Part shown: piece after piece, positions 1-64,000 of the stretch
How the letters are laid out: each line of letters opens with the position of its first letter
Numbering within the stretch: the first letter of the stretch is position 1
Origin: Chloroherpetonaceae bacterium
GTDB lineage: Bacteria > Bacteroidota > Chlorobiia > Chlorobiales > Chloroherpetonaceae
Length of the DNA: 64,000 bases
NCBI GenBank assembly: GCA_028277445.1
Contig: JANQGG010000015.1
Span: 62,001 to 126,000, forward strand
Direction: 5' to 3'
Notes under the pieces: model-generated
What the model saw: the letters and a program-made list of their open reading frames with translations, nothing else
The model's database searches: none
Told to the model about the DNA's origin: nothing
Position numbers and translations under genes: made by a program

Positions 1-201
1 GGTATCGATGGCATGGATCATTTCGTAGGTTTCTTCGAGCGTTAAATGCACCAGCGAATCCGGCGTTTGCTTTTTATCCCAAGGGCACTCCTTGCGTAAA
101 ATCTCCACTATTGTATTTAATCGCTCAAATTTATCACCCAGTTTATTGGGAGTATTTTGCTGCAAGTCTTTTTTTTGATTTTCTGTAGATGGTAACGGCA
201 T
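1..201 (-). CDS. mazG: Nucleoside triphosphate pyrophosphohydrolase MazG, N-terminal part
   Basis: This is the 5' part (67 codons) of a gene running off the left edge of the window. The start ATG is at 199-201 on the minus strand. The visible peptide has the MazG signature: a leading helix with LRKECPWDKKQTPDSL, then LTLEETYEMIHAID. The CPWD-x-x-QT segment and the EE-x-YE metal-binding helix are typical of the all-alpha NTP pyrophosphatase fold. MazG enzymes hydrolyse NTPs or dNTPs to NMPs and pyrophosphate, and are linked to house-cleaning and (p)ppGpp control. The N-terminal extension of about 20 residues before the domain is polar. The rest of the protein, including the second MazG repeat if present, is outside the window. 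Confidence 0.85.
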   Translation of the reverse strand, partial: MPLPSTENQKKDLQQNTPNKLGDKFERLNTIVEILRKECPWDKKQTPDSLVHLTLEETYEMIHAIDT

Positions 202-234
202 AATAAAAAGAAGTATAATTACGAATAAACGCCT

Positions 235-918
235 TTATGAATACGGATATTGCTTAAGTCCTTTGAATTCTTGTTGAACCGGGCTTTTCAAAGCTTTAGG
301 GCGAAAGGCCAAAATACTGCGATCATTCACCGTTGGATACGACCAGGCTTTATCGAAAATAAATTGAGGGACGGTGCGTCCGGCTGATGGCGGCGGTCCC
401 GGATCATGCAAATGCACCATTTGGCCTTCAAATCCATACACCAAAACAAAATGACCGGCATAGCCCGGTTTTTCATTTAAGGCGTTGAGGTTAATCCCGC
501 AAACCAGCAAAAATCCTTCACGTAAAAGCGATCTAATGTGAGAAAAATCCGGCGGCTGCGTTTGGTTTATATATGGCGCATACGTGGCTGCCACTTTTCG
601 CTCGTAGGGAATATCACTGTGAAAAATCAATATGGATGCGTCTTTTAATCCATAACGTTCGATCAAATACATTTCGCCTTTATCAGCAAATTGTTGATAG
701 TCGAATGGATCCCAATACCTGACATCAAAACCCTGTTTTTGCATCTGAATCATTCCAAGGAGCGACCATGTCCATTTCCAGGAGCGTTTCCCGGTAAGCT
801 TATCCAAGTCGTTCCAGGAATACTCACGGTTCGGATAGAAATAGTTCAACACCATCTTAAGGCAACACTGATAGCAATGGGTATCATCTGGATTTGGGAA
901 AAATGGAACGCCAATCAT
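235..918 (-). CDS. C39-like cysteine peptidase family protein
   Basis: A 227-residue protein with the layout of peptidase C39-like (papain-fold) domains. A Gln-Cys pair lies near the N-terminus (YQCC, residues 16-19, likely catalytic Cys18). It is followed by GHFVLVYGF with His156, then HLHDPG with Asp172. The spacing Cys - about 140 residues - His - 16 residues - Asp suits a complete catalytic triad. There is no signal peptide or transporter domain, so it is not a peptide-exporting C39 ABC transporter. The start lies 33 bp upstream of mazG in the same direction, so the two could be co-transcribed. The substrate is unknown. Family assignment comes from motifs only. Confidence 0.75.
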   Translation of the reverse strand: MIGVPFFPNPDDTHCYQCCLKMVLNYFYPNREYSWNDLDKLTGKRSWKWTWSLLGMIQMQKQGFDVRYWDPFDYQQFADKGEMYLIERYGLKDASILIFHSDIPYERKVAATYAPYINQTQPPDFSHIRSLLREGFLLVCGINLNALNEKPGYAGHFVLVYGFEGQMVHLHDPGPPPSAGRTVPQFIFDKAWSYPTVNDRSILAFRPKALKSPVQQEFKGLKQYPYS

Positions 919-1072
919 ACATGTTAAAAATCCAAAGTTTTAAACAATTAGGTATATAGTAGCATGGCTAATTCCCAATAATGAAAAAATGGATTTGAGA
1001 GTGTTAATTTTTTGGAAATTATAAATATTAATTAATGTTGAGGCATCTGAAATAATTCCATGACATTTTATC

Positions 1073-2104
1073 TTAATAAAACATGGTATTAGAAAGATGT
1101 TGCAATGAAATATCAAGGTATTTAGGATTTGAAATCATTGATCGTTTCCGATCACTCCATTCTTCAAGATTCTTCAATATTAAATTTTTATCTAAACTGT
1201 TATGTTTTTGCGATATATAGTCTATTGAAGAAAGCAATTCTAAAGCAAAATCAGAATAAAATCCATTTAGAAAATCAATGGTCTTTAATGCAATTGATTT
1301 TAATTCCGGTTTGGTTTCAATGTATTCTTTAACCTCATTATAACCATCTGCAACTAATGTTAAAGGCTCAAAAGGCTTTTTGTTCATATCACTAAACCCA
1401 ACAATATAACTGCCATTTAATGCATTCAGAAGGTGTCTAACTTTTCCAGAATAAGGTCCATAGAAATAGGGTTGAAATTTTAGTTTCAAATACTTGCTAG
1501 CGCCAAATCTTTGTAAGAAATATGCTACTTTTTCACTAGCAAATTCAGAAACGAATTCACCATTTCTCACTAAGTCATATAAAACATATAAAAGCAATGC
1601 CCTAGCTTCAGTAAGCTTAACACGTTCTTTTTTCAGCTGCTCCTTAATAAACAAGGTTGGTTCATATACCAATATCTCAATATCAATATTTTCCAAATAT
1701 TGGCTTATTAGCTTCTTAACTTTTTCCCATTCTAAACCCCCATTACCCGAGCCTAAAGGCGGAATAGCAATACTTTGTATCTGATAATCTTTAATAACCC
1801 GATATAAATCTTTCAGACCTTTTTCAATATACTCGTACTCAGATGGCTTTCTCCAATCTCGCTTTGTAGGAAAGTTGATTATAAATTTCTCACCTGTACT
1901 TACATTTCCGTCTTTAGTAACAAATAGTTTTCCAATTTCAATCTGCTTGTTTTTGCAGGCATTATGATACTCATTAAAATTATTTGGGTATGCCTTTTTA
2001 AATTGTAAAGCTATCCCTTTGCCCATAAAACCAACTGTATTAACTGTATTGACAAGCGCTTGTGCGTGACTATCTAAAATATTTCCAGTTAAATATTTAA
2101 TCAT
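1073..2104 (-). CDS. darG: DarG antitoxin: macro-domain DNA ADP-ribosyl glycohydrolase
   Basis: A 343-residue protein. Residues 1-150 form a macro domain (LTGNIL; VNTVGFMGKGIALQF at 21-35; INFPTKRDW at 76-84; PPLGSGNGGLEW at 115-126). This matches DarG, whose macro domain removes ADP-ribose from thymidine in DNA. Lys81 of FPTKRDW corresponds to the catalytic lysine known in DarG. Residues 155-343 form the DarG C-terminal helical region, known to bind and block DarT directly. The gene starts 5 bp after the darT stop, so the two are clearly co-transcribed in toxin-antitoxin order. The pair is probably a phage-defence module; this role is known for the family and inferred here. Confidence 0.93.
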   Translation of the reverse strand: MIKYLTGNILDSHAQALVNTVNTVGFMGKGIALQFKKAYPNNFNEYHNACKNKQIEIGKLFVTKDGNVSTGEKFIINFPTKRDWRKPSEYEYIEKGLKDLYRVIKDYQIQSIAIPPLGSGNGGLEWEKVKKLISQYLENIDIEILVYEPTLFIKEQLKKERVKLTEARALLLYVLYDLVRNGEFVSEFASEKVAYFLQRFGASKYLKLKFQPYFYGPYSGKVRHLLNALNGSYIVGFSDMNKKPFEPLTLVADGYNEVKEYIETKPELKSIALKTIDFLNGFYSDFALELLSSIDYISQKHNSLDKNLILKNLEEWSDRKRSMISNPKYLDISLQHLSNTMFY

Positions 2105-2109
2105 AATCC

Positions 2110-2763
2110 TTAATAGTAGGCGTTAGGAATGATTTTTATCCTGTCCTCATTAATTCCATAATCCATTAATTTCTTTTTTGCATCTTTATCGTAACAACTA
2201 AAACCTATTATAAAATCTGGTGGTATATCATTTTGCACAAGAAATTCAGCTTGCTTTTTTCGTTTAATATCAAGGTTTTCAACACCTCCCCAATATATAG
2301 ATTTTACAGCGTCCCAATCTATAATCTCCGGAAGGTTTTGAATTTGTGAACTATTATAAAAAGAAGTTAAATTATCGGTTGCATGACCATCAGAAAAGTA
2401 GTAAGTCAAAACTGAATTAACAATTTTTTCGACAGAACATGCAAGGTATATTATATCTTGAGGCTTGGTAGCTTTATCAACGAAATTTCCTCCATTTTGG
2501 ATAACATATAGCATTGGCATTTTCACACCAAAGTAAAAAGGAATAAAATCACCTAATAAAATAGTTTCAATTGATTCAAAAAAATTCCCGTTATCAACTT
2601 GTACTTTCTTTGTTTTTCTAGTTCTGATCAAACTTGTATCACCAATCCCAATAAAATTCGGATTAGAATTAGGTGAATTGCTCTGGGTTAAACCATGCTT
2701 TAGAATATGTGGGATATTCTCAACATGGGACATTCTATATATTTTTATCTGTCTTAATTCCAT
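2110..2763 (-). CDS. darT: DarT toxin: DNA thymidine ADP-ribosyltransferase
   Basis: A 217-residue protein of the DarT (DUF4433) family, full length. The N-terminus IYRMSHVENIPHILKHGLT carries the NAD-site histidine (His13). The NFIGIGDTSLIRTR segment and FIPFYFGVKMPMLYVIQNGG follow in the usual order. The catalytic glutamate lies in KRKKQAEFLV (about residue 173). DarT enzymes attach ADP-ribose from NAD to thymidine in single-stranded DNA, which stalls replication. The layout resembles the DarT2 group (TNTC-type targets), but target sequence cannot be read from the gene. It is directly followed by darG. The MarC gene upstream ends 11 bp before the darT start, so read-through from it is possible. 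Confidence 0.93.
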   Translation of the reverse strand: MELRQIKIYRMSHVENIPHILKHGLTQSNSPNSNPNFIGIGDTSLIRTRKTKKVQVDNGNFFESIETILLGDFIPFYFGVKMPMLYVIQNGGNFVDKATKPQDIIYLACSVEKIVNSVLTYYFSDGHATDNLTSFYNSSQIQNLPEIIDWDAVKSIYWGGVENLDIKRKKQAEFLVQNDIPPDFIIGFSCYDKDAKKKLMDYGINEDRIKIIPNAYY

Positions 2764-2774
2764 TCAATAGGTAT

Positions 2775-3431
2775 TTATTCACCCAACTTCATTTTTTCAA
2801 ACTCCAATACTGCACCGCCAATACCTTGAATCAGCATCTGTACGCCAATAACAGCTAAAATCAATCCCATCAAACGAGTAATTACTTTAATACCATTGTG
2901 ACCGATATATTTCACAAAGCGTTCGCCTGAAATAAAAAACACGTAGCTGATGACGCAAAGCAAGAAAAACGAACCCACTGTAACCATAAAATCTATAGCG
3001 CCTCCTGCTGCAAAGTTCATCGCTGTGGCTATGGTTCCCGGACCTGCGAGAATAGGCATGGCAAGCGGTGAAATTGCCACTTCCATTTTATCTTCCAATG
3101 TTTTTTGATTATCCTCACGACTTGGATGCTGAACTGACGAATGCTCGCCACCTTGTAACATGTGATATCCCACTAGCGCAACCAAAACGCCTCCCATAAT
3201 CCGAAATGCTGAAAGAGTAATCCCAAAAAGTTCAAAAATCAACTTTCCTGCTGCTGCAAAAACAACAATAATGACAAAACTTAAAAGAAGCGCTTTTGCC
3301 GCAATTTTTCGCCGAGCTTGGGGATCATCATCTACTGTAAGTCCCAAAAATACCGGGGTGTTTGCAATTGGATTCATGATGGCGAAAAATCCCATGAATA
3401 CTGAAAATGCATGCGTTATAAAAGAATCCAA
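2775..3431 (-). CDS. MarC family integral membrane protein (first of two)
   Basis: A 218-residue inner-membrane protein of the MarC/UPF0056 family with about six hydrophobic segments. It has the family signature FAIMNPIANTPVF near residue 20 and ILAGPGTIATAM near residue 130. The substrate is not established for the family. The start is a TTG at 3429-3431, supported by an AAGGAG ribosome-binding site about 9 bases upstream; the first ATG would cut into the first helix. A paralogue lies at 15708-16307. The last third contains the VITRLMGLILAVIGVQML segment shared with the paralogue. Confidence 0.9.
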   Translation of the reverse strand: MDSFITHAFSVFMGFFAIMNPIANTPVFLGLTVDDDPQARRKIAAKALLLSFVIIVVFAAAGKLIFELFGITLSAFRIMGGVLVALVGYHMLQGGEHSSVQHPSREDNQKTLEDKMEVAISPLAMPILAGPGTIATAMNFAAGGAIDFMVTVGSFFLLCVISYVFFISGERFVKYIGHNGIKVITRLMGLILAVIGVQMLIQGIGGAVLEFEKMKLGE

Positions 3432-3689
3432 AATTACAGTCTCCTTAATAAAGCGCGTTTATCACTATTTAATAATTGCTTTTCAACAATTATAAATAGT
3501 AACATGTGAGGATGTTAGTAAAGATAAAAATAGCACGCTGACGCAAAATCTAACAAATAATCATTGCATTTAATAATGCATATGGATGTTGAACGCTTTT
3601 GGAGAAAAGAAAACAAATTGAATTAAGTTGGTTGATATTCAAATAAACAGTTTATGTTTGATTTTACCATTTCAATAAAATTTTGACTA

Positions 3690-5141
3690 ATGAACAATTT
3701 TATTTGCCGCGAAGATAGCAAACATCCTCCAGGCGCGCCTTTGCAACAATTAGAGCCTATTGCTGCCGTTGCTACGCCGGTTGGCGAAGGCGCTATTTCT
3801 ATTGTTCGCATGAGCGGGGAAGGCATTTTAAATATTGGCGATAAGGTTTTTCAGAAAACGACCCATCCACAGTTTTCATTCAACGTTGCTAAAACCCATA
3901 CGGCTCATGTTGGCAATATCATCAATCAATCCAATCAGATGATTGATGAAGTTGTGGCTGTTTTATACAAAACCCCAAACTCATACACAACAGAAGATAG
4001 TATTGAATTTAACTGCCACGGCGGCGTGATTGTCACGGAAACCGTGTTGCAAACCTTGCTGGAAGCCGGTTGCCGATTGGCTGAACCCGGTGAATTCACC
4101 CGTCGGGCGTTTTTAAATGGCCGGATCGATCTGGTTCAGGCCGAAGCCATTGGGGAAATGATCCATGCCAAAACAACGGCAGCTTATCGCTCAGCAATGG
4201 CGCATTTAAAAGGCGCCTTGTCTGAAAAACTCTCCAAACTTCGCGAGTCCCTGCTTGAAGCTTGTGCGCTTTTAGAATTGGAATTGGATTTTTCCGAAGA
4301 AGACCTTGAGTTTCAAAACCGCGATGAGTTTAAACATAACCTTTCAGCCATGCTGGAAGAGCTTGAGGCGCTCGCTGATTCGTTCAATTATGGTAAGTTT
4401 GTCAGCGAAGGAATTTCAACGGCAATAATCGGGCGACCCAATGCCGGCAAATCCACCCTACTCAATGCTTTGCTGGGTAAAGATCGCGCCATTGTGAGCG
4501 CTATCCCCGGAACCACTCGCGATTACATTGAAGAGCGATTCGTGCTGGAAGGGCTGCTTTTTCGGTTGATCGATACCGCCGGTTTGCGTCAATCGGCTGA
4601 TGAACTGGAATCGGAAGGCATAAAACGCAGCTATGAAAAAATTGAAGAAGCCGATTTAATTCTCTACGTGCATGACGGCCAAAACCCGCTTTCCGAGGTT
4701 GAAACTGAGGAAATCCGCCAATTACAAAAACGCTCGCCCCATGCCAAGTTTCTGCTTCTGTGCAATAAATCCGATAAACTTCAATCAAAAAACAATCCAA
4801 AGCTTAGCGGACTAACCTCTGGTATTAAACCTATTCAAATTTCTGCCTTAACCCAATTGGGCTTTGATGAATTGAAATCGGAAATGAAAACAGTGGCTTC
4901 GGGCATGGATGCGATTCAGGAGGGGAGTGCGATTGTCACCAATCAACGACACGCCGAGGCTATTCGGCTAGCTATCGAGCGTTTAAAGGTTGCCCAGTCC
5001 CTTGCCAAAGAAGACGCTGAAACCGAGCTTATTACATCCGATCTGCGCGATGCGTTGCACCAAATCGGAAGCATCATTGGGCAAGTCACCACAGACGACA
5101 TACTAAACCATATCTTTGAGAAGTTTTGTATTGGGAAGTGA
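3690..5141 (+). CDS. mnmE: tRNA uridine-5-carboxymethylaminomethyl modification GTPase MnmE
   Basis: A 483-residue MnmE. With MnmG it installs the carboxymethylaminomethyl group at wobble uridine 34 of several tRNAs. The N-terminal folate-binding domain begins with AAVATPVGEGAISIVRMSG (about residues 25-43). The G domain sits in the helical domain: GRPNAGKST at about 247, DTAGLR at about 295, and NKSD later. The conserved C-terminal FCIGK motif with its essential cysteine closes the protein. Compared with typical MnmE (about 450-460) there are about 22 extra N-terminal residues before the first conserved strand, so a later start is possible, but no better ribosome-binding site is visible. Its partner mnmG is at 28.0 kb. 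Confidence 0.96.
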   Translation: MNNFICREDSKHPPGAPLQQLEPIAAVATPVGEGAISIVRMSGEGILNIGDKVFQKTTHPQFSFNVAKTHTAHVGNIINQSNQMIDEVVAVLYKTPNSYTTEDSIEFNCHGGVIVTETVLQTLLEAGCRLAEPGEFTRRAFLNGRIDLVQAEAIGEMIHAKTTAAYRSAMAHLKGALSEKLSKLRESLLEACALLELELDFSEEDLEFQNRDEFKHNLSAMLEELEALADSFNYGKFVSEGISTAIIGRPNAGKSTLLNALLGKDRAIVSAIPGTTRDYIEERFVLEGLLFRLIDTAGLRQSADELESEGIKRSYEKIEEADLILYVHDGQNPLSEVETEEIRQLQKRSPHAKFLLLCNKSDKLQSKNNPKLSGLTSGIKPIQISALTQLGFDELKSEMKTVASGMDAIQEGSAIVTNQRHAEAIRLAIERLKVAQSLAKEDAETELITSDLRDALHQIGSIIGQVTTDDILNHIFEKFCIGK

Positions 5142-5228
5142 TCCGGCAAAGTAAAAGATACCAACTTCTATATACCAAGGGTAAAATAACAATCTAAACC
5201 TAAACAAGAGGGCAGGGGACGCAAGGTG

Positions 5229-8200
5229 TTATTCCCCAGTATTTTCAAGGAAGCCGTTTAGCAAGGCTTCCGCCTCTTCGGTCGTTTTCCCTAAGAGTTC
5301 GCCGATTTTTTTCGGAATCGTGCTATCTTTGCTCTCCCGCCATATGTATGCCAAGGCACGTAACACAACCTCCAAACTGTATTGATCCTGGTACTGAACC
5401 AAAATTTCAGCCGCTTCTAATACATATTGCGCAGCCGCCTCCCACTGCCTCTGTTTCGCCGCCACTACCCCTAAATGGTGAAATGTTCTAGCTTGCGAGT
5501 AGCGATCATTTGACTCTATGCAGATTTTTAAGGCCTTTTTAAAATAGTCTTCTGCCAATTCCCAATTACCCTGTTCCTCTGCAACTCTTCCCAAGTTGTG
5601 CATTGTTTTTGCCTGCGAGTATCGGTCATTATTTTTAATAAAAATATCCAAGGTCTCTTTGTAATAACTTTCTGCAATATCCCACTCTTGTTGTTCTTGT
5701 GCTACTCTTCCAAGTTGGTTCAAAGTTTGAGCTTGCAAGTACTGATCATTTAATTCAATGAATATTTTCAAGACCTCTTTGTAATAGTATTTGGCCGATT
5801 CCCAATGACCAAGTTCTTCATCAATTCTTCCCAAGTTGTGCATTGTTTTTGCTTGCGATTTGCTTTCACCATATTCAATGTAGATTTTCAAAGCATCTTT
5901 AAAATAGCCTTCAGCCTCTCTCCACTGGAGCTGTTTATGCTCCACCAGCCCCAATTGGAATAATATACCTGATCTTAAAATTGCTTTTTTCTTAGTAGTG
6001 TAGATTGAAAGTTTATCTAATAGATGTAATGCGCGTTTATACTCTCTCGTTGCTAGTGGATATTGCATAAGTGAAAGATGAAACTTTGCTATGTAATCAA
6101 TAGTTCCAATAAATTCAGGACCGATATTGCTTTTTAAAAGCTCTGCTGGATAACGTTTAAGTTCAGCCAGTACAAAATTTCCCAATTCCAATCCCTGCTG
6201 GTGGGCTTTTTTGGTTTCAAGATAACTGGAAATAGGAAAATAGATTAATGTAAATGATGTTTGATGTTTAAGAGCTATCTTCAACGCGGATAATAAATTC
6301 TCATACTCGATCTCAATTAGATATATCCCTTCCTGCTTCTCCTGAGCTTTTATTGATACAATTTTGCCCCATAAAAAATCACCAATCCCGTTATAATACT
6401 CACGAAAAGCAATTTCTATCGCCTCTTTGTGTTTTGACAAAGCGGCATCATTCAAACGGGTTTTTAAGAAGTAGGGGAAAATGGGCTGCAAGGTTAGGTA
6501 CCCCATTTCACGGAAGTTTTCATGAGGCTGAAGCAAACCCCAATTTAAGGCTTCCTGTAATACATGCTCCCATTTATCATAAGGTAGTTTGGCAAGAGCG
6601 GGTTGGGCTTTTAACTGCTCAGAATACTGCGGTAGCCAGTTGATATTAACCACACCGGTGAAGGGAGCGAGGCATAATAGCAAGGTTTGCGCCGCTTCGG
6701 AGAGGTTGCTGTGAGAATACTGAATGCACTTGAGAATGCTCTGCGTTTTGGAGGCCGCTTCCGTTTGATTATCCAAATTCACATCCGCCGCCTGCAATCG
6801 CGCGATGATTTCCGCCGGCGTCGCTTGTGATAGATTGGATAGCACCACCTCCATCGCCAAGGGATAACCGCCCAAGAGCTTGAGCAGGTGGCGGAAATCG
6901 GCTTGATGTTCGGCTTGTTCGGGATAGCGCGGCGCATGTACATTTTTCAGAACGGCTTCGGTCAGTTCGGTTTGGGCTTCGTAATCCAGGCCGCGCAACT
7001 CGTATATCTCGCTCGCGCGCAGCGGGTCGTCCCGAAGCCACGCTTCGCCGCTACGAGAACCGAGCAAAAGAAGCGTGCGACCGCCGATGAGTTTCTGCAA
7101 AAATTCGCGCAACTCGGTTTGCGCTTCAACCGGCAACGTGTTTTGAACGGCCAAAGGCTCGCCGGTAACGGATTCTAGGTTGTCCAGCACCAGCAAATGT
7201 CGTGTACTTTTCAGGCCGCGCAGGACTGCCGCCCGGTCGTCCTTAAATCTACCCGAAAGCTTCAGCCCCGATTGCTCGCCGATTGTATTCACGATTTCCG
7301 GCAGATGATAGGCCTTTTTATCGTAACCGAAATAAAACACCTGCTCCGTAAAATGGGTCTTTTGCCACCACCAACCCAAGTGGTGCAGCAGCGTGGTTTT
7401 GCCTGCGCCGCCCATTCCGCGAACTAGCAGGATGTTTCGCCGCGAAAGCAACCGGTTTTCGATTTCCAAAATATCCACGTCGCGCCCCACAAAGCCGTAG
7501 GTGGTGCGCGGCGGGGCGTAGGTCGCACTATCGACTGCGGCCTCACCCTTGAAGGCGGTGCGGTCAAACTTGGGCGCACGGTTTTGATAAACGACCAGCA
7601 GCATCCAGTCTTCCAGCAAGATTTCCTGACCGAAGGCAGCCCTCCGCCGTTTGTCGTGATAAAGTTCCAACCGCGCCCGACGGATGGCGGTAGCCGGCTC
7701 CAACTTGTCCAACAACCGGCCGTAAAGCTCGGTCATCATCAACTGCGCCGCCGAAACCGTCACCGAATAGCCCATCGCCACCACCAACTGAGCGCCGGCC
7801 TCGAGCATCCGGCTGCCCAAACCGGTTTCCACTTCCCCTACCTGCTTACCGGACTGGCAGGCATTGAGGATGATAATCGGAATTTGGCGAGAATCGAACA
7901 GCTTGACCAAATCATCGTCGGAAACCGGGTTCGCACCTTCATCGGAATTGAAAAATAGGAAAGCCTTCAGCCCCTGATATTCCGTTATGGGCTTTTGGGC
8001 GTAACCGCTGCGGAACAAGTATCGCTCCTGCCTATGATTCTTTGAAAATTTTTGATAGTCTTCATAAATCAGCAAGCCGCCATGCAAATCCAGATGAATA
8101 ATATGATAATAGCCGTCGCCGTGTTCGTCCCGCGTGTCTTCCAAGTGCTCGACCAAAGCCTCAAACGTGCCGGGGCGCACCATGTCGATTTGAGCAGGAA

Positions 8201-8759
8201 CTTTGGCGATTTCCAACGCCTCAACCAGCGGGCGGGAGATGGTTCGGTATCCGACATCCTCTTTGTCGTGCGGTCTTGCAGTGACGAGCAAAACCCGCAA
8301 TAGCGGCGCCGGTTTAACATCGGCGCGATATGTGACCGGCGTCTTATTCTTGCGCACAACGTTTTTTTCAACTGATAATGGGCGTTGTTGATTCGGGTCG
8401 TGCAACGCCTCCCAATGCAAGGCATGAAATTCAGGCGTACCGACAATGACGAGTTGAAACTCCTTTTGCCGAAACCGCTCATATTCAATAATCACATCGC
8501 GATTGGCGGCAAAGACTTGTTTAAAGAGTGCCTCGCCATACAGCCGAATGCTTTCCGCCGCTTCTTTTGCGCGATGCTTATCGGTGAAGGGAAAGTTCAA
8601 CCATTCTTCAAAATACCATTCCAATCGTTTGTCATCTTCCTTGGAAAAGGGATTGGTGATTGAAATCTCATAAGCTTCGCCCTCGTTGCCAAACTGAACG
8701 GTGGCGGCAAAACCGTCTTTATTTTTACCGACTTCTCTTATGATGATCTGAACAGACAC
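5229..8759 (-). CDS. CHAT protease - STAND ATPase - TPR multidomain protein
   Basis: An 1176-residue protein built like bacterial NLR-type conflict sensors. Residues 95-395 form a CHAT (caspase-like) peptidase with IIHLDLHGG (likely catalytic His226) and IILNACQSG (catalytic Cys301). Residues about 420-760 form a STAND/NB-ARC-like ATPase with Walker A RGMGGAGKTT (447-456) and Walker B LLVLDNLE (522-529). The C-terminal third is a TPR array of at least five 40-residue repeats (pattern AKTMHNLGRVAEEQ...W..AE.YFK.AL), the usual sensing region. The start is a GTG at 8757-8759 behind AAAGGAG. A small membrane protein gene lies 26 bp upstream in the same direction. The domain plan predicts ligand-triggered proteolysis, probably abortive defence; the trigger and substrate are unknown. 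Confidence 0.9.
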   Translation of the reverse strand: MSVQIIIREVGKNKDGFAATVQFGNEGEAYEISITNPFSKEDDKRLEWYFEEWLNFPFTDKHRAKEAAESIRLYGEALFKQVFAANRDVIIEYERFRQKEFQLVIVGTPEFHALHWEALHDPNQQRPLSVEKNVVRKNKTPVTYRADVKPAPLLRVLLVTARPHDKEDVGYRTISRPLVEALEIAKVPAQIDMVRPGTFEALVEHLEDTRDEHGDGYYHIIHLDLHGGLLIYEDYQKFSKNHRQERYLFRSGYAQKPITEYQGLKAFLFFNSDEGANPVSDDDLVKLFDSRQIPIIILNACQSGKQVGEVETGLGSRMLEAGAQLVVAMGYSVTVSAAQLMMTELYGRLLDKLEPATAIRRARLELYHDKRRRAAFGQEILLEDWMLLVVYQNRAPKFDRTAFKGEAAVDSATYAPPRTTYGFVGRDVDILEIENRLLSRRNILLVRGMGGAGKTTLLHHLGWWWQKTHFTEQVFYFGYDKKAYHLPEIVNTIGEQSGLKLSGRFKDDRAAVLRGLKSTRHLLVLDNLESVTGEPLAVQNTLPVEAQTELREFLQKLIGGRTLLLLGSRSGEAWLRDDPLRASEIYELRGLDYEAQTELTEAVLKNVHAPRYPEQAEHQADFRHLLKLLGGYPLAMEVVLSNLSQATPAEIIARLQAADVNLDNQTEAASKTQSILKCIQYSHSNLSEAAQTLLLCLAPFTGVVNINWLPQYSEQLKAQPALAKLPYDKWEHVLQEALNWGLLQPHENFREMGYLTLQPIFPYFLKTRLNDAALSKHKEAIEIAFREYYNGIGDFLWGKIVSIKAQEKQEGIYLIEIEYENLLSALKIALKHQTSFTLIYFPISSYLETKKAHQQGLELGNFVLAELKRYPAELLKSNIGPEFIGTIDYIAKFHLSLMQYPLATREYKRALHLLDKLSIYTTKKKAILRSGILFQLGLVEHKQLQWREAEGYFKDALKIYIEYGESKSQAKTMHNLGRIDEELGHWESAKYYYKEVLKIFIELNDQYLQAQTLNQLGRVAQEQQEWDIAESYYKETLDIFIKNNDRYSQAKTMHNLGRVAEEQGNWELAEDYFKKALKICIESNDRYSQARTFHHLGVVAAKQRQWEAAAQYVLEAAEILVQYQDQYSLEVVLRALAYIWRESKDSTIPKKIGELLGKTTEEAEALLNGFLENTGE

Positions 8760-8785
8760 AGGGAGTCTCCTTTCGGATTGGGGGT

Positions 8786-9103
8786 TTATTTTTCCTCCCG
8801 CTTGACAACAAGCAATGGCTTGCCGTCGGGCGTTTCAATGGTTGTAATCGTTACCTTTGCGGAATTTTTTTCAAGGAATTTTTTCTTTAGATATTCGGAA
8901 ATAAAATTTGTAATGACGCCAGCAGGGATACTGACAGCCGCCGCTATCAAAACACCGGTTATTTCCGGCGATAAAAATGTGTTGTTTGAACTTTGTGGTA
9001 CTTCAGCCAGCGACTCTTTGCCAAAAGGACTGTTGTTCCAAGCCTCTACAAATTCACTTGCCAATAATCCCAAATCCGGCTCAAAAGCGATGCGATAGTG
9101 CAT
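8786..9103 (-). CDS. Small single-helix membrane protein, EACC1-like partner of the CHAT-STAND protein
   Basis: A 105-residue protein. The start ATG at 9101-9103 sits just after an excellent AGGAGG site; an upstream in-frame GTG lies inside that site and is unlikely. The first 45 residues form a small polar domain (YRIAFEPDLGLLASEFVEAW). A hydrophobic helix follows (GVLIAAAVSIPAGVITNFI, about residues 51-69), then a basic stretch (EYLKKKFLEK). The tail is a short beta segment, VTITTIETPDGKPLLVV. The order small domain, one helix, 'T.E..DG....V' tail resembles EACC1 (effector-associated constant component 1), described beside CHAT/STAND-type conflict effectors. That match is from memory of the family layout, not a search. 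It is 26 bp from the CHAT-STAND gene and surely in one operon. Confidence 0.8.
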   Translation of the reverse strand: MHYRIAFEPDLGLLASEFVEAWNNSPFGKESLAEVPQSSNNTFLSPEITGVLIAAAVSIPAGVITNFISEYLKKKFLEKNSAKVTITTIETPDGKPLLVVKREEK

Positions 9104-9354
9104 ATCCACCTCCTATTTTCTTCTGACGCTTGAAATATAAGCACCGGCGTTTTTTATAAAAATTAGGAAATAAAAACAAATTGGTGAAATAGACCATGAT
9201 TAACTGTTTAATTCTTTAAAGCCTCAAACGAGGTTAATGTTGGCTGTTCGGGGTCATGTCATAAAAGATGTGTAAAAAAAGGAAGGCGCCGCTCAAAAAG
9301 TTGTAAGTATTGATGTGCAACAAAAACAATAAACCTTTAAAGGAGAGCAACGCC

Positions 9355-10102
9355 ATGAAAACGAAATTAAAACCATCAGAGAAGAAAAGCAATTTTATTG
9401 ACGAAATTGTAAGCGGTCGGGAAGATATAAGTTTGCAAGACTTGCTCAGAGCCGCAGCCGAGCACATTATGCAAAAAGGGCTTGAAGGCGAGGTTACGGA
9501 TTATTTAGGAAGGGATCATTATGAACCCCTATCAGATAAAGAAGGTCAATGACAAGGTTATCGCAAAGGCTATTACCCCAGACGGCTAAAACGGCAGAAG
9601 GTCGTTTGAATTTACAAATTCCCAGAGTGCGGGGCACACAGGAAAGCTTTGAAAGTGTGGGTTGTTAAAGCGTCTTTCGGAATTGGAAGAGGGTTTATAC
9701 AAACTGGCCGCCGAGATGTATGTGAGAGGATTATCTACCCGTGATATAGAAAGTACATTTACCGACAGAGAAGACAAGGCGTTATTGAGCCGAAGCAGCG
9801 TCAGTCAGATGACCGAGTCGTTATATACCGAGTATGAAAACTTTAGAAATCGTGATCTGTCGGGTTATGATGTAGTGTATTTGTTTGTAGTCGGGGTGTA
9901 TGAATCGGTAAGGCGATACAGTCAAAATCAAACCATATTGGCCGCTTGGGCCATATGCAGCGACGGACAAAAGATATTGCTTCATTTAGCGGCAGCCGGT
10001 CGGGAAAGTGAATCGTCATGGGGTGATTTTTTTGAAGAGATGATCGGGCGCGGGTTAAGACAACCCTTAATGGTAACATCCGACGGTCAAAAAGGGTTAA
10101 TC
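9355..10102 (+). pseudogene. Decayed IS256-family (mutator type) transposase
   Basis: Remnant of an IS256-type DDE transposase. The start ATG at 9355 follows AAAGGAGAG, and the peptide runs through LRAAAEHIMQKGLEGEVTDYLG to an in-frame TGA at 9550-9552. Homology continues past that stop (QGYRKGYYPRRLK), shifts frame near 9587 (KTAEGRLNLQIPRVRGTQES), and shifts again near 9661 (LLKRLSELEEGLYKL). It then runs on through LSGYDVVYLFVVGVYE and LMVTSDGQKGLI, where it stops matching the family. The last third, including the third catalytic acidic residue, is missing. With one stop, two frameshifts and a 3' truncation it cannot be active. No clear terminal inverted repeats were found; the right end is lost. 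Confidence 0.85.
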
Positions 10103-10363
10103 GTCATTTGTAACATTGAATTCTTGTATCTCAATCAATTTTGAGTATGTGTCGTTACGTTGGATTTCAACATTTCTTAGTTCCGGCTCAAAATTGATAT
10201 TTTTGTTATTCCTGAAAATCTCCGGAAATCGCATTTTGACAAGGTAATACACGACGTTTAGGTTAAACATAACCTTTACCGTTCGTTTGTTTTCTAATTC
10301 ATCAAGAATCTGATTACGAAGCATAAGTAGCCCATGCACGTCAAAGAACTCAACAGCAGTCAA
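10097..10363 (-). pseudogene. Possible remnant of a small gene abutting the IS256 fragment
   Basis: A short open frame (88 codons, TTG start at 10361-10363). Its first half (TAVEFFDVHGLLMLRNQI ... KRTVKVMFNLN) looks protein-like, with an amphipathic helix-strand pattern vaguely reminiscent of a STAS-type C-terminal half. Its last codons read into the broken end of the transposase remnant, so its 3' end was probably created by the IS truncation. No ribosome-binding site is seen, and a stop lies a short way upstream in frame. It is best treated as a truncated remnant or a chance frame; the function is unknown. Confidence 0.3.
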
Positions 10364-10495
10364 GTCTAACTCAAATGTATCATAGAAGTGGAATACGGGA
10401 AGATTTTTTTATTTATTGATCCAAGAGCGGCAAACTTCCCCAAGTTTTTTAAATTTCGACATATCTTTACATCTTTAAACATTAACTACCTTATC

Positions 10496-10909
10496 ATGCA
10501 AAGCCCGGATGTGCGTTGGAAGCAGCGTTTTGAAAACTTCACAAATGCCTATAAACAATTAAGCGATGCGGTTGAACTTTCACATAAACGGCGCTTGTCT
10601 AAACTTGAAGAACAGGGCCTCATTCAAAGTTTTGAATATACATTCGAGCTTGCCTGGAACACGCTAAAAGATTACCTGAAGCATGAAAAAGTTGATGTAA
10701 AATTCCCTAGAGATACCATTAAGAAAGGCTTTCAATATGATTTAATAGACGATGGGGAGAAATGGTTAGACATGTTAGATAAACGAAACTTGCTTGCCCA
10801 TACTTATGATGAAGCCAATGCAAAACTTGCATTAGAATTGATTAAAACGGAGTTTTATCCTCAAATTCAGCGCTTTTTCAACGTATTTCAAACCAAATAT
10901 GAACGATAA
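10496..10909 (+). CDS. hepT: HepT-like HEPN toxin of a HEPN/MNT toxin-antitoxin pair
   Basis: A 137-residue all-alpha protein of the HEPN (HI0074/HepT) family. It carries the RX4HXY ribonuclease motif as RNLLAHTY (Arg97, His102, Tyr104). In characterised HepT the motif cuts RNA, and the tyrosine is AMPylated by the MNT partner to switch the toxin off. The start chosen is the ATG at 10496, because the 36 residues upstream in frame are not family-like. Its end overlaps the next gene by 11 bp, the usual HEPN-MNT arrangement. It sits directly downstream of a decayed transposase. Confidence 0.88.
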   Translation: MQSPDVRWKQRFENFTNAYKQLSDAVELSHKRRLSKLEEQGLIQSFEYTFELAWNTLKDYLKHEKVDVKFPRDTIKKGFQYDLIDDGEKWLDMLDKRNLLAHTYDEANAKLALELIKTEFYPQIQRFFNVFQTKYER

Positions 10910-11213
10910 ATTTGGACTATCACAAAAAAGCTTTCAAAGTATTCTTCATACCCTTGAGGCATTTCCTGATATTGAAAAAGCCGCAATTTTCGGAAGCCGA
11001 GCAATGGGCCGTTATAAAAAAGGGAGTGATATTGATATTGCCATTTATGGGCAAAATCTACGGATAGATACCGCGCTCAATCTTTCAGCTATTTTAAATG
11101 AACGGCTTAATATCCCTTATAATATTGATGTTGTGGCGCCTGAATTCCTTACGAATCAAAACCTTTATGAACACATCAAACGTGTAGGGCAGCCTTTTTA
11201 TCCCCAAAAGTAA
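10899..11213 (+). CDS. mntA: MntA-like minimal nucleotidyltransferase antitoxin
   Basis: A 104-residue protein with the minimal nucleotidyltransferase fold. The defining GSX10DXD motif is intact (FGSRAMGRYKKGSDIDIA; Gly32-Ser33, Asp44, Asp46). Further acidic residues lie in IDVVAPEF. In characterised HepT/MntA pairs this enzyme transfers AMP groups from ATP onto the HEPN toxin tyrosine to neutralise it. It overlaps the hepT-like gene by 11 bp, so translation is coupled. Assignment is from motif and gene context. Confidence 0.88.
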   Translation: MNDKFGLSQKSFQSILHTLEAFPDIEKAAIFGSRAMGRYKKGSDIDIAIYGQNLRIDTALNLSAILNERLNIPYNIDVVAPEFLTNQNLYEHIKRVGQPFYPQK

Positions 11214-11358
11214 CATTTATATTTGCCTCGATCCCCATTTATCGAAACCTTAATAAGATTTATCTAAAAACCATGTGAATCTTAGCAAAAGTTTATGGTG
11301 GGGGCTTAAACTGGAGGTGATACTTTTTATGTAGGCGCTAATATTTAACACCTTTTCC

Positions 11359-13200
11359 ATGATTAAGATATTGGTTCATCTCGTATTGTTTGGAGTGATT
11401 TTTTTACCCAAACCCTCTTTCTGTCAGGATACGATATCTGTACCGGATGATCAATTTAAGACCTCGCTGCTGAACGCCACCAATAAATACGGTGAAAGCT
11501 ATAACATCGCTGAGACTCCGGATGGCCGCATTGTTGTTCCCGATATCAGCCAAATTAACTTTTTAAATCTTAACAAAAAGAACATCTCCGACCTAACAGG
11601 GCTTGAAGCATTTACTTTTCTGGAAACCCTGTATTGTTCCGATAACCTACTCACGAGTTTGGATGTCTCAAACAATCGCAAGCTATCGTACCTGCGTTGT
11701 AGTGAAAATCAATTAACTCATCTTGATTTATCAAATAACGATAGCCTAAGCATTCTGTTTTGCGATCAAAACCAATTGCAATCCATCGATGTATCACAAA
11801 ACTCCATTTTGAAATGGCTCGTTGTTTATAACAATCAACTCTCAAACCTTGATGTGCGATCAAATCCAAACATCCAGTATCTGTATTGCTATCAAAACAA
11901 CTTAAGCTCAATTGACCTTAGCCAAAATGCAGCGTTGCGCTGGCTATTATGCAATACGAATCAACTCCAATCTCTTGATTTACAAGCAAATTTGAATCTC
12001 GAATTTTTGTATTGCCATCAAAACCAACTTCAAACCCTTGATTTAAGCCAGAACACAAAGATTGAAAAACTTAAATGCTACGCAAACCCGTTGCTTTATG
12101 TGCTGATGCCCATGGATTATTACTTAACCACTTTGGAAAAAGATGAATCAACCGCACTGGGAGAGCTTTATAGCAGATTGGCCACAATAACATTTCAGGA
12201 TAATCAAACGGGTTTTTTTGAGCTAGGAGCAACCGGGGCGATTGTTAATATTACCTCAACGGAAAATAATGGACTTTCCGATGCAACTCTTCAAGGTACA
12301 ACTGGTTTTGCGCCAACTGTTTTTGGTGTGCTCCCATATGAAATCGGATTTTTGCTGCCGCATAAATATTGGACGATCAACTCATCTCTGACACAGTCCA
12401 CCTATGATCTTATCCTGGATTTAAGCGATTTTTTTGTTGATCACAATTTCAATTCACTTTTTGTTCTCAAACGTCACAATGAATTCACTACTTGGGAAAA
12501 TGTAACGGACATTCCTAACGTGAGTCTTGAGCATTCCGATCCATATGTCATTATCCGAAACCTTACCGCGTTTTCAGATTTTGCTATTGGATCATCACAA
12601 GAAGTACCATTACCGGTTGATATCACCACATTCAAAGCTCAAAGCGATCAAAACGGCATAAAATTGATTTGGATAACTGTAACTGAAACCAATAACGACG
12701 GTTTCATAATAAAACGCGATAGCCAGGAGATCGCATCCTATAAAACACTAGAGTCGTTGAAAGGACAGGGAAGCGCAAGCGCTTCAAAAACCTACACATA
12801 TATTGATCAGAATGTATTTTCCGAAACCGAATACTGCTACCAACTCTATAGTGTGGATTATAGCGGTCAAATGCATGAATACCCTGGAAAAGTGGTTATA
12901 AATGTACCTTCAAACACTTCGCCATCCATAAAACCTATTGATTACCAGTTAAGCCAAAACTATCCGAACCCCTTTAATCCATCAACGACCATATCATACA
13001 GTTTAAAAGAATCCGGCCCGATTGACCTGTCGATTTACGACTTATTGGGCAGAAAGGTCGCTACATTAATTAATGCCATCCAAGAAAAAGGCGCTTACAC
13101 CTTAACAGTTAACGCCCAAAATCTTGCAAGCGGCATATACATTTACCGCTTAACAACGCAAGCTTTTCAAAAAAGCCGTCGAATGGTTGTTGTGAAATAG
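11359..13200 (+). CDS. Secreted leucine-rich-repeat protein with type IX secretion sorting domain
   Basis: A 613-residue exported protein. Residues 1-22 are a signal peptide ending PSFCQD. Residues about 70-250 hold roughly eight 21-residue leucine-rich repeats of the pattern L..L.C..N.L..LDLS.N. A beta-rich middle part follows, with a fibronectin-like segment (PLPVDITTFKAQSDQNGIKL) near residue 420. The last 85 residues are a type A T9SS sorting domain: YPNPFNPSTTISYSL, DLLGRKVATL and GIYIYRL. The tail directs export across the outer membrane and is removed on the way out. The repeats suggest a surface binding or adhesion role; the ligand is unknown. The gene stands alone. Confidence 0.88.
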   Translation: MIKILVHLVLFGVIFLPKPSFCQDTISVPDDQFKTSLLNATNKYGESYNIAETPDGRIVVPDISQINFLNLNKKNISDLTGLEAFTFLETLYCSDNLLTSLDVSNNRKLSYLRCSENQLTHLDLSNNDSLSILFCDQNQLQSIDVSQNSILKWLVVYNNQLSNLDVRSNPNIQYLYCYQNNLSSIDLSQNAALRWLLCNTNQLQSLDLQANLNLEFLYCHQNQLQTLDLSQNTKIEKLKCYANPLLYVLMPMDYYLTTLEKDESTALGELYSRLATITFQDNQTGFFELGATGAIVNITSTENNGLSDATLQGTTGFAPTVFGVLPYEIGFLLPHKYWTINSSLTQSTYDLILDLSDFFVDHNFNSLFVLKRHNEFTTWENVTDIPNVSLEHSDPYVIIRNLTAFSDFAIGSSQEVPLPVDITTFKAQSDQNGIKLIWITVTETNNDGFIIKRDSQEIASYKTLESLKGQGSASASKTYTYIDQNVFSETEYCYQLYSVDYSGQMHEYPGKVVINVPSNTSPSIKPIDYQLSQNYPNPFNPSTTISYSLKESGPIDLSIYDLLGRKVATLINAIQEKGAYTLTVNAQNLASGIYIYRLTTQAFQKSRRMVVVK

Positions 13201-13293
13201 TGTCATTGACAAGGGTCATTTCATAAATTGCCAAAGTCTTCTCCCTAAGGGAGATGATTTAGATGAGTTCCAATGACGAATTTACGTTATTGG

Positions 13294-13318
13294 TCACCCT
13301 GAATTAATTTCAGGGTCT
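13294..13318. repeat. Palindromic element CCCTGAA-n5-TTCAGGG
   Basis: The sequence CACCCTGAATTAATTTCAGG and the following GTC forms a 7-bp inverted repeat (13297-13303 with 13309-13315). Closely similar 'CACCCTGAA...TTCAGGGTCT' palindromes are a recurrent intergenic element in Bacteroidota-related genomes, from memory. Only one copy was noticed in this window, so calling it a dispersed repeat is an inference. Confidence 0.45.
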
Positions 13319-13610
13319 CAGAAAATGCCAATTTGGTTGAGATGCTGAAAACAAGTTAGCATGACTAGAAAAATGAGTGTCATTACCTGTTTGTGTTTTA
13401 ATCATTTTAAAATGCGGACTGCTAATGACTCAAGAGTAAAGTTTTTTTACCTTGTCAAAAATTTAACTCCCGATGATTTTTTTGAAACAACTGTTTTCTG
13501 TTTTTGCTTGCTGCTATTAAATCCCGGAAGCATTTAGATATATTATTTTCCAAATTGATTCAAATCATGAAGGAACTAATTATGGTTGTAGTTTTGGAAA
13601 AATGAAGATC

Positions 13611-13628
13611 ATCGTTATATTGCGATAA
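13611..13628. promoter_or_regulatory. Probable ArsR operator
   Basis: ATCGTTATATTGCGATAA is an imperfect palindrome (ATCG...CGAT) located 15 bp before the arsR start codon. This type of element commonly precedes arsR genes and is bound by the repressor, which lets go when it binds As(III) through cysteines. The position and symmetry support autoregulation; no binding data can be inferred from the sequence. Confidence 0.5.
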
Positions 13629-13642
13629 GACGAATAAATGAT

Positions 13643-13981
13643 ATGGGCATTTCAAAAACAGATTTATTTTCAAAAGAACAAAACGATATTGCATTGGCTG
13701 CAAAAGCCTTTGCAAATCCTGCACGCGTTGCAATCATTCAACATTTGATGAATGCAAAACAGTGCGTCAATAGTGATCTTGTGCAGGAGTTGGGACTTGC
13801 TCAGGCTACAATTAGCCAGCACCTACGGGAATTAAAAGACATTGGAATTATCCAGGGAACTATTGAAGGCAGCCGATTAAATTATTGCATTAATCCGGTG
13901 CGTTGGAAAAGCATACAGGATCAATTTAATGATTTGTTTAACCTATACATTAATATTTGTGAATCTGAGAAATGCTGCTAA
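13643..13981 (+). CDS. arsR: ArsR/SmtB-family metalloregulatory repressor
   Basis: A 112-residue winged-helix repressor. The core AAKAFANPARVAIIQHL, then LVQELGLAQATISQHLRELK as recognition helix, then the wing GIIQGTIEGSRLNYCIN, is typical. Cysteines lie at Cys42 (AKQCVNSDL), in the wing (YCIN), and in the tail ICESEKCC, where a vicinal pair closes the protein. These could bind trivalent arsenic. It starts a rightward cluster with arsM (62 bp downstream) and an ArsC-like protein. A palindrome just upstream suggests it represses its own operon. Confidence 0.88.
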   Translation: MGISKTDLFSKEQNDIALAAKAFANPARVAIIQHLMNAKQCVNSDLVQELGLAQATISQHLRELKDIGIIQGTIEGSRLNYCINPVRWKSIQDQFNDLFNLYINICESEKCC

Positions 13982-14042
13982 TTCATCTTTTATTCATCGT
14001 AATATAGCAATATTTAATTATTTAATTCTAAACATCGTTGTC

Positions 14043-14927
14043 ATGAAATCTCCTGAAGAACTCAAAAAAGTCGTTCAAGACCGATATGCAAAAATCGCAA
14101 AGCAAGGTAAAGCAGAAAATGCCGCCTCATGCTGCGGTGCAACCTCGCCATCCAATAAAGTCTATAACATCATGATGGACGATTACTCCAACATTGAGGG
14201 CTATGTTTCCGACGCTGATCTAGGGCTCGGTTGTGGGTTACCCACCGAATTTGCCAAAATCACAAAAGGCGATACGGTAGTTGATCTGGGATCAGGCGCC
14301 GGAAATGACTGCTTTGTTGCCCGCCATGAAACCGGGCCGGAAGGAAAAGTCATCGGTATAGATTTTACGCCCACAATGATTCAAAAAGCCCGAGAAAACG
14401 TTGAAAAAATTGGTTTTAACAATGTGGAATTCAGAGAAGGCGATATTGATAACATCCCCATCAGCAATGACCAAGCCGATGTTGTGATCAGCAATTGCGT
14501 GCTGAATCTTGTACCAAACAAACAAGACGTATTAGCTGAAATTTTCAGAGTTCTTAAACCCGGCGGGCATTTCAGCATATCTGATATCGTGCTTGTAGGT
14601 CAGCTGCCGGCAGCGTTAAAAAACGATGCCGAAATGTATGCCGGTTGCGTGGCCGGGGCAATCCAAAAATCCGATTACCTGAACTTCATTGAAGAAGCGG
14701 GTTTTCAAAACATGACGCTTCAAAAAGAAAAACCTGTGGTAATTCCTGAAGACATCCTCTCAAAATATATGGTGAAGGAGGCTATTGAAGCATTCAATCA
14801 AGGGAAGGTGGGTATTTACAGCATATCGGTTTATGCGGAAAAACCAGGCGAAAAAACAAAAAAACTTACGGTGCAAGAAAAGGTTGCCATAACCAACGCG
14901 TGTGATTCAAATTCCGGGTGTTGTTAA
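14043..14927 (+). CDS. arsM: Arsenite S-adenosylmethionine methyltransferase ArsM
   Basis: A 294-residue class I methyltransferase that converts As(III) to methylated arsenicals using SAM. Motif I is VVDLGSGAGNDCF. The conserved cysteines of ArsM are present: AASCCGATS near residue 30, GLGCGLP near 60, SNCVLNL near 155, and MYAGCVAGAI near 200. The protein ends in SGCC. The start ATG at 14043 is preferred because the in-frame extension upstream overlaps arsR and is not family-like. It lies between arsR and an ArsC/LMW-phosphatase-like gene, so arsenic control and chemistry are in one operon. No arsenite efflux pump gene is visible nearby. Confidence 0.92.
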   Translation: MKSPEELKKVVQDRYAKIAKQGKAENAASCCGATSPSNKVYNIMMDDYSNIEGYVSDADLGLGCGLPTEFAKITKGDTVVDLGSGAGNDCFVARHETGPEGKVIGIDFTPTMIQKARENVEKIGFNNVEFREGDIDNIPISNDQADVVISNCVLNLVPNKQDVLAEIFRVLKPGGHFSISDIVLVGQLPAALKNDAEMYAGCVAGAIQKSDYLNFIEEAGFQNMTLQKEKPVVIPEDILSKYMVKEAIEAFNQGKVGIYSISVYAEKPGEKTKKLTVQEKVAITNACDSNSGCC

Positions 14928-14952
14928 TAAGACCAATCAAAATAAAAGAGAT

Positions 14953-15696
14953 ATGAAAACAACATATTTTATCGTTTGCATGGCAATAGCCTTGTTTCAA
15001 AACTCCCATGCACAACCATATAAAACTACGCCTGCAATGAGTAAATCATTAGAACAGTCCGGGAATACAACACTTTATCCGGCGCTGGTTTCCTACTTTC
15101 GAACACTAGAAGCCAGTTTGGAAGCAATTGCCGAACCGAGAAAATCTGCTTTAAACCAGATTGCTCAATACATTGAAAAAAAGATAAATGCCGGTGAAGA
15201 TGTCAATCTTACCTTTATTTGCACACATAACAGCCGAAGAAGCCATATGAGTCAAATTTGGGCGAAAGCCGCTGCTTTCTATTTGGGGATATCTCAACAC
15301 ATACGCACATATTCCGGCGGCACAGAAGCTACGGCATTTAATGCTCGTGCGGTTGCTGCGATTGAACGCGCCGGTTTTCACATTGTAAATCCGGGTGGTG
15401 AAAATCCCAGATACCAAGTCAATGTTTCTGAAAATTCATCTTCAATGATTTGTTTTTCAAAAACATACAACGATCCTTACAATCCAGCATCCGATTTTGC
15501 AGCGGTGATGACTTGCTCCGATGCCGATCAAAATTGCCCAATCATATCCGGAGCGGACTTACGCGTGTCTTTACCATTCGTGGATCCAAAACTTTCGGAT
15601 GGCACTGCAAAGGAGAGCGAAACTTATGATGAACGTTGTCGGCAAATCGCGACGGAAATGCTGTATGTGATGTCCAGGGTGAAGTCTTCAGAATAA
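14953..15696 (+). CDS. Exported low-molecular-weight phosphatase / ArsC-like protein
   Basis: A 247-residue protein. The start ATG at 14953 gives a clear signal peptide (MKTTYFIVCMAIALFQNSHA), so it should act outside the cytoplasm. The catalytic loop ICTHNSRRSHMSQ matches the C-x-x-N-x-x-RS P-loop of low-molecular-weight protein tyrosine phosphatases and thioredoxin-coupled arsenate reductases. FVDPKLSDG near residue 210 fits the general-acid DP loop. Cysteines at MTCSDADQNC could be the resolving pair. Its place behind arsM suggests a role in arsenic metabolism, but a phosphatase role is equally possible. Periplasmic location would be unusual for a cytosolic thiol-driven reductase. Confidence 0.8.
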   Translation: MKTTYFIVCMAIALFQNSHAQPYKTTPAMSKSLEQSGNTTLYPALVSYFRTLEASLEAIAEPRKSALNQIAQYIEKKINAGEDVNLTFICTHNSRRSHMSQIWAKAAAFYLGISQHIRTYSGGTEATAFNARAVAAIERAGFHIVNPGGENPRYQVNVSENSSSMICFSKTYNDPYNPASDFAAVMTCSDADQNCPIISGADLRVSLPFVDPKLSDGTAKESETYDERCRQIATEMLYVMSRVKSSE

Positions 15697-15707
15697 AATT
15701 GCAAATA

Positions 15708-16307
15708 TTAAAAATTAAACGACCGTTTGATGCCGTCAATCAACATTTGAACGGATACGACGGTTAAGATCATACCCATCAATCGCTCCAATGCTTTCAA
15801 CCCCCGGTTGCCAAGGAGTGCAGAGAGCTGGCTGGCAAAAATCAGGATCGCTCCGGCTAGCGCCCAGGCCATGGTTAATGCCAGCAACCAGATCACCCAT
15901 TTTTCGGGCTGCTGTGCCATAAAAAGCATCGCCGTTGCAATGGATGCAGGCCCAGCAATTGCCGGAATAGCCAAGGGCACAATAAACGGTTCAGTGTCCA
16001 GGTTATCTTCAAAAATCTTTTCAAACCCTGAAAAGATCATTTTAATGGAGATCAAAAAGAGCACAATGCCGCCGGCGATACCTAATGACGATTGCGAGAC
16101 TTGCAACAGGTCAAAAATATACCGGCCAAACAGCATAAAAACGGCCAATACGCCATAACCAATCAATAGTTCGCGACTTATAATACGCATGTGCTTTTTT
16201 GGCTCAACTGACTTGAGGGCTGAAAGGAAAAACGGAATATTGCCTAAGGGGTCAATCACCAGAAACAATATTAAGGTGGCCGAATAGAGTGTTATCTCAG
16301 TACTCAT
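15708..16307 (-). CDS. MarC family integral membrane protein (second of two)
   Basis: A 199-residue multi-pass membrane protein. It has the family marks FLVIDPLGNIPFF near the N-terminus, VPLAIPAIAGPASIATAM in the middle and LMGMILTVVSVQMLIDGI at the end. About six membrane segments are visible. It is a diverged paralogue of the protein at 2775-3431. It faces the arsenic cluster tail-to-tail with 11 bp between stops. The transported substrate, if any, is unknown for this family. Confidence 0.9.
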   Translation of the reverse strand: MSTEITLYSATLILFLVIDPLGNIPFFLSALKSVEPKKHMRIISRELLIGYGVLAVFMLFGRYIFDLLQVSQSSLGIAGGIVLFLISIKMIFSGFEKIFEDNLDTEPFIVPLAIPAIAGPASIATAMLFMAQQPEKWVIWLLALTMAWALAGAILIFASQLSALLGNRGLKALERLMGMILTVVSVQMLIDGIKRSFNF

Positions 16308-16546
16308 GACTCATTTTCCTTTTGATGATTCATCTGAACCGGAGTTTGTATAAACATCGTCTTACACCTGCTGAAAATGTTCTCCGGCTCGAACGCATTC
16401 AATACGTTTCATCAATCCTTTCTTGCCTACTTTATCCAATCGCGAAAACTGACAAGCTCATCTATATTGGCGGCTTTTCGTCCTGAAAGACTTAATAATA
16501 ATATGATTACAGGTCTAATAACTTTTTTTATTACAACTAATTAACT

Positions 16547-17248
16547 TTATAAACTTATCTCATAATAAAGGCCTATCAATGTCGTATTTCCACCTCCATC
16601 AAGTCGGACATCTTTGTGAGCATGACTATGCGACAAGTTAAGTTTGATCAATCCATTCTCCATGAGTTTCACAGAAGCTTCAACACCAAATTGAAAATGA
16701 TTCATCCCACTGAATGGTTCTGACGCGTATCCAAAATCAAATCCTTCAACAAAGTAAGGGGTTAATTCTATGGAATCATTTAAAAGCCCAAGTGAGTACT
16801 GCGCACCAAGCTCCAAAAACGTACCTGATTGCTCGGTTGAGTACACCGCATCAGCAAATGTGCTAATGTTTTCATAAATTTCTAAACTTAAGCCGGCAAT
16901 CAATTCGTTATCGTACTCATCCGTATCCAAAAATGCCAGGCGGGTGTATCCAACATAAAAATCTAAGGGATCTATTTGAAAGGGATAGCTTACCCAAACA
17001 TTAAGCTCTTTATAAGCGCTGGCGTCGCCAACCCACAGCCAGGCACCCAACGCCAATCCTTTCCAGAGCGTTTCTGCTTCGAATGTGAATAAGCCTTCAT
17101 TTGGAAGGTTTTCGCGACCTTCCGATAAATAGTTGCTGGCCCAACCTGCCTGAAGCTTTATTTTGTTGAATGTTTCAGACTCTTTGGCGTAAAGGCCTTT
17201 TATAACGGTTAATAAAGCAATTAGTGTTAAAACGCGTTTCATAGCCAA
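16547..17248 (-). CDS. Predicted outer-membrane beta-barrel protein
   Basis: A 233-residue protein with a signal peptide (MAMKRVLTLIALLTVIKGLYA). It then shows alternating strands rich in aromatic residues: LQAGWASNYLSEGRE, LALGAWLWVGDA, FYVGYTRLAFLD, LELGAQYSLGLL, and a closing ALIGLYYEISL-like strand ending in Leu. The shape is that of a 10-12 strand outer-membrane barrel similar in style to TorF-like putative porins. The substrate is unknown. It is monocistronic and divergent from the U32 gene. Family placement is tentative. Confidence 0.75.
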   Translation of the reverse strand: MAMKRVLTLIALLTVIKGLYAKESETFNKIKLQAGWASNYLSEGRENLPNEGLFTFEAETLWKGLALGAWLWVGDASAYKELNVWVSYPFQIDPLDFYVGYTRLAFLDTDEYDNELIAGLSLEIYENISTFADAVYSTEQSGTFLELGAQYSLGLLNDSIELTPYFVEGFDFGYASEPFSGMNHFQFGVEASVKLMENGLIKLNLSHSHAHKDVRLDGGGNTTLIGLYYEISL

Positions 17249-17474
17249 TATGATCTTTTTGTATTGCTACAAATTGAAATATAATTAATCAGAATTTTGT
17301 TAAGTTCTAAACGCACAAATTATATACTTTGGGCAGGGTTTGATTTTTTTCAACCGATCAAAACTGAAGTAGGGTACTGATAAAAAGTCCCGACCCTATA
17401 TTGAAAAAAGAATCTATAGACGTCCGTTTCCAAAGGCACAGATGTGAAACCGTTTTTCACCGTCATTAATTAAA

Positions 17475-18701
17475 ATGTCCGTAGTAACTCTACCAGAACT
17501 ATTACTGCCCGCAGGAAATCTTTCCAAGCTTAAGGTTGCCTATGCTTATGGCGCCGATGCTTGTTATGTCGGTGCAGCAGGGTTTTCCATGCGCCCGGAT
17601 GGCTCGTCTTTTTCGATAGCCGATTTGGAAGTTGGGCTCAACCATGCCCATGCTAAAGGAAAAAAGCTTTATGTGGCTCTGAACTCTATGATGTTTGATG
17701 AGGATTTTTCTGAGATTCAACACTGGTTGTCTGAAACCCAACACCTTCGGTTTGATGCCCTGATCGTCTCCGATGCCGGCGTGTTTCAATGCGTAAAAGA
17801 CATGCGGCCGGAACTGCCGTTGCATATATCCACTCAAATGAGCACCGCCAATTCCCAGGCGGCTGCATTTTGGAAATCCGCTGGCGCTGAGCGAGTGGTA
17901 CTCGCAAGGGAATGCTCGCTAGAACAAGCCCGAATGATTGCTGAAGAAAGCGGCATCGACGTCGAAATATTTGTCCATGGCGCCATGTGCGTAGCGGTTT
18001 CCGGGCGATGTTTGCTTTCGGCTTACTTTACCGGAAAAGACGCCAACAAAGGCCAATGCAAGCAGTCGTGCCGATGGGATTGGCAGTTGGTGGAAAAAGA
18101 ACGCCCTGGCGAGGCTATTGAAGTTTACGAAGATGGGCGGGAAACTATTTTTCTCAGTTCCAAAGACCTCTGCCTGATTGAGCATATCCCGGCTGTGGTT
18201 CATAGCAAAGCGGCGAGTTTAAAGATCGAAGGCCGGATGAAAAGCGAGTATTATGTAGCAAGCGTTGCACGTGTCTATCGCGATGCATTGGACCGTTATG
18301 CCGTTGATCCTAAACACTTTATGATTGATCCGACCTGGATGGAAGATTTAGAAGCTGTCAGTCACCGCCCCTACGAAACCGGCTTTGCCTTTGGATACCC
18401 TGAGAATGAGCCCGAGCGGCTTCAAAGCGACAGCAAACCTTTATCAACGGCAACAATTATTGGCTTTATAGAAGAACGTCGCAACGGCGCTCATCAAGTA
18501 TCGGTAAAAAATCCCTTTAGTGTGGGCGAATCGCTGGAGTGGATCGGGCCTGGTATGCAGGGTGGAGAAGTAGTGGTTGAATCCATCATCAATGAAAAGA
18601 ATCAATCCCTGGAACGCTCCATTTGCGGCACAAAAGTTAGGGTTACTTTTTCAAACTCTCCAAAATTGCCAGAACGCGCCATTTTTAGAAAACGAAAGTA
18701 A
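17475..18701 (+). CDS. U32 family protein, TrhP/YegQ-like tRNA hydroxylation factor
   Basis: A 408-residue protein of the U32 'peptidase' family. The N-terminal TIM-barrel-like part starts PELLLPAGNLSKLKVAYAYGADACYVG. The signature cysteine block FVHGAMCVAVSGRCLLS ... KGQCKQSCRW lies at about residues 170-200. IEGRMKSEYYVASV follows near residue 250, and a small beta domain closes the protein. YegQ/TrhP members are needed for 5-hydroxyuridine formation at tRNA position 34; other U32 members act in ubiquinone synthesis. The length and cysteine pattern suit TrhP best. Confidence 0.85.
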   Translation: MSVVTLPELLLPAGNLSKLKVAYAYGADACYVGAAGFSMRPDGSSFSIADLEVGLNHAHAKGKKLYVALNSMMFDEDFSEIQHWLSETQHLRFDALIVSDAGVFQCVKDMRPELPLHISTQMSTANSQAAAFWKSAGAERVVLARECSLEQARMIAEESGIDVEIFVHGAMCVAVSGRCLLSAYFTGKDANKGQCKQSCRWDWQLVEKERPGEAIEVYEDGRETIFLSSKDLCLIEHIPAVVHSKAASLKIEGRMKSEYYVASVARVYRDALDRYAVDPKHFMIDPTWMEDLEAVSHRPYETGFAFGYPENEPERLQSDSKPLSTATIIGFIEERRNGAHQVSVKNPFSVGESLEWIGPGMQGGEVVVESIINEKNQSLERSICGTKVRVTFSNSPKLPERAIFRKRK

Positions 18702-18746
18702 GCTGGTTAAAATTACGTATCCCAGTTGTTGCTGTTTTTATGAATT

Positions 18747-21700
18747 TTATTCGTTATCATCCCGATCTTTGTATTTGTTTATGATTTGTTCAGCCTTTCG
18801 GTCGTAACCGTCTGCCAAATCGCGCAAGGTAACGGCAAATCTCTGAAAACCTGCGTTCTCTACTTCCTCGGCTTTACTTCGAAACTGCTGGGCCAGTTCT
18901 CTCTCCGGTTTGCCGATCGGATCAACCCAATAAACACCCCGTGAGTTGTATGTCCCTGTCTTATAACCTCGACGCATATCATCTGCATCACGCTCATTCA
19001 AAGATTTAGCGACTACTTGGTGTATCCACAAGCCACCAGGGTCAGTTGGTGCGTGAATCAACACTTCACCAATTGTAATGAGTGCAACTTCAAAGTGGCC
19101 GGATTCCGTGCAAACTTCCTTTATTTTTTGAAGCCATTCAGTAAAATGCTCTTCGCTGAATGTGCCATCTTTTAGTGTACCTGGAGGAGTCTTCCACTCA
19201 CGCAGTAGACGCCAAGCATTTGTAGCGATTGCCTTTGATTCCTCAGAGGGATATTTATGCGGCTGTTCTTCTTTCTTGGAACGGTAGATCAGTCGGATTA
19301 CCTCGCAAAAGAACTCGGGATCATTGGCTAGTCTGTTTTCAAGTAGTTGGGGTACCGCACCTTTATGACTTTTGAGCAAAGGGACATATGCCCATTCCAC
19401 TCTAAAAAGGTCGTCCTGGTTTACTGAAGGCTCTTCCTGAAGAAACTTGATCAACTCGACGATCCAATACCTAGTCATGGTGAAATTAGGCTCACTCGAA
19501 GAAAGCGCTGCGAGCAATGCTTTAACACATTGATTGCTATCGATTGGCTGCTTTTTACGGCGCATTCGGTAAAGGCAATAGATAGCTGCATGTGGTCTAC
19601 CATGCTCGATGAGTTTATTAACAGCAACGGCTAAATATTCTTCAGCATAATAAGCATTGGTGTTGATTCGCTTCCAATATTCATGCTCGTCTTTTTGAAG
19701 CCATTCAAATGCAAGATCCCATATTTCCCTAGTAAATGGCAAGTAGGCCAAAAATTGGCCAATTTAAGCTGGCGTCCAATCGGATTTATCGATACCATCG
19801 CACCACTCCCACCCATTGAGTTGGTAACGCCGCCAGATAAAAACGCTCACCAATGACTTAAGCTTGTTGTTCTTTGAATCCAGGAAATGAGGCAAAAAGG
19901 TACGTTCAATGACTGAATCATCAATAACGCCAAGAGCTTCCCCAACTTGTTCAGGAGAAGAAACAAATTCTGCAAATCGGATAACACCTTCAATGCCATC
20001 TTGCTGAAAGATTTCAGAAATTGCATTATCACGTCTCTTATTAAGTATCTTATGCTGCTCCTCCCAGTCGCCATTCTCATCGTAAAGATCATAATCTTGA
20101 TCTGTGAAAATATGTTGATATAAATTGAACGGGTTTTTTGGGGCGAGTTGCACGGTAACTTGCTCAATACGTGAAATGTGTTCGTCTGCCAATGGCAATT
20201 TCTCATCTGAGTATCGTCGATGGTTATTTGTAAATTTTGTGAGATGATCCCAAATCGAAAGTCGTTGGTCTTCAGGAAGGTCTGAAATGGCCTGGGAGGT
20301 GAGAACCTGAAGTAGTTGATCAAAAGAGGGTTTAGGTAGTTTATCAAAATGGTCAATTAATTCAGAAAGCCGATCAGGTTCCTGACCTGCGGCAGTCACC
20401 GCAAGTTCTGCATAACAAGTTACTTGTTGCGAGTACTCTTGATTTGTTGCGCCATTTTCCCAATTATCAGGGATGATTTTGCGCCAGTTTGGTTCGTACG
20501 AACCGGAAGTTGTTTGATGTTGCCCGGGTAGAAGCTGAATAATCAATTTCCAAGCGATATCCGGCCATTCATTAAGGATTGTCTGGACGGCCACCTTACG
20601 TTTGTCAACAGATGCTAGTGTTTGCGGATACCAAGGCAGTAAAATAGTTGATAGCGAATTGGATGGGCGATTAACCCATTGGCCACCGGGGTCATGGCTG
20701 GCAAGTTCCGCAAGCGCAACACAAACACGAACCAAATATTGTTCATCCCAGGCCAGCCCTTCCAAAGCCCAAAGCAGACCGGTTAAATAATTATGCCCTG
20801 TGATGCCGTTACTTTCCTGGGAAAAAAGCTCATCAAATGGTGAGGGTGCCAAACGCATCGCCTTCTCGACTGCATTAAGAAATTCACCCGGGGCAGCTTC
20901 GGCCAGGGTGGGCAGCAAACTGTTCAGGCTGCCCCACAAAGCCCAGTCAGCGTCGTTTAAAAGTTTACGTATCACCAGAACGCAGGTTTCTTCTGCCTTC
21001 CATTGCGAGCAGTTACCACACGCATCTGGCTGGCTGCCCAGAATGGCCAAACCCTCGGCGATTCCTTTTCGTAACTCGTGAGAACACTTCAGCACTTTAC
21101 CATGTATGTCGGCCGCGTATCGCTCTTCGGCAGGTAGTTCAAAAGAAGGTTCGGACTCTTTAAGCACGGAAACAGCCAGCAACCTAAACATTTCTAGGTT
21201 TTGATCAAAGATACGTGATCCCAGCAGATCCAAAAGCTCGGCTCTATTAACAACTTTCCAGATGCCGTTTTTGAGAGACAACGGGCTGTCAGGGCAGTGC
21301 AGTATTTCCCGCGCCTTGTTTAGCCACTCATTATAACTTATGCCAAGAAACTGTGTTATCACTTGAAGGTCGCATTGACTCTTTTCTTTCCAAGCACCAA
21401 TCAGAACTGCCAGGGCCAGATAAGATGCATCGGGGTGCTGAGTCCAATCGGTTTTAGACTTCTCTTGTGCAGCCTTGAACTTCTCGGGCATCTCCACAAC
21501 GGCTTTTTGTTTAAATGCTTCCAAAAGGTCGTCCGGCAACTTATCTGGCGTGATGGTACCAGCATCCTGATTCCAGGTTTGTACGATATCGACAATCCTA
21601 GACCAGACCCACTGCGGGTACTGCTGCTGAAATTGGGAAATGTGGGAATGCAGCAGAGATAGGACAACACCGAACTCGTTACCAAGATCGTAACCGAGTA

Positions 21701-22292
21701 GATGGAAATGGTTCAGAAATTCATAGAGTTCGTCTTTTGAAAGATATTTGCTGCCCTTTACTGCCTTAAGGTGGTGCTGAATGACCTTCAGCTTCTCAAT
21801 GCTCTTGGATGGACTGAAATTGGCATGCAGTACGTTTCTGAAAAACTCATCAACATTCTTGGTGTGCCTCGCCTGGTTCAGCAACCATTGTACGTTGTGT
21901 GCATCGGTCGCGCAGAGCGGCCCCGTAATCAGCGCAATAATATCCTTATTTTTTGAGAAGCGATTTGGATTATTAAAATCATTCCATGCTGCCTGCATTA
22001 CCTCCCCAAACAAAGCGCTGCCCTGTGTCATGGCGATGGAATGCTTAACCTGACCTAGAAGCTTCCGCCGTTCCTTGCTGTTTACGTCTTCTACGACAAC
22101 AACGAGGTCGTCTGTGTCGAAACCCTCGATTTTGCCCTGAAGTTTGATTTCCTTAATTGGCCAGCAGGGAAGACAAGGAGCGTGCCCACCGGTAAGCATC
22201 AAGGCAAGAAATGACGCTTGAACATGCGCTTCAAAATGAGAGCCACCACCACCGGTGGAAAATGGATTGCTTAGAGTCTTCATTTTTGCCAT
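18747..22292 (-). pseudogene. Large PD-(D/E)XK-nuclease-like helical-repeat protein split by one in-frame stop
   Basis: One continuous frame of 1182 codons is interrupted by a single TAA at 19764-19766. The upstream part is 842 residues (19764-22292). The downstream part continues in the same frame (IGQFLAYLPFTREIWDL) for about 338 residues to 18747, and its first possible start is a TTG without a ribosome-binding site. So this is one gene with a nonsense codon, or a sequencing error. Residues 14-85 look like a PD-(D/E)XK nuclease domain: GGGGSHFEAHVQA (Glu21), FDTDDLVVVVED (Asp61/62), LLGQVKH (Gln81-x-Lys83). The remaining 1000 residues are helical and Trp-rich, with no P-loop seen. Accessory surroundings suggest a defence role; no function is known to me. 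Confidence 0.75.
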
Positions 22293-22362
22293 CTATAGCT
22301 CTCAAAGTTCTTATACCTAACACGGTATGCATAATGCTGTTGATCAAACATTATCTTTCCCC

Positions 22363-22740
22363 TCATGATTTTTTCATTTTTTCAGTGAGTTTATCAACTG
22401 CATCAAGTAAATGTTCGGGCAGGTTTCTTGAGCTTTCAATAATGGCAATAACACCCATATTACCAGCCGAAAGCCTTCGATAAAAAACACAATACCCACC
22501 GCGGTCGCTGGATTTGCTTTTGTATTGAAAATAATAGACCTCTTTTTTTAACCGTTTAGCTTTTCCGGTCTTAGGAAAGGGCCTGTCATGCCTGTTTTTG
22601 TTCTGTTTTTCTATCGCATGATAAAGCTTTGTCACATAAGTGCGAGCATGCTCAATACCCCATTTTTTGCTGTATTGAGCAATCTCGCTCATATGGATTT
22701 TAGACTGGCTGTAAAAATATGGAGGAGGTATCGATGGCAT
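22363..22740 (-). CDS. ParE/RelE-superfamily toxin-like protein
   Basis: A 125-residue basic protein. The central EVYYFQYKSKSSDRGGYCVFYRR and GVIAIIESSRN strands give the beta-sheet pattern of RelE/ParE toxins. The N-terminal region is longer than usual (about 40 residues before the core). Its ATG overlaps the stop of the upstream ribbon-helix-helix antitoxin gene by one base (TAATG), which is typical for toxin-antitoxin operons. RelE toxins cut mRNA on ribosomes and ParE toxins poison gyrase; the sequence does not decide which applies. Confidence 0.7.
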   Translation of the reverse strand: MPSIPPPYFYSQSKIHMSEIAQYSKKWGIEHARTYVTKLYHAIEKQNKNRHDRPFPKTGKAKRLKKEVYYFQYKSKSSDRGGYCVFYRRLSAGNMGVIAIIESSRNLPEHLLDAVDKLTEKMKKS

Positions 22741-23024
22741 TATTTGGATAATCCGTTTTCGTCAAGGATATCATTAAGCTTTAAAGGCTTAAATTCACTT
22801 TCCTGCGCCATAGCGCCGGGAATTAGCGCCTCCCAAACTGCATCCAAATGCCGATGAAGGCTTGGCTCACTATAGGCGTCTTTTCGAACCAGGTCTCGCA
22901 AAAACTCACCGGCATTGGCATACATCCCATTGGGTCCAATTTGTTTTTCAATATGTTGCATTAACGCCTCGGGCATGAACACTTGCAATCGCTTATTTCC
23001 GATTTTATTTTGAACATCCGACAT
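22740..23024 (-). CDS. ParD-like ribbon-helix-helix antitoxin
   Basis: A 94-residue protein. The start ATG at 23022-23024 follows an AAGGAG site; an in-frame extension upstream is not protein-like. The N-terminal KRLQVFMPEALMQHIEKQI has the beta strand plus helix of ribbon-helix-helix DNA-binding proteins. YANAGEFLRDLVRKD is the typical second helix of ParD. The C-terminal tail (FKPLKLNDILDENGLSK) would wrap the toxin. It overlaps the toxin gene by one base and probably represses the operon. Confidence 0.75.
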   Translation of the reverse strand: MSDVQNKIGNKRLQVFMPEALMQHIEKQIGPNGMYANAGEFLRDLVRKDAYSEPSLHRHLDAVWEALIPGAMAQESEFKPLKLNDILDENGLSK

Positions 23025-23236
23025 AATTTCCGGCTCCTTGACCATAAAGTTTATTTGTTTATGCAAGTAAATACTCATTTCATACTTAAATATAAGTATA
23101 ACGTTTATGACGTATTCAACTGCAAAATAATTTGAACAGTATAAAAACAAATCATGCCTGTGAAAACATGCACTTTTAAACCCCTGCTTTCTTAGGAGTG
23201 ACTTGCTATTAAAACGCCAGCACATCCAGTGCAAAT

Positions 23237-23560
23237 TTATGATAGTTTTGACGATACATAGCGGTTCAAACTTACGCCTTGTTCTGCTGCCTGAATGGCC
23301 ATGTTTCTGTGCTTTTCAGGCGGGACACGAACCATAAATTTACCGCTGTATGTCTTATCTGCAAGTGGCTGAGGGATATCCTCACCATTGGCCTGCATAT
23401 CTTCAACCACTTCGCCAACCAGATTTATAAGTCCGTTTAACGCATTTGCATGATTTCCCGCAAGGTAAGAGAGGCTTGGAAATTCTGCACAGAGGGCAAC
23501 ATATTCCCTATCCTCTTCAGACCATGTGACACGGTATGTATAGTGTTTATAATTAACCAT
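23237..23560 (-). CDS. hicB: HicB-family antitoxin (first HicAB pair)
   Basis: A 107-residue HicB. The N-terminal half is a partial RNase H-like fold (YTYRVTWSEEDREYVALCAE ending in FPSLSYLAG) that blocks the toxin. The C-terminal half (GKFMVRVPPEKHRNMAI and VSLNRYVSSKL) is a ribbon-helix-helix DNA-binding module, so the protein can autoregulate. The gene overlaps the hicA stop by 8 bp. It belongs to an accessory island with a ParDE-type pair and a split giant gene downstream. Confidence 0.9.
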   Translation of the reverse strand: MVNYKHYTYRVTWSEEDREYVALCAEFPSLSYLAGNHANALNGLINLVGEVVEDMQANGEDIPQPLADKTYSGKFMVRVPPEKHRNMAIQAAEQGVSLNRYVSSKLS

Positions 23561-23810
23561 TTCTTTTTAACTCAAGATTTTTAATTGCCACTAAAACCTG
23601 CCTTACCTGGTAGGTTTTGGCTTTCCCATCTTTACCCTTTTGAATATTCACGCGAGGATCGCCTTGCCATGGCGTTTTATAAACATGGTGGCTGGTACCT
23701 TTATTGCGCGGTTCTCCAAAATAGTGAGAACACACTTTAGCAAGATCAGAAAAACGCACGTTTTGTGGCGCTTTTTCCATCTCCCTCAGCGTTTTCTCAA
23801 TCTTGCCCAT
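23553..23810 (-). CDS. hicA: HicA-family mRNA interferase toxin (first HicAB pair)
   Basis: An 85-residue protein with the small double-stranded-RNA-binding-like fold of HicA. The catalytic histidine is in GTSHHVYKTP (His41/His42), and the closing strand is GKAKTYQVRQVLVAIKNL. HicA cleaves mRNA without ribosomes. It lies upstream of and overlaps hicB, the usual HicAB order. There is a 33-residue leader before the glycine-rich turn, slightly longer than minimal HicA proteins, in a form seen in HicA family members. Confidence 0.88.
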   Translation of the reverse strand: MGKIEKTLREMEKAPQNVRFSDLAKVCSHYFGEPRNKGTSHHVYKTPWQGDPRVNIQKGKDGKAKTYQVRQVLVAIKNLELKRNG

Positions 23811-24051
23811 ATATTGATTATAGTATCATTAATGATATTAAACAAGTATAAAACACTAAACTTTCTAGTAAAATTTATAACATGCGTTAACAGAATTTGC
23901 GCATATTATTAGCCTTTAAAACGCTCAATTTACGGTGCTAAAGTTCAGGCTTCGTTTTTCGGTTCTCCTAAATTGCCTGAACATAATATTTTTAGAAAAA
24001 GGAAATAATATATACTTTTGAATTTCCATTAATCGCTAACGAAGCGCTTTT

Positions 24052-24294
24052 ATGACGCTTGAACATTTAAAAGAAGAAATAAGCAAACTAAAATTATCCC
24101 TAAAATTACAATTGATTGAAGATGTTTGGGATTCTATAGCTGAAAGTCATTCAGAATTACCATTGCCAGAGTGGCAAAAACAAGAACTCCAAAATCGATA
24201 TCAAGAGTATAAAACCGAAAACCATGAGCTTCTTGAATGGAATATTGTTCATGCAATCTTTGATAATCGTCAGGATCCACAAAAGAAGCCTTAA
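24052..24294 (+). CDS. Orphan addiction-module (TIGR02574-type) antitoxin-like protein
   Basis: An 80-residue acidic protein with the pattern of 'putative addiction module component' proteins: an N-terminal helix pair LKLSLKLQLIEDVWDSI and the short conserved LPLPEWQKQEL motif. Such proteins usually precede a RelE-type toxin gene. Here no toxin follows: the next gene, 93 bp on, is nfeD. The C-terminal 25 residues (ENHELLEWNIVHAIFDN) differ from the usual tail. It may be a solitary remnant. Confidence 0.7.
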   Translation: MTLEHLKEEISKLKLSLKLQLIEDVWDSIAESHSELPLPEWQKQELQNRYQEYKTENHELLEWNIVHAIFDNRQDPQKKP

Positions 24295-24404
24295 CTCTCA
24301 TCACTTAACATAATTCGCACCATACGAAACTTAGAACAACAACTAACCAAAAAGTTCGTATATTTGGCATAAGGTTTTTTAAACGAATGATCATAGGCCT
24401 TATC

Positions 24405-25718
24405 ATGAAACATTTAACCCGTTTCATTACCTTCGTTTTCTTTTGCATACTTGGCTTGCCTGCTGAACTCCAAGCCAAAAACGCCTCATCTCAGATTTAT
24501 CTTATTGAATTCAACGGAAGCGTAAATCCCGGTAGTGAAGAGTTTTATAATCGGGCGCTTGCTCAGGCCCAATCCGATTCAGCGATGGCATTACTGGTTG
24601 AACTGGACACGCCAGGTGGACTTGTTACTTCGCTTCGAGGTATGGTTAAAGCCACAATGGCTTCACCCGTGCCTGTTATTGTTTATGTTGCACCCTCTGG
24701 CGCTCAGGCTGCTTCGGCCGGAGCATTGCTTACCTTATCGGCGCATGTTGCCGCAATGGCACCTGGGACGAACATCGGTGCGGCTCATCCGGTAGGCATT
24801 GGAGGCGGTGGATCGGATAGTATCATGTCGCAGAAGTCAGAAAACGATATCGCTGCATTTGCCCGCAGCATCGCTGAAGAGCGAGGCAGAAATGCTGACT
24901 GGGCCGAATCCGCTGTCCGCAGCAGTACATCCTCGACCGCAATGGACGCCAAAGAAGCCGGCGTTATTGATTTCATAGCCGTTTCAAGGGAAGATTTGCT
25001 TCAAAAGCTAAACAATTTCAAACTCGCGCTTAAAGAAGATACTTTAACGTTAATCACAACAGGCGTTACATTCTCTCCCTTGGAACCCAATCTCCGCGAA
25101 AACATATTGATGAAAATTGCCGATCCCAACCTGGCCTACATTTTCATGCTTGCAGGGCTTATTGGCCTGTACTTTGAGCTCTCTAATCCCGGCGCCATTT
25201 TCCCGGGCGTGCTGGGTGCCATTTCATTATTGCTTGGTCTTTATGCAGTGCAAACACTGCCGGTTAATGTTGTGGGCTTATTGCTGCTTCTGCTCGCCGT
25301 TGTGTTTTTGGCTCTTGAAATTTTCATCACCAGCGGCGGGATATTGGGTGTCGCCGGGCTGGTTTCGCTGCTCTTTGGCTCGCTCATGTTATTTGATAAG
25401 GCTGAAACGGGCATTTCGATATCGCTGAGTGTTTTAGCCCCTACGTTCATATCTTTTTCAATATTCATGGGCCTGATCATTTTCATGGTAACGAAAGCTT
25501 CCAAACTTAAAACAACCACCGGTATGGAGGGATTGGTTGGTGAAATGGGCAGAGTTATGGAGGATTTTGACGGTCAAAAAACCGGTCAAGTGTTTTTACA
25601 TGGTGAAATATGGACAGCTCAATCCGATGAACCGTTATCAAAAAATGATTCCGTAGAAGTTAAAAGTTTAAATGGCATGATTCTAAACGTAACTAAATCA
25701 AAGGAGAATTTCTCATGA
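24405..25718 (+). CDS. nfeD: NfeD-family membrane-bound serine protease
   Basis: A long-form NfeD of 437 residues. The start ATG at 24405 gives a clean signal peptide (ending ELQAKNA); an earlier in-frame ATG at 24387 adds six residues. A ClpP-like serine protease domain follows, with [15 protein letters not shown], the nucleophile serine in QAASAGALL and the likely general-base lysine in [12 protein letters not shown]. Then come four or five membrane segments and an OB-fold tail ([17 protein letters not shown]). The homologous archaeal protease cleaves the C-terminus of its stomatin partner. Here the stomatin gene overlaps the stop codon (ATGA), so the two act together, probably in membrane quality control. 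Confidence 0.93.
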
Positions 25719-26470
25719 ATGGTCTTTCGTTAATATTTTTACTCGTTCTTATCATTTCATTTTTAGCTTCGGCGATCAAAATTTTGAATGAATATGAGCG
25801 AGGGGTCATATTCCGATTAGGTCGATTGATTGGGGCGAAAGGCCCTGGCCTTATCATTCTTATCCCCATTATTGATAAAATGGTCAAAGTTGATTTAAGA
25901 ACTGTTACGCTGGATGTTCCGCCCCAGGATATTATAACCCGCGATAATGTGTCGGTTAAAGTGAGCGCGGTCGTGTATTTCCGGGTATTGGATTCGCAAA
26001 AAGCCGTTGTTGATGTGGAGAACTTCTATTTTGCCACCTCGCAGCTAGCGCAAACCACGCTTCGTAGCGTATGCGGACAGGCCGAACTGGATCATTTGCT
26101 GGCTGAGCGCGATGAAATCAACGCCAAAATTCAGGGGATTTTAGACAAGGACACTGAACCGTGGGGCGTTAAAGTCAGTAAAGTGGAAGTGAAAGAAATT
26201 GACCTGCCTTCCGAAATGCAACGCGCTATGGCACGGCAAGCTGAAGCTGAGCGTGAACGACGGGCTAAGATTATCCATGCTGAGGGTGAATTCCAGGCCG
26301 CAGAAAAGCTTAGCGAAGCCGCCAACATTATTGCCAAATACCCGGCCACATTGCAGCTTCGATATTTACAAACTTTAAAGGAAGTAGCTGCAGAGCACAA
26401 CTCAACCACGCTGTTCCCCATACCGATTGATCTGCTGAAGCCGTTTCTGGACAAAGATTCCAAAGCGTAA
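25715..26470 (+). CDS. Stomatin/slipin-family SPFH membrane protein
   Basis: A 251-residue slipin. One N-terminal membrane hairpin ([18 protein letters not shown]) is followed by the SPFH domain: [25 protein letters not shown] and [15 protein letters not shown] coiled coil ([19 protein letters not shown]) and a hydrophobic C-terminus ([11 protein letters not shown]) close it. It forms ring-shaped membrane oligomers that organise membrane microdomains. Its start overlaps the nfeD stop by 4 bp, the conserved nfeD-stomatin arrangement. A strong terminator follows. Confidence 0.94.
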
Positions 26471-26495
26471 TAGTTTACAATCATAAAAGGCCAAT

Positions 26496-26523
26496 AAAGA
26501 GCTTGCCTTCGGGTAAGCTCTTT
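26496..26523 (+). terminator. Hairpin after the nfeD-stomatin operon
   Basis: AAAGAGCTT (26496-26504) pairs with AAGCTCTTT (26515-26523), extended inward by GCC/GGT around a UUCG tetraloop. This makes a very stable 12-bp stem. The following bases are only weakly T-rich and run straight into the first parS-like palindrome. Confidence 0.75.
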
Positions 26524-26525
26524 AA

Positions 26526-26541
26526 GGTTTCACGTGAAACA
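26526..26541. promoter_or_regulatory. parS-like ParB-binding site 1
   Basis: GGTTTCACGTGAAACA matches the bacterial chromosomal parS consensus TGTTTCACGTGAAACA at 15 of 16 positions; only the first base differs. It lies between the stomatin-operon terminator and the DMT transporter start, ending 15 bp before the ATG. Confidence 0.85.
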
Positions 26542-26556
26542 TATTAAACATAGCGT

Positions 26557-27429
26557 ATGTGGTTTGCACTTTCAGTTCTTTCAGCGCTGTCCAAATCAGC
26601 CAGCCAGATTTTAACCAAACGCCTTCATGGGATTGATACACTGGAGCTTGCCGCGTTCAGCCATATTTTTTCTGCACTTATTATTTTTCCGTTAGCCATC
26701 TTTATTGAATTTCCAACCACCTGGGCGTTTTGGACGCCCACAATCATAAGCTCGTTTTTAAATGTCATTGCTATTTTATTGCTGATCAAAGCGATCAAGA
26801 TCAGTGATCTTTCCTACAGCATCCCATTTTTATCCTTAACCCCGATTTTTGCCATCGGCGTTGCTTATCTCTTCAGGGGTGAAGAAATAAGTGTGTTTTC
26901 AGCTTCGGGGATTTTCCTCGTTGTTATTGGCGCGCTAACCATTGATGCAAGATCGTTAAACGATGCTTTATCGCTTGGTGGCAGGAGAGTATTTAAGGAT
27001 TTCGGCGTACAACTGGTTATTCTTGTGGCCTTGATCTATGCCATATCAAGCGTTTGCGATAAAAGCGCCACCTTGGCCTCAACGCCGCTAACGTATGTTT
27101 GGCTGTTTACGTTTACCCGCGCCATTATTTTCGGAGTGCTTTTGTTATGGAAACGCCAACGAAAATTGCCTCAACAAACCCTAAATTCAAACCAAAACGC
27201 CTATTTACCCCTGGCTATCCTTGGCGCGATTTATTTTTGCGAGGCCTTCTTTCAAATGCTGGCATTTAACTATGGCAATGTCGCCGAAACCATTGGCGTG
27301 AAACGGCTCAGCATTCTATTCACCTCTCTTTCAGGATTTACGCTCTTTAAAGAGCAGGTGACGGCAAATAAAATCTTTGGTGCCATATGTTTGGCGACAG
27401 GCTCTATTGTGATTTATCTGTTCCGATAA
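26557..27429 (+). CDS. EamA/DMT-family transporter
   Basis: A 290-residue membrane protein with ten predicted helices in two repeats of five, the drug/metabolite transporter plan. The first EamA repeat ends with a long helix FSASGIFLVVIGALTID, and the second ends ANKIFGAICLATGSIVIYLF. SLTPIFAIGVAYLFRGEE near residue 100 is the typical end of repeat one. The transported compound cannot be told from the sequence. A parS-like site sits just upstream. Confidence 0.88.
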   Translation: MWFALSVLSALSKSASQILTKRLHGIDTLELAAFSHIFSALIIFPLAIFIEFPTTWAFWTPTIISSFLNVIAILLLIKAIKISDLSYSIPFLSLTPIFAIGVAYLFRGEEISVFSASGIFLVVIGALTIDARSLNDALSLGGRRVFKDFGVQLVILVALIYAISSVCDKSATLASTPLTYVWLFTFTRAIIFGVLLLWKRQRKLPQQTLNSNQNAYLPLAILGAIYFCEAFFQMLAFNYGNVAETIGVKRLSILFTSLSGFTLFKEQVTANKIFGAICLATGSIVIYLFR

Positions 27430-27501
27430 TATGGTTACTTTTGTTTTATCATAAGGCTATTAATGTTTTATATTAAACACAGTGGTTTAATTAATTATCC
27501 A

Positions 27502-27517
27502 TGTTTCACGTGAAACA
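27502..27517. promoter_or_regulatory. parS site 2 (perfect consensus)
   Basis: TGTTTCACGTGAAACA is an exact, fully palindromic 16-bp parS sequence. It lies in the gap between the DMT transporter and the thioesterase gene, 14 bp before the latter's ATG. ParB loads at such sites and spreads, and recruits SMC to align the chromosome arms from the origin. Confidence 0.95.
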
Positions 27518-27531
27518 TTTCCTACATACTT

Positions 27532-27963
27532 ATGAAAGACACATTAACACCCGGCCTGGAGTTTGAGCATAAATTTATTGTTCTGGCCTCCAAAACCGTT
27601 CCGTTTCTTTACCCCGAAGCCGATGAATTTCAGGACATGCCCCGTGTATTTGCAACAGGCTTTTTGGTTGGTTTTATTGAATGGGCATGTATGAAAATGA
27701 TTCAACCGTATTTGGATGACGATGATGAACAGACCGTAGGCACGCATATCAATATCAGCCATGAAGCGCCAACGCCTGCCGGCTTTGAAGTCACCGCAAA
27801 AATAAAATTGATGGAAGTAGATGACCGGCGGCTGTTTTTTGAAATTGAAGTGCAGGATGGTATTGATGTTATTGCCAAAGGCAATCATGAACGATACCTT
27901 ATTCACCGCTCATCATTTGATTCAAAACTTCAGCGAAAACTTGACTTGGTTAGAAATCAATAA
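27532..27963 (+). CDS. Hotdog-fold thioesterase family protein
   Basis: A 143-residue single-domain hotdog protein. DMPRVFATGFLVGFIEWACM gives the central helix, with Glu and Thr/Ala positions like those of fluoroacetyl-CoA thioesterase (FlK)-type enzymes. VGTHINISHEAPTPAGFEVT follows, with the conserved Gly-Thr-His. These enzymes hydrolyse acyl-CoA thioesters; the natural substrate is unknown. It sits between two parS sites and 40 bp upstream of mnmG in the same direction. Confidence 0.85.
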   Translation: MKDTLTPGLEFEHKFIVLASKTVPFLYPEADEFQDMPRVFATGFLVGFIEWACMKMIQPYLDDDDEQTVGTHINISHEAPTPAGFEVTAKIKLMEVDDRRLFFEIEVQDGIDVIAKGNHERYLIHRSSFDSKLQRKLDLVRNQ

Positions 27964-27967
27964 TTGA

Positions 27968-27983
27968 TGTTTCACGTGGAACA
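27968..27983. promoter_or_regulatory. parS site 3 (canonical form)
   Basis: TGTTTCACGTGGAACA is the reverse complement of the classic parS TGTTCCACGTGAAACA, with all 16 positions in the accepted consensus. It lies in the 40-bp gap between the thioesterase and mnmG, 20 bp before the mnmG ATG. Confidence 0.94.
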
Positions 27984-28003
27984 GTGATGTTAACTATTGA
28001 AGT

Positions 28004-29872
28004 ATGAGTTACGATGTTATTGTTGTCGGAGCCGGCCATGCCGGCTCTGAAGCTATTTTGGCTCCGGCACGGATGGGGCTTAAATGCCTGTTGATTACCC
28101 TGGACTTAACAGCGATTGCCCGAATGTCTTGCAATCCTGCCATTGGTGGAGTAGCAAAGGGTCAAATTACGCGTGAAATTGATGCCTTAGGCGGCGAAAT
28201 GGCCAAAGTGATTGACGCAACAGGCATACAGTTTCGAATGTTGAACCGAAGCAAAGGTCCGGCGATGCACTCACCGCGAGCCCAGGCCGACCGGAATTTA
28301 TATACCCTGGAAATGCGCCGCCGCATTGAATCGGAATCAAACATTGACTTGTTGCAAGATGACGTGGTTGGCATAACAGTTAAAAACAATTGCTTTCACT
28401 CCTTGGTTTTAAGATCAGGCTCGCACATCTTAGGGAAGTCGGCTATCCTTACTAACGGTACATTTCTCAATGGCTTGATCCATATTGGTTTGCAAAACTA
28501 CTCGGCCGGCAGAACATTAGCCGAACCTGCCTCAAAAGGATTGACCGAATGTTTGGTGAATCTTGGATTTTCTGCCGGACGCTTAAAAACCGGGACACCG
28601 CCACGGATTGACGCCCGTTCGGTGGATTACAGCAAGGTTGAACATCAATTGCCCGACGACGATCCCGAACCGTTTTCCTTTGAAACCCCAAGTTTAAAAG
28701 ATCGCAAGCAGATCAATTGTTACATAACTTATACCAACCCAGAAACCCATGCCATTTTGGAAACCGGATTTGATCGCTCACCGTTATTTTCCGGGCGGGT
28801 TAAAGGCATTGGGCCGCGCTACTGCCCGTCTATTGAAGATAAAGTGAATCGGTTTCGGGATAAGGATCGTCACCAAATCTTCCTGGAACCTGAGGGATTC
28901 GATACTCGTGAAATGTATGTCAATGGCTATTCTACATCCCTGCCCGAAGATATTCAAATCAAAGGTCTTCGCACGATACCCGGATTAGAAAACGTGAAGC
29001 TTATGCGCGCGGGTTATGCCATTGAGTACGACTATTTTCACCCTTACCAGCTTCATCCAACCCTTGAAACCAAAAGCGTTGAAGGGCTTTATTTTGCCGG
29101 GCAAATCAACGGAACATCCGGTTATGAAGAGGCCGCTGCGCAAGGGATAATTGCCGGGATCAATGCAGCTTTAAAGGTAAAAGGCGAAGGGGAGTTTATC
29201 CTGAAGCGCTCCGATGCCTATATCGGTGTGTTGATTGACGACTTGATTACCAAAAATACCAACGAACCCTACCGAATGTTCACCTCTCGCGCCGAGCATC
29301 GAATTATTCTCAGGCACGACAATGCCGACCGTCGCCTTCGCGAAAAAGGCTACGCCGTCGGCTTGGTAAAGCAATCCGTCTATGATGCATTCCAAGAAAA
29401 ACGAACCGGCATTGAACGCATCAAAGATTTCCTGGAAGAAAAAAAGCTGACTCCGAATGAAGTCAATCCTTATTTTGAAGCTTCAGGCACGCCGTTGCTT
29501 CAAAAAACCACGAAAGTAAAGGATATGCTTCGTAAGCACGAATACCCGTTCTCCAAAATGATTGAGGTGTTACCGGAGTTTCGAGAGCAAGTTGAATCCA
29601 TTTCCAAAGACCCCAAAGTGTATGAACAGATCGAAATTGATATCAAATACGAAGGGTATATTCGCCGCGAAATGCTGCTGGCTGAAAAACTTTCCCGGTT
29701 AGAAGACATTCATATTCCTGATCAACTGGATTATAAACTAATCAAGGGGCTTTCTTCGGAGGCCAGGGAAAAATTGTTGAAGTTTAAACCCGATTCCTTG
29801 GGGCAGGCCTCACGAATTTCCGGGGTGAGTCCCTCCGATGTTTCGGTGTTATTGGTAAGATTAGGCCGCTAA
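28004..29872 (+). CDS. mnmG: tRNA uridine-5-carboxymethylaminomethyl modification enzyme MnmG
   Basis: A 622-residue FAD enzyme, the partner of MnmE in making cmnm5U34 in tRNA. The dinucleotide-binding motif [10 protein letters not shown] opens the protein. The MnmG signatures [11 protein letters not shown] (about residue 268) and [17 protein letters not shown] (about 367) are intact. The helical C-terminal MnmE-binding domain ends with [19 protein letters not shown]. MnmG genes often sit beside parAB near the origin. Here they do not, but a canonical parS is in the leader. A terminator hairpin begins at the stop codon. Confidence 0.97.
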
Positions 29873-29896
29873 ACCATATAGCGGCCTGTTTTGATT
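29863..29896 (+). terminator. Terminator overlapping the mnmG stop
   Basis: AGGCCGCT (29863-29870) pairs with AGCGGCCT (29880-29887) around a nine-base loop, followed by GTTTTGATTT. The stem's left arm is the last mnmG codons plus part of the stop codon, so transcription should end directly after the gene. Confidence 0.75.
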
Positions 29897-29901
29897 TCTG
29901 A

Positions 29902-31011
29902 TTAATAAGAATCGTATAAAATGTTTGCCCATTGATAAAAATATGGGCTGGGAATACCTAGTGAGTTATCATAAATACCTTCCCAGTCGCCATTTCCTGG
30001 CGTTGATGCCGAGCCATCGCCATTGGTATCGCCCTTTTTTATATCGTCTTTAAATGATGTGAAGTATACGCCTGTTCCATTGTAATTACCAATTTGTGAA
30101 CCTGCGTCAATAAGCAACGTACTAGTTGGCGTAAACTTTACAACCACATCGTTTCCTAATGTCAGCGTACTTGATCCGTCGATATAAAGATCATTGTCAT
30201 TGATAACATAAGCCACTTCATCTTCTTGCCAAGAGATACTTTTACTAATTTCGCCAATCGCATAAACAAAAATCCCGTTCTTGGTATTTGTAATGGTAGA
30301 ACTATCAGGATTATGAAACACATTAGAATTGTCAAGATTGAACTCGGTACTTATTGAAAGCGGTAAGTTATTATCATAAAATACGTTACCGGTAATAACC
30401 GTACCAGATTCGGCTTGTGAGGCATCCAATGCGCCATAGTAAAAATCCCCGTCTTTACCACCCCTGTTATGCGCAAACTCGCAGTTGGTTACCTGGACAT
30501 TCTGGCTGCCAAACAAGCTTAAAGTATACTTATAAGAACCATTTCCGCCATAATAAAACTTGCAATAATTAAATACGGATCCATTTTCATCATTTAAGTT
30601 GATATCATACCAATCTCCTCTAGCGGCCTGGGTGGCTGCGCCATCACCATTGGTATCGCCGCCATGTGTATCGTCTTTATAGGATGTAAAAATAATGGGA
30701 TTCTCCGAAGTGCCATTGGCATTGATTGTCCCGCTGGAGCCCAGCACCAGATATGGACCATCGGATTGATGAAATTTAACAATCGTGCCGGGTTGAATGG
30801 TTAATGTGGCTTCTACATAAAAATCGTACTTACGAATAACATAAATGGTATCGCTGTACCAAGTTGTTGTGGAAATAATATTTGAAGTGATTTCTCGAAC
30901 CTTTGCAGAAGTTCCGCCGTTATCCGGACCTGACGAATTGTCGTCATCGCATGACATAATTGGAAATGTTAATAATAAAAGCAGCAAAACAGTGATGGTG
31001 TTTTTTTTCAT
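29902..31011 (-). CDS. Lipoprotein with beta-helix (right-handed parallel) repeats
   Basis: A 369-residue protein when started at the ATG 31009-31011; an upstream in-frame extension is discarded because the lipoprotein signal peptide begins here. That signal is MKKNTITVLLLLLLTFPIMS followed by the lipid cysteine and DDDNSSG. The mature part contains repeats typical of parallel beta-helix surface proteins (VQVTNCEFAHNRGG, VITGNVFYDNN). Two similar blocks read SYKDDTHGGDTNGDGA and SFKDDIKKGDTNGDGS, which could bind calcium. The CDDD start resembles the acidic lipoprotein export signals of Bacteroidota. No function is known. Confidence 0.82.
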   Translation of the reverse strand: MKKNTITVLLLLLLTFPIMSCDDDNSSGPDNGGTSAKVREITSNIISTTTWYSDTIYVIRKYDFYVEATLTIQPGTIVKFHQSDGPYLVLGSSGTINANGTSENPIIFTSYKDDTHGGDTNGDGAATQAARGDWYDINLNDENGSVFNYCKFYYGGNGSYKYTLSLFGSQNVQVTNCEFAHNRGGKDGDFYYGALDASQAESGTVITGNVFYDNNLPLSISTEFNLDNSNVFHNPDSSTITNTKNGIFVYAIGEISKSISWQEDEVAYVINDNDLYIDGSSTLTLGNDVVVKFTPTSTLLIDAGSQIGNYNGTGVYFTSFKDDIKKGDTNGDGSASTPGNGDWEGIYDNSLGIPSPYFYQWANILYDSY

Positions 31012-31172
31012 GGCAAAAGGGATATGTGTTATTAAAGAGTACCATATTATAAATTTACACAGGTTATTCAAAACATTTCAAGAACATTTCTAAGTTGAAA
31101 GTTAATAGGTTTGCGTTTGCCCTTTCTTGATTAATCCTTACCTTATTTAGGATTTTTAATCATTACAGAAGT

Positions 31173-31188
31173 TGTTTCACGTGTAACA
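31173..31188. promoter_or_regulatory. parS-like ParB-binding site 4
   Basis: TGTTTCACGTGTAACA matches parS at 15 of 16 positions; the T at position 12 is the one change. It lies in the divergent gap between the lipoprotein and polB, 12 bp before the polB ATG. With sites 1-3 it forms a cluster spanning 4.7 kb. Confidence 0.82.
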
Positions 31189-31200
31189 TTATTTGTGCTC

Positions 31201-33639
31201 ATGCAAGCTGAAAAACAGAATACCTCTCAAGAAAATATCGCCGAAAGTTTTCTTCAAAATGAATTGCTTTATGGAAAAAACCCTGAAGAAGGCATCGTTG
31301 GGGTTCACCAAATTTCCGATACCCATGTCAGGATTTACAAACGCGATTGCAATGGCGTAACTTATTACGACGATCAATGCTTCCCCTTCTTTTTTATTGC
31401 CAAACCGCCATTTCTAAAAGGATTCAAACCCAAAGTGGGTAAAGGATTTTGGTTGAAAGAAATTTCGGGAGATAACTATTACAACCATCTGGCCATATTT
31501 AAAAGTTGGAAAGATTACCGGGCAGCAATGGATTATGCCTCTAACTTAAAACAAAAGTTAGGCTCTTCAGAAAACGATGTCTATACAAGCCTTGATGATT
31601 CCGGTAGCTGGCGCATTGATGAAATCTATACAAAAGGCGACGCCGCTTCTCAATATCTGCTTCAATCCGGAAAAACCTTGTTCAAAGGCATGACTTTTGA
31701 TAATCTCCACCGAATACAACTCGATATTGAAACCTATTATGATGAAAAAGCTCAGCAAAAGTCCAAAAAAGCATTAGGTGAAGAACCGATCATTATTGTT
31801 TCGCTTTGCGACAACAAAGGCTGGGAAAAGGTCATTCATGCCAAGAATCAAACCGAAAAGCAGCTCTTAAACCAATTGGTGAGCATCATTCAGGAGTGCG
31901 ATCCTGATGTGATTGAAGGCCACAATATTTTTGGATTTGATCTGCCGTTTATTTTGCGACGCTGCGAAATCAACCAGGTTAAGTTTAAGATTGGGAGGGA
32001 TGGTTCGGTTCCACGCTCTTACCAGGCCAACATTCGTTTTGGTGAACGAACCATGGACTACATGTTTTGTGATATTGCCGGACGCCATGTTGTGGATACG
32101 TTTTTCCTGGTTCAAAGTTTTGATATGGCCAAGCGAGCCATGCCAAGTTATGGCTTGAAAGCTGCTGCAAAATATTTCGGTTTTGCTTCTGAGGATCGGA
32201 CCTACATTGATCACACAGATATCGCTGAAGCTTGGGATAATGATCCCGATCGTTTGCTCAATTATGCCTTGGATGATGTCAGAGAAACCCGTCAATTGGC
32301 CGATTTACTATCCGGCAGTAATTTTTACATGTCGCAAATGATGCCGTTTTCATTTGCTCAGGTCTCTCGCATGGGCCCGGCAGCCAAAATAGAAGCGCTG
32401 TTTGTCAGGGAATACCTTCGCGAAAAACGCTCTATACCCCGACCTCAGATTGGCCAGCAGCAAACCGGCGGGTTTACAGAAGTCTTTTTAAAAGGGATTT
32501 TAGGGCCAATTGTCTATGCCGATGTAGAATCACTTTATCCTTCAATTATGCTTAGCTACGATGTTTGCCCGGAGTCGGATGAGCTAAAGCTTTTCCCGAA
32601 AATCCTCAAAGACCTTCGTTCTCTTCGATTTACAGCAAAGAACAAGGCCAAAGAAGAAAACAAAAAAGGGAACACCAACGCAGCCAGCAACTTTGATGCG
32701 ATGCAGAATTCATTCAAAGTTCTCATCAACTCCATGTATGGTTATTTAGGATTCAATGCCGGTATATTTAACGATTATGAGCAGGCCGATCGGGTGACGA
32801 CAACCGGGCAGGAAATTGCAAAAAAAATGATCTTTGAATTTGAAAAACGCGGCTGCAAAATCGTTGAAGTGGATACCGATGGTATTTTTTTAATTCCCCC
32901 AGATAGTGTTCAAACAGAAGAAGAAGAAATTCAAATGGTGGAAGAAGTTTCCAAAACCATGCCCGAAGGCATTCTAATTGGCTTTGACGGACGATTCAGA
33001 AAAATGATCTCTTATATGAAGAAAAACTACTTGCTTGTAGATTATAATGAGACTATAAAAATAAAGGGGTCTTCATTAGTGAGCCGAAGTGGTGAAAAAT
33101 TTGGGCGCGATTTTGTTAAAGAAGGATTTAAAATGCTTCTGGATGAAAATATTCAAGGCTTGCACGAACTTTATATCCGATATAGAGATAAGATCATTCA
33201 CCGCGAGATGGATGTGTCTGAATTCAGTCGAACCGAGACATTAAAATCAACTCTGGACGATTACATAAAAGATACACAATCCGGCAAACGCCAAAAAGCT
33301 GTTACATACGAGATTGTAAGACGCGACAAGCTGGATTTTTCCAAAGGATCAAGAATTACTTACTATATTGCCGGTTCCGGTTTAGCGAGCGGCGCTTTAT
33401 TTAACAAAGGAAAACGCGTTGAAGATTGGGATTCAAATAGCCCGGACCAAAATATCGATTTCTATTTGAAAAGGCTGGATGAGTTTACTCAAAAATTTAG
33501 GCCGTTTTTTAAGGATTCCGATTACAGCAAAATCTTTACAGCAGACGAATTGTTTGGCTTTTCGCCGGATGGGATTGAATTGTTAAAAGAAATTAAACAT
33601 AAAGACACGGCCGATTTAGGAGAAGAGGTACCGTTTTAG
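31201..33639 (+). CDS. polB: Family B DNA polymerase (Pol II/archaeal-type)
   Basis: An 812-residue family B DNA polymerase. The 3'-5' exonuclease motifs are present: LDIETY (about 172), GHNIFGFDLPF (about 240) and YALDDV (about 356). Polymerase motif A is DVESLYPSIM (about 440). Motif B is FKVLINSMYGYLGFNAG (about 503). Motif C is VDTDGIF (about 556), with Gly where most relatives have Ser after the Asp pair. The thumb motif is KIKGSSLVSRSGE. Bacterial members act in damage tolerance and replication restart. The ATG at 31201 is preferred to a GTG two codons earlier. It follows a parS-like site and ends at a bidirectional terminator. Confidence 0.93.
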   Translation: MQAEKQNTSQENIAESFLQNELLYGKNPEEGIVGVHQISDTHVRIYKRDCNGVTYYDDQCFPFFFIAKPPFLKGFKPKVGKGFWLKEISGDNYYNHLAIFKSWKDYRAAMDYASNLKQKLGSSENDVYTSLDDSGSWRIDEIYTKGDAASQYLLQSGKTLFKGMTFDNLHRIQLDIETYYDEKAQQKSKKALGEEPIIIVSLCDNKGWEKVIHAKNQTEKQLLNQLVSIIQECDPDVIEGHNIFGFDLPFILRRCEINQVKFKIGRDGSVPRSYQANIRFGERTMDYMFCDIAGRHVVDTFFLVQSFDMAKRAMPSYGLKAAAKYFGFASEDRTYIDHTDIAEAWDNDPDRLLNYALDDVRETRQLADLLSGSNFYMSQMMPFSFAQVSRMGPAAKIEALFVREYLREKRSIPRPQIGQQQTGGFTEVFLKGILGPIVYADVESLYPSIMLSYDVCPESDELKLFPKILKDLRSLRFTAKNKAKEENKKGNTNAASNFDAMQNSFKVLINSMYGYLGFNAGIFNDYEQADRVTTTGQEIAKKMIFEFEKRGCKIVEVDTDGIFLIPPDSVQTEEEEIQMVEEVSKTMPEGILIGFDGRFRKMISYMKKNYLLVDYNETIKIKGSSLVSRSGEKFGRDFVKEGFKMLLDENIQGLHELYIRYRDKIIHREMDVSEFSRTETLKSTLDDYIKDTQSGKRQKAVTYEIVRRDKLDFSKGSRITYYIAGSGLASGALFNKGKRVEDWDSNSPDQNIDFYLKRLDEFTQKFRPFFKDSDYSKIFTADELFGFSPDGIELLKEIKHKDTADLGEEVPF

Positions 33640-33654
33640 TAATGCAGTCGAAAT

Positions 33655-33692
33655 TAAAAAAGCCGTCTATCAGAACAGAAGACGGCTTTTTT
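33655..33692. terminator. Bidirectional terminator between polB and a lipoprotein gene
   Basis: A-run plus AGCCGTCT (33661-33668), an 11-base loop, AGACGGCT (33680-33687) and a T-run form a strong intrinsic terminator. It works in both directions, serving convergent polB and the lipoprotein gene at 33717. Confidence 0.9.
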
Positions 33693-33716
33693 ATTAACGC
33701 TGATAATGTTGTCCAA

Positions 33717-34520
33717 TTAAGGCAAGCATTCACTAGCTTCAAAGTCAATATCGGTTACTTTTTCAAATATGTCTGTTTGCTGGCTTTCGACAATTTCCAA
33801 AGCTGATCCTGAATTCGATGTTGCTAAAGGCGTATATGTTATAGTTATTCTTCCATTAGTTTCATTGTATTCAAAAGAACCCTTTCCTCCCTGTAAATCG
33901 CTTGCATCATATTCTCCTTTAAATTGACTGGTAAATTCATAATCATCGCTTTGTACTTGCATATAGCAATCATTATTTTTTACCCAAATCTCGTATTCAC
34001 TAAAATCAACTATTCTCAAGTATTCTTCAGCTTCAACATTTTTCCATGTTCCAATAAGGTTTGGGTTTTCTTTAAATGTTGTTCCTAGTGTGAAATCACC
34101 AGCATAAAAATCTAGTACATCATTATTATAAGCAGGTACCACAAGTTTTAATGTCTTTGGAGTTACACCTGTATTTACAGAGAATCCTACATTTAATTGA
34201 TTACCTAAAAAATTAACAGTGATAGTATCCTCATATGGCGTTTGATACTCACCATCAATAACTTCCTGTGCAAATAACTGGTCAGGCCAAGGTTCTCCTG
34301 TTTCTTTCCATAATTCATAAATCTTTATAGTGTTATCTGTAATTTCCATCCATCTTTTTACCGTATCATTTGTTGTAGAAATCCATTTGCTGATTAATGC
34401 TTGATTTGTTCCACTTTCACCGGTCGGCGTATCATCTTCATCACACTCGGCGCCGGTTAAATGAAAAACGGAAAGGGTTAGCAGTAACACAAGCAGATAC
34501 TTGAAATGGTTTTTTTTCAT
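33717..34520 (-). CDS. Lipoprotein of a local paralogous family, copy 1
   Basis: A 267-residue lipoprotein. The start ATG at 34518-34520 directly precedes the signal peptide MKKNHFKYLLVLLLTL; the lipobox is LTGAE-C, with DEDD following the cysteine. The mature protein starts with a domain like ISKWIST-NDTVKRWMEITDNTIKIYE. It ends with a second domain, LIGTWKNVEAEEYLRIVDFSEYEIW, closing with IFEKVTDIDFEASECLP. The same closing motif and domain plan occur in the neighbouring gene, so the two arose by duplication. It is a beta-rich, lipocalin-like 'residual' domain in style; the function is unknown. Confidence 0.8.
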   Translation of the reverse strand: MKKNHFKYLLVLLLTLSVFHLTGAECDEDDTPTGESGTNQALISKWISTTNDTVKRWMEITDNTIKIYELWKETGEPWPDQLFAQEVIDGEYQTPYEDTITVNFLGNQLNVGFSVNTGVTPKTLKLVVPAYNNDVLDFYAGDFTLGTTFKENPNLIGTWKNVEAEEYLRIVDFSEYEIWVKNNDCYMQVQSDDYEFTSQFKGEYDASDLQGGKGSFEYNETNGRITITYTPLATSNSGSALEIVESQQTDIFEKVTDIDFEASECLP

Positions 34521-34608
34521 GATGTATGCCTCCATAGGTTTGGGTTAAGCTAAATTAGGTACTACTTTGGCGATCATTTCATAATAATTAATTCTGGTAA
34601 ATTTCAGA

Positions 34609-34640
34609 AAAAAAAAGGCTACATCAAAGAGTAGCCTTTT
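34609..34640 (-). terminator. Terminator after the second lipoprotein paralogue
   Basis: Read on the minus strand, AAAAGGCTAC pairs with GTAGCCTTTT around an eight-base loop, followed by a run of T residues. It lies about 55 bp beyond the stop of the gene at 34697-35758, separating it from the next lipoprotein gene. Confidence 0.85.
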
Positions 34641-34696
34641 GGATAGTTGAAATGTGTGTTACATCTATACTTCTTTATCAATTTTTAGTCTTTGAA

Positions 34697-35758
34697 TTAA
34701 ATACATTGGTTAGCTTCAAAGTCAATATCGGTTACTTTTTCAAAGATTATAACAACGTCTTCAACAACTTCTAAACCGGAAGTAACAATAGATGTTCTTG
34801 AGTAGCGTACGGTAATGGTTTGATTGATTTCATTGTAAGTTATTGTACCCTCGCCGCTATCAGCATCGTCTATTTGTGCTGTACCAGTTTTGGTTTGATG
34901 ATTAAAGGTATAAGAATTTCCATCATCAAGATTGTAACAACTACCTCCCGATTCTGACCAAATTTGATATGTATTTTCATCAACAATTTCTAAATATTCA
35001 CTTGGATAATCCATATTTTGCCAGGTTCCCTCAAGATCAACACATATGATAAATGTAGAGGGATCGAAATTGCTCCTAACAAAGTTCATAATTATTACTC
35101 CGTCATCTTCTTGAACTTCAACTCTCATTGTATCAACTGAGATTGAGTAATTAACGACTTGAGGACCATCGCCGGTATTTGCAATGGTGAACGATGTATC
35201 TGTTGACGTATAGCTTGATTTAAATTCTAGTTCGGTACAATTCTCACCAGCTTCTTGCTCCCAAACTGTAATGCTGTCATTAGTGATTTCTAACCATGTA
35301 TCTGTAGTATCCGTATCCGATATCCATTTACCAATAGCATCTTGATTAATGCATAACTTAAATGATGATGGATCAAAATTTGTTTTTGTAAAAATAATCG
35401 TATTCGTTCCACCTTCGCCATCCGGCGCTACAATGGTCATGGTGGTTCCATCAACTGAGAATGAAACGGTTACATCTTCACCATCGATTTCTTCATCAAT
35501 TTTAATGGAATCTTCCGTAGCGGAATACGTGGATGTAAAGACGTGTTCAACACATGTTTCACCGGCTTCTCGTTCCCAGACACTTATTTTATCCGTAGTG
35601 ATCTCAAGCCAAGTAGTATCAGTTGTACCTTCCGAAATCCATTTTCCAATGGCTTGCTCAATAGCCGATAGCTCATCATCTTCATCACAAGCTGTTACTA
35701 CAAATCCGAATACCATTAAAGTTATTAGCAGCAAAAAGTGGTGGAACATTGATTTCAT
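34697..35758 (-). CDS. Lipoprotein of a local paralogous family, copy 2 with internal duplication
   Basis: A 353-residue lipoprotein. The signal peptide ends FVVTA before the lipid cysteine, followed by DEDDELS. It holds two near-copies of one domain in tandem (AIGKWISEGTTDTTWLEITT and AIGKWISDTDTTDTWLEITN; VWEREAGETC and VWEQEAGENC; FDPSSFKLCI and FDPSTFIICV). A third related domain (LEGTWQNMDYPSEYLEIVDE) ends FEKVTDIDFEANQCI. The neighbour at 33717 has only one copy of the first domain. Paired cysteines in each copy may form disulphides. The function is unknown. Confidence 0.82.
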   Translation of the reverse strand: MKSMFHHFLLLITLMVFGFVVTACDEDDELSAIEQAIGKWISEGTTDTTWLEITTDKISVWEREAGETCVEHVFTSTYSATEDSIKIDEEIDGEDVTVSFSVDGTTMTIVAPDGEGGTNTIIFTKTNFDPSSFKLCINQDAIGKWISDTDTTDTWLEITNDSITVWEQEAGENCTELEFKSSYTSTDTSFTIANTGDGPQVVNYSISVDTMRVEVQEDDGVIIMNFVRSNFDPSTFIICVDLEGTWQNMDYPSEYLEIVDENTYQIWSESGGSCYNLDDGNSYTFNHQTKTGTAQIDDADSGEGTITYNEINQTITVRYSRTSIVTSGLEVVEDVVIIFEKVTDIDFEANQCI

Positions 35759-35873
35759 TATAAGCCCTCCATAATTGGAATGTCTTGGTTAAAATTATTG
35801 CCAGTTTTTTAAAATGCTTTTGAATCCTGAAGTATATGAATAAAAGTAATTAATAAATGGTTTAATCGTTGAA

Positions 35874-36167
35874 TTATTTAAAAATAATATCTTTTACCAT
35901 TTCTTTCCCTATGGATTCATTTAACTGAACCATAATGAGTTTTTTCTTAAAAATCAGTTCGTTTCGCCATGCTGAGTTTTTAACTTTTACAAACAGTATT
36001 CCGTTAAAAATCTTTTCTACTTCTGAAACTTGATTGATGTGAGGTCCAACGACATTTGCCCAGACTTGAACCGTTTTGTAATCGCGAGCACATTTTTCAA
36101 GACCGAGATTTTTGTATAAGGTTTTTAAAACTGAATCAAACTTATTTGGATTTTCAACATATGACAT
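35874..36167 (-). CDS. dciA: DciA-type (DUF721) replicative helicase operator
   Basis: A 97-residue DUF721 protein. DciA replaces the DnaC/DnaI helicase loaders in most bacteria and helps load DnaB at the origin. The KH-like core is visible: VWANVVGPHINQVSEVEKIFNGILFVKVKNSAWRNEL is read in order, with the family's conserved W and the SAWRNEL helix. It lies 3 bp after recF in the dnaA-dnaN-recF-dciA series, a common arrangement. It lacks the longer disordered tail found in many DciA proteins. Confidence 0.85.
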   Translation of the reverse strand: MSYVENPNKFDSVLKTLYKNLGLEKCARDYKTVQVWANVVGPHINQVSEVEKIFNGILFVKVKNSAWRNELIFKKKLIMVQLNESIGKEMVKDIIFK

Positions 36168-36170
36168 AAT

Positions 36171-37277
36171 TCAACCTTCAACCAGTAAATCAGTGATATG
36201 AACTTGATTAACGTTGGGGAATCGTTTTCGCTCTGTAGTTGTAATGAAGGTTTGCCCTCCAATTCCTTTCTCGAGAAAGTTAATAAGTTCACCCGATCTT
36301 TCATAATCTAATTCACTGAAAACATCGTCAAGCAAAAAAATGGGTTTATCGCCAAGCATTTCCTGCATGTAAAGATGCTGAGCGATTTTTAAACAAACCA
36401 CAAATGTCTTATGCTGACCTTGCGAGGCAAATTTTTTTAAGGACATCTCATTGATTCTAAATTCCAGATCATCACGATGCGGTCCAAACAGTGTTGTTCC
36501 GCGGCGAATTTCATCGGTTTGAATCGTAGAAAACCTAGCTTGGATTTTTTTTTCAATACTTTCTGTATCTTCACCCTTTGATAGACTTAAGCCACATTCG
36601 TAGGTTAGATCAGGCAGTTCGGATAAATTGCTAAACTGTGCATAAGAATCAAGTAAATGGGCTCTGAATGTTTCACAGAATGTAAGCCTTTGATGAATGA
36701 TCCTTGAGGAAATGGTAGCCAAAACTTCAGTAAATGAATGTAATTCCGGTCTAAACTTTCCGGTATGTTTTACCTCCGATAACAATCGGTTTCGTTGCAA
36801 TAAGCTTCGTTTATAATTAAGCAGATCTTTTAAGTAGGCTTTGCTGGTTTGTGAGAGCGAGTTATCTAAAAATCGCCTTCTTTCTTGTGGACTTCCTTGG
36901 GTAATGCTAATATCGTAAGGAGAAAGAGATACGCACGGATAATCGCCAACGATTTCTGAAAATGTTTCTAATCGGGTTTTATTTACAAATACATGTTTAC
37001 CTTCGGAAGGAGAGTAATATACTCTTACGGAACTTTGGAACTGATCTTGCCGCTTAAACGATGCTTTAATCTCAAAAAACGGATCATTGAATCTTAATGT
37101 CTCCTGATCTGAAACCGTTAAAAAACTTTTAGTTAACATGGCGTAATGAATGGCTTCAAGGATGTTGGTTTTTCCTGAGCCATTTTTCCCATAGATGATA
37201 TTTATGGATTTTTCCGGGGAGTAAGTTGTAAGAGCATGAGCACGAAAAGACTGGATTGATATATGGTTTAAATACAA
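36171..37277 (-). CDS. recF: DNA replication and repair protein RecF
   Basis: A 368-residue RecF, an SMC-like ATPase that binds gapped DNA and helps load RecA. Walker A is YGKNGSGKTNILEAI (about residue 30). The signature region is FASQGQHKTFVVCLK (about 285), and Walker B is IFLLDDVFSELD (about 318). An ETTERKRFP-like end strand follows. It lies 31 bp downstream of dnaN and 3 bp upstream of dciA, in the classical origin operon. Confidence 0.96.
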   Translation of the reverse strand: MYLNHISIQSFRAHALTTYSPEKSINIIYGKNGSGKTNILEAIHYAMLTKSFLTVSDQETLRFNDPFFEIKASFKRQDQFQSSVRVYYSPSEGKHVFVNKTRLETFSEIVGDYPCVSLSPYDISITQGSPQERRRFLDNSLSQTSKAYLKDLLNYKRSLLQRNRLLSEVKHTGKFRPELHSFTEVLATISSRIIHQRLTFCETFRAHLLDSYAQFSNLSELPDLTYECGLSLSKGEDTESIEKKIQARFSTIQTDEIRRGTTLFGPHRDDLEFRINEMSLKKFASQGQHKTFVVCLKIAQHLYMQEMLGDKPIFLLDDVFSELDYERSGELINFLEKGIGGQTFITTTERKRFPNVNQVHITDLLVEG

Positions 37278-37308
37278 TCGCCCTCCGGTTTCTTTATATA
37301 GAATGGGA

Positions 37309-38439
37309 TTAAACGTTTATTCTAACCGGCATAATCAACATTAACAAATCTTCTTCAGGCTCTTTGTCATAAATGGGCTTTAAAATCGTTGCTCGTGTTG
37401 ACGTGCTAAATTCAAACTCAATTTCTTCTGTTTCAATATGCGTTAGCGATTCTTCCAGAAATTTTGAGTTAAATCCGATTTTTATAGACTCGTTGCTATA
37501 ATCGCAAGTTAAGGTTTCTTCTGCTGAGGCGCCTTCATCAATATTTTCTGCAGATAGATCAACACTGTTTTGTTCGATGTTTAAGCGAACATCGCCTCTG
37601 GAAGAAAATTGTGAAACTCTTTTTACCGAACTTAACAGGTTTGAGCGATTAACCAGCAGTTTTTTATCATTTTCAAGTGGTATAACCGCTTCGTAATTCG
37701 GATAACTTTCAGAAATCAAACTAGCTACCAAAATTGTATTGTTTGTTTCAAAGCTTATTCTCAGGTTTTCCGTATCAATGGATATTTGTACGTCTTCATC
37801 CACAATAAGCTTATCTACAATATTTAAAACGCGAGAAGGTATAATAATTTGATGATTTTTTTCAGCGCCGGTTTCATGTTGTTTTGAAAGCTTTACCAAT
37901 CTATGTCCGTCCGTTGCAACAAACCTTAACAGGCCGGGTTCAATTTCCAATAAAACACCGGTCATTGAGAGCCTCATGGAATCTTTACTCGTAGCAAACA
38001 ATGTTTTATTTATTAAATCCTTTAAAAGCAGCCCACCGAGTTTAAAAGCGATGTTATAGTTTAGTTTTTCTTTATGCCGTTCATCCAAAGCTTTTCTGGC
38101 AGAGATCATGTATTTACCGCGATCGGTTTTAATAATCAGGCTGTAATCCTTATCGGAATCCTTTTTATCAATATTAAACTCAGCCTCGGTATCATAAAGA
38201 CTTTTTAAGGTATCTTGAATTTTTTTTGCTTGTACGGAGATTGCGCCAACATCTTTGGATGAAATCTTTGCAAAGGTAGACATCTCAACATCCCCATCTG
38301 TAGAGAACAAGTACAGTTTCTCATAGTCAATTTTCATCGCCACATTTTCGTAACGAGGGTCGGCAGCTTTTAGCGGCAAGGCTAATGTGACTTTATTCAC
38401 AGCCTCTGTTAAATCTTTAATATGAGATGAAAAGATCAT
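37309..38439 (-). CDS. dnaN: DNA polymerase III beta sliding clamp
   Basis: A 376-residue sliding clamp with three similar domains. RFVATDGHRLVKLSK at about residue 170 and the C-terminal LLMLIMPVRI are family marks. The clamp dimer encircles DNA and tethers polymerases. It is read leftward after dnaA across a 350-bp gap that carries DnaA boxes. recF follows after 31 bp. Confidence 0.96.
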   Translation of the reverse strand: MIFSSHIKDLTEAVNKVTLALPLKAADPRYENVAMKIDYEKLYLFSTDGDVEMSTFAKISSKDVGAISVQAKKIQDTLKSLYDTEAEFNIDKKDSDKDYSLIIKTDRGKYMISARKALDERHKEKLNYNIAFKLGGLLLKDLINKTLFATSKDSMRLSMTGVLLEIEPGLLRFVATDGHRLVKLSKQHETGAEKNHQIIIPSRVLNIVDKLIVDEDVQISIDTENLRISFETNNTILVASLISESYPNYEAVIPLENDKKLLVNRSNLLSSVKRVSQFSSRGDVRLNIEQNSVDLSAENIDEGASAEETLTCDYSNESIKIGFNSKFLEESLTHIETEEIEFEFSTSTRATILKPIYDKEPEEDLLMLIMPVRINV

Positions 38440-38789
38440 TCTACGTATAATTAGTTTTTAATTGATCAGAATATGTTGAGTTTACTGTTAACACTGTGGA
38501 TATCTGGATAACCGGTTTTAAAACGTCCTTAAACTATTGTTTTTTATTTGCTTACAAGTTTTGTTGAAAACTAGAATTAAGTGGATAACCTGTTAATTTA
38601 AAGCTTAAATACCCACAGTTTTTTTACAGGTTTAATAATTTACATTTTTAGGAACACTTCATCAACAATACAATCAACGTAAATCAGTATTCTTAATAAC
38701 GTCTTATAAACATATTATTCACATTCAGGATGAGCGGATGAATTGATTGAAACTAAGAAAAACGTTTTCTAAGTTTCAGTTGATAACGT
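38440..38789. other. dnaA-dnaN intergenic region with DnaA boxes (possible oriC part)
   Basis: A 350-bp AT-rich gap without genes. It carries TTATTCACA at 38715-38723 (perfect TTATNCACA). On the other strand are ATATCCACA (38495-38503) and TTATCCACT (38580-38588), each one base off consensus, plus ATACCCACA near 38610. This cluster, with the box upstream of dnaA, suggests a bipartite origin. The unwinding element cannot be fixed by eye. Confidence 0.65.
38715..38723 (+). promoter_or_regulatory. DnaA box
   Basis: TTATTCACA is an exact fit to TTATNCACA, located 66 bp from the dnaA stop codon in the dnaA-dnaN gap. Confidence 0.7.
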
Positions 38790-40268
38790 TCAAATGGATT
38801 GAAGCTCGATTTTTTTCTTCAGGTCCTGAATATTTGAGCCAATTTCAAATGAATTTTTTATTTCTTTTTCAATGGTGTTTACGGCATGGATAACCGTGGA
38901 GTGATCGCGACCCCCAAAATACAAACCAATCGTTTTATAAGAAGAGCCTGTGAGTTCCTTGGATAAATGCATGGCTACTTGCCTGGCAAAGGCGATCTCT
39001 TTTTTACGAGATTTTCCTTTCATTTGATTGGAAGACACGTTGTAAAAGTCGCACACAACTTTTTCTATAACATCGATGGTAATGCTTCGAGTGCGTTCTC
39101 TAATAAGGTCTTTTAAGACAATTTTAGTCAAGGCAAGATCAATATCTTTATCTTTTTTGTATAACGATGATGTGGCTAAAAGCTTCACCATACATCCTTC
39201 CAATTCTCTGATATTATGCTTGACATGAGTTGCAATGAATTCAATGACCGGTTCGGGAAAATTCGAGCCATTATCAGCCAGCTTTCTTTGAAGAATTGCA
39301 CGACGGGTTTCATAATCGGGCTGCTGCAAATCAGCCGAAAGTCCCCATTGGAATCGAGAAAGCAAGCGCTCTTCAAGACCCTTTAATTCTTTTATAGGCC
39401 GATCTGAGGATAGAACAATTTGCTTGTTGGTTTGATGCAACGCATTGAAGATATGAAAGATTTCTTCCTGAGTTTTTTCCTTACCTTCAAAAAACTGAAT
39501 ATCATCAATAATGAGCAGCTCAACATTTCTATAAAGGGACGAAAAATCCTGTACCCGACCATTTTGAATGGCGCTAACGAATTCAATAGTAAATTTCTCA
39601 CTGGAAACGTACAAAACCATGTTTGTACGCTTATGCAATCGCGCATAATTGCCAATAGCCTGAACCAAATGGGTTTTTCCTAAACCAACGCCACCATAAA
39701 CCACCAAAGGATTAAAGGAGTTTTTACCGGGCGATTCGGCAACGGATTTTGCAGCGGCAAGCGCTAATGCATTACAATCGCCTTGAATAAAATTATCAAA
39801 TTGGTACTTTGGGTTTAAAAAGCTTTCAAACTTTTGAACATTCGTTTTAAAATGAGAGGTTTGTTCCTGAAGCTTTGCACCATTTGTTGAAATTTCTTCA
39901 GGCGGTGGCAAGTCGGTTTTCTGCTGAGGTAATTCAAGAGTTACCGGTTGATACGGGGATTTTTGTACAACCACTGAATAGGTTAACTTTGCATTTTCTC
40001 CGATAACTTCAATGATCGTTCGTTTTAATAGGGCATAGTAATTTTCTTCTATCCATTCATAAAAAAATTGACTCGGTACTTGAATGGTCAATTCCTCATT
40101 TGTCAGCGATAATGGGACAATTGGTTTAAACCAGGTATTGAAACTTTGTGGGTTGATTTTGTTATGAATCTTTTCCAGGCATAATTTCCATATCTCTTCT
40201 GCAGATGCATTTGATGAAGGCATGCTTAAAGCTTGAGATCGTGTTGATTCGGGATCAGTTTCTTTCAT
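38790..40268 (-). CDS. dnaA: Chromosomal replication initiator DnaA
   Basis: A 492-residue DnaA with all four domains. Domain I is [19 protein letters not shown] (from about residue 25). A variable linker follows. The AAA+ domain has [18 protein letters not shown] (about 190) and [13 protein letters not shown]. Domain IV has the DnaA-box-binding signature [16 protein letters not shown] near the end. It is the first gene of the leftward origin series and diverges from rpmH, which marks the strand-switch point typical of the origin. Confidence 0.98.
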
Positions 40269-40719
40269 CAGCGAAAGCTAGAGTTAATATTAACAATTAT
40301 TTAAACCTCAAAGCTATCAACATCTTAAGACGCTTTGTTGGTAAAATTATTATAAATATTGCAAGGATAAATTAAAGGCTTATTGATAAAAATCACAAGT
40401 TATTAACATTCAGCGTGTATTTATAACTTATTTTAATGTATGAACTTAAAAGGATTCTCCAGAAAATGTCCGTTTTGCAGTGTTTTAAAACGGAGAATAA
40501 AAAACCTAACTTTAACCGACACGATTAAAGTTTTCAACAAGTTATCCACATTTGATAAACGTGTGTTTATAGACCAAACCCCATGATTAAAAAATAAAAT
40601 TAGGGTTGAGGCAGGACCTGTGAACAGGATAAGAAAAAGATAGTAACATCCAAACTTGTTTTTGAAAAAACGTTGTTTTATCTTCACCCTATTTTCCCGT
40701 AATATAAAATTCGGTAAAG
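40269..40719. other. dnaA-rpmH divergent region (probable oriC part and two promoters)
   Basis: A 451-bp gene-free, AT-rich stretch between divergent dnaA and rpmH. It contains a perfect DnaA box at 40542-40550, AT-rich runs such as AATTATTATAAATATTG near 40345, and a small palindrome CCTGTGAACAGG near 40618. It must hold the promoters of both operons. Gene orientation switches here from leftward to rightward, supporting its place at or next to the origin. Confidence 0.65.
40542..40550 (+). promoter_or_regulatory. DnaA box (perfect)
   Basis: TTATCCACA, the exact high-affinity DnaA-binding sequence, 274 bp upstream of the dnaA start in the divergent region. Confidence 0.8.
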
Positions 40720-40878
40720 ATGAAACGTACGTATCAACCTCATCAGCGAAAGAGGCGCAATAAACATGGTTTTAGGGCAAGGATGGCAACGAAAAACGGA
40801 AGACGAGTGATATCGGCAAGGCGTTCAAAAGGTCGGCAAAAAATTTCGGTGAGTTCTGAATCCAAGCATAAAAAGTAA
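40720..40878 (+). CDS. rpmH: 50S ribosomal protein L34
   Basis: A 52-residue, very basic protein beginning [19 protein letters not shown] and continuing [16 protein letters not shown], the unmistakable L34 sequence. The last eight residues (SSESKHKK) are a short tail beyond the usual 44-46. It heads the conserved rpmH-rnpA-yidD-yidC series to the right of dnaA. Confidence 0.97.
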
Positions 40879-40923
40879 GGGTTAGATGAACGGCGGCGAT
40901 GCCACTAAATCAAAGCTTGTAAC

Positions 40924-41361
40924 TTGGAAGAAAAGGGATCGGGCGTTAAACAAACGCTAAAAAAATATGAAATCCTTAGATCAAAGATTCTCATAAAAAA
41001 GGTATTTGAATCCAACTTATGTGTCAGGTCGTCATTTATTAGATCGAAGTGTATTTGGGTTAAGTGTAAAGGCTTCAAAAAACAGCAGCCAAAAGTTATA
41101 TTTACAGTAAGCAAGAAATTTGTAAAAAAGGCCGCTGAAAGAAATTATATTAAACGAAGATTAAGAGAAGCATACCGTCGGGAAAAATATGCGTTAATGA
41201 TTGATGAATTATATGAAGGTCGCCAAGATCAAGTATTGTTGATAGCATTTATGGTTCAGGTTTCGGCTTCAACGCCGCTGAAAAATTACGATTTTAATAC
41301 ATCCATGAAAACATGCTTGATGAATATTAGAAAAACACTGCTTGGAAACGGGAAGATTTGA
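40924..41361 (+). CDS. rnpA: Ribonuclease P protein component
   Basis: A 145-residue basic protein. The RNase P signature is RNYIKRRLREAYR (about residue 73), preceded by VIFTVSKKFVKKA. It binds the RNase P RNA and helps cut the 5' leaders of tRNA precursors. An in-frame stop at 40906-40908 limits the start. The TTG at 40924 is the best candidate; no ATG is available in frame before the conserved LKKYEILRSK. It lies between rpmH and yidD. The catalytic RNA gene is not in this window. Confidence 0.93.
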   Translation: MEEKGSGVKQTLKKYEILRSKILIKKVFESNLCVRSSFIRSKCIWVKCKGFKKQQPKVIFTVSKKFVKKAAERNYIKRRLREAYRREKYALMIDELYEGRQDQVLLIAFMVQVSASTPLKNYDFNTSMKTCLMNIRKTLLGNGKI

Positions 41362-41368
41362 TTAAAGT

Positions 41369-41611
41369 ATGGCAACGTTTTGGGCTGTTATTAATAGCAT
41401 ACCTATTCTATTAATACACATTTACAGAAAATTAATTTCCCCTCTTTTCCCGCCTTCGTGCCGTTTTACACCGACTTGCTCAGCGTATGCCCTTGAGGCA
41501 TTTAAAACACACAATTTTTTTTATGCAACTTGGCTAAGTGTTTGGAGGATTCTAAGATGCAATCCATTTGTTAAGGGTGGTTACGACCCTGTTCCAAAGC
41601 CAAAACAATAA
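41369..41611 (+). CDS. yidD: Membrane protein insertion efficiency factor YidD
   Basis: An 80-residue YidD with the family block [20 protein letters not shown] then [13 protein letters not shown], and [17 protein letters not shown] at the end. It is a small amphipathic protein at the inner membrane that helps YidC insert proteins. The gene lies 7 bp after rnpA and 36 bp before yidC. Confidence 0.96.
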
Positions 41612-41647
41612 ATTCTCATATTCCAAAGCCACAATTTTAAAAATCTG

Positions 41648-43423
41648 ATGGACAGAAATTCTTTTATAGGGTTTATTTTGATAGCAGTTGTAATGATCGT
41701 TTGGTTTCAAATGATGACGTCGCCAAAGCCCGATCAAATCCCTCAAGAACAACAACGGATTGAATCGTTAGCCAATGCCCTGCAGTCGGACTCGTCGCTA
41801 ATCAATGACTCGCTGGCTCAACAACAAAAAAATGAGAAGCTGGGGGCATTAAGCGCGTTCTCAAAAGGCAGTGAAGAAAAAATCACTATAGAAACCGACC
41901 TGTTTAAGATTGATCTTTCTTCAAAAGGCGCTACCATCAGATCGTTTGTTCAGAAAACCTATTTTGACTACAACATTAAGCCTTTTGATCTTGTCACTAA
42001 TGAGAAGGGTGCGCTTTCGTTGTTGTTTGCGACACGCGATGGGAAAGTTATTAATACCAACGATGTTTATTTTAAAACAAAGCTTCAAGAAAAATCATAC
42101 AGAATTTCCGGCGAGCAAAAGCTTAAAGTCCCATTTGAGCTTGTAGCTGAAGATGGCAAGCGTATTGAAATCATATATACATTTGCTGGAGATTTATACG
42201 AATTTGGATTTGAAACCAATTTAAGCGGTTTTGGCAACTATGTTTCCGGTAATGAATACCAGGTGGTTTGGACTGGCGGTTTGGCCAACGCTGAAAAAAA
42301 TATTGAAGATGAAGCTCTAAATGCTTCGGCTGATGCCTATTTGGGCGGAAGTTTACTGAAAGTTGACGCCAGCGATGTTGAAGAAGTTTTTAAAGAGCAG
42401 CCATCGGGAAATGTTCGCTGGATATCGGTTAAGAGTAAATATTTTGTCGCTTCAGTGATCTCAAAAGATCAAACTGAGGGCGCCTATATAGAAGGCAGCA
42501 GAAACTCCAATGAACCAACGGAGGTTTTTGAAGACTACACGGCTGCCTTAAAACTTAAAATGCCTTACGATCAATCCACGGTTAATAATCGATTCAGCGT
42601 CTACATCGGCCCATTAAAATATAATTTGCTAAAAGCAACCAATTCCGATCTGGAGAAAATTATAGATTTCGGTTGGGAATGGCTTACCCGACCATTTGCT
42701 GAATATTTGATTCTCCCCATATTTAACCTGATGGATAATCACATTACAAACTATGGATTGATTATCATCCTGTTTGCTTTGATTATTAAGGTGATCACCT
42801 ATCCATTAACCATGGCATCAACCAAGTCCATGAAACGAATGGCTGAACTCCAGCCCCAGTTAAAAGCCATCCAGGAAAAGTACAAAGACAATCCTGCTAA
42901 ATTACAATCTGAAATAGGCAATATCTATAAAGAAGCCGGAGTAAACCCTTTAAGCGGATGTTTGCCCACGTTAATTCAAATGCCGCTCTTATTTGCCATG
43001 TTTTATGTGTTTCGTTCATCCATTGAATTGCGTCAGCATGGATTTTTGTGGATAAACGATCTCTCGGTGCCCGATTCGATTTTAGATCTGCCTTTTAACA
43101 TTCCGCTTTATGGCGATCACGTTTCCATCATCCCGATTTTGATGGGTATTGCGGTCTACGGTCAGCAAAAGTTAACCCCAACCACTCAGACCAACGACCA
43201 AATGAAATTTTTGCTGTACCTTTTTCCGGCTATGATGTTGTTATTCTTTAATAATTTACCATCTGGCTTGGGTCTGTATTATTTAATGTTTAATGTCTTT
43301 AGTATTGCTCAGCAATTTTACATTAACCAGACCACCGAAAAAAAACCGGTGGTTATGAAACAAACTCAAAAACCCAAACCCAAATCCAGAACAAAAAAAC
43401 GAAAAAAAGCCGGAACAGCTTGA
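41648..43423 (+). CDS. yidC: Membrane protein insertase YidC
   Basis: A 591-residue insertase of the Gram-negative type. It has an N-terminal helix (FIGFILIAVVMIVWF), a large periplasmic beta domain (about residues 75-340), then five membrane helices. EAGVNPLSGCLPTLIQMPLL at about residue 437 is the core signature. The tail is very basic (KPKSRTKKRKKAGTA), suited to ribosome contact. It inserts inner-membrane proteins alone or with Sec. Confidence 0.97.
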   Translation: MDRNSFIGFILIAVVMIVWFQMMTSPKPDQIPQEQQRIESLANALQSDSSLINDSLAQQQKNEKLGALSAFSKGSEEKITIETDLFKIDLSSKGATIRSFVQKTYFDYNIKPFDLVTNEKGALSLLFATRDGKVINTNDVYFKTKLQEKSYRISGEQKLKVPFELVAEDGKRIEIIYTFAGDLYEFGFETNLSGFGNYVSGNEYQVVWTGGLANAEKNIEDEALNASADAYLGGSLLKVDASDVEEVFKEQPSGNVRWISVKSKYFVASVISKDQTEGAYIEGSRNSNEPTEVFEDYTAALKLKMPYDQSTVNNRFSVYIGPLKYNLLKATNSDLEKIIDFGWEWLTRPFAEYLILPIFNLMDNHITNYGLIIILFALIIKVITYPLTMASTKSMKRMAELQPQLKAIQEKYKDNPAKLQSEIGNIYKEAGVNPLSGCLPTLIQMPLLFAMFYVFRSSIELRQHGFLWINDLSVPDSILDLPFNIPLYGDHVSIIPILMGIAVYGQQKLTPTTQTNDQMKFLLYLFPAMMLLFFNNLPSGLGLYYLMFNVFSIAQQFYINQTTEKKPVVMKQTQKPKPKSRTKKRKKAGTA

Positions 43424-43468
43424 TCGGGCATGTCGTTGAACAGTTGATTTGATCCCACATATTTTTTC

Positions 43469-44068
43469 ATGATGATTGAACAGCTTTATGAGGTTGATGT
43501 ATGGCTTTTCCGATTAGGTAATGAAGCATTTGCCAGTCCGTTTATGGACTGGTTTATGGTTTTTTTAACAAAGTTCAAACAATCCTGGCCAATTGCAGCC
43601 TTTTCTGCCGGCTTTGTGTTGTATCGTCGTAAATGGGATGGCCTTGTCATTATTCTTTTATGCGGGCTTGCCATTGGTATTGCCGATCAAACGGCATCGG
43701 GATTTTTAAAGCCGTTCTTTGAACGCGTTAGGCCTTGTCATGCTTTGGAAGATGTCAGGCTGATTATCAGGCAGGTGCGTTCATTCTCGTTTGCATCATC
43801 GCATGCCGCAAACACGGCAGCAGTAGCAACGGTGATCTGGTATTTTTTCTTTTCTTCAAATTGGTGGGATAAAAGCTTTGCACTATTTTTAGCGATCTAT
43901 GCGCCATTAGTTGCATTTTCACGTGTTTATGTCGGCGTGCATTATCCCAGCGATATTGCAGCGGGAATTATAATCGGGATTTTAAGCGGTTCATTGGTTT
44001 ATATTGCGTATAGCTATGTCATTAAAAATGTGGTTCAACTTAACCGCGAAAAAGAAAAACCTGTATAA
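43469..44068 (+). CDS. PAP2-superfamily membrane phosphatase
   Basis: A 199-residue membrane protein of the type 2 phosphatidic acid phosphatase family. The three catalytic motifs are present: KPFFERVRP (K-x6-RP), SFASSHAAN (SxxH region) and SRVYVGVHYPSDI (SR-x5-H-x3-D). Five or six helices are visible. It is likely an undecaprenyl-pyrophosphate or lipid phosphatase. It follows yidC by 45 bp and may be co-transcribed. Confidence 0.9.
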   Translation: MMIEQLYEVDVWLFRLGNEAFASPFMDWFMVFLTKFKQSWPIAAFSAGFVLYRRKWDGLVIILLCGLAIGIADQTASGFLKPFFERVRPCHALEDVRLIIRQVRSFSFASSHAANTAAVATVIWYFFFSSNWWDKSFALFLAIYAPLVAFSRVYVGVHYPSDIAAGIIIGILSGSLVYIAYSYVIKNVVQLNREKEKPV

Positions 44069-44134
44069 ATTGTCTAAAACCAATCTCCAAAAATCATTTA
44101 TAAACCCTTCTCAACATATTCTAAAATAGGGAAA

Positions 44135-44533
44135 ATGCCGGCTAGTCATAAAATCGATTTCAACGCTAAACTAATTGTAACAACTTGGGAAGGCGAAGCA
44201 GTTGATCAGGATTTTATTGAAGCCATAAAATTGTATCAAAAAAACCTCCAAAATAAACCCGAGTACATAGAGTTTAATGAGGTGGTAAATTTCACCAAAG
44301 TAACCAACATTAAACTAACCATAAACGGCTTAAAAAAACTGGGCGAATTGGCCTCTAGCACCGACCTGGATAAGCATCCTCGTAAGCTGGCCTTTATCGT
44401 TAGCTCAACGCGTGCTTATGGATTGGTTAAATTGTATGAGCTCTACAGGAACTTTTCAAAAAAAGCCAACAAAATGATACGGGCATTTATTAATGAACAC
44501 GAAGCTTACGATTGGCTTAAAATAAAAGAATAA
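44135..44533 (+). CDS. Hypothetical SpoIIAA/STAS-like protein
   Basis: A 132-residue soluble protein. The pattern of an opening strand pair (KLIVTTWEGEA), a helix, strands (YIEFNEVVNF and KLAFIVSSTRAYGLVKLYELY) and a terminal helix (EHEAYDWLKIKE) resembles the SpoIIAA-like STAS-fold family found in proteobacteria and FCB bacteria. No phosphorylatable serine can be assigned with confidence, and no function is known. It lies 66 bp after the PAP2 gene and ends at a small bidirectional hairpin. Confidence 0.7.
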   Translation: MPASHKIDFNAKLIVTTWEGEAVDQDFIEAIKLYQKNLQNKPEYIEFNEVVNFTKVTNIKLTINGLKKLGELASSTDLDKHPRKLAFIVSSTRAYGLVKLYELYRNFSKKANKMIRAFINEHEAYDWLKIKE

Positions 44534-44553
44534 AGACGCCCTCAGGCGTTATT
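44532..44553. terminator. Weak bidirectional hairpin between convergent genes
   Basis: ACGCC-CTCA-GGCGT (44536-44549) is flanked by A-rich and T-rich bases. It lies between the STAS-like gene and the convergent DUF481 gene. The stem is short, so it is only a candidate terminator. Confidence 0.45.
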
Positions 44554-45310
44554 AAAACTGAAACACAATGCCCACGTTGGTTTTGGTATCGGTGAGTTTA
44601 ATGCCATCGGCCGGTTTTGAGTCATATCGGATTTTAACGGTTGCGGTAAAACACACAAACGTTGTGATTGGTAAGTTCAACGTGTTTTCATTCAACAGTC
44701 GATAATCCGAAAACGACGTCATCAAAGGCTGATAGTAAATCACGCCGGTTAACGATGCTTTCGATGCGAACTGTTGAACCACAGAAATGTAATTGCTCCA
44801 CCTGCTCCCGTGCACAATTCTTGGATGTAAAGCATCAGAGGGTAAATTGTAATTTTCATGTTCGAACATAAACGAAGTTCCGAACCTTAACGCGCGGTGT
44901 TTTGCGTGAATCAATGAAAAAAGCAACCCGGCGCCAATAAGCTCGCGGTTATTGATGCGAAGTTTTTTATCCAGGTTAATTTGGCCATACAGCTCAGAAC
45001 TGATCAAGTTGTTCAATCCATAGGTATTTCGGATATGAAGTAACTGTTCGTTTATCAGCCGTTCGCCCTCAGCCCACTCATATTCATTTTCAAAGATAAA
45101 GAATGTGGTTGCCTTGCCACTTGTCCAGTTCATCCGTCCATTAACATTCAAAATAACTTGCTCGGCATTTCCGGTTTTGAATGTTCCGCTCAGCTCTATA
45201 AATGTTGAAAGGCCATCATCTTCGTCATTGCTTCTAAATTTTTCGGTGTTAACCTGGGCTAGAGCATCCGAAACGCTTAAAAGGAATATCCAGAGATAAA
45301 GTAATTTCAT
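44552..45310 (-). CDS. DUF481-type outer-membrane protein
   Basis: A 252-residue protein with a signal peptide (LLYLWIFLLSVSDALA). Its beta-barrel strands include FIELSGTFKTGNAEQVILNV, TFFIFENEYEWAEG, LIGAGLLFSLIHAKH and a closing TNVGIVFQF with terminal Phe, the outer-membrane insertion signal. The 'GN.' turn after the first strand and repeated charged strands match the DUF481 salt-induced outer-membrane family. The role is unknown. Confidence 0.75.
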   Translation of the reverse strand: MKLLYLWIFLLSVSDALAQVNTEKFRSNDEDDGLSTFIELSGTFKTGNAEQVILNVNGRMNWTSGKATTFFIFENEYEWAEGERLINEQLLHIRNTYGLNNLISSELYGQINLDKKLRINNRELIGAGLLFSLIHAKHRALRFGTSFMFEHENYNLPSDALHPRIVHGSRWSNYISVVQQFASKASLTGVIYYQPLMTSFSDYRLLNENTLNLPITTFVCFTATVKIRYDSKPADGIKLTDTKTNVGIVFQF

Positions 45311-45491
45311 AGGCTAATAATCCTTGACATATCTAAGAATGGATGATGAAATCCGGTGGATTCAATTCAATTATTTCTTAAAGAAACGGTGATTATAATT
45401 AAAACTCAATTAAATCCATCAGAGGTTTGTTGAAATGTTGTGGATTGTGCTAAATTGAGACGCATAAAGAACAACCTGAAACCTTATAGCC

Positions 45492-45851
45492 ATGTTGGAA
45501 TCCTATCTTCCCATATTTGCTATTGTTTCCCTTGCAATTATTTTAGGCGCGGTACTTTTAAGCCTAAGCAAATTGATAGGCCCAAAATTATCTAATCCAA
45601 CAAAACTTACCCCCTACGAATCCGGAATTGAACCGGTCGGAAATACCCGGCTTCGAATCACGGTTAAGTTTTACCTTGTCGCCATGATCTTTATCATATT
45701 TGATATTGAAGTGGTGTTTATGTACCCGTGGGCGGTTACGTTTCGTGATTTGGGAGTACTTTCAGGGTTGTTGCCAATGATCACATTTGTGGTCATTTTG
45801 CTTGTTGGGTACGTGTATATTCTCAGAAAAAAAGGATTGGATTGGGATTAA
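45492..45851 (+). CDS. nuoA: NADH-quinone oxidoreductase subunit A
   Basis: A 119-residue subunit with three membrane helices. The conserved loop PYESGIEPVGNTRLRITVKF and the second helix IFIIFDIEVVFMYPWAV are the family signature. It forms part of the quinone-channel region of complex I. It opens the nuoABCD series; the 180 bp upstream presumably hold the promoter. Confidence 0.96.
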   Translation: MLESYLPIFAIVSLAIILGAVLLSLSKLIGPKLSNPTKLTPYESGIEPVGNTRLRITVKFYLVAMIFIIFDIEVVFMYPWAVTFRDLGVLSGLLPMITFVVILLVGYVYILRKKGLDWD

Positions 45852-45931
45852 CGACCGATTTAGCGCTTCGTTATGTTTAAGTATGTGGATATAAAGGTTA
45901 TAAACTGGATTTTGGAAAGGATTGAACATTC

Positions 45932-46489
45932 ATGGCAAATCTTCACTCAACCGGTGACGGCTTTTTAACAACCACGCTTGATGCGATTACCAACTGGGGT
46001 CGGGCGAATGCAATTTGGCCAATGCCTATGGGATTGAGCTGTTGCGCGATAGAGATGATGGCTATGGCCGGACCAAGGTATGATGTGGCGCGTTTTGGAG
46101 CCGAAGTCTTCCGGTTCTCTCCACGCCAATCCGATTTGATGATTGTTGCAGGTACGGTAACTTACAAAATGGCTCATGTGGTTAAAACCATATGGGATCA
46201 AATGCCTGAACCTAAATGGTGTATTGCCATGGGCGCTTGCAGTTCAAGCGGGGGAATGTTTCGCTCATACCCTGTGGTGCAGGGCATAGACCAGTTTCTA
46301 CCGGTTGATGTATATGTTCCCGGATGCCCGCCCCGTCCCGATGCCGTAATTCATGCTGTTATGGAAATCCAGCAAAAAATCAATCGTCAAAAAGATTCGT
46401 TCCGCGATGCACTGCTGGCTAAAGACCCAAATGAGCTTCTTCCAACGGAGGCTTTTGAGCAAAAAGAACCCATGAAACATGTCCATTAA
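45932..46489 (+). CDS. nuoB: NADH-quinone oxidoreductase subunit B
   Basis: A 185-residue subunit carrying the terminal iron-sulphur cluster N2. The four ligand cysteines lie in [21 protein letters not shown] and [10 protein letters not shown]. It passes electrons to quinone. The C-terminus ([18 protein letters not shown]) is a short polar tail. It lies 80 bp after nuoA and 5 bp before nuoC. Confidence 0.97.
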
Positions 46490-46494
46490 AAATC

Positions 46495-47031
46495 ATGAAT
46501 TTTAATCAAATCGTTACCACATTAACGTCAGGATTTAGTGAGGCAATTTTAAGCACGGACGAATTTAGAGATGAACTCACGTTTATGGTAAAGCCCCAAT
46601 TTATCAAAGATGTGTGTTTATGCCTGAAAGATGATTTAGGATTCGATCTTTGTAGTGATATTTGTGGGGCTGATCGCTTCACGGACGATGATCGTTTTGA
46701 GGTTGTGTATAATCTCTTTAATACTGGGGAAAAAATCAGGATACGGTTGAAAGTCAGGGTAGATGAATCGGATCCACATGTGCCAAGTGTTGTGAGTGTT
46801 TGGGAGTCAGCGAATTGGTACGAACGTGAAACTTACGATATGTATGGGGTTGTGTTTGAGGGACACCCCGACCTTCGGCGAATCTATATGCCCGAAGATT
46901 TTGAATACTACCCACTGCGAAAAGAGTTTCCTTTAATTGGCATTCCGGGAAGTATTCCTCTGCCAGAGATAGAAAAAGCCGCTCAACAAAAAGACGCCGG
47001 TGAGGCGTATAACAATCAGGAGCGAATATAA
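46495..47031 (+). CDS. nuoC: NADH-quinone oxidoreductase subunit C
   Basis: A 178-residue 30-kDa subunit of the peripheral arm. The signature SANWYERETYDMYGVVFEGH then DLRRIYMPEDFEYYPLRKEF is complete. The protein is separate from NuoD, unlike the fused NuoCD of E. coli. Its TAA stop lies immediately before the nuoD ATG. Confidence 0.96.
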   Translation: MNFNQIVTTLTSGFSEAILSTDEFRDELTFMVKPQFIKDVCLCLKDDLGFDLCSDICGADRFTDDDRFEVVYNLFNTGEKIRIRLKVRVDESDPHVPSVVSVWESANWYERETYDMYGVVFEGHPDLRRIYMPEDFEYYPLRKEFPLIGIPGSIPLPEIEKAAQQKDAGEAYNNQERI

Positions 47032-48351
47032 ATGATCAAACATTCATCGGTTGATGTTGTCTGTGGGTTTGAGCAATTACGAAAACCTACGCTAAAGCCC
47101 AAAGAGCGAAAACGCTATCGTAAAAAGATTTATGAGGTTTTGGAGGATCGGGATACCACCATCATAATGGACGATGATGATCCTCTTGAGCAGCGCATGG
47201 TTTTAAACATGGGCCCTCAACACCCGGCTACGCATGGCGTTTTACGGGTGGTTCTTGAACTGGATGGCGAGCATGTAACAAAAGCCGTTCCTGAATTGGG
47301 TTATTTGCATCGGGCGATGGAAAAGCTCGCTGAAAACAAATCCTATCATGAGTTCATGCCTTATACCGACAGGCTTGATTACATGTCGCCTTATTCCAAC
47401 AATACCGCCCTTTGTTTGGCCGTTGAAAAACTGGCCGGTATTGAAGTGCCGGAACGCGCCACGTACATTCGCACCATCGCGTGTGAACTGGCCAGAATTT
47501 CGTCGCACTTGCTTTCTATTGGTGCGTTGGTGATGGACACCGGAGCGATTAGCGTCTTTTTATGGACATTCGAAGAGCGGGAACGGCTATATGATATTTT
47601 TGATCTCATGACCGGCGCACGATTTACCATTTCGCATTGCAGGGTTGGCGGCGTAGCTTCTGACTTTTCAAAGGACTGTGTACAAGCCATTGTTTCGTGG
47701 TTGAAGGCATTTAAGCCTAAAATAGAGGAGTGGCGAAAGTTGCTGGATAGAAATCGAATTTTTATTGAGCGTTTGGAAAGCGTTGGAGTGATTTCAGCGG
47801 AAGATGCGTTGCAAATTGGGTTTTCCGGGCCTAATCTTCGAGCCAGCGGTGTGGATGTAGACTTGCGCCGCGATGAACCATATATGGCGTATTCGGATTT
47901 TGAGTTTGAAGTACCGATCCTGGAAAATGGCGATTCCTATGCTCGCTACCTGATCAGGATGCAGGAAATGGAACAGAGTATTCGGATCATAGAACAAGCC
48001 CTGCGCAATTTACCCAAAGGCGATGTTCGTACAGATGATGCAAAACGTGCCTTCCCCTGGAAAGATGAAATTTACCACTCGATGGAAGGGTTAATTCATG
48101 ATTTTATGATGACAGATACCGGAATCGAGTTACCAAAGGGCGAGATTTACCATGCCATTGAAGCGCCAAAAGGCGAGCTGGGGTTTTACATTCAATCCGA
48201 CGGAAAAGGCATGCCTTGGCGTTTAAAAATTCGCAGTCCGTCGTTTTGCAATCTCCAGGCCTTATCAAAACTTTGTGAAGGAAGCATGATTGCCGACGTG
48301 GTTATTATTATCGGCTCGATTGATCCGGTCATGGGCGAGGCTGATAAGTAA
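47032..48351 (+). CDS. nuoD: NADH-quinone oxidoreductase subunit D
   Basis: A 439-residue 49-kDa subunit shaping the quinone site with NuoB. The conserved start of the domain, MGPQHPATHGVLRVVLELDG, begins at about residue 60; the 60 residues before it are a basic, charged extension. HRAMEKLAENK, MPYTDRLDYMSP and the end GSIDPVMGEADK are all present. Last-residue Cys/Arg variation (GEADK versus the usual GECDR) is seen. It ends 60 bp from a convergent HicB gene. Confidence 0.96.
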   Translation: MIKHSSVDVVCGFEQLRKPTLKPKERKRYRKKIYEVLEDRDTTIIMDDDDPLEQRMVLNMGPQHPATHGVLRVVLELDGEHVTKAVPELGYLHRAMEKLAENKSYHEFMPYTDRLDYMSPYSNNTALCLAVEKLAGIEVPERATYIRTIACELARISSHLLSIGALVMDTGAISVFLWTFEERERLYDIFDLMTGARFTISHCRVGGVASDFSKDCVQAIVSWLKAFKPKIEEWRKLLDRNRIFIERLESVGVISAEDALQIGFSGPNLRASGVDVDLRRDEPYMAYSDFEFEVPILENGDSYARYLIRMQEMEQSIRIIEQALRNLPKGDVRTDDAKRAFPWKDEIYHSMEGLIHDFMMTDTGIELPKGEIYHAIEAPKGELGFYIQSDGKGMPWRLKIRSPSFCNLQALSKLCEGSMIADVVIIIGSIDPVMGEADK

Positions 48352-48411
48352 GAATCACTAATCAGTTTTTGTTTGCGGCACGTAAGTTGAGAGGTTGACG
48401 GTTAAAATCCA

Positions 48412-48624
48412 TCAAGCATAATGAAGACGACCCTTTGGTTTTGGGATTGATCGGCCAAGTTGAGTGGCTGTTTCTATCCATTCGTGTATGATGACTTCTA
48501 CATTTTGCAAAGCTTCCTGATAGGTTGCGCCATCGGCCATGCAACCGGCAAGTTCAGGCACTTCAGCTATAAATGTATCATCTTCAGCGCTCCAGTAAAT
48601 GATTATTTCATATTTCCTATCCAT
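48412..48624 (-). CDS. hicB: HicB-family antitoxin (second HicAB pair, inside the nuo cluster)
   Basis: A 70-residue HicB without a DNA-binding tail. The partial RNase H-like fold is seen as YEIIIYWSAEDDTFIAEVPE, LAGCMADGATYQEALQNVE and IIHEWIETA. It neutralises the upstream HicA. It starts 1 bp after the hicA stop. It lies on the strand opposite to the surrounding complex I genes, which marks the pair as an insertion. Confidence 0.9.
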   Translation of the reverse strand: MDRKYEIIIYWSAEDDTFIAEVPELAGCMADGATYQEALQNVEVIIHEWIETATQLGRSIPKPKGRLHYA

Positions 48625-48625
48625 G

Positions 48626-48880
48626 CTAGTCTTTAAATCTAATTTGATATTTCAATAAAATAGTTCTTACTTGTTTAACTTGGTAAGGTTTTCCTTTACC
48701 TTTTTTAGGTTGCAGGTTAATAATTTCTTCGATATCGTTTTTTGAAAAAATGTGATGATCTCCTTTAACACGTTCATCAAACCCAAGTCGCTTCAATAAA
48801 GCACATAAAGATTCAAACGATACATTTGAATCTGATTTACGCATTAAAATATGTTCATAAAGCTTTTCAAGCTTACTCAT
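48626..48880 (-). CDS. hicA: HicA-family toxin (second HicAB pair, inside the nuo cluster)
   Basis: An 84-residue HicA mRNA interferase. The catalytic histidine is in KGDHHIFSKND (His42/43), and the closing strand is GKPYQVKQVRTILLKY. The N-terminal 20 residues (LEKLYEHILMRKSDSNVSF) are an extension similar in style to that of the first HicA in this window, so the two belong to one subgroup. The promoter must lie in the 48881-49222 gap, opposed to nuoE. Confidence 0.9.
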   Translation of the reverse strand: MSKLEKLYEHILMRKSDSNVSFESLCALLKRLGFDERVKGDHHIFSKNDIEEIINLQPKKGKGKPYQVKQVRTILLKYQIRFKD

Positions 48881-49222
48881 TTCCAGCCATTAAACTTATA
48901 ATAAAAGAATCCATGAAAATACATTTCATTGTGAATCTTCCTGTTCTAATTGAAAATACGGATTCCTACCCAGTATAAAAATTTGAATTTGGTTTGGGGT
49001 TTTAGCATTGGTTTAGCAAAAAACTCGCATTTTGAAAGGTATTTTAACGCCATATTCAATCTTGAAAAGTATGCGGTAATTTTTAATGTCATTTTTCAAT
49101 TAAGTTCAATAGTTGTAGATATTAAAGCATTTATTTAATGCGTAAGTTTGTTATAAGTTTTTAAAAATAGAATTACCTTTTAATTGCTAAGAATAACATT
49201 GTAATTACAACTTTACTTGGAA
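48881..49222. other. Gene-free gap between hicA and nuoE
   Basis: 342 bp, AT-rich, between divergent hicA and nuoE. A 62-codon rightward frame at 48950-49138 has no ribosome-binding site or family features and is not called. The stretch must carry the hicAB promoter and, since nuoE can no longer rely simply on nuoABCD transcription, perhaps a promoter for nuoEFGH. Confidence 0.55.
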
Positions 49223-49807
49223 ATGAAGCCAAGCTTAAACATACCTCATACTTCCAATCACGGCGACAGCCAAACGATGCCGGAAGGTTTGCAGGTGTTT
49301 GAAACGCAAAACACCCGAAATCCCTCCGAAATTGTGTTTAATGATGATGATCTGGCCAAAATTGAAGAGTTTAAACGTCGGTACCCAAACCAAGAAGCGG
49401 CTGTAATGCCTACTTTATGGTTGGCTCAGGAGAAGTTTGGCTGGCTTTCCCAGGAATCCATTGAACTTGTGGCTGATACGCTTAACATGCCTCATGCCGA
49501 TGTATTTGGCGTGGCATCGTTTTACACCATGTACTTTAAAAAACCAAAGGGCAAGCTACATGTAGCGGTTTGCACCAACATTAGCTGCCAGTTGTGCGGC
49601 GGATATGAGATTTACAACTTTATTCGCCAAACCTTTGGCTTGGAAAACGGGGAAGTAACCGGTGATGGAAAACTCTCACTGGAAGAAGCCGAATGTTTGG
49701 GAAGTTGCGGAACAGCTCCTGTGGCTCAGATCAATAATGGCGATTATATGGAAAATTTAACGCTTGAAAAATTCAAGGCCTTTTTGAAAGACAAAGGCAT
49801 TTTATAA
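49223..49807 (+). CDS. nuoE: NADH-quinone oxidoreductase subunit E
   Basis: A 194-residue 24-kDa subunit with a [2Fe-2S] cluster. The thioredoxin-like fold has VCTNISCQLCGG as the first cysteine block and EAECLGSCGTAPVAQIN as the second. PTLWLAQEKFGWLSQESIE and FGVASFYTMYF precede them. The ATG at 49223 is taken; a TTG lies two codons earlier. About 35 N-terminal residues precede the conserved domain. nuoF follows after 3 bp. Confidence 0.95.
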   Translation: MKPSLNIPHTSNHGDSQTMPEGLQVFETQNTRNPSEIVFNDDDLAKIEEFKRRYPNQEAAVMPTLWLAQEKFGWLSQESIELVADTLNMPHADVFGVASFYTMYFKKPKGKLHVAVCTNISCQLCGGYEIYNFIRQTFGLENGEVTGDGKLSLEEAECLGSCGTAPVAQINNGDYMENLTLEKFKAFLKDKGIL

Positions 49808-49810
49808 GGC

Positions 49811-51112
49811 ATGCAGACGGGATTTGAAACATACAAACCGATGATTTTAAACGGCACGCCGGATTTGCATCAGATTGAAGTCTATGAGGCGGAAGGTGGT
49901 TACGAGGATCTCAAAAAAGCGCTGCAAATCCCCCGATCTGAACTCGTTGAAAGCGTCAAAAAATCGGGCTTGCGAGGGAGAGGCGGCGCAGGTTTTTCTA
50001 CCGGTATGAAATGGAGTTTCATCGGTAAAGATAAACCGCGTTACCTTATTGTTAATGGCGATGAGTCCGAGCCCGGTTCGTTTAAAGACCGCCAAATTTT
50101 TGAGTTTAACCCGCATTTGTTGATTGAAGGCTGCCTGATCACCGCCTATGCATTGGAAATCAAAACGTGCTACATATACATTCGGGGCGAGTATGCCAAA
50201 TGGATCAGAATTGTTGAAGATGCGCTAGCGGATTCCCGAAAAAAAGGGCTGGTTGGCAAAACGCTGCCCGGTTCGGATTTCTCTGTGGAAATCTATGTTC
50301 ATAAAGGCGCCGGAGCTTATATCTGCGGAGAAGAAAGCGCCTTGATGAATTCAATTGAAGGCAAACGCGCCTACCCCCGCCTGAAACCGCCGTTTCCGGC
50401 CGTGGTTGGTTTATGGGGAAAACCTACTATTATTAATAATGTGGAAACCATTACCAACATCCCTTTAATTGTTCGCTTAGGCGCAGAGAATTATGCAAAG
50501 ATTGGCGCGCCGGATCATCCCGGCCCGATGCTGTATGGTTTAAGCGGGCATATTAATAAGCCGGGCATCTATGAACTCCCTTCAGGGATGCTAATCTCTG
50601 ATTTGATCTACAAGATTGGCGGCGGGATTCCAGACGGCAAAAAACTCAAAGCTGTAATCCCCGGTGGATCATCCATGCCAATATTGCGCGCCGATATGAT
50701 CGATGGCGTTACAATGAACGCGGAAAGTTTAAAAAAAGCCGGCACATCAATTGGCACGGCCGGAATGATCATCATGGATGAAGATACCGACATAGTTGAA
50801 GCAGTGGCGCGCCTGACCCATTTCTATCATCATGAATCGTGTGGCCAGTGCACGCCGTGCCGGGAAGGCACCGGTTGGATTGAAATGATCTATCAAAAAT
50901 TTCTTCGTGATGAAGCCGAGCCCAGAGATATTGACTTGCTTCTGAGCATATGCAAGCAAATGGAAATGCGCACCATTTGTGCACTGGCTGATGGCGCAGC
51001 ATGGCCGGTTCGTTTCAGCATAGAACGCTTCAGGGAAGAGTACGAAAAGCATTGCAAAAAACCTGAATCCCCGGGTTGGAATTACAAAATGAGAGCCGTA
51101 AGTGGCGTTTAA
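49811..51112 (+). CDS. nuoF: NADH-quinone oxidoreductase subunit F
   Basis: A 433-residue NADH-binding 51-kDa subunit. The NADH/FMN site has LRGRGGAGFSTGMKW and GAGAYICGEESALMNSIEG. The N3 [4Fe-4S] motif is ESCGQCTPCREGT, with a fourth cysteine in RTICALADG. It accepts hydride from NADH and passes electrons on through iron-sulphur centres. It follows nuoE by 3 bp and leads into a small unknown gene. Confidence 0.97.
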   Translation: MQTGFETYKPMILNGTPDLHQIEVYEAEGGYEDLKKALQIPRSELVESVKKSGLRGRGGAGFSTGMKWSFIGKDKPRYLIVNGDESEPGSFKDRQIFEFNPHLLIEGCLITAYALEIKTCYIYIRGEYAKWIRIVEDALADSRKKGLVGKTLPGSDFSVEIYVHKGAGAYICGEESALMNSIEGKRAYPRLKPPFPAVVGLWGKPTIINNVETITNIPLIVRLGAENYAKIGAPDHPGPMLYGLSGHINKPGIYELPSGMLISDLIYKIGGGIPDGKKLKAVIPGGSSMPILRADMIDGVTMNAESLKKAGTSIGTAGMIIMDEDTDIVEAVARLTHFYHHESCGQCTPCREGTGWIEMIYQKFLRDEAEPRDIDLLLSICKQMEMRTICALADGAAWPVRFSIERFREEYEKHCKKPESPGWNYKMRAVSGV

Positions 51113-51117
51113 CTGTT

Positions 51118-51462
51118 ATGGCAAAAGAATTACAGGTTTATGTAAGCACGGAAAATGGTCGTGAAAACAGGCAAATTTGGGCAGAGTCTTTTTACAGGCC
51201 CAGTGTCTATAAAGCAAAATTGTCTGTCAAACTTGATGAAGCTCTTGAGGAGGAAGATGCTGAGCATTTGGAGCAAAAATTACTTAGGGTTTTGGAAGAG
51301 CGCTTAAAACATGATTTTAAACGCATGATGGAAGATACTGAGGAAAACGACGGTTTTTTGGAGGCGGGGGCGTTAGCCAAACTTTCCGATAAACTTTCAC
51401 GATATGTTGAGCGAACGATCAAACCCTACAAAATTGCGGTTTGGGAAACCGGCATTGATTAA
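51118..51462 (+). CDS. Unknown small acidic protein in the nuo cluster
   Basis: A 114-residue soluble protein (start ATG 51118, 5 bp after the nuoF stop). It is rich in Glu and Lys. It has one strand start (KELQVYVSTENGRENRQIW), a central helical, probably coiled-coil region (ALEEEDAEHLEQKLLRVLEE then RLKHDFKRMME), and a closing helix and strand (LSRYVERTIKPYKIAVWE). No family is recognised. Placement between nuoF and nuoG suggests an accessory or assembly role, but there is no direct sequence evidence. Confidence 0.75.
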   Translation: MAKELQVYVSTENGRENRQIWAESFYRPSVYKAKLSVKLDEALEEEDAEHLEQKLLRVLEERLKHDFKRMMEDTEENDGFLEAGALAKLSDKLSRYVERTIKPYKIAVWETGID

Positions 51463-51613
51463 TGTTTACAAAAGGGTTTAAATTTTTTTGCCATGCGCGA
51501 GTCGTTGGATTTTCATATTTCATTAGAAAACAAGTGATATGGCTTTTAGCTGTTTTGCATTCATGCCGAAAACCAAATTATTGGATTAAAAGACGTTAAC
51601 TGTTAATCAATTC

Positions 51614-53365
51614 ATGCCAACAATTTACATAGACGGCAAACCATGCCAGGCTGAGCTTGGCCAAACCATTATTGAGGTGGCTGATGGTATAAACAATGGT
51701 GGGAAACAGATTGTGGATATCCCTCGATTTTGTTACCATCCCACGCTTTCGATTGCAGGGAATTGCCGGATGTGTTTGGTTGAAATGGGGCTTCCCAAAA
51801 AGAAGAAAGACGGCGGATTCGAAACGGATGAACATGGCCGGCCATTAACTCAGTGGATGCCAAAACTTACCACGGCCTGCTCAACTGAAATTTGTGACGG
51901 CATGCATGTGCGAACTCATCACACTTCGGAAAGTGTAGCTGAAGCTCAAAAAGGGGTTCTGGAATTTATTTTGATCAACCATCCTTTGGACTGCCCGATA
52001 TGTGACCAGGCCGGTGAGTGCCCTTTACAGGAGATCACCTACACATATGGCCCGGAAGGCTCGCGTTTTGAGTTTGAAAAAGTCCATAAACCCAAGCGCA
52101 TGGCATGGGGATCAAAAATCACATTTGATGCCGAGCGTTGCATCAATTGCACGCGTTGCGTGCGGTTTTATGATGAATACACGCAAACCCATGAATTGGA
52201 AATTGTTCAGCGCGGTTGGAACAATTACCCGGCTCTTGCACCCTCGGCAAATCTTGATCAAAATCCCTACGCTATGAATGTGATTGATCTTTGCCCGGTT
52301 GGCGCATTGACAAGCGCCGATCATCGGTTTAAAGCACGGGTTTGGGAAATGTCGGCCACCGACACGATTTCTGTTCAAGATGCGCGATGTTCATCCATAA
52401 GGCTTTGGGTGCGTGATAACCGGGTTATGCGAATTACGCCAAGAGAAAACCCATTGGTCAATGGCTATTATATTGCCGATGACGATCGATTGAATTATCA
52501 ATGGATCAACGATAACCGGTTGGATGGTCCGTCGTTGAAGGTTAATCAAGAGCAACAAACGGCATCATGGCCTGAGGCCATAGAAGCCGCAGCCAAGTCT
52601 ATAAAATCTTACCCACCGGATAATGTTTTTGTCCTGGCATCTGCCAGAGCGTCCCTCGAAACAAATTTTATGGCAAAATCACTTGCCAATGATGTGATTC
52701 AAACATCGCATATCGGCTATGTACCTCATGCTAAGGGAACGGATGATGAGCTATTGATCCGGGCAGATAAAACCCCAAATGCCTTTGGATGTAATTTGCT
52801 GGGGATTGATCCGGTTTCACAAGAGCAGTTGTCCCAAGATGTAAAATCGGGTAAAATCAAATGCGTAATTATCGTTGAAGATGATCCGCATTTTTGCCTG
52901 TCATTAGATGCACTAAGCAAATTGGCTGCGCTGATAGTAATGGCTTACACCAAGAGCGAGTCAACGGATAATGCGAAAGTTGTATTGCCTGCGGCAACCT
53001 TTGCCGAGCAAATTGGCGCTTATATTAACTTTGAAGGCGTTATGCAACTGACCAGACCAGCAAAAGCCTTAAAGTACCAAAACCGGGAATTGATGAAAGA
53101 TATGGCGCTTTCGCGTTTGGATAAGCATGCCACACAATTCGATGCGTGGAGTAAAGATCAACATAAAATAGATGCCAAACCCGGTTGGGAAATCTTGATT
53201 GAATTAGCCAAATGTTTAGGCAAAACCTATCCTTATCAAACAGCGCGTGAGATTTTTCAAACCATATCCGAGCAATACAATGCCCTAAATGGTATGGATT
53301 ATAAATCTATCGGTAAATTTGGTAAAAAACTTCAACCGGCTCAAGAAGAGCAAACACTTTTATAA
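51614..53365 (+). CDS. nuoG: NADH-quinone oxidoreductase subunit G
   Basis: A 583-residue 75-kDa subunit, shorter than E. coli NuoG (about 900) because the molybdopterin-type region is reduced. The [2Fe-2S] domain has PRFCYHPTLSIAGNCRMC. The His-Cys cluster motif is HPLDCPICDQAGECPLQ. A further [4Fe-4S] motif is ERCINCTRCVRFYDE, with VIDLCPVGAL. The pseudo-molybdopterin part retains VVLPAATFAEQIGAYINFEG. It follows the unknown gene by 151 bp and precedes nuoH by 6 bp. Confidence 0.95.
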   Translation: MPTIYIDGKPCQAELGQTIIEVADGINNGGKQIVDIPRFCYHPTLSIAGNCRMCLVEMGLPKKKKDGGFETDEHGRPLTQWMPKLTTACSTEICDGMHVRTHHTSESVAEAQKGVLEFILINHPLDCPICDQAGECPLQEITYTYGPEGSRFEFEKVHKPKRMAWGSKITFDAERCINCTRCVRFYDEYTQTHELEIVQRGWNNYPALAPSANLDQNPYAMNVIDLCPVGALTSADHRFKARVWEMSATDTISVQDARCSSIRLWVRDNRVMRITPRENPLVNGYYIADDDRLNYQWINDNRLDGPSLKVNQEQQTASWPEAIEAAAKSIKSYPPDNVFVLASARASLETNFMAKSLANDVIQTSHIGYVPHAKGTDDELLIRADKTPNAFGCNLLGIDPVSQEQLSQDVKSGKIKCVIIVEDDPHFCLSLDALSKLAALIVMAYTKSESTDNAKVVLPAATFAEQIGAYINFEGVMQLTRPAKALKYQNRELMKDMALSRLDKHATQFDAWSKDQHKIDAKPGWEILIELAKCLGKTYPYQTAREIFQTISEQYNALNGMDYKSIGKFGKKLQPAQEEQTLL

Positions 53366-53371
53366 ACAACC

Positions 53372-54406
53372 ATGCAGGTATTATTTACAACCATAGATTT
53401 ATCGCTTTTAGATCGCATGCTTTTGCTTGGGATTGCACTTTTTGTTTTGCTTACCTCCGTAGCATACACCGTGTATGCCGAGCGCAGGATTGCCGCATTG
53501 ATTCAGCATAGGCTGGGCCCGAATCGGGTTGGCCCGTTTGGCTTATTGCAGCCACTTGCCGATGTATTAAAATTATTAATGAAGGAAGATATTGTTCCTG
53601 AAAAAGCCAGCCGTTTTTTTCATTTGCTTGGGCCGATGATCTCCATATTTGCCGCTCTGACAACCATTGCCGTTATCCCGTTTGCATACAATCTTGCAAT
53701 TGCCGATGTACATGTTGGCGTACTTTATGTTTTAGCGATTACTTCATTAGGCGTGTATGGGCTTACAATTTCAGGATGGGCGTCTAATTCCAAGTATTCT
53801 TTGCTAGGCGGGCTGCGCTCGGCTGCTCAAATGATCAGCTATGAAATTTCGATGGGGCTAGCCATAGTAAGTGTTATTGTGCTTTCTGACTCCTTAAGCA
53901 TGATTCAAATTGTGGAGAACCAATCATCAAACCCTCTTTACTGGAATTGCTTCCGAAATGTGTTAGGCTTTATAACCTTTACGGTGGCTGCCTTTGCCGA
54001 AACCAATCGTGCGCCGTTCGATTTGCCGGAAGCCGAACAGGAACTGGTTGGTGGGTATCACACCGAGTATTCGTCCATGAAATTTGCGTTATTTTTTCTG
54101 GCGGAATATGCCAACATGATTGTGGCTTCGGCAGTGATCGCAACCTTATTTTTAGGGGGTTACCAGGTACCGTTTCTTGATCATACCAGCGGACTAAACC
54201 CGATAGTAGTCAGCGCATTGCAAGTCGGTTCATTTTTGGCAAAAACGTTGTTTATGATGTTTGTTTTCATTTGGGTTAGATGGACCTTGCCTCGCTTTAA
54301 GTACAATCAACTCATGAACTTAGGCTGGAAAATCCTCTTTCCTTTGGCCTTAATAAATTTGATGCTAATTTCAATTGGCGTTTTAATTGCCGATGTTGTA
54401 TTTTGA
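53372..54406 (+). CDS. nuoH: NADH-quinone oxidoreductase subunit H
   Basis: A 344-residue membrane subunit with eight helices that forms the quinone entry channel. YAERRIAALIQHRLGPNRVG and AFAETNRAPFDLPEAEQELV are the signatures. It is the last complex I gene here. nuoI and the antiporter-like subunits nuoJKLMN do not follow; a TonB receptor gene does. They must be elsewhere on the chromosome. Confidence 0.97.
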   Translation: MQVLFTTIDLSLLDRMLLLGIALFVLLTSVAYTVYAERRIAALIQHRLGPNRVGPFGLLQPLADVLKLLMKEDIVPEKASRFFHLLGPMISIFAALTTIAVIPFAYNLAIADVHVGVLYVLAITSLGVYGLTISGWASNSKYSLLGGLRSAAQMISYEISMGLAIVSVIVLSDSLSMIQIVENQSSNPLYWNCFRNVLGFITFTVAAFAETNRAPFDLPEAEQELVGGYHTEYSSMKFALFFLAEYANMIVASAVIATLFLGGYQVPFLDHTSGLNPIVVSALQVGSFLAKTLFMMFVFIWVRWTLPRFKYNQLMNLGWKILFPLALINLMLISIGVLIADVVF

Positions 54407-54505
54407 GCATCATATTAACCGTGTTGTCTTTTTGAGATAACCCTCAAAAAACATTTCCTCTGTTCCGTTTTATCGGATAAAAAACCATTGATTCTAACTA
54501 TAGCT

Positions 54506-56701
54506 ATGACCAATTTCTTTAAAAAACTAACCGTATTGGGTATTCTCTCGGTGTTATTGGCACCGTTGCACCCAGCCCGTGAGCTTCATGCTCAAGAAAC
54601 CGATCAATCGTTAAAAGAAATTTTTTCAGAATTTTCTTTAAAAAGTTTATTGGATGTCCGAATTGTAACGGTATCTAAAAAGGAAGAAACGGTTTTTGAA
54701 GCGCCGCTTTCTTCTACGGTATTAACAGCAGAGGAAATTAAAAATGCCGGAGCAACCTCAATAATGGAGGCTTTTCGGTTAATTCCGGGCATGATCGTCA
54801 GAGAGCAAACACCGGGTAATTATGATATCCATATTCGCGGCTTTGACGTTGTTGATCCCTACCAGCCGCATTTCACGCGTTTCAATACCATTACATTGGT
54901 TATGATTGATAACCGCCAAGTTTATAACGATTTACTCGGGGGTACGTTGTGGGATTTAATACCGGTTGGCATTAATGATATCGATCGAATCGAGGTTGTG
55001 CGCGGTCCATCATCGGCGCTGTATGGCCCGAATGCGGCATCGGGTGTAATCAATATCATTACCAAAAAACACAACAAGGAAGCGGGCTTACATGCCAGTA
55101 CTTACACTCAGAGCGGACCATATAACACCTATTTGAGTAATTCCGATGTTTCGTTTACAACTCAGGATAAGCGGTTTTCTTTTGTCCTCTCAGGGAAATA
55201 TGACAATCGAGACCGGCATGATACCCGGTATTATACTTTCCCTGATGTTCAGGAGAGACTTAATGGTAACCTTGATTATTATAAAGGAGGATACCGTGAT
55301 ATTCCAGATAATATCGTAGAAGATCAGCTGGAAGAACCAAATCGTGAATTATTCCCGGATTACAGTTTAGGTACAGACAAGTATTCGTTGGTGTTAAGGG
55401 GTGAATATTTAGATAATGATCTTTTCCTAAATGTTTCCGGGGGAATGGCCGAGTCAAAAATTCAGCATCCTTATTTAGCGCCGGCCAGTTGGGCATTTAC
55501 CACTGAAGAAAATGATACCAAATTCATCCATTTGTTTGGCAAGTACAAGGAATTCTCTTTCAACACCAGTTATTCGGATATGACAAATAAAACCCTCGGT
55601 GTTCTGGATTATTCACTTCGTTCCTTAAATGCTACGGTTGACTATAATTTCATTTTAACCGAATCGCTAAGTTTTAAACCTGGAGTGGCGCTTCATCGAG
55701 CGACAATAACATCTAATAAAGAGTATCAAAATGTGACTTCAGAGCCAATCCGTAACTTGGCTGACTTTGGCGATGGAAACGGCACTGAAGAAACCAATAC
55801 CTTTGTATCCGCGTTTGGACGGCTTGACTATTATTACAAACGCATGCGTTTTGTAGCCGGCGCACGTATTGAAAAGTATGATTATCCTGATCGAACGTTT
55901 TTTAGCCCTCAGCTTTTAATGACGTATTTACCCACAGATGATTTGCTTTTTCGTGCATCCTATGGCCGGTCCGGTCGAGCGCCGTTTTTAACCAGTTTAT
56001 TTGTTAACTTAAAACCTACGAAAACGTTAGGCGCACAGTTCATTTCAAATCCTGATAAAGAAGAACTTCTAACTGTTGATGTATTTGAAGCAGGAATTCG
56101 ATACAACCAAGATGATAAATACTACATTGATATTGAGTTTTTCTATTCATTAGCTGAAGATTTTGAACAGGTATTGGTTAATGGATTTGTGCCAGGGCCA
56201 AATCCTATCTTTGAGTATTCCAATGGATCGCACAAGGCTAAAATGTATGGTTCAACAATGCTGTTAAAATTTATTCCTTCCGAATCAGTGAGTTTAACAG
56301 GATTTGTTACGGTTCAGGAAACCAAAGTTGATGAATATAATTACAGGCAATTTGGATTGCCAACCTTGCCGGATGATTTAACCGATAGTTCGTTTACTGC
56401 TCAATGGACGCCAAGTTATTATGGCGGCGTTAACGTTAATGTAAAACCCTCTTCAAAACTCAGCATCAACCTGAATGGTTATTTTTACGATTCTCAGGTG
56501 CTCACCTTAGCTGAAGCGTCGTTTAAAACGTTTAGCATTGATGCCAACTTTTTATTGAATGCCGGCATCACGTATGAAATTGTGCCGGAGGTAAAAGCCT
56601 TTATTAATGGACGAAATTTAATTGGTGGAAACAAAGTCCAGTATGGCTTTGCCGATGAGATAAAGCCTACGGTTCTCATAGGTGTTAATGCAAAAATTTG
56701 A
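54506..56701 (+). CDS. TonB-dependent outer-membrane receptor
   Basis: A 731-residue receptor. The ATG at 54506 starts a signal peptide (FKKLTVLGILSVLLAPLHPA); an earlier in-frame codon at 54488 adds six residues. The plug domain includes APLSSTVLTAEEIKNAGATS, IRGFDVVDPYQPHF and VVRGPSSALYGPNAASGVIN. A 22-strand barrel follows, ending in GVNAKI. It imports a siderophore, vitamin or other large nutrient with TonB energy; the ligand is unknown. Its stop overlaps the start of the ROK kinase gene by one base. Confidence 0.92.
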   Translation: MTNFFKKLTVLGILSVLLAPLHPARELHAQETDQSLKEIFSEFSLKSLLDVRIVTVSKKEETVFEAPLSSTVLTAEEIKNAGATSIMEAFRLIPGMIVREQTPGNYDIHIRGFDVVDPYQPHFTRFNTITLVMIDNRQVYNDLLGGTLWDLIPVGINDIDRIEVVRGPSSALYGPNAASGVINIITKKHNKEAGLHASTYTQSGPYNTYLSNSDVSFTTQDKRFSFVLSGKYDNRDRHDTRYYTFPDVQERLNGNLDYYKGGYRDIPDNIVEDQLEEPNRELFPDYSLGTDKYSLVLRGEYLDNDLFLNVSGGMAESKIQHPYLAPASWAFTTEENDTKFIHLFGKYKEFSFNTSYSDMTNKTLGVLDYSLRSLNATVDYNFILTESLSFKPGVALHRATITSNKEYQNVTSEPIRNLADFGDGNGTEETNTFVSAFGRLDYYYKRMRFVAGARIEKYDYPDRTFFSPQLLMTYLPTDDLLFRASYGRSGRAPFLTSLFVNLKPTKTLGAQFISNPDKEELLTVDVFEAGIRYNQDDKYYIDIEFFYSLAEDFEQVLVNGFVPGPNPIFEYSNGSHKAKMYGSTMLLKFIPSESVSLTGFVTVQETKVDEYNYRQFGLPTLPDDLTDSSFTAQWTPSYYGGVNVNVKPSSKLSINLNGYFYDSQVLTLAEASFKTFSIDANFLLNAGITYEIVPEVKAFINGRNLIGGNKVQYGFADEIKPTVLIGVNAKI

Positions 56702-57624
56702 TGACATCGAAATATTTGTGGGGCGTTGATTTAGGCGGTACGAAAATTGAAGGCGTCGTTTTAGAGGCCAACCGCAGATCAACGCCACTTTGCAGAATTC
56801 GTGTGGAAACAGAAGCTCAGCTTGGGTATGAGCATGTTTTATCTCAAATAGCCATGTTGATAGACCGGATGATTCACCAAACCGGAGTTCATCCAACATC
56901 CATTGGCTTTGCAACGCCAGGTATGCTGGATCCCAAATCCTTCACCCTTAAAAATTCTAACACAACCATTTTAAATGGCAAGCCGCTTAAAACGGATTTG
57001 GAAAATGCATTAGGCGTTAGCGTATTTTTAGAAAATGATGCGAATTGTTTTGCACTGGCCGAATCGCTGATAGGGGCTGCTGTAAAGGCTTCAGACATTA
57101 GCAATGAGCATGTCGTATTCGGTGTGATTTTAGGCACAGGTGTTGGCGGAGGAATAGTGGTAAATCAGCATGGTGTGAGCGGATGCCATTTAATTGCCGG
57201 TGAGTGGGGGCACAATATCATTGAGCCCAATGGCAAGCCATGTTATTGTGGAAAGAAAGGTTGTGTTGAAACGGTGATCTCCAGCTCGGCTTTAGAACAG
57301 TTTTACTTTGAAAATTCCTCGCAGAAACTGACTTTAAAAGAAATCTATCAAAACCATTGCTTTCAACCTAATCGTTATACCACGGCAACAATTGATCGTT
57401 TAATTACATTTTTTGGAAAGTCAATTGCTGAAGTGATCAATATTCTGGACCCGCATACCATTGTTATCGGTGGCGGTGTTGGGCAGATCGATGAACTTTA
57501 TTCGGATAGATGCAGGAAGCAAATTGAGAAGTATCTCTTTTTTGATCAGCTAAACACCAAAATAGTTAAGCCAAAACTTGGAGCTAGCGCCGGTGTTTTT
57601 GGGGCGGCGTTTTTAACATTGTAG
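56701..57624 (+). CDS. ROK-family sugar kinase
   Basis: A 307-residue sugar kinase of the ROK family. The ATP-binding DLGGTKIEGVVLE opens the protein. The catalytic region is LENDANCFALAE, and the ROK zinc motif is CYCGKKGCVET with a nearby His in GEWGHNIIEP. It phosphorylates a hexose such as glucose, fructose or an amino sugar; the exact sugar is unknown. Its ATG overlaps the stop of the TonB receptor (TGATG), so the two are translationally coupled. Confidence 0.92.
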   Translation: MTSKYLWGVDLGGTKIEGVVLEANRRSTPLCRIRVETEAQLGYEHVLSQIAMLIDRMIHQTGVHPTSIGFATPGMLDPKSFTLKNSNTTILNGKPLKTDLENALGVSVFLENDANCFALAESLIGAAVKASDISNEHVVFGVILGTGVGGGIVVNQHGVSGCHLIAGEWGHNIIEPNGKPCYCGKKGCVETVISSSALEQFYFENSSQKLTLKEIYQNHCFQPNRYTTATIDRLITFFGKSIAEVINILDPHTIVIGGGVGQIDELYSDRCRKQIEKYLFFDQLNTKIVKPKLGASAGVFGAAFLTL

Positions 57625-57630
57625 CCCTTT

Positions 57631-57948
57631 TTACTCAAATTTTTTGACTTTTGGTTTTTTTGTTCTCCTGAATGAAGTTCGGCGTTTTGAACGCGACTTT
57701 TCTTTTTTATCGGTCACGGTTATCGTCACCTCAATTTCATCCAAGCGGTAGCCCGAAAGATTTGCCGACAGTTTGATCGCTTGTAATGCAGCATCGCCCA
57801 GCAAAAAATCCGGATTCCCCGTCGTTTGGAAAAAGAAGTAATCCATCTTGTTCGTTAAGCTTAAAGAATCAGCGCTTTGAGTTGGCTGCTTAGCAACAAT
57901 TTGAAAAGGGACAAAGCACAAAACAAAAATCAGGAGAGATAATTTCAT
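57631..57948 (-). CDS. Small exported hypothetical protein
   Basis: A 105-residue protein with a signal peptide (MKLSLLIFVLCFVPFQIVAK). The middle is about 60 residues with one hydrophobic strand-rich core (LDEIEVTITVTD). The tail is very basic, RSKRRTSFRRTKKPKVKK. The tail could bind nucleic acid, lipids or polyanions. No family is recognised. It is convergent with the ROK gene and 39 bp downstream of the UbiA-family gene. Confidence 0.65.
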   Translation of the reverse strand: MKLSLLIFVLCFVPFQIVAKQPTQSADSLSLTNKMDYFFFQTTGNPDFLLGDAALQAIKLSANLSGYRLDEIEVTITVTDKKEKSRSKRRTSFRRTKKPKVKKFE

Positions 57949-57987
57949 AAATAAGGGGAATTCTATGAACGTTTAGAATTACAATTT

Positions 57988-58860
57988 CTAATTGGAAAAA
58001 TAAGCAATAAATCCAAAAGATAGAAATAAAACGCTCGCCAGAACGATTGTCATATCGCTGATCAGTTTCATTTGCTGATGTTTACCTTCCCGGTAAGAAT
58101 TTGCAATAACCATTACCGCAATATTGTTGGATAATAGAAAGTAGCTGGAATCAGGGAGAATGTTATTATAGGTGGCAAAAAAGATGGCAATGCCCGAAAG
58201 AACGCTTAAGGTATTAAGCAATAATTTGGTGTTTTGAAAAGTAAATGTATTGGCAATGGTTTTAATGCCGCTAATTTTATCGCCATAACGGTCTCTCATA
58301 TCCCACATCACCTCAATAAAAAATGCACAGATAAATATATATCCCCAACAAATCCATACCTTTAGCGAAAGTGACTGTCGGGCAAAAAAGATCGGGAGAA
58401 AGATCATAGCTGCAGCCCAATCAATGGGTGGAACAAGATTTTTTATAATATAAATATCTTTAAACCGTCTTGCGCCATTGAGTATATTTGAAATAAAATC
58501 AGGGAAACATTTTTGATTGTATAGAAAACCAATTATTTCAATAACTAATGTTGCCCAGAATGCTAGTGGCCCATGAAAGTAAGCAATTACCAATGCTATG
58601 ATGGATAAGAGATAAAAGCTGAAATATGTAATGATGAATTTGTTGGATTTTGCATCTTTATAATTATCGGGAGCATTTGCTGCGTCTTCAACATCATCGG
58701 TTAATCGGTTGTATTGATAGATGGAGAAGGTTAACAGAAAAACCGTCAGTAACGCCCAAAAATTGATTTCAATATTAAAATACACCGACCAAGCTCCGGC
58801 GCCAAGGGCCGATAATAGAGAAAGATGTAACTTATTTCTAAAAAAATACGATGTGTCCAT
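57988..58860 (-). CDS. UbiA-family membrane prenyltransferase
   Basis: A 290-residue membrane protein with about eight or nine helices. The first Asp-rich motif is YNRLTDDVED (about residue 50) and the second is MWDMRDRYGDKISGIKT (about 185). Both are needed for binding the prenyl diphosphate through magnesium. Such enzymes attach isoprenoid chains to aromatic rings, or to sugar or glycerol phosphates. The acceptor is not evident. It is monocistronic or leads the small exported gene. Confidence 0.85.
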   Translation of the reverse strand: MDTSYFFRNKLHLSLLSALGAGAWSVYFNIEINFWALLTVFLLTFSIYQYNRLTDDVEDAANAPDNYKDAKSNKFIITYFSFYLLSIIALVIAYFHGPLAFWATLVIEIIGFLYNQKCFPDFISNILNGARRFKDIYIIKNLVPPIDWAAAMIFLPIFFARQSLSLKVWICWGYIFICAFFIEVMWDMRDRYGDKISGIKTIANTFTFQNTKLLLNTLSVLSGIAIFFATYNNILPDSSYFLLSNNIAVMVIANSYREGKHQQMKLISDMTIVLASVLFLSFGFIAYFSN

Positions 58861-59022
58861 GCTTTAGATATTCATACATTTTAGGGAGCATATAAACTCT
58901 TAAGGTTTTTGTTGCCCTGAAACAACAGGAATGCGTTGTAAAGGGTTTGTTCCAGAAGGAAGGATTACCACATTTATCACGTTAAATTAAGCATTCTCAT
59001 TTTTAATACAAAATTACAGAAA

Positions 59023-60450
59023 TTGATATATCGGAAAGGTCAGTTGATAGAACTGACCATTACAGATTTAGCTGAAAAAAATAAATGTTATGCCAAAACC
59101 CCGGATGGCCTCAGCGTTTTTGTTCAAGGGCTTCTAGCAATTGGCGACAAGGTTGAAGTCAAAATTTATAAGGTCAAAAAAAGTTATCTTGAAACACGCG
59201 CTACTCGGATTATATCCCAATCCGAAGACCGCGTGGATCCGCTATGCCCCTATTTTGGCATTTGCGGCGGTTGCAAATGGCAGCACATCAATTACCCTTC
59301 GCAATTGCAACTCAAGCAAAAACAAGTGCAGGATGCCTTGACTCATCTCGGGGGATTCAAGGATATCCGGGTTGAACCGGCCAAACCCGCAAATCCGCAG
59401 TTTTATTATCGAAATAAAATAGAATTCTCATTTTCAGCGCAACGCTATCTAATGCCCGATGAGCTGGAATTAACCGAGCTTGCAAAGCCCAAAACCTTTG
59501 CCTTGGGGTTTCATGCTCCCGGAAGGTATGATAAAGTATTGGATATTGACGATTGTTTTATCGCCCATCCTGATATGGTGGATGTGCTAAAATGCGTCAA
59601 GCGATTTGCACTGGAACATGGTTTAAGTGCCTATTCGGTAAAAGACCATCGGGGATTTTTAAGAAATCTGGTGATTCGCCGGGGTGAATTTACCGGAGAG
59701 TTGATGGTTAATCTTGTTACCTCGTCATTTGATGAAGCATTGATGACGCAATTGTTTCATGAGCTTCATCGTGCACTAGGGGAAAAACTCACAACATTTG
59801 TCAATAATATCACCACCCGATCAAATAATGTGGCATTTGGTGAGCAGGAACATGTGATATATGGATCAGGACTCATTGTTGATCGGCTCAACAGCTACCG
59901 GTTTAATATCTCGGCCAATTCGTTTTTCCAAACCAACACCGCACAAGCAATCCGGCTATATCAAACTGTACTTGATTTAGCCCGATTAAGCCAAGAGGAT
60001 ATTGTTTATGATTTGTATTGTGGCACCGGCTCAATTTCACAGTTTATTTCCGGGCATTGCAAAAAAGTATTTGGTATTGAGTTGATAGAAAGCGCGGTTA
60101 AGGACGCATTAAGCAACGCAAAGTTAAATGACGTTCATAACTGCCGGTTCAGGCAATTGGATTTGAAGTCGTTTCAAGACATGTATCATGAATTGATTGA
60201 TTTTGGTTTGCCCGATGTTGTGATCACCGATCCGCCCAGGGCCGGCATGCATCCCAAAGCTGTTAAAACACTTTTAAAACTCAATCCAAAAACCATTATT
60301 TACGTAAGTTGCAACCCGGCTAGCCTGGCACGAGATGGAAAGCTTTTTTGTGAAGATCAACACTACAAGCTTAGCAAAGTTATTCCGGTGGATATGTTCC
60401 CGCATACCAACCACATCGAGAGCGTGGCGCGGTTTGAAAAAGTGGCTTAA
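59023..60450 (+). CDS. rlmD: 23S rRNA (uracil-5)-methyltransferase RlmD/RumA family
   Basis: A 475-residue enzyme. An N-terminal TRAM domain (LIELTITDLAEKNKCYAKT) is followed by the iron-sulphur motif CPYFGICGGCKWQH. The SAM-binding QTNTAQA and YDLYCGTGSIS then appear. The catalytic nucleophile is in YVSCNPASLARD, and the end reads FPHTNHIESVARFEK. It methylates a uridine of 23S rRNA at C5 (U1939 in E. coli). Other RNA targets are possible in this family. The start is a TTG at 59023. Confidence 0.93.
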   Translation: MIYRKGQLIELTITDLAEKNKCYAKTPDGLSVFVQGLLAIGDKVEVKIYKVKKSYLETRATRIISQSEDRVDPLCPYFGICGGCKWQHINYPSQLQLKQKQVQDALTHLGGFKDIRVEPAKPANPQFYYRNKIEFSFSAQRYLMPDELELTELAKPKTFALGFHAPGRYDKVLDIDDCFIAHPDMVDVLKCVKRFALEHGLSAYSVKDHRGFLRNLVIRRGEFTGELMVNLVTSSFDEALMTQLFHELHRALGEKLTTFVNNITTRSNNVAFGEQEHVIYGSGLIVDRLNSYRFNISANSFFQTNTAQAIRLYQTVLDLARLSQEDIVYDLYCGTGSISQFISGHCKKVFGIELIESAVKDALSNAKLNDVHNCRFRQLDLKSFQDMYHELIDFGLPDVVITDPPRAGMHPKAVKTLLKLNPKTIIYVSCNPASLARDGKLFCEDQHYKLSKVIPVDMFPHTNHIESVARFEKVA

Positions 60451-60689
60451 GGCGTTTTGTAATTAGAATGAAAGCTTTTGGCCGAGTTTTCTTAGGCGGG
60501 AAAATTTTACAAATCGATAAAATGCTTCAATCTCGGCTCAATGTTTTTTTCGTGAAAGTATAACTTTCTTGATTGCTCTCATTGCCATATTTCAAAGCAA
60601 TTGTTTGAAGAACGAAGAACGAGGGCGTAGAAAACATTAAGTAACAAACATTCAAGGAAATCGAGTTAGCTACAGTTAAGCCGTTTAAC

Positions 60690-60944
60690 TTAAATCGCGT
60701 GGTCTTTGGGCAGGATCAAAAGCTTTGGGATTCGAACATGAGGTTTGAGGCTTAAGAGATACATCACCGTATCGGCGATATCTTCCGGCATTAAAGCGTT
60801 TTCTATGTTGAGCGCGTCTTTCGGGTGAACCTTCCAGTTGCGATGCAGGCCAGTCATGAAAAGGTCTTGTTCCAGATTGAGGGTTGTTTTTTCATAATCT
60901 TTTTTTAATTGGGAGTGTAAGTTTTTTTGTGATTTAAGTATCAT
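60690..60944 (-). pseudogene. 3' fragment of an SDR dehydrogenase gene (partial duplicate)
   Basis: The last 55 residues (MTGLHRNWKVHPKDALNIEN then ALMPEDIADTVMYLL and the ending LILPKDHAI) are identical, bar one residue, to the C-terminus of the full SDR gene at 61933-62649. The 29 residues before are unrelated (QLKKDYEKTTLNLEQDLF). The cofactor domain is absent, so it is a remnant. The DNA differs from the full copy at roughly one base in ten, mostly at silent positions. Confidence 0.8.
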
Positions 60945-60981
60945 TCACTGTTAATAAAATTCTCTAAACCCCATGTTTATT

Positions 60982-61905
60982 ATGAAATGGAGCAAAAAGT
61001 TAATTATTACGGTTGCAGTTGTTTCTTTAGGCGTCATTGCTGCTTGTGATGATGATAGCGGAACAAATCCAAACCTGGAAGAAAGTAAAATTGCTTTTGT
61101 CTCAGGGCGAGATGGAAATTACGAGATCTATGTAATGAATGCTGATGGTAGCAACCAGACTCGGTTAACTAATAATAATGAAGATGATTATGCCCCAATT
61201 TGGTCACCTGATGGTCAAAAGATCGCTTTTACTTCTACTCGTGACGGTAATCAGGAAATCTATGTGATGAACGCCGATGGAAGCGATCAGACGCGGCTGA
61301 CGACTAATATATTAAACACATTTGAACATTCTGATCCGATGTGGTCGCCAGATGGCCAGAAGATCGCTTTTACTTCTACTCGTGATGGTAATCAGGGAAT
61401 CTATGTAATGAACGCCGATGGAAGCGATCAGACTCGGCTGACGACTAATACATTAAACACATTTGAACATTCTGATCCGATGTGGTCGCCAGATGGCCAG
61501 AAGATTGCATTTAGATCAAATCGCGGCGGTAACTGGGATATTTTTGATATCTATGTGATGAAATCGGATGGAAGCGATCAGACGCGGCTAACGAATAATT
61601 CATCAATCGATACGGACCCAAGATGGTCGCCGAACGGCCAGAAGATTGCATTTGCATCTGATCGTGGCGGTAACATGGATCACTGGGATATCTATGTGAT
61701 GAAATCGGATGGAAGCGACCAGACGCGGCTAACGAATAATTCATCTAACGATGGGGGGACAAGATGGTCGCCAGATGGCCAAAAGATTGTATTTTCATCA
61801 AATCGTGGTGGAAATTTTGAAATTTATATGATGAGCGCCGATGGCAGCGATCTAATAAACCTAACAAATAATGATGGAGATGATTTTTTACCATCGTGGT
61901 ATTAA
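60982..61905 (+). CDS. PD40/TolB-like six-bladed beta-propeller lipoprotein
   Basis: A 307-residue lipoprotein (ATG at 60982). The signal peptide ends SLGVIAA before the lipid cysteine, followed by DDDSGTNP. The mature part is six PD40 (WD40-like) blades of about 47 residues, each reading [18 protein letters not shown] then QTRLTNN and a closing WSPDGQ. Blades two and three are nearly identical in DNA. It resembles the TolB propeller without the TolB N-terminal domain. The role is probably protein or glycan binding at the outer membrane; the partner is unknown. Confidence 0.88.
61221..61502 (+). repeat. Tandem 141-bp repeat inside the PD40 gene
   Basis: Units 61221-61361 and 61362-61502 are almost identical (about five differences), and the next blade begins with the same sequence. 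They encode blades two and three of the propeller, indicating a recent in-frame duplication. Confidence 0.85.
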
Positions 61906-61932
61906 GTATGGTTTATAATTAATACGTATTCC

Positions 61933-62649
61933 TCAAATTGCGTGGTCTTTGGGCAGGATCAAAAGTTTTGGAATGCGAACATGAGGTTTGAGGCTCAAGA
62001 GATACATCACCGTATCGGCGATATCTTCCGGCATTAAGGCATTTTCAATGTTAAGTGCGTCTTTCGGATGCACATTCCAGTTGCGATGCAAGCCAGTCAT
62101 CACAAGGCCCGGTTCCAGGCTGGTGATTTTAATATTGGTTCGCGCCAGCTCTATGCGCAACGCTTCGGTTAAGGCTTCGATGGCGTACTTTGTCCCGGCA
62201 TATGCCCCGGCTGACTCCCGCACTTTTTCACCCAGAACGCTGGAAAGATTGATCAAATACCCAAAATCTTTGGCTTTAAAATACCTTAAAAATGTGTAGG
62301 CCACGCGATAGGCCGCTTCAATATTGATCCTGGCCATTTGGCAAACCACATCAATATCAATGGTTTCAATTTTGCCGATTTCCATGATGGCAGCATTGTT
62401 GATGCATATATCGCAGGCGCCGTAATTTGAAATGGCAATATCTAGCAATTGTTGGGGTAATTGAGGGTCTGTGATATCGCCACAAAGAGTTTTGGCATGA
62501 TATTTATCCGAGAGCTTCTCTAGAAGGGATTGATTGCGGCCATGCAAGACCAGCTTTATGCCTTTTTGATGAAATGCTTCCGCAATGGATTTGCCGATAC
62601 CACTCGTAGCACCGGTAATAACGGCAACTTTATAAGAAGAAACAGTCAT
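61933..62649 (-). CDS. Short-chain dehydrogenase/reductase
   Basis: A 238-residue classical SDR. TGATSGIGKSIAEAF is the cofactor site, NNAAIMEIG the NNAG-type motif, and NLSSVLGEKVRESAGAYAGT then KYA gives the catalytic Ser-Tyr-Lys. LEPGLVMTGL follows. The arginine in LHGRN after the second strand suggests NADP preference. The substrate is unknown. It follows the TetR regulator gene by 26 bp in the same direction, so that regulator may control it. Its last 55 codons are duplicated at 60690. Confidence 0.92.
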   Translation of the reverse strand: MTVSSYKVAVITGATSGIGKSIAEAFHQKGIKLVLHGRNQSLLEKLSDKYHAKTLCGDITDPQLPQQLLDIAISNYGACDICINNAAIMEIGKIETIDIDVVCQMARINIEAAYRVAYTFLRYFKAKDFGYLINLSSVLGEKVRESAGAYAGTKYAIEALTEALRIELARTNIKITSLEPGLVMTGLHRNWNVHPKDALNIENALMPEDIADTVMYLLSLKPHVRIPKLLILPKDHAI

Positions 62650-62675
62650 AAGAATACTTAATCACGTAAAAAATG

Positions 62676-63326
62676 TTAATCGCGATTATCCAGCGATACG
62701 CGTTTAAACACCATATCTTTTTTCACTTTGTTTGTGTTCGCTTGATGTTTATAGACGATTCTGGATGTATCTGAAAGCGCGCCTAAAAAGATCAAATCAA
62801 AAAGATGCCGGATTGATTTTGCCTTGTCGTTAGCATCCAAATGTTCAGCAGAGTAGATAGCATCCAAACCCTTCAAATAAACGTTAAGCAGGAGTTCCGA
62901 TTTGATATGCGTTTGAAGCATGGCGCGTTCAATGCATTTTTCTAATGACAGGCGCATTTCATGATACAAATGCTTTTGATAAAACATATCCATTTCCTGC
63001 CATAGCACCGGATGAAATCGTTTTAGATCTTGCTTAAAAGCAGGATCAATGGCCAATACAATTTGCCCGCCAAAAAGCCACAGTTCTTTAAGTCTGTCAA
63101 TCAGTTCAAGAGGCTTTTGTTGAATTTTGGAAATCTGATCCTTGGCGTGCTGCAAGTACTCCGTAAGAACCATTTGAAGCAAATCATCTTTGCTTTCATA
63201 AAAATGATACAGCGTTTTTTTGCTCATGCCTAAATCATAGGCAAGCTTATCCATTGTAACCGGAGTAAGGCCTAATGAAAAAAAACGCTGCTTAGCTAAA
63301 ACTTTAATTCGCTCTCGGGGCTCCAT
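62676..63326 (-). CDS. TetR/AcrR-family transcriptional regulator
   Basis: A 216-residue regulator. The N-terminal HTH reads RFFSLGLTPVTMDKLAYDLG then MSKKTLYHFYESKDDLLQMV, with the conserved TLYHFYESKDDL. The helical C-terminal domain is ligand-binding and not family-specific. It starts the pair with the SDR gene (26 bp gap), which is probably its target and its own operon. Confidence 0.92.
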   Translation of the reverse strand: MEPRERIKVLAKQRFFSLGLTPVTMDKLAYDLGMSKKTLYHFYESKDDLLQMVLTEYLQHAKDQISKIQQKPLELIDRLKELWLFGGQIVLAIDPAFKQDLKRFHPVLWQEMDMFYQKHLYHEMRLSLEKCIERAMLQTHIKSELLLNVYLKGLDAIYSAEHLDANDKAKSIRHLFDLIFLGALSDTSRIVYKHQANTNKVKKDMVFKRVSLDNRD

Positions 63327-63433
63327 TTAACTTATTATAATTATGGATTTTAAAAGCAGGAAACTTGAAATAATATAATCGTTTCCTGCGATATATCATA
63401 TTTTTTAAGAAGGCAAGCGTAAAATAATGCGGA

Positions 63434-63871
63434 TTAATTGACCTTTATTTCAGATTTAATTTCCTCGAATTCGGTTTCATAGGCATCAGAGTGATGATCT
63501 TTTTCCCATTCCAGGAATTTTTCGATATCATTCTTGATCGAAGCAAACACAGCAGACAAAACCGCAACGTCATCAATGAATCCGAATACGGGAATAAAAT
63601 CAAAAATGGCATCGATGGGCGATACAAAATAAATTAACGCGGCAATTCCAAAGACAATGGTTTGCCAGGGAATTTCGCGGTAGGTTTTTGAATAGTAAGC
63701 TTTAATCAGTCGGATTAATCCCTGCAAATACGCCCATACTTCAGACAATGCGCCATTTTTATGTTTTTCGGATTTTGCCGCAGCATCCAGGAGTAATTTT
63801 TTTGTTTTTTTAGGATCTTTGGCATATTGTTCTGCTTTTCGTTTAGCACGGTTAAAACTTGAATCTTTCAT
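63434..63871 (-). CDS. YkvA-type DUF1232 membrane protein
   Basis: A 145-residue protein with a lysine-rich N-terminus (NRAKRKAEQYAKDPKKTKKL). The DUF1232 core is ALIYFVSPIDAIFDFIPVFG then FIDDVAVLSAVFASIKND, with two hydrophobic segments and the conserved SPID...D motif. The family function is unknown. It is monocistronic; the window's last 129 bp hold nothing that I recognise. Confidence 0.9.
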   Translation of the reverse strand: MKDSSFNRAKRKAEQYAKDPKKTKKLLLDAAAKSEKHKNGALSEVWAYLQGLIRLIKAYYSKTYREIPWQTIVFGIAALIYFVSPIDAIFDFIPVFGFIDDVAVLSAVFASIKNDIEKFLEWEKDHHSDAYETEFEEIKSEIKVN

Positions 63872-64000
63872 AAATCCATCAATTAAATGTTAATGATTGA
63901 ACATAAGATATAATAAATGACCGTGAATTCTGACGAATACATTAATTAACAACATATCCATGATCATGAGTTTATCCTGTAGTAACATTAATTTTAACGA

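What the first reader, a model, noticed from the sequence alone, without database searches (positions are those of the whole stretch)
18747..22292. 1182-codon nuclease-like protein interrupted by one in-frame TAA
The 842-residue frame and the 334-residue frame after it are exactly in phase, separated only by TAA at 19764-19766 (...WTPA*IGQFLAYLPF...). The second piece begins in mid-domain with no ribosome-binding site. Residues 14-85 look like a PD-(D/E)XK nuclease (Glu21, Asp61/62, Gln81-x-Lys83) on a huge helical body with no P-loop. The family is, to my knowledge, uncharacterised. The neighbouring toxin-antitoxin pairs make a defence role plausible. The stop could be phase-variation-like, a recent loss, or a base-call error (GAA to TAA).
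Basis: partly seen in the sequence, partly recalled or inferred. Interest (0 to 1): 0.65.

Follow-up and report, generated by a model that had tools for sequence, protein, structure and literature searches.

The report
Broken copy of modular defence nuclease
This is one recently broken copy of a widespread, unnamed family of bacterial and archaeal proteins that join an exchangeable DNA- or RNA-cutting head to a long helical sensor body, and that often sit inside known anti-virus gene clusters; the stop itself is an ordinary mutation, but the family looks like an uncharacterised immune design.

Summary
In detail: one frame of 1181 codons (minus strand, 22292 to 18747) is cut after codon 842 by TAA at 19764-19766. 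The stop is a lesion, or less likely an error, and not a mechanism. Nearly all of about 70 relatives from bacteria and archaea (42-80% identity) read straight through. The only regular gene split lies at residue 316/317. Codons after the stop still show strong purifying selection, so the stop is recent. It is a substitution outside any repeat tract, so slippage-type phase variation is not supported.

The family is the interesting part. Residues ~11-262 are a Cap4/DUF4297-type PD-(D/E)XK nuclease by predicted fold (Avs3 Z 14.0, LmuA 13.3, HerA-DUF 12.9, Cap4 12.8), with catalytic residues invariant in 56 of 56. The remaining ~900 residues are an alpha-solenoid that matches no Pfam or NCBIfam family. 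The same body carries other heads in relatives: HEPN-like, Schlafen AlbA, HetE-N adaptor, or a second PD-(D/E)XK plus eroded NTPase. It lies in type I restriction operons (hsdM-hsdS-X-hsdR) or BREX operons (pglX-X-pglZ) at 22 of 84 loci. It is remote kin of PD-lambda-4. Most likely it is a sensor-effector immune protein, broken here.

The parts
18747..22292 (-). Whole interrupted gene: 1181 codons with one internal TAA
   Evidence: co-linear with intact relatives
21507..22262 (-). Residues ~11-262: Cap4/DUF4297-type PD-(D/E)XK nuclease head
   Evidence: AlphaFold2 model, mean pLDDT 86; VIA-align Z 14.0 to Avs3, 13.3 LmuA, 12.9 HerA-DUF, 12.8 Cap4 over model residues 11-262
22230..22232 (-). 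Glu21 codon (first helix of the nuclease)
   Evidence: invariant in 56 of 56 relatives; helix 18-34 in the model
22107..22112 (-). Asp61-Asp62 codons (start of second core strand)
   Evidence: invariant in 56 of 56; strand 63-68
22044..22052 (-). Gln81-x-Lys83 codons (third core strand)
   Evidence: invariant in 56 of 56; strand 75-83
18750..21455 (-). Residues ~280-1181: HEAT/ARM-like alpha-solenoid body, interrupted at residue 843
   Evidence: full-length model of an intact 79%-identical relative; generic solenoid matches; the same body is found under other heads
21344..21345 (-). Residue 316/317: the point where some relatives are regularly two overlapping genes (head gene, body gene)
   Evidence: L080, L088, L089, L090, junction overlaps of about 10-13 nt
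19764..19766 (-). In-frame TAA that ends the reading frame at residue 842
   Evidence: absent from intact relatives
18750..19763 (-). Remainder of the solenoid (338 codons) still open and still conserved
   Evidence: dN/dS 0.13-0.20 against seven relatives; only 1 of 74 conserved columns deviates

Best explanation
The gene is a recently disabled member of a modular immune family. In the intact protein an N-terminal Cap4/DUF4297-like nuclease would be held inactive by a ~900-residue alpha-solenoid. The solenoid would recognise a sign of infection (a phage protein, or an attack on the cell's own restriction machinery) and release or assemble the nuclease, which then cuts DNA, probably including host DNA (abortive infection). 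Shown here: the shared body and exchanged heads, the predicted nuclease fold with invariant catalytic residues, repeated placement inside type I restriction and BREX operons, remote kinship to PD-lambda-4, and the nonsense lesion. Inferred: that the body is the sensor, the trigger, and that cutting is suicidal. In this genome the stop removes the last 338 residues of the solenoid, so the product is most likely inactive.
For: Intact full-length relatives across many phyla, archaea included. Nuclease fold matches only defence nucleases at the top: Avs3, LmuA, HerA-DUF, Cap4, Hachiman; catalytic residues invariant. One body, many heads: PD-(D/E)XK; HTH with a second PD-(D/E)XK and eroded NTPase-like region; HEPN-like; Schlafen AlbA-like; HetE-N adaptor gene; well-supported branches of the body tree force at least 6 changes of the PD-(D/E)XK head, and the three HEPN-headed rows of one type fall in three places. 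Context: type I R-M genes at 15 of 84 loci and BREX genes at 7; Methylase_S in 10 of 143 immediate neighbours and not among the listed families of 143 random Chlorobiota genes; 15 R-M loci need 15 changes on the tree. PD-lambda-4_A: profile match 98.8%, E 5e-17 over 962 columns for the relatives with the eroded NTPase, 93.7% for the window-type body; reversed and shuffled controls 0.0-0.2%. Recent stop: purifying selection persists after it.
Against: No experiment on any member with this head. The sensor role of the body is by analogy. Most loci (62 of 84) show no type I R-M or BREX gene by the search used, though many flanks are truncated. This genome has no type I specificity gene, so this copy has no such partner. 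The nuclease assignment is by predicted fold; no Pfam DUF4297 match in any of 56 members.
Confidence: 0.72

Rival explanations
1. Guard of restriction machinery, like the anticodon nuclease PrrC. The protein is kept latent by contact with type I R-M or BREX proteins and fires when a phage inhibitor disables them. This is a special form of the best explanation, for the operon-borne members.
For: [quoted passage not shown] pglX-[gene]-pglZ in L035, L036, L042, L045, L047, L067.
Against: Most members are outside such operons; the window genome has no Methylase_S match. Operon membership could be simple co-expression.
Confidence: 0.3
2. Auxiliary restriction nuclease that cuts only invading DNA alongside the R-M or BREX system, not a suicide effector.
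For: DNase fold and R-M or BREX operon context; auxiliary PD-(D/E)XK nucleases are reported as common in BREX loci (PMC12839542).
Against: Heads are swapped for HEPN-like and AlbA-type domains, usually RNases, which fits cell-directed effectors better than DNA restriction.
Confidence: 0.2
3. The TAA is a sequencing or assembly error and the gene is intact.
For: No decay after the stop; single draft assembly.
Against: Consensus substitution errors are rare (general knowledge); no reads available here. Frameshifted relatives exist too (L071, L075, L076), so broken copies occur in the family.
Confidence: 0.12
4. Two functional products: the stop is a regulated switch (readthrough, phase variation, or a genuine two-gene form).
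For: Two-gene forms of the family do exist, at residue 316/317.
Against: None of the relatives is split at 843; no repeat tract longer than T5 near the stop; no frame change; no ribosome-binding site for the second piece.
Confidence: 0.04

Closest known systems
PD-lambda-4 (PD-Lambda-4_A; Vassallo et al. 2022, PMC9519451)
   Same: Co-linear remote homologue of relatives that keep an eroded NTPase-like region (98.8%, E 5e-17, 962 columns) and, more weakly, of the window-type body (93.7%).
   Different: PD-lambda-4_A sequences keep a P-loop (GLSGVGKT seen in L108) and an N-terminal GGxD...QxK-like segment; the window-type protein has neither that segment nor an NTPase but a Cap4-type head.
Cap4/DUF4297-type nucleases: Cap4 (CBASS), LmuA (Lamassu), HerA-DUF, Avs3 nuclease domain
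   Same: Predicted fold of residues 11-262, Z 12.6-14.0; E...D...QxK arrangement.
   Different: No sequence-level match; the head is joined to a solenoid instead of SAVED, NTPase, SMC-like or HerA partners.
Avs/STAND NLR-like immune sensors
   Same: N-terminal exchangeable effector, C-terminal helical repeat body.
   Different: No P-loop NTPase in the window-type protein.
PrrC in the EcoprrI locus (hsdM-hsdS-prrC-hsdR)
   Same: Same position inside type I R-M operons in several relatives (PMC3014915).
   Different: Different protein: PrrC is an NTPase plus tRNA anticodon nuclease; no homology claimed.
Auxiliary nucleases of BREX loci (PMC12839542)
   Same: PD-(D/E)XK, HEPN and Schlafen effectors inside BREX operons.
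   Different: The section of that survey read here does not describe a shared ~900-residue solenoid that unites such heads; its supplements were not readable here.

Membership tests
Cap4/DUF4297-like PD-(D/E)XK nucleases | PD-(D/E)XK core with helix-Glu, Asp, QxK and the helical elaboration | tested here: met
   (predicted structure)
Cap4/DUF4297-like PD-(D/E)XK nucleases | Sequence match to Pfam or to solved members | tested here: not met
   no match; filed as fold relative only
Cap4/DUF4297-like PD-(D/E)XK nucleases | Endonuclease activity | not testable with these tools
   needs biochemistry
PD-lambda-4 | Match to the PADLOC PD-Lambda-4_A model | tested here: not met
   no hit for the window protein at E 1; weak hits for relatives OS195 and BA175
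PD-lambda-4 | Homologous body | tested here: met
   profile comparison 93.7% against decoys of 0.2% or less
PD-lambda-4 | P-loop NTPase domain | tested here: not met
   no P-loop family match; residues 280 onward modelled as a solenoid
Avs/STAND sensors | Central STAND P-loop NTPase | tested here: not met
Avs/STAND sensors | Binding of a phage protein by the C-terminal repeats | not testable with these tools
   needs experiment
Type I R-M or BREX component | Obligatory presence in such operons | tested here: not met
   22 of 84 loci; none in the window; no Methylase_S in the genome

The most novel reading that the evidence does not exclude
A distinct, NTPase-free class of prokaryotic immune sensor: one conserved ~900-residue alpha-solenoid that accepts exchangeable effector heads (DNase, HEPN or AlbA-type putative RNases, adaptor), derived from a PD-lambda-4/STAND-like ancestor by loss of the NTPase, and repeatedly recruited into type I restriction and BREX operons as a guard that fires when the first line of defence is disabled.
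Probability: 0.35. Interest if true: 0.8.

Novelty: new variant of a known kind. Interest (0 to 1): 0.58.

Why it matters
If right, a large family (326 relatives in one species-level scan) that has no Pfam, NCBIfam or direct PADLOC name is an immune sensor-effector of NLR-like design without the NTPase switch. Its repeated place between hsdS and hsdR or between pglX and pglZ makes a testable case that cells guard their restriction systems, as PrrC does, with exchangeable effectors. The broken copy itself only shows that such genes are lost, as costly defence genes often are.

Tried and rejected
Slippage-type phase variation: no repeat tract. Natural two-gene split at 843: not found; the natural split is at 316/317. 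Toxin-antitoxin membership: the adjacent ParE-like/ParD-like and HicA/HicB genes are recognisable small modules on their own and are not the recurrent neighbours of the family. Phage gene: no match in 50,697 phage records; the ten IMG/VR contigs may be prophage or island fragments. Solenoid identity: Foldseek and VIA give only generic importin/condensin/PP2A-like repeats with Z up to 8.6, uninformative for helical repeats. Synteny with G001: the gene on one side is found (L145), the other side gave no match, so an empty site was not shown.

Full report
Observation. The minus-strand gene starts at ATG 22292 and reads 842 codons to TAA at 19764-19766, then 338 further codons in the same frame to the stop at 18747-18749. 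The window lies in a 3.42 Mb genome of 70 contigs. Its closest held relative, G001, has one contig of 3,293,456 bases, which from memory is Chloroherpeton thalassium, so the organism is probably a Chlorobiota member of that family; this is an inference. The gene has 45.7% G+C against 40.9% for the window, and only 2 of 97 other genomes of the class match it at all, so it was probably acquired.

The stop. Intact full-length relatives exist: G030, 1180 codons at 77% identity, and about 65 of the loci found in bacterial and archaeal genomes and in IMG/VR contigs, at 42-80% identity. No relative is split at residue 843. Column 843 holds one residue in 64 of 69 relatives and glutamate in only 2, so the GAA guess is not favoured. 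After the stop, dN/dS against seven relatives is 0.13-0.20, close to the range before the stop (0.11-0.15) and to the same region between intact relatives (0.14-0.19), and only 1 of 74 strongly conserved columns deviates. The stop is therefore recent, or an error. It is a substitution: the frame does not change and the longest homopolymer nearby is T5, so slippage is not supported. The lost part holds 74 of 288 strongly conserved columns, so the 842-residue product is most likely not functional.

The head. An AlphaFold2 model of residues 1-329 on 56 relatives (mean pLDDT 86) has the PD-(D/E)XK order: helix 18-34 with Glu21, strands 45-50 and 63-68 beginning at Asp61-Asp62, strand 75-83 with Gln81-x-Lys83, then a helix. 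All five residues are invariant in 56 of 56. Against solved structures the best matches are defence nucleases: Avs3 Z 14.0 (208 residues, 3.7 A), Lamassu LmuA 13.3, HerA-DUF 12.9, Cap4 12.8, Hachiman 10.8, over model residues 11-262 (Foldseek E 1.7e-5 for LmuA). There is no Pfam match in any member and no sequence match to solved chains, so this is a fold relative, not a sequence-level member.

The body. A model of the intact relative L016 (1179 residues, mean pLDDT 88) is helical throughout after the head. Structure searches return only generic alpha-solenoids. No Pfam or NCBIfam family covers it.

One body, many heads. Plasmid and genome relatives carry the same body under other N-termini: HTH plus a 'GWDG...WEhGT...KA' segment, probably a second PD-(D/E)XK type, with an NTPase-like region without a P-loop (Rhizobium, Thalassospira, Cupriavidus, S. 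baltica OS195 and others); HEPN-like heads with an R-N-x3-H-type motif (L042, L047, L067, and as separate genes L080, L089); an AlbA/Schlafen-like head (L087); and a short GxGHNVAGD segment next to a separate HetE-N gene (Buttiauxella, PF20701 E 1.5e-40; L103 and L105 have the same short segment). The HEPN and AlbA names for these heads rest on reading the sequences, not on a search. On a tree of 94 bodies, well-supported branches force at least 6 changes of the PD-(D/E)XK head, and the three HEPN-headed rows of one type fall in three places, one beside PD-(D/E)XK-headed sisters in the same BREX position (L067 with L035 and L036). Four loci show a natural two-gene form split at residue 316/317 with short overlaps, which marks the junction of head and body.

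Context. Neighbours named by Pfam and NCBIfam searches and traced by BLASTP give type I restriction genes at 15 of 84 loci and BREX genes at 7, 22 in all, in the orders hsdM-hsdS-[gene]-hsdR (L031, L057, L059, L069, L074, some with extra genes between) and pglX-[gene]-pglZ (L035, L036, L042, L045, L047, L067). Methylase_S is the commonest Pfam family among 143 immediate neighbours (10) and is not in the top list of 143 random genes from Chlorobiota genomes. The 15 R-M loci require 15 changes on the body tree, that is, repeated recruitment or exchange. PrrC sits at the same place, hsdM-hsdS-prrC-hsdR, and is activated when the phage peptide Stp inhibits the restriction enzyme (PMC3014915). The window genome itself has no Methylase_S match, so this copy cannot depend on a type I system there.

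Relation to PD-lambda-4. PADLOC's PD-Lambda-4_A model weakly matches two relatives. Profile comparison with PD-lambda-4_A proteins taken from Enterobacteriaceae gives 98.8% (E 5e-17, 962 columns) for the relatives with the eroded NTPase region and 93.7% (E 2e-7) for the window-type body; reversed and column-shuffled controls give 0.0-0.2%. PD-lambda-4 was found in a selection for anti-phage function in E. coli (PMC9519451). This ties the body to an experimentally found defence system, at a remote level.

Mechanism. Best reading: the solenoid senses infection and restrains a nuclease head, which on release cuts DNA; members with RNase-like heads would stop translation instead. Sensing, restraint and suicide are inferences from domain design. 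The guard-of-restriction idea is the most interesting special case and is directly testable.

Novelty. The heads and the contexts are of known kinds. The shared solenoid with exchangeable heads and no NTPase is not described in the parts of the papers read here; unread supplements could contain it. I rate it a new variant of a known kind.

Noticed in passing
window 22363-23810, minus strand: Two small toxin-antitoxin-like pairs directly upstream: a ParE-like 125-aa frame with a ParD-like frame (weak matches, E 0.06 and 0.008), and a HicB protein (E 1.9e-17) beside an 85-aa HicA-like frame that has no family match.
   Followed up: partly
window 22282-22353, minus strand: A 23-codon frame with a good ribosome-binding sequence (GAGGGGAAAG) overlaps the start of the large gene (...AGATGGCAAAAATGA); it may be a leader or a relic that couples translation.
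   Followed up: no
window 13929-15696, plus strand: A methyltransferase-like frame with Cys motifs, resembling arsenite methyltransferases, followed by an arsenate-reductase-like (low-molecular-weight phosphatase) frame: a possible arsenic resistance cluster (by eye only).
   Followed up: no
L088, L090, L080, L089 near the head/body junction: Conserved overlap of the head gene's stop with the body gene's ATG (e.g. GATGGATTATAA); could be translational coupling or programmed frameshifting.
   Followed up: partly
L035, L036, L042, L045, L047, L067: BREX operons with an extra gene of this family always between pglX and pglZ; some also carry a Schlafen AlbA-like gene upstream.
   Followed up: partly
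L011:3151-4212: In Adhaeribacter a YhcG-like PDDEXK nuclease gene lies directly before the family member, and YhcG genes also recur near type I R-M-borne members (L033, L059).
   Followed up: no

Follow-up and report, generated by a model that had tools for sequence, protein, structure and literature searches.

The 64,000-nucleotide stretch of DNA analysed here (the window), from a Chloroherpetonaceae bacterium, carries four 16-bp palindromes that very probably form the parS cluster, i.e., the centromere, of a chromosomal ParABS partition system, judging from their sequence and genomic setting. The system is an ordinary version of a known one, its cluster persists beside mnmG across the bacterial order, and the sites mark the origin even where dnaA has moved far off. 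The evidence obtained here consists of the sites and their genome-wide uniqueness, a parS-type ParB together with ParA and SMC, conservation, and the match to the origin as defined by GC skew.

Four parS sites in the leaders of adjacent genes

Site 1 (26526 to 26541; GGTTTCACGTGAAACA) has one mismatch to the degenerate consensus TGTTNCACGTGNAACA and lies 15 bp upstream of the ATG at 26557 of an EamA/DMT-type transporter gene (26557 to 27429, forward strand; Pfam PF00892, E = 1.5e-24). The other three sites are perfect matches, and no strand is assigned to any of the palindromes. Site 2 (27502 to 27517; TGTTTCACGTGAAACA) is located 14 bp before the ATG at 27532 of a gene for an FlK-like thioesterase (27532 to 27963, forward strand; PF22636, E = 8e-31), while site 3 (27968 to 27983; TGTTTCACGTGGAACA) precedes the ATG at 28004 of mnmG, also called gidA (28004 to 29872, forward strand; TIGR00136, 845 bits with a cut-off of 525), by 20 bp. 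Site 4 (31173 to 31188; TGTTTCACGTGTAACA) is found 12 bp upstream of the ATG at 31201 of polB, which encodes a Pol II-like family-B DNA polymerase (31201 to 33639, forward strand; PF00136 and PF03104, with a partial match to NF004421); with the in-frame GTG at 31195 as start codon, this gap would be only 6 bp. The sequence-only reading had proposed four parS-like palindromes, each in a leader and 12 to 20 bp before the start of one of these genes, and the measured gaps and the profile matches bear out both the distances and the gene names. Its score of 15/16 for site 4 holds only against TGTTTCACGTGAAACA, whereas the match to TGTTNCACGTGNAACA is perfect.

Allowing up to two mismatches to TGTTNCACGTGNAACA, the window contains these four matches only, compared to 0.30 expected by chance from shuffled sequences, and none of 100 shuffles gave four. 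The sites span 4.7 kb, and all good sites of the genome are inside this zone: a scan of the 3.42-Mb genome, the density check that had been suggested, returned no further perfect site and one further 1-mismatch site, on contig C52, within the coding sequence of a methyl-accepting chemotaxis receptor. Many equally good sites around the genome, which would have spoken against parS, were thus not observed. The isolated stray site, and nothing more, could be taken to favour chance matches in AT-rich leaders, an explanation that is refuted by the shuffles together with the order-wide conservation described below and whose probability we regard as practically nil.

A single ParA-ParB pair of the parS-specific type

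The absence of parB had been named as another outcome at odds with a parS assignment, but the genome encodes ParB in one copy (TIGR00180, 177 bits). Residues 38 to 239 of this protein align to Spo0J/ParB structures, and its motif GKxR...N...GHAR provides the equivalents of R173, N178, G201, and R204, i.e., the parS-specific residue type; R173 and G201 are absolutely conserved in ParB, while Noc has Q and R instead (Cell Rep 2020, PMC7383237). A ParA-family ORF adjoins parB, making up the only ParA-ParB pair in the genome, and there is one full-length SMC (1054 bits versus a cut-off of 567). The parAB genes are far from parS, on a separate contig (C22) here and approximately 1.13 Mb away in the nearest relative, G001, which counts against a centromere. 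Within the order set, ParB was detected in 59 of 61 genomes, the 2 exceptions being a further point against, and 60 of 61 genomes have at least one parS site.

In sharing the 16-bp consensus, an origin-near cluster, and a Spo0J-type ParB with parS-specific residues plus ParA and SMC, the system resembles the chromosomal ParABS systems of B. subtilis, Caulobacter, and Pseudomonas. It differs from them in that the cluster is tied to mnmG/polB and not to the distant parAB, and in that all four sites are in leaders, with none intragenic. Noc binding sites (NBS) are a related 16-bp palindrome recognised by a ParB-like protein, and the ParB described here does score on the Noc model. However, Noc/NBS identity is contradicted by a score (237) below the cut-off of 315, by a site sequence that is parS and not NBS, and by residues R173/G201 instead of Q173/R201; moreover, the sites are clustered at the origin. 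From the ParABS family we infer ParB binding, spreading, segregation, and SMC loading: the ParB encoded with ParA on contig C22 would load on parS as a CTP-dependent clamp and then spread, ParA would separate the ParB-covered origin regions after replication, and SMC would be loaded at the ParB-covered origin region.

The parS-mnmG block is conserved and tracks the origin

In the window, dnaA (38790 to 40268, reverse strand), with dnaN and recF adjacent, is 7.6 kb from site 4, and the sites as a whole are 7.6 to 13.7 kb from dnaA, in agreement with the 7 to 14 kb given previously. The sign of the GC skew changes to positive at about 40 kb of the window. In four relatives (G001, G161, G149, and G104), dnaA lies 0.75 to 1.7 Mb from parS, and the GC skew changes sign at most approximately 90 kb from parS, away from dnaA. 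Because the skew flips near parS and not near dnaA in these four genomes, the parS-mnmG block tracks the replication origin. Counts of DnaA boxes in the window are at chance, and a clear DnaA-box cluster near parS was not found in the relatives.

The placement of parS beside mnmG is strongly conserved throughout the order, with mnmG flanked by sites in nearly all relatives. A site is present upstream of mnmG at 35 of 39 order loci, no more than 65 bp away in 34, and a site is present between the mnmG stop codon and the next conserved gene (or polB) at 38 of 39. Site 3 is the order-conserved site of the window, and site 4 is the counterpart of the relatives' site between mnmG and polB. Farther out in the phylum, 23 of 26 genomes have mnmG at most 1.5 kb from the site. 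A literature search for parS with mnmG, or for parS with Marinimicrobia, found nothing on point. The cluster would represent an ancient origin-proximal block with the order parS - mnmG - parS - polB, and the sites may be located in short leaders because in such a block it is mainly the gaps at gene boundaries that escape coding constraint.

The variation among 86 sites bears on the proposal that the palindromes work as RNA hairpins in mRNA leaders, via attenuation or translation control, and not as DNA sites. A perfect palindrome can pair with itself to give a short stem and an ACGU loop, as is seen in the thioesterase leader. However, the leaders do not fold more stably than shuffled versions do (z of +0.8 to +1.4), and the variants ignore pairing: C-A occurs at the 5/12 pair in 7 of the 86 sites, and terminal mismatches are also found. 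In addition, hardly any variation is seen in the central ACGT, whose bases would sit unpaired in a loop of the RNA, and sites also occur directly after the mnmG stop codon. We reject RNA hairpins as scarcely credible, since the leaders fold like shuffles and the variants do not keep pairing.

Spacing between sites and start codons

For the four sites of the window, uniform placement within their intergenic gaps gives P = 0.011 for all four site-to-start distances being 20 bp or less and P = 0.002 for a range of at most 8 bp with all at 20 bp or less, both criteria having been picked after the data were seen; the mean relative position of the sites in the gaps is not unusual (P = 0.13). Comparison with relatives, as had been advised, reveals that a site before mnmG is conserved, while the gap varies with lineage (-8, 11, 20-27, up to 587 bp) and is near-constant in one family. 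In this best-sampled family, f4, the gap is 11 bp in most genomes even though the upstream gap measures 78 to 648 bp, and the spacer sequences have 38 to 39% pairwise identity, close to the 32% of the flanking DNA. Pure intergenic placement does not explain the mostly 11-bp gap of f4. The assertion that the spacing is tighter than intergenic placement needs is consequently supported in part, by the first two probabilities and by f4, but not by the mean position. A short polB leader fails as a general rule: in the window's family the second site is 12 to 14 bp upstream of polB, whereas in f4 it hugs the mnmG stop codon (3 to 12 bp away), with the polB start mostly 26 to 106 bp beyond.

A functional role for the spacing is only partly supported. 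The sites could also be important operators, at which leader-bound ParB reduces, or sets the timing of, the expression of mnmG, polB, and their neighbours, with the spacing selected for this; we consider this unlikely. The 12- to 20-bp gaps in the window and the f4 gap, constant despite its dissimilar spacers, are consistent with it, and there is a precedent in Pseudomonas aeruginosa, where ParB at the intergenic parS3/parS4 represses adjacent genes and the intragenic parS1/2 do not have this effect (PMC5521831). Those sites are likewise upstream of genes in an oriC-near cluster, but there repression by ParB is known, while the present sites are known from sequence and involve other genes. In B. 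subtilis, by contrast, loss of Spo0J left parS-adjacent genes unchanged (review PMC7022226). The lineage-dependent gaps and the second f4 site, which keeps to the mnmG stop codon, also argue against operators. Furthermore, the DMT orthologue of G001 (65% identical, away from the cluster) has a leader without parS, contrary to the indirect and not strictly defining expectation that a site travels with its gene outside the origin cluster (examined for DMT alone among the four genes), and no close orthologue of the thioesterase was found in 20 relatives, making it lineage-specific. A chromosomal centromere remains our preferred explanation, with effects of ParB on transcription or translation of downstream genes being possible, by analogy, as a secondary matter.

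We regard as improbable the more specific proposal that ParB occupancy, or a start codon formed by parS, controls mnmG initiation and hence fixes the short parS distance in the order. If true, this would tie tRNA modification, and for some lineages a DNA polymerase as well, to the origin's state of segregation. An A followed by parS reads ATG TTT CAC GTG AAA CAN, so that the spacing could be set by translation of either a short leader peptide (MFHVKQ/H...) or an extension of the N terminus. Most f4 leaders indeed give an 11- to 12-codon frame ending 7 nt within mnmG, the mnmG frame begins MFHVKHTDYD in two Neomarinimicrobiota contigs (L037 and L081), and an Mfd-like gene after mnmG begins MFHVKQ in L033. 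Outside f4, however, the parS ATG shows no preferred frame with respect to mnmG (12, 9, and 8), and in the window such frames are short or absent. The preference for flanking A/T is present at post-mnmG sites too and may for that reason belong to the ParB site. Given the unbiased frames outside one family, we rejected a parS-formed leader peptide or start codon as very improbable, appealing though the idea is for some lineages.

As for promoters, which could place the sites before or after the points where transcription begins, 6 of 37 upstream regions contain the motif TAnnTTTG compared to 2.4 expected (the largest count in 200 shuffles was 7), as do two only of the window's four leaders; a sigma-70 scan gave matches no commoner than chance.

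Implications

The cluster very probably locates the centromere for a little-studied bacterial lineage. With dnaA 0.75 to 1.7 Mb off in four relatives, the pairing of parS and mnmG marks the origin better than dnaA does in this lineage, which helps origin prediction in metagenome-assembled genomes. Finally, the 11-bp mnmG spacing in f4 allows a possible regulation of neighbouring genes by parS-bound ParB to be tested directly.

parS sites in the window

Scanning the window for TGTTNCACGTGNAACA with at most 2 mismatches gave only four matches, at 26526-26541, 27502-27517, 27968-27983, and 31173-31188 (1, 0, 0, and 0 mismatches, respectively), while shuffled versions of the window averaged 0.30 matches and never reached four. 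These are exactly the places picked out by the sequence-only reading, and the same four genes follow them, 12 to 20 bp downstream as it had described: the sites end 15 bp before ATG 26557 of an EamA/DMT transporter, 14 bp before ATG 27532 of a FlK-like thioesterase, 20 bp before ATG 28004 of MnmG, and 12 bp before ATG 31201 of a family-B DNA polymerase (polB). The sole correction to that description concerns the last site, which is real; scored there as 15/16, it has no mismatch to the degenerate consensus. The zone also stands out in the whole-genome scan (3.42 Mb, 70 contigs, with the window at C24:62001-126000), which added a single site with at most 1 mismatch; this stray site, within a 902-codon chemotaxis-receptor ORF on contig C52, is within chance expectation.

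Elsewhere in the window, we noted by eye adjoining small ORFs like a HepT/MntA nucleotidyltransferase toxin-antitoxin pair (10388-11213), an apparent arsenic-resistance cluster of ArsR-like regulator, arsenite methyltransferase-like, and phosphatase-like ORFs in series (13643-15696), and small ORFs resembling toxin-antitoxin pairs (22363-23810; HicA/HicB-like at 23237-23810).

ParB, ParA, and SMC

The sequence-only reading had staked the sites on a parB gene being present, and the genome has one copy. Its product aligns to Spo0J/ParB structures, and the recognition region reads GKDRTTISNFLRLLK...SMGHAR, which by-eye alignment anchored at the conserved motifs GK-R and GHAR translates to R173, N178, F179, K184, G201, and R204 in the numbering of PMC7383237. 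All ParB orthologues have the R..G pattern, while the related Noc has Q173 and R201 (Cell Rep 2020, PMC7383237); the protein here carries R173/G201 and not the Noc pair, and it scores 237 bits on the Noc model, under the cut-off of 315. A ParA-family ORF adjoins parB on contig C22, and the one full-length SMC gene is on the same contig as the window. No parS was found in the 14 kb examined around parAB. Within the order, parAB is far from parS: on a separate contig here (locus L146 on C22), and approximately 1.13 Mb and 0.37 Mb away in the relatives G001 and G025.

The best explanation of the four sites is an ordinary parS cluster: ParB would load there and spread, and ParA and SMC would act on the region around the origin. 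Reading the sites as RNA hairpins is disfavoured.

The parS-mnmG arrangement in relatives

The order set numbers 61 genomes, this one among them, and 60 carry at least one parS site. Among the 39 mnmG loci examined within the order, 35 have a site upstream of mnmG (34 at 65 bp or less, one at 587 bp), and 38 have one past the mnmG stop or ahead of polB. Further out in the phylum, 23/26 loci have mnmG no more than 1.5 kb from the site. Two relatives, G030 (locus L126, 9785-9816) and G024 (L138, 9823-9854), have two abutting mirror-image parS after mnmG and lack the upstream site.

The two-sided arrangement also occurs in named Candidatus Neomarinimicrobiota contigs and a Calditrichia MAG; MnmG from the window is 53-56% identical to named records from these groups, with similar scores from other phyla. 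In some of the Neomarinimicrobiota contigs, parS lies over the start codon of mnmG or of an Mfd-like gene after it (loci L037 and L081, position 7978; L033, positions 7984 and 9857), the palindrome then encoding the protein N-terminus (MFHVKH in MnmG, MFHVKQ in the Mfd-like product). Such overlaps lend some colour to a translated leader peptide begun at the ATG created where an A precedes parS, but the frame of this ATG is unbiased outside one family, and we regard the idea as a curiosity.

Site-to-start spacing

The sequence-only reading held the spacing to be more regular than intergenic placement demands. Under uniform placement of each site in its own intergenic gap, the probability of all four distances being at most 20 bp is 0.011, and of their also falling in so narrow a range 0.002, both statistics being picked post hoc; the mean relative position of the sites is unremarkable (P = 0.13). 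Across relatives, the distance ahead of mnmG runs from -8 (site overlapping the start codon) to 587 bp. The strongest case for constraint is f4, the best-sampled family, where it is 11 bp in most genomes of two genera, within upstream intergenic gaps of mostly 200-650 bp, and where the spacer is nearly randomised (38-39% identity versus 32% upstream). The stop-to-site distance after mnmG served as a control: one genus keeps the second site 10-12 bp past the stop, a similar degree of constancy, whereas in the other genus (3-9 bp) the distance is less constant. These comparisons thus show a moderate spacing signal at mnmG, with no consistent one at polB. In G001, the DMT orthologue is located elsewhere and has no parS in its leader, so the DMT leader site belongs to the place and not the gene. 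The claimed regularity therefore holds in part, at mnmG.

Transcriptional effects of ParB on adjacent genes are possible by analogy with Pseudomonas aeruginosa, where ParB at the intergenic parS3 and parS4 represses its neighbours (PMC5521831); in Bacillus subtilis, however, genes adjoining parS do not respond (PMC7022226).

parS and the replication origin

GC skew in the window is negative or near zero before approximately 40 kb and positive beyond, consistent with an origin in the neighbourhood of dnaA and the parS zone. Relatives with widely separated parS and dnaA provide a stronger test, and in four of these dnaA is 0.75-1.7 Mb from both parS/mnmG and the GC-skew origin. In G001 (dnaA at 0.001 Mb, parS/mnmG at 1.025 Mb), the seven samples taken as far as 0.96 Mb all have negative skew, the ten between 1.06 and 2.5 Mb all have positive skew, and skew is negative thereafter; at finer scale, skew changes sign near 0.985 Mb. 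In G161 (parS 1.587 Mb, dnaA 3.287 Mb), it changes between approximately 1.60 and 1.68 Mb. The change is near 1.34-1.36 Mb in G149 (parS 1.376 Mb, dnaA 0.001 Mb), where skew is noisy elsewhere, and at approximately 2.54-2.59 Mb in G104 (parS 2.567 Mb, dnaA 1.818 Mb), where part of the chromosome was sampled and one sample, at 2.45 Mb, is contrary. Since skew flips near parS with dnaA distant, the replication origin is tracked by parS and mnmG and not by dnaA, cleanly in G001 and G161 and more weakly in G149 and G104.

Origin-near chromosomal parS have long been known (Livny et al. 2007, as cited in PMC7333895). Neither the placement of parS on both sides of mnmG nor the tendency of this arrangement to follow the skew origin rather than dnaA was found in the literature searched, whose incomplete coverage makes this weak evidence of novelty. 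A centromere role of the sites requires such tracking of the origin, which regulation of particular genes would not need.
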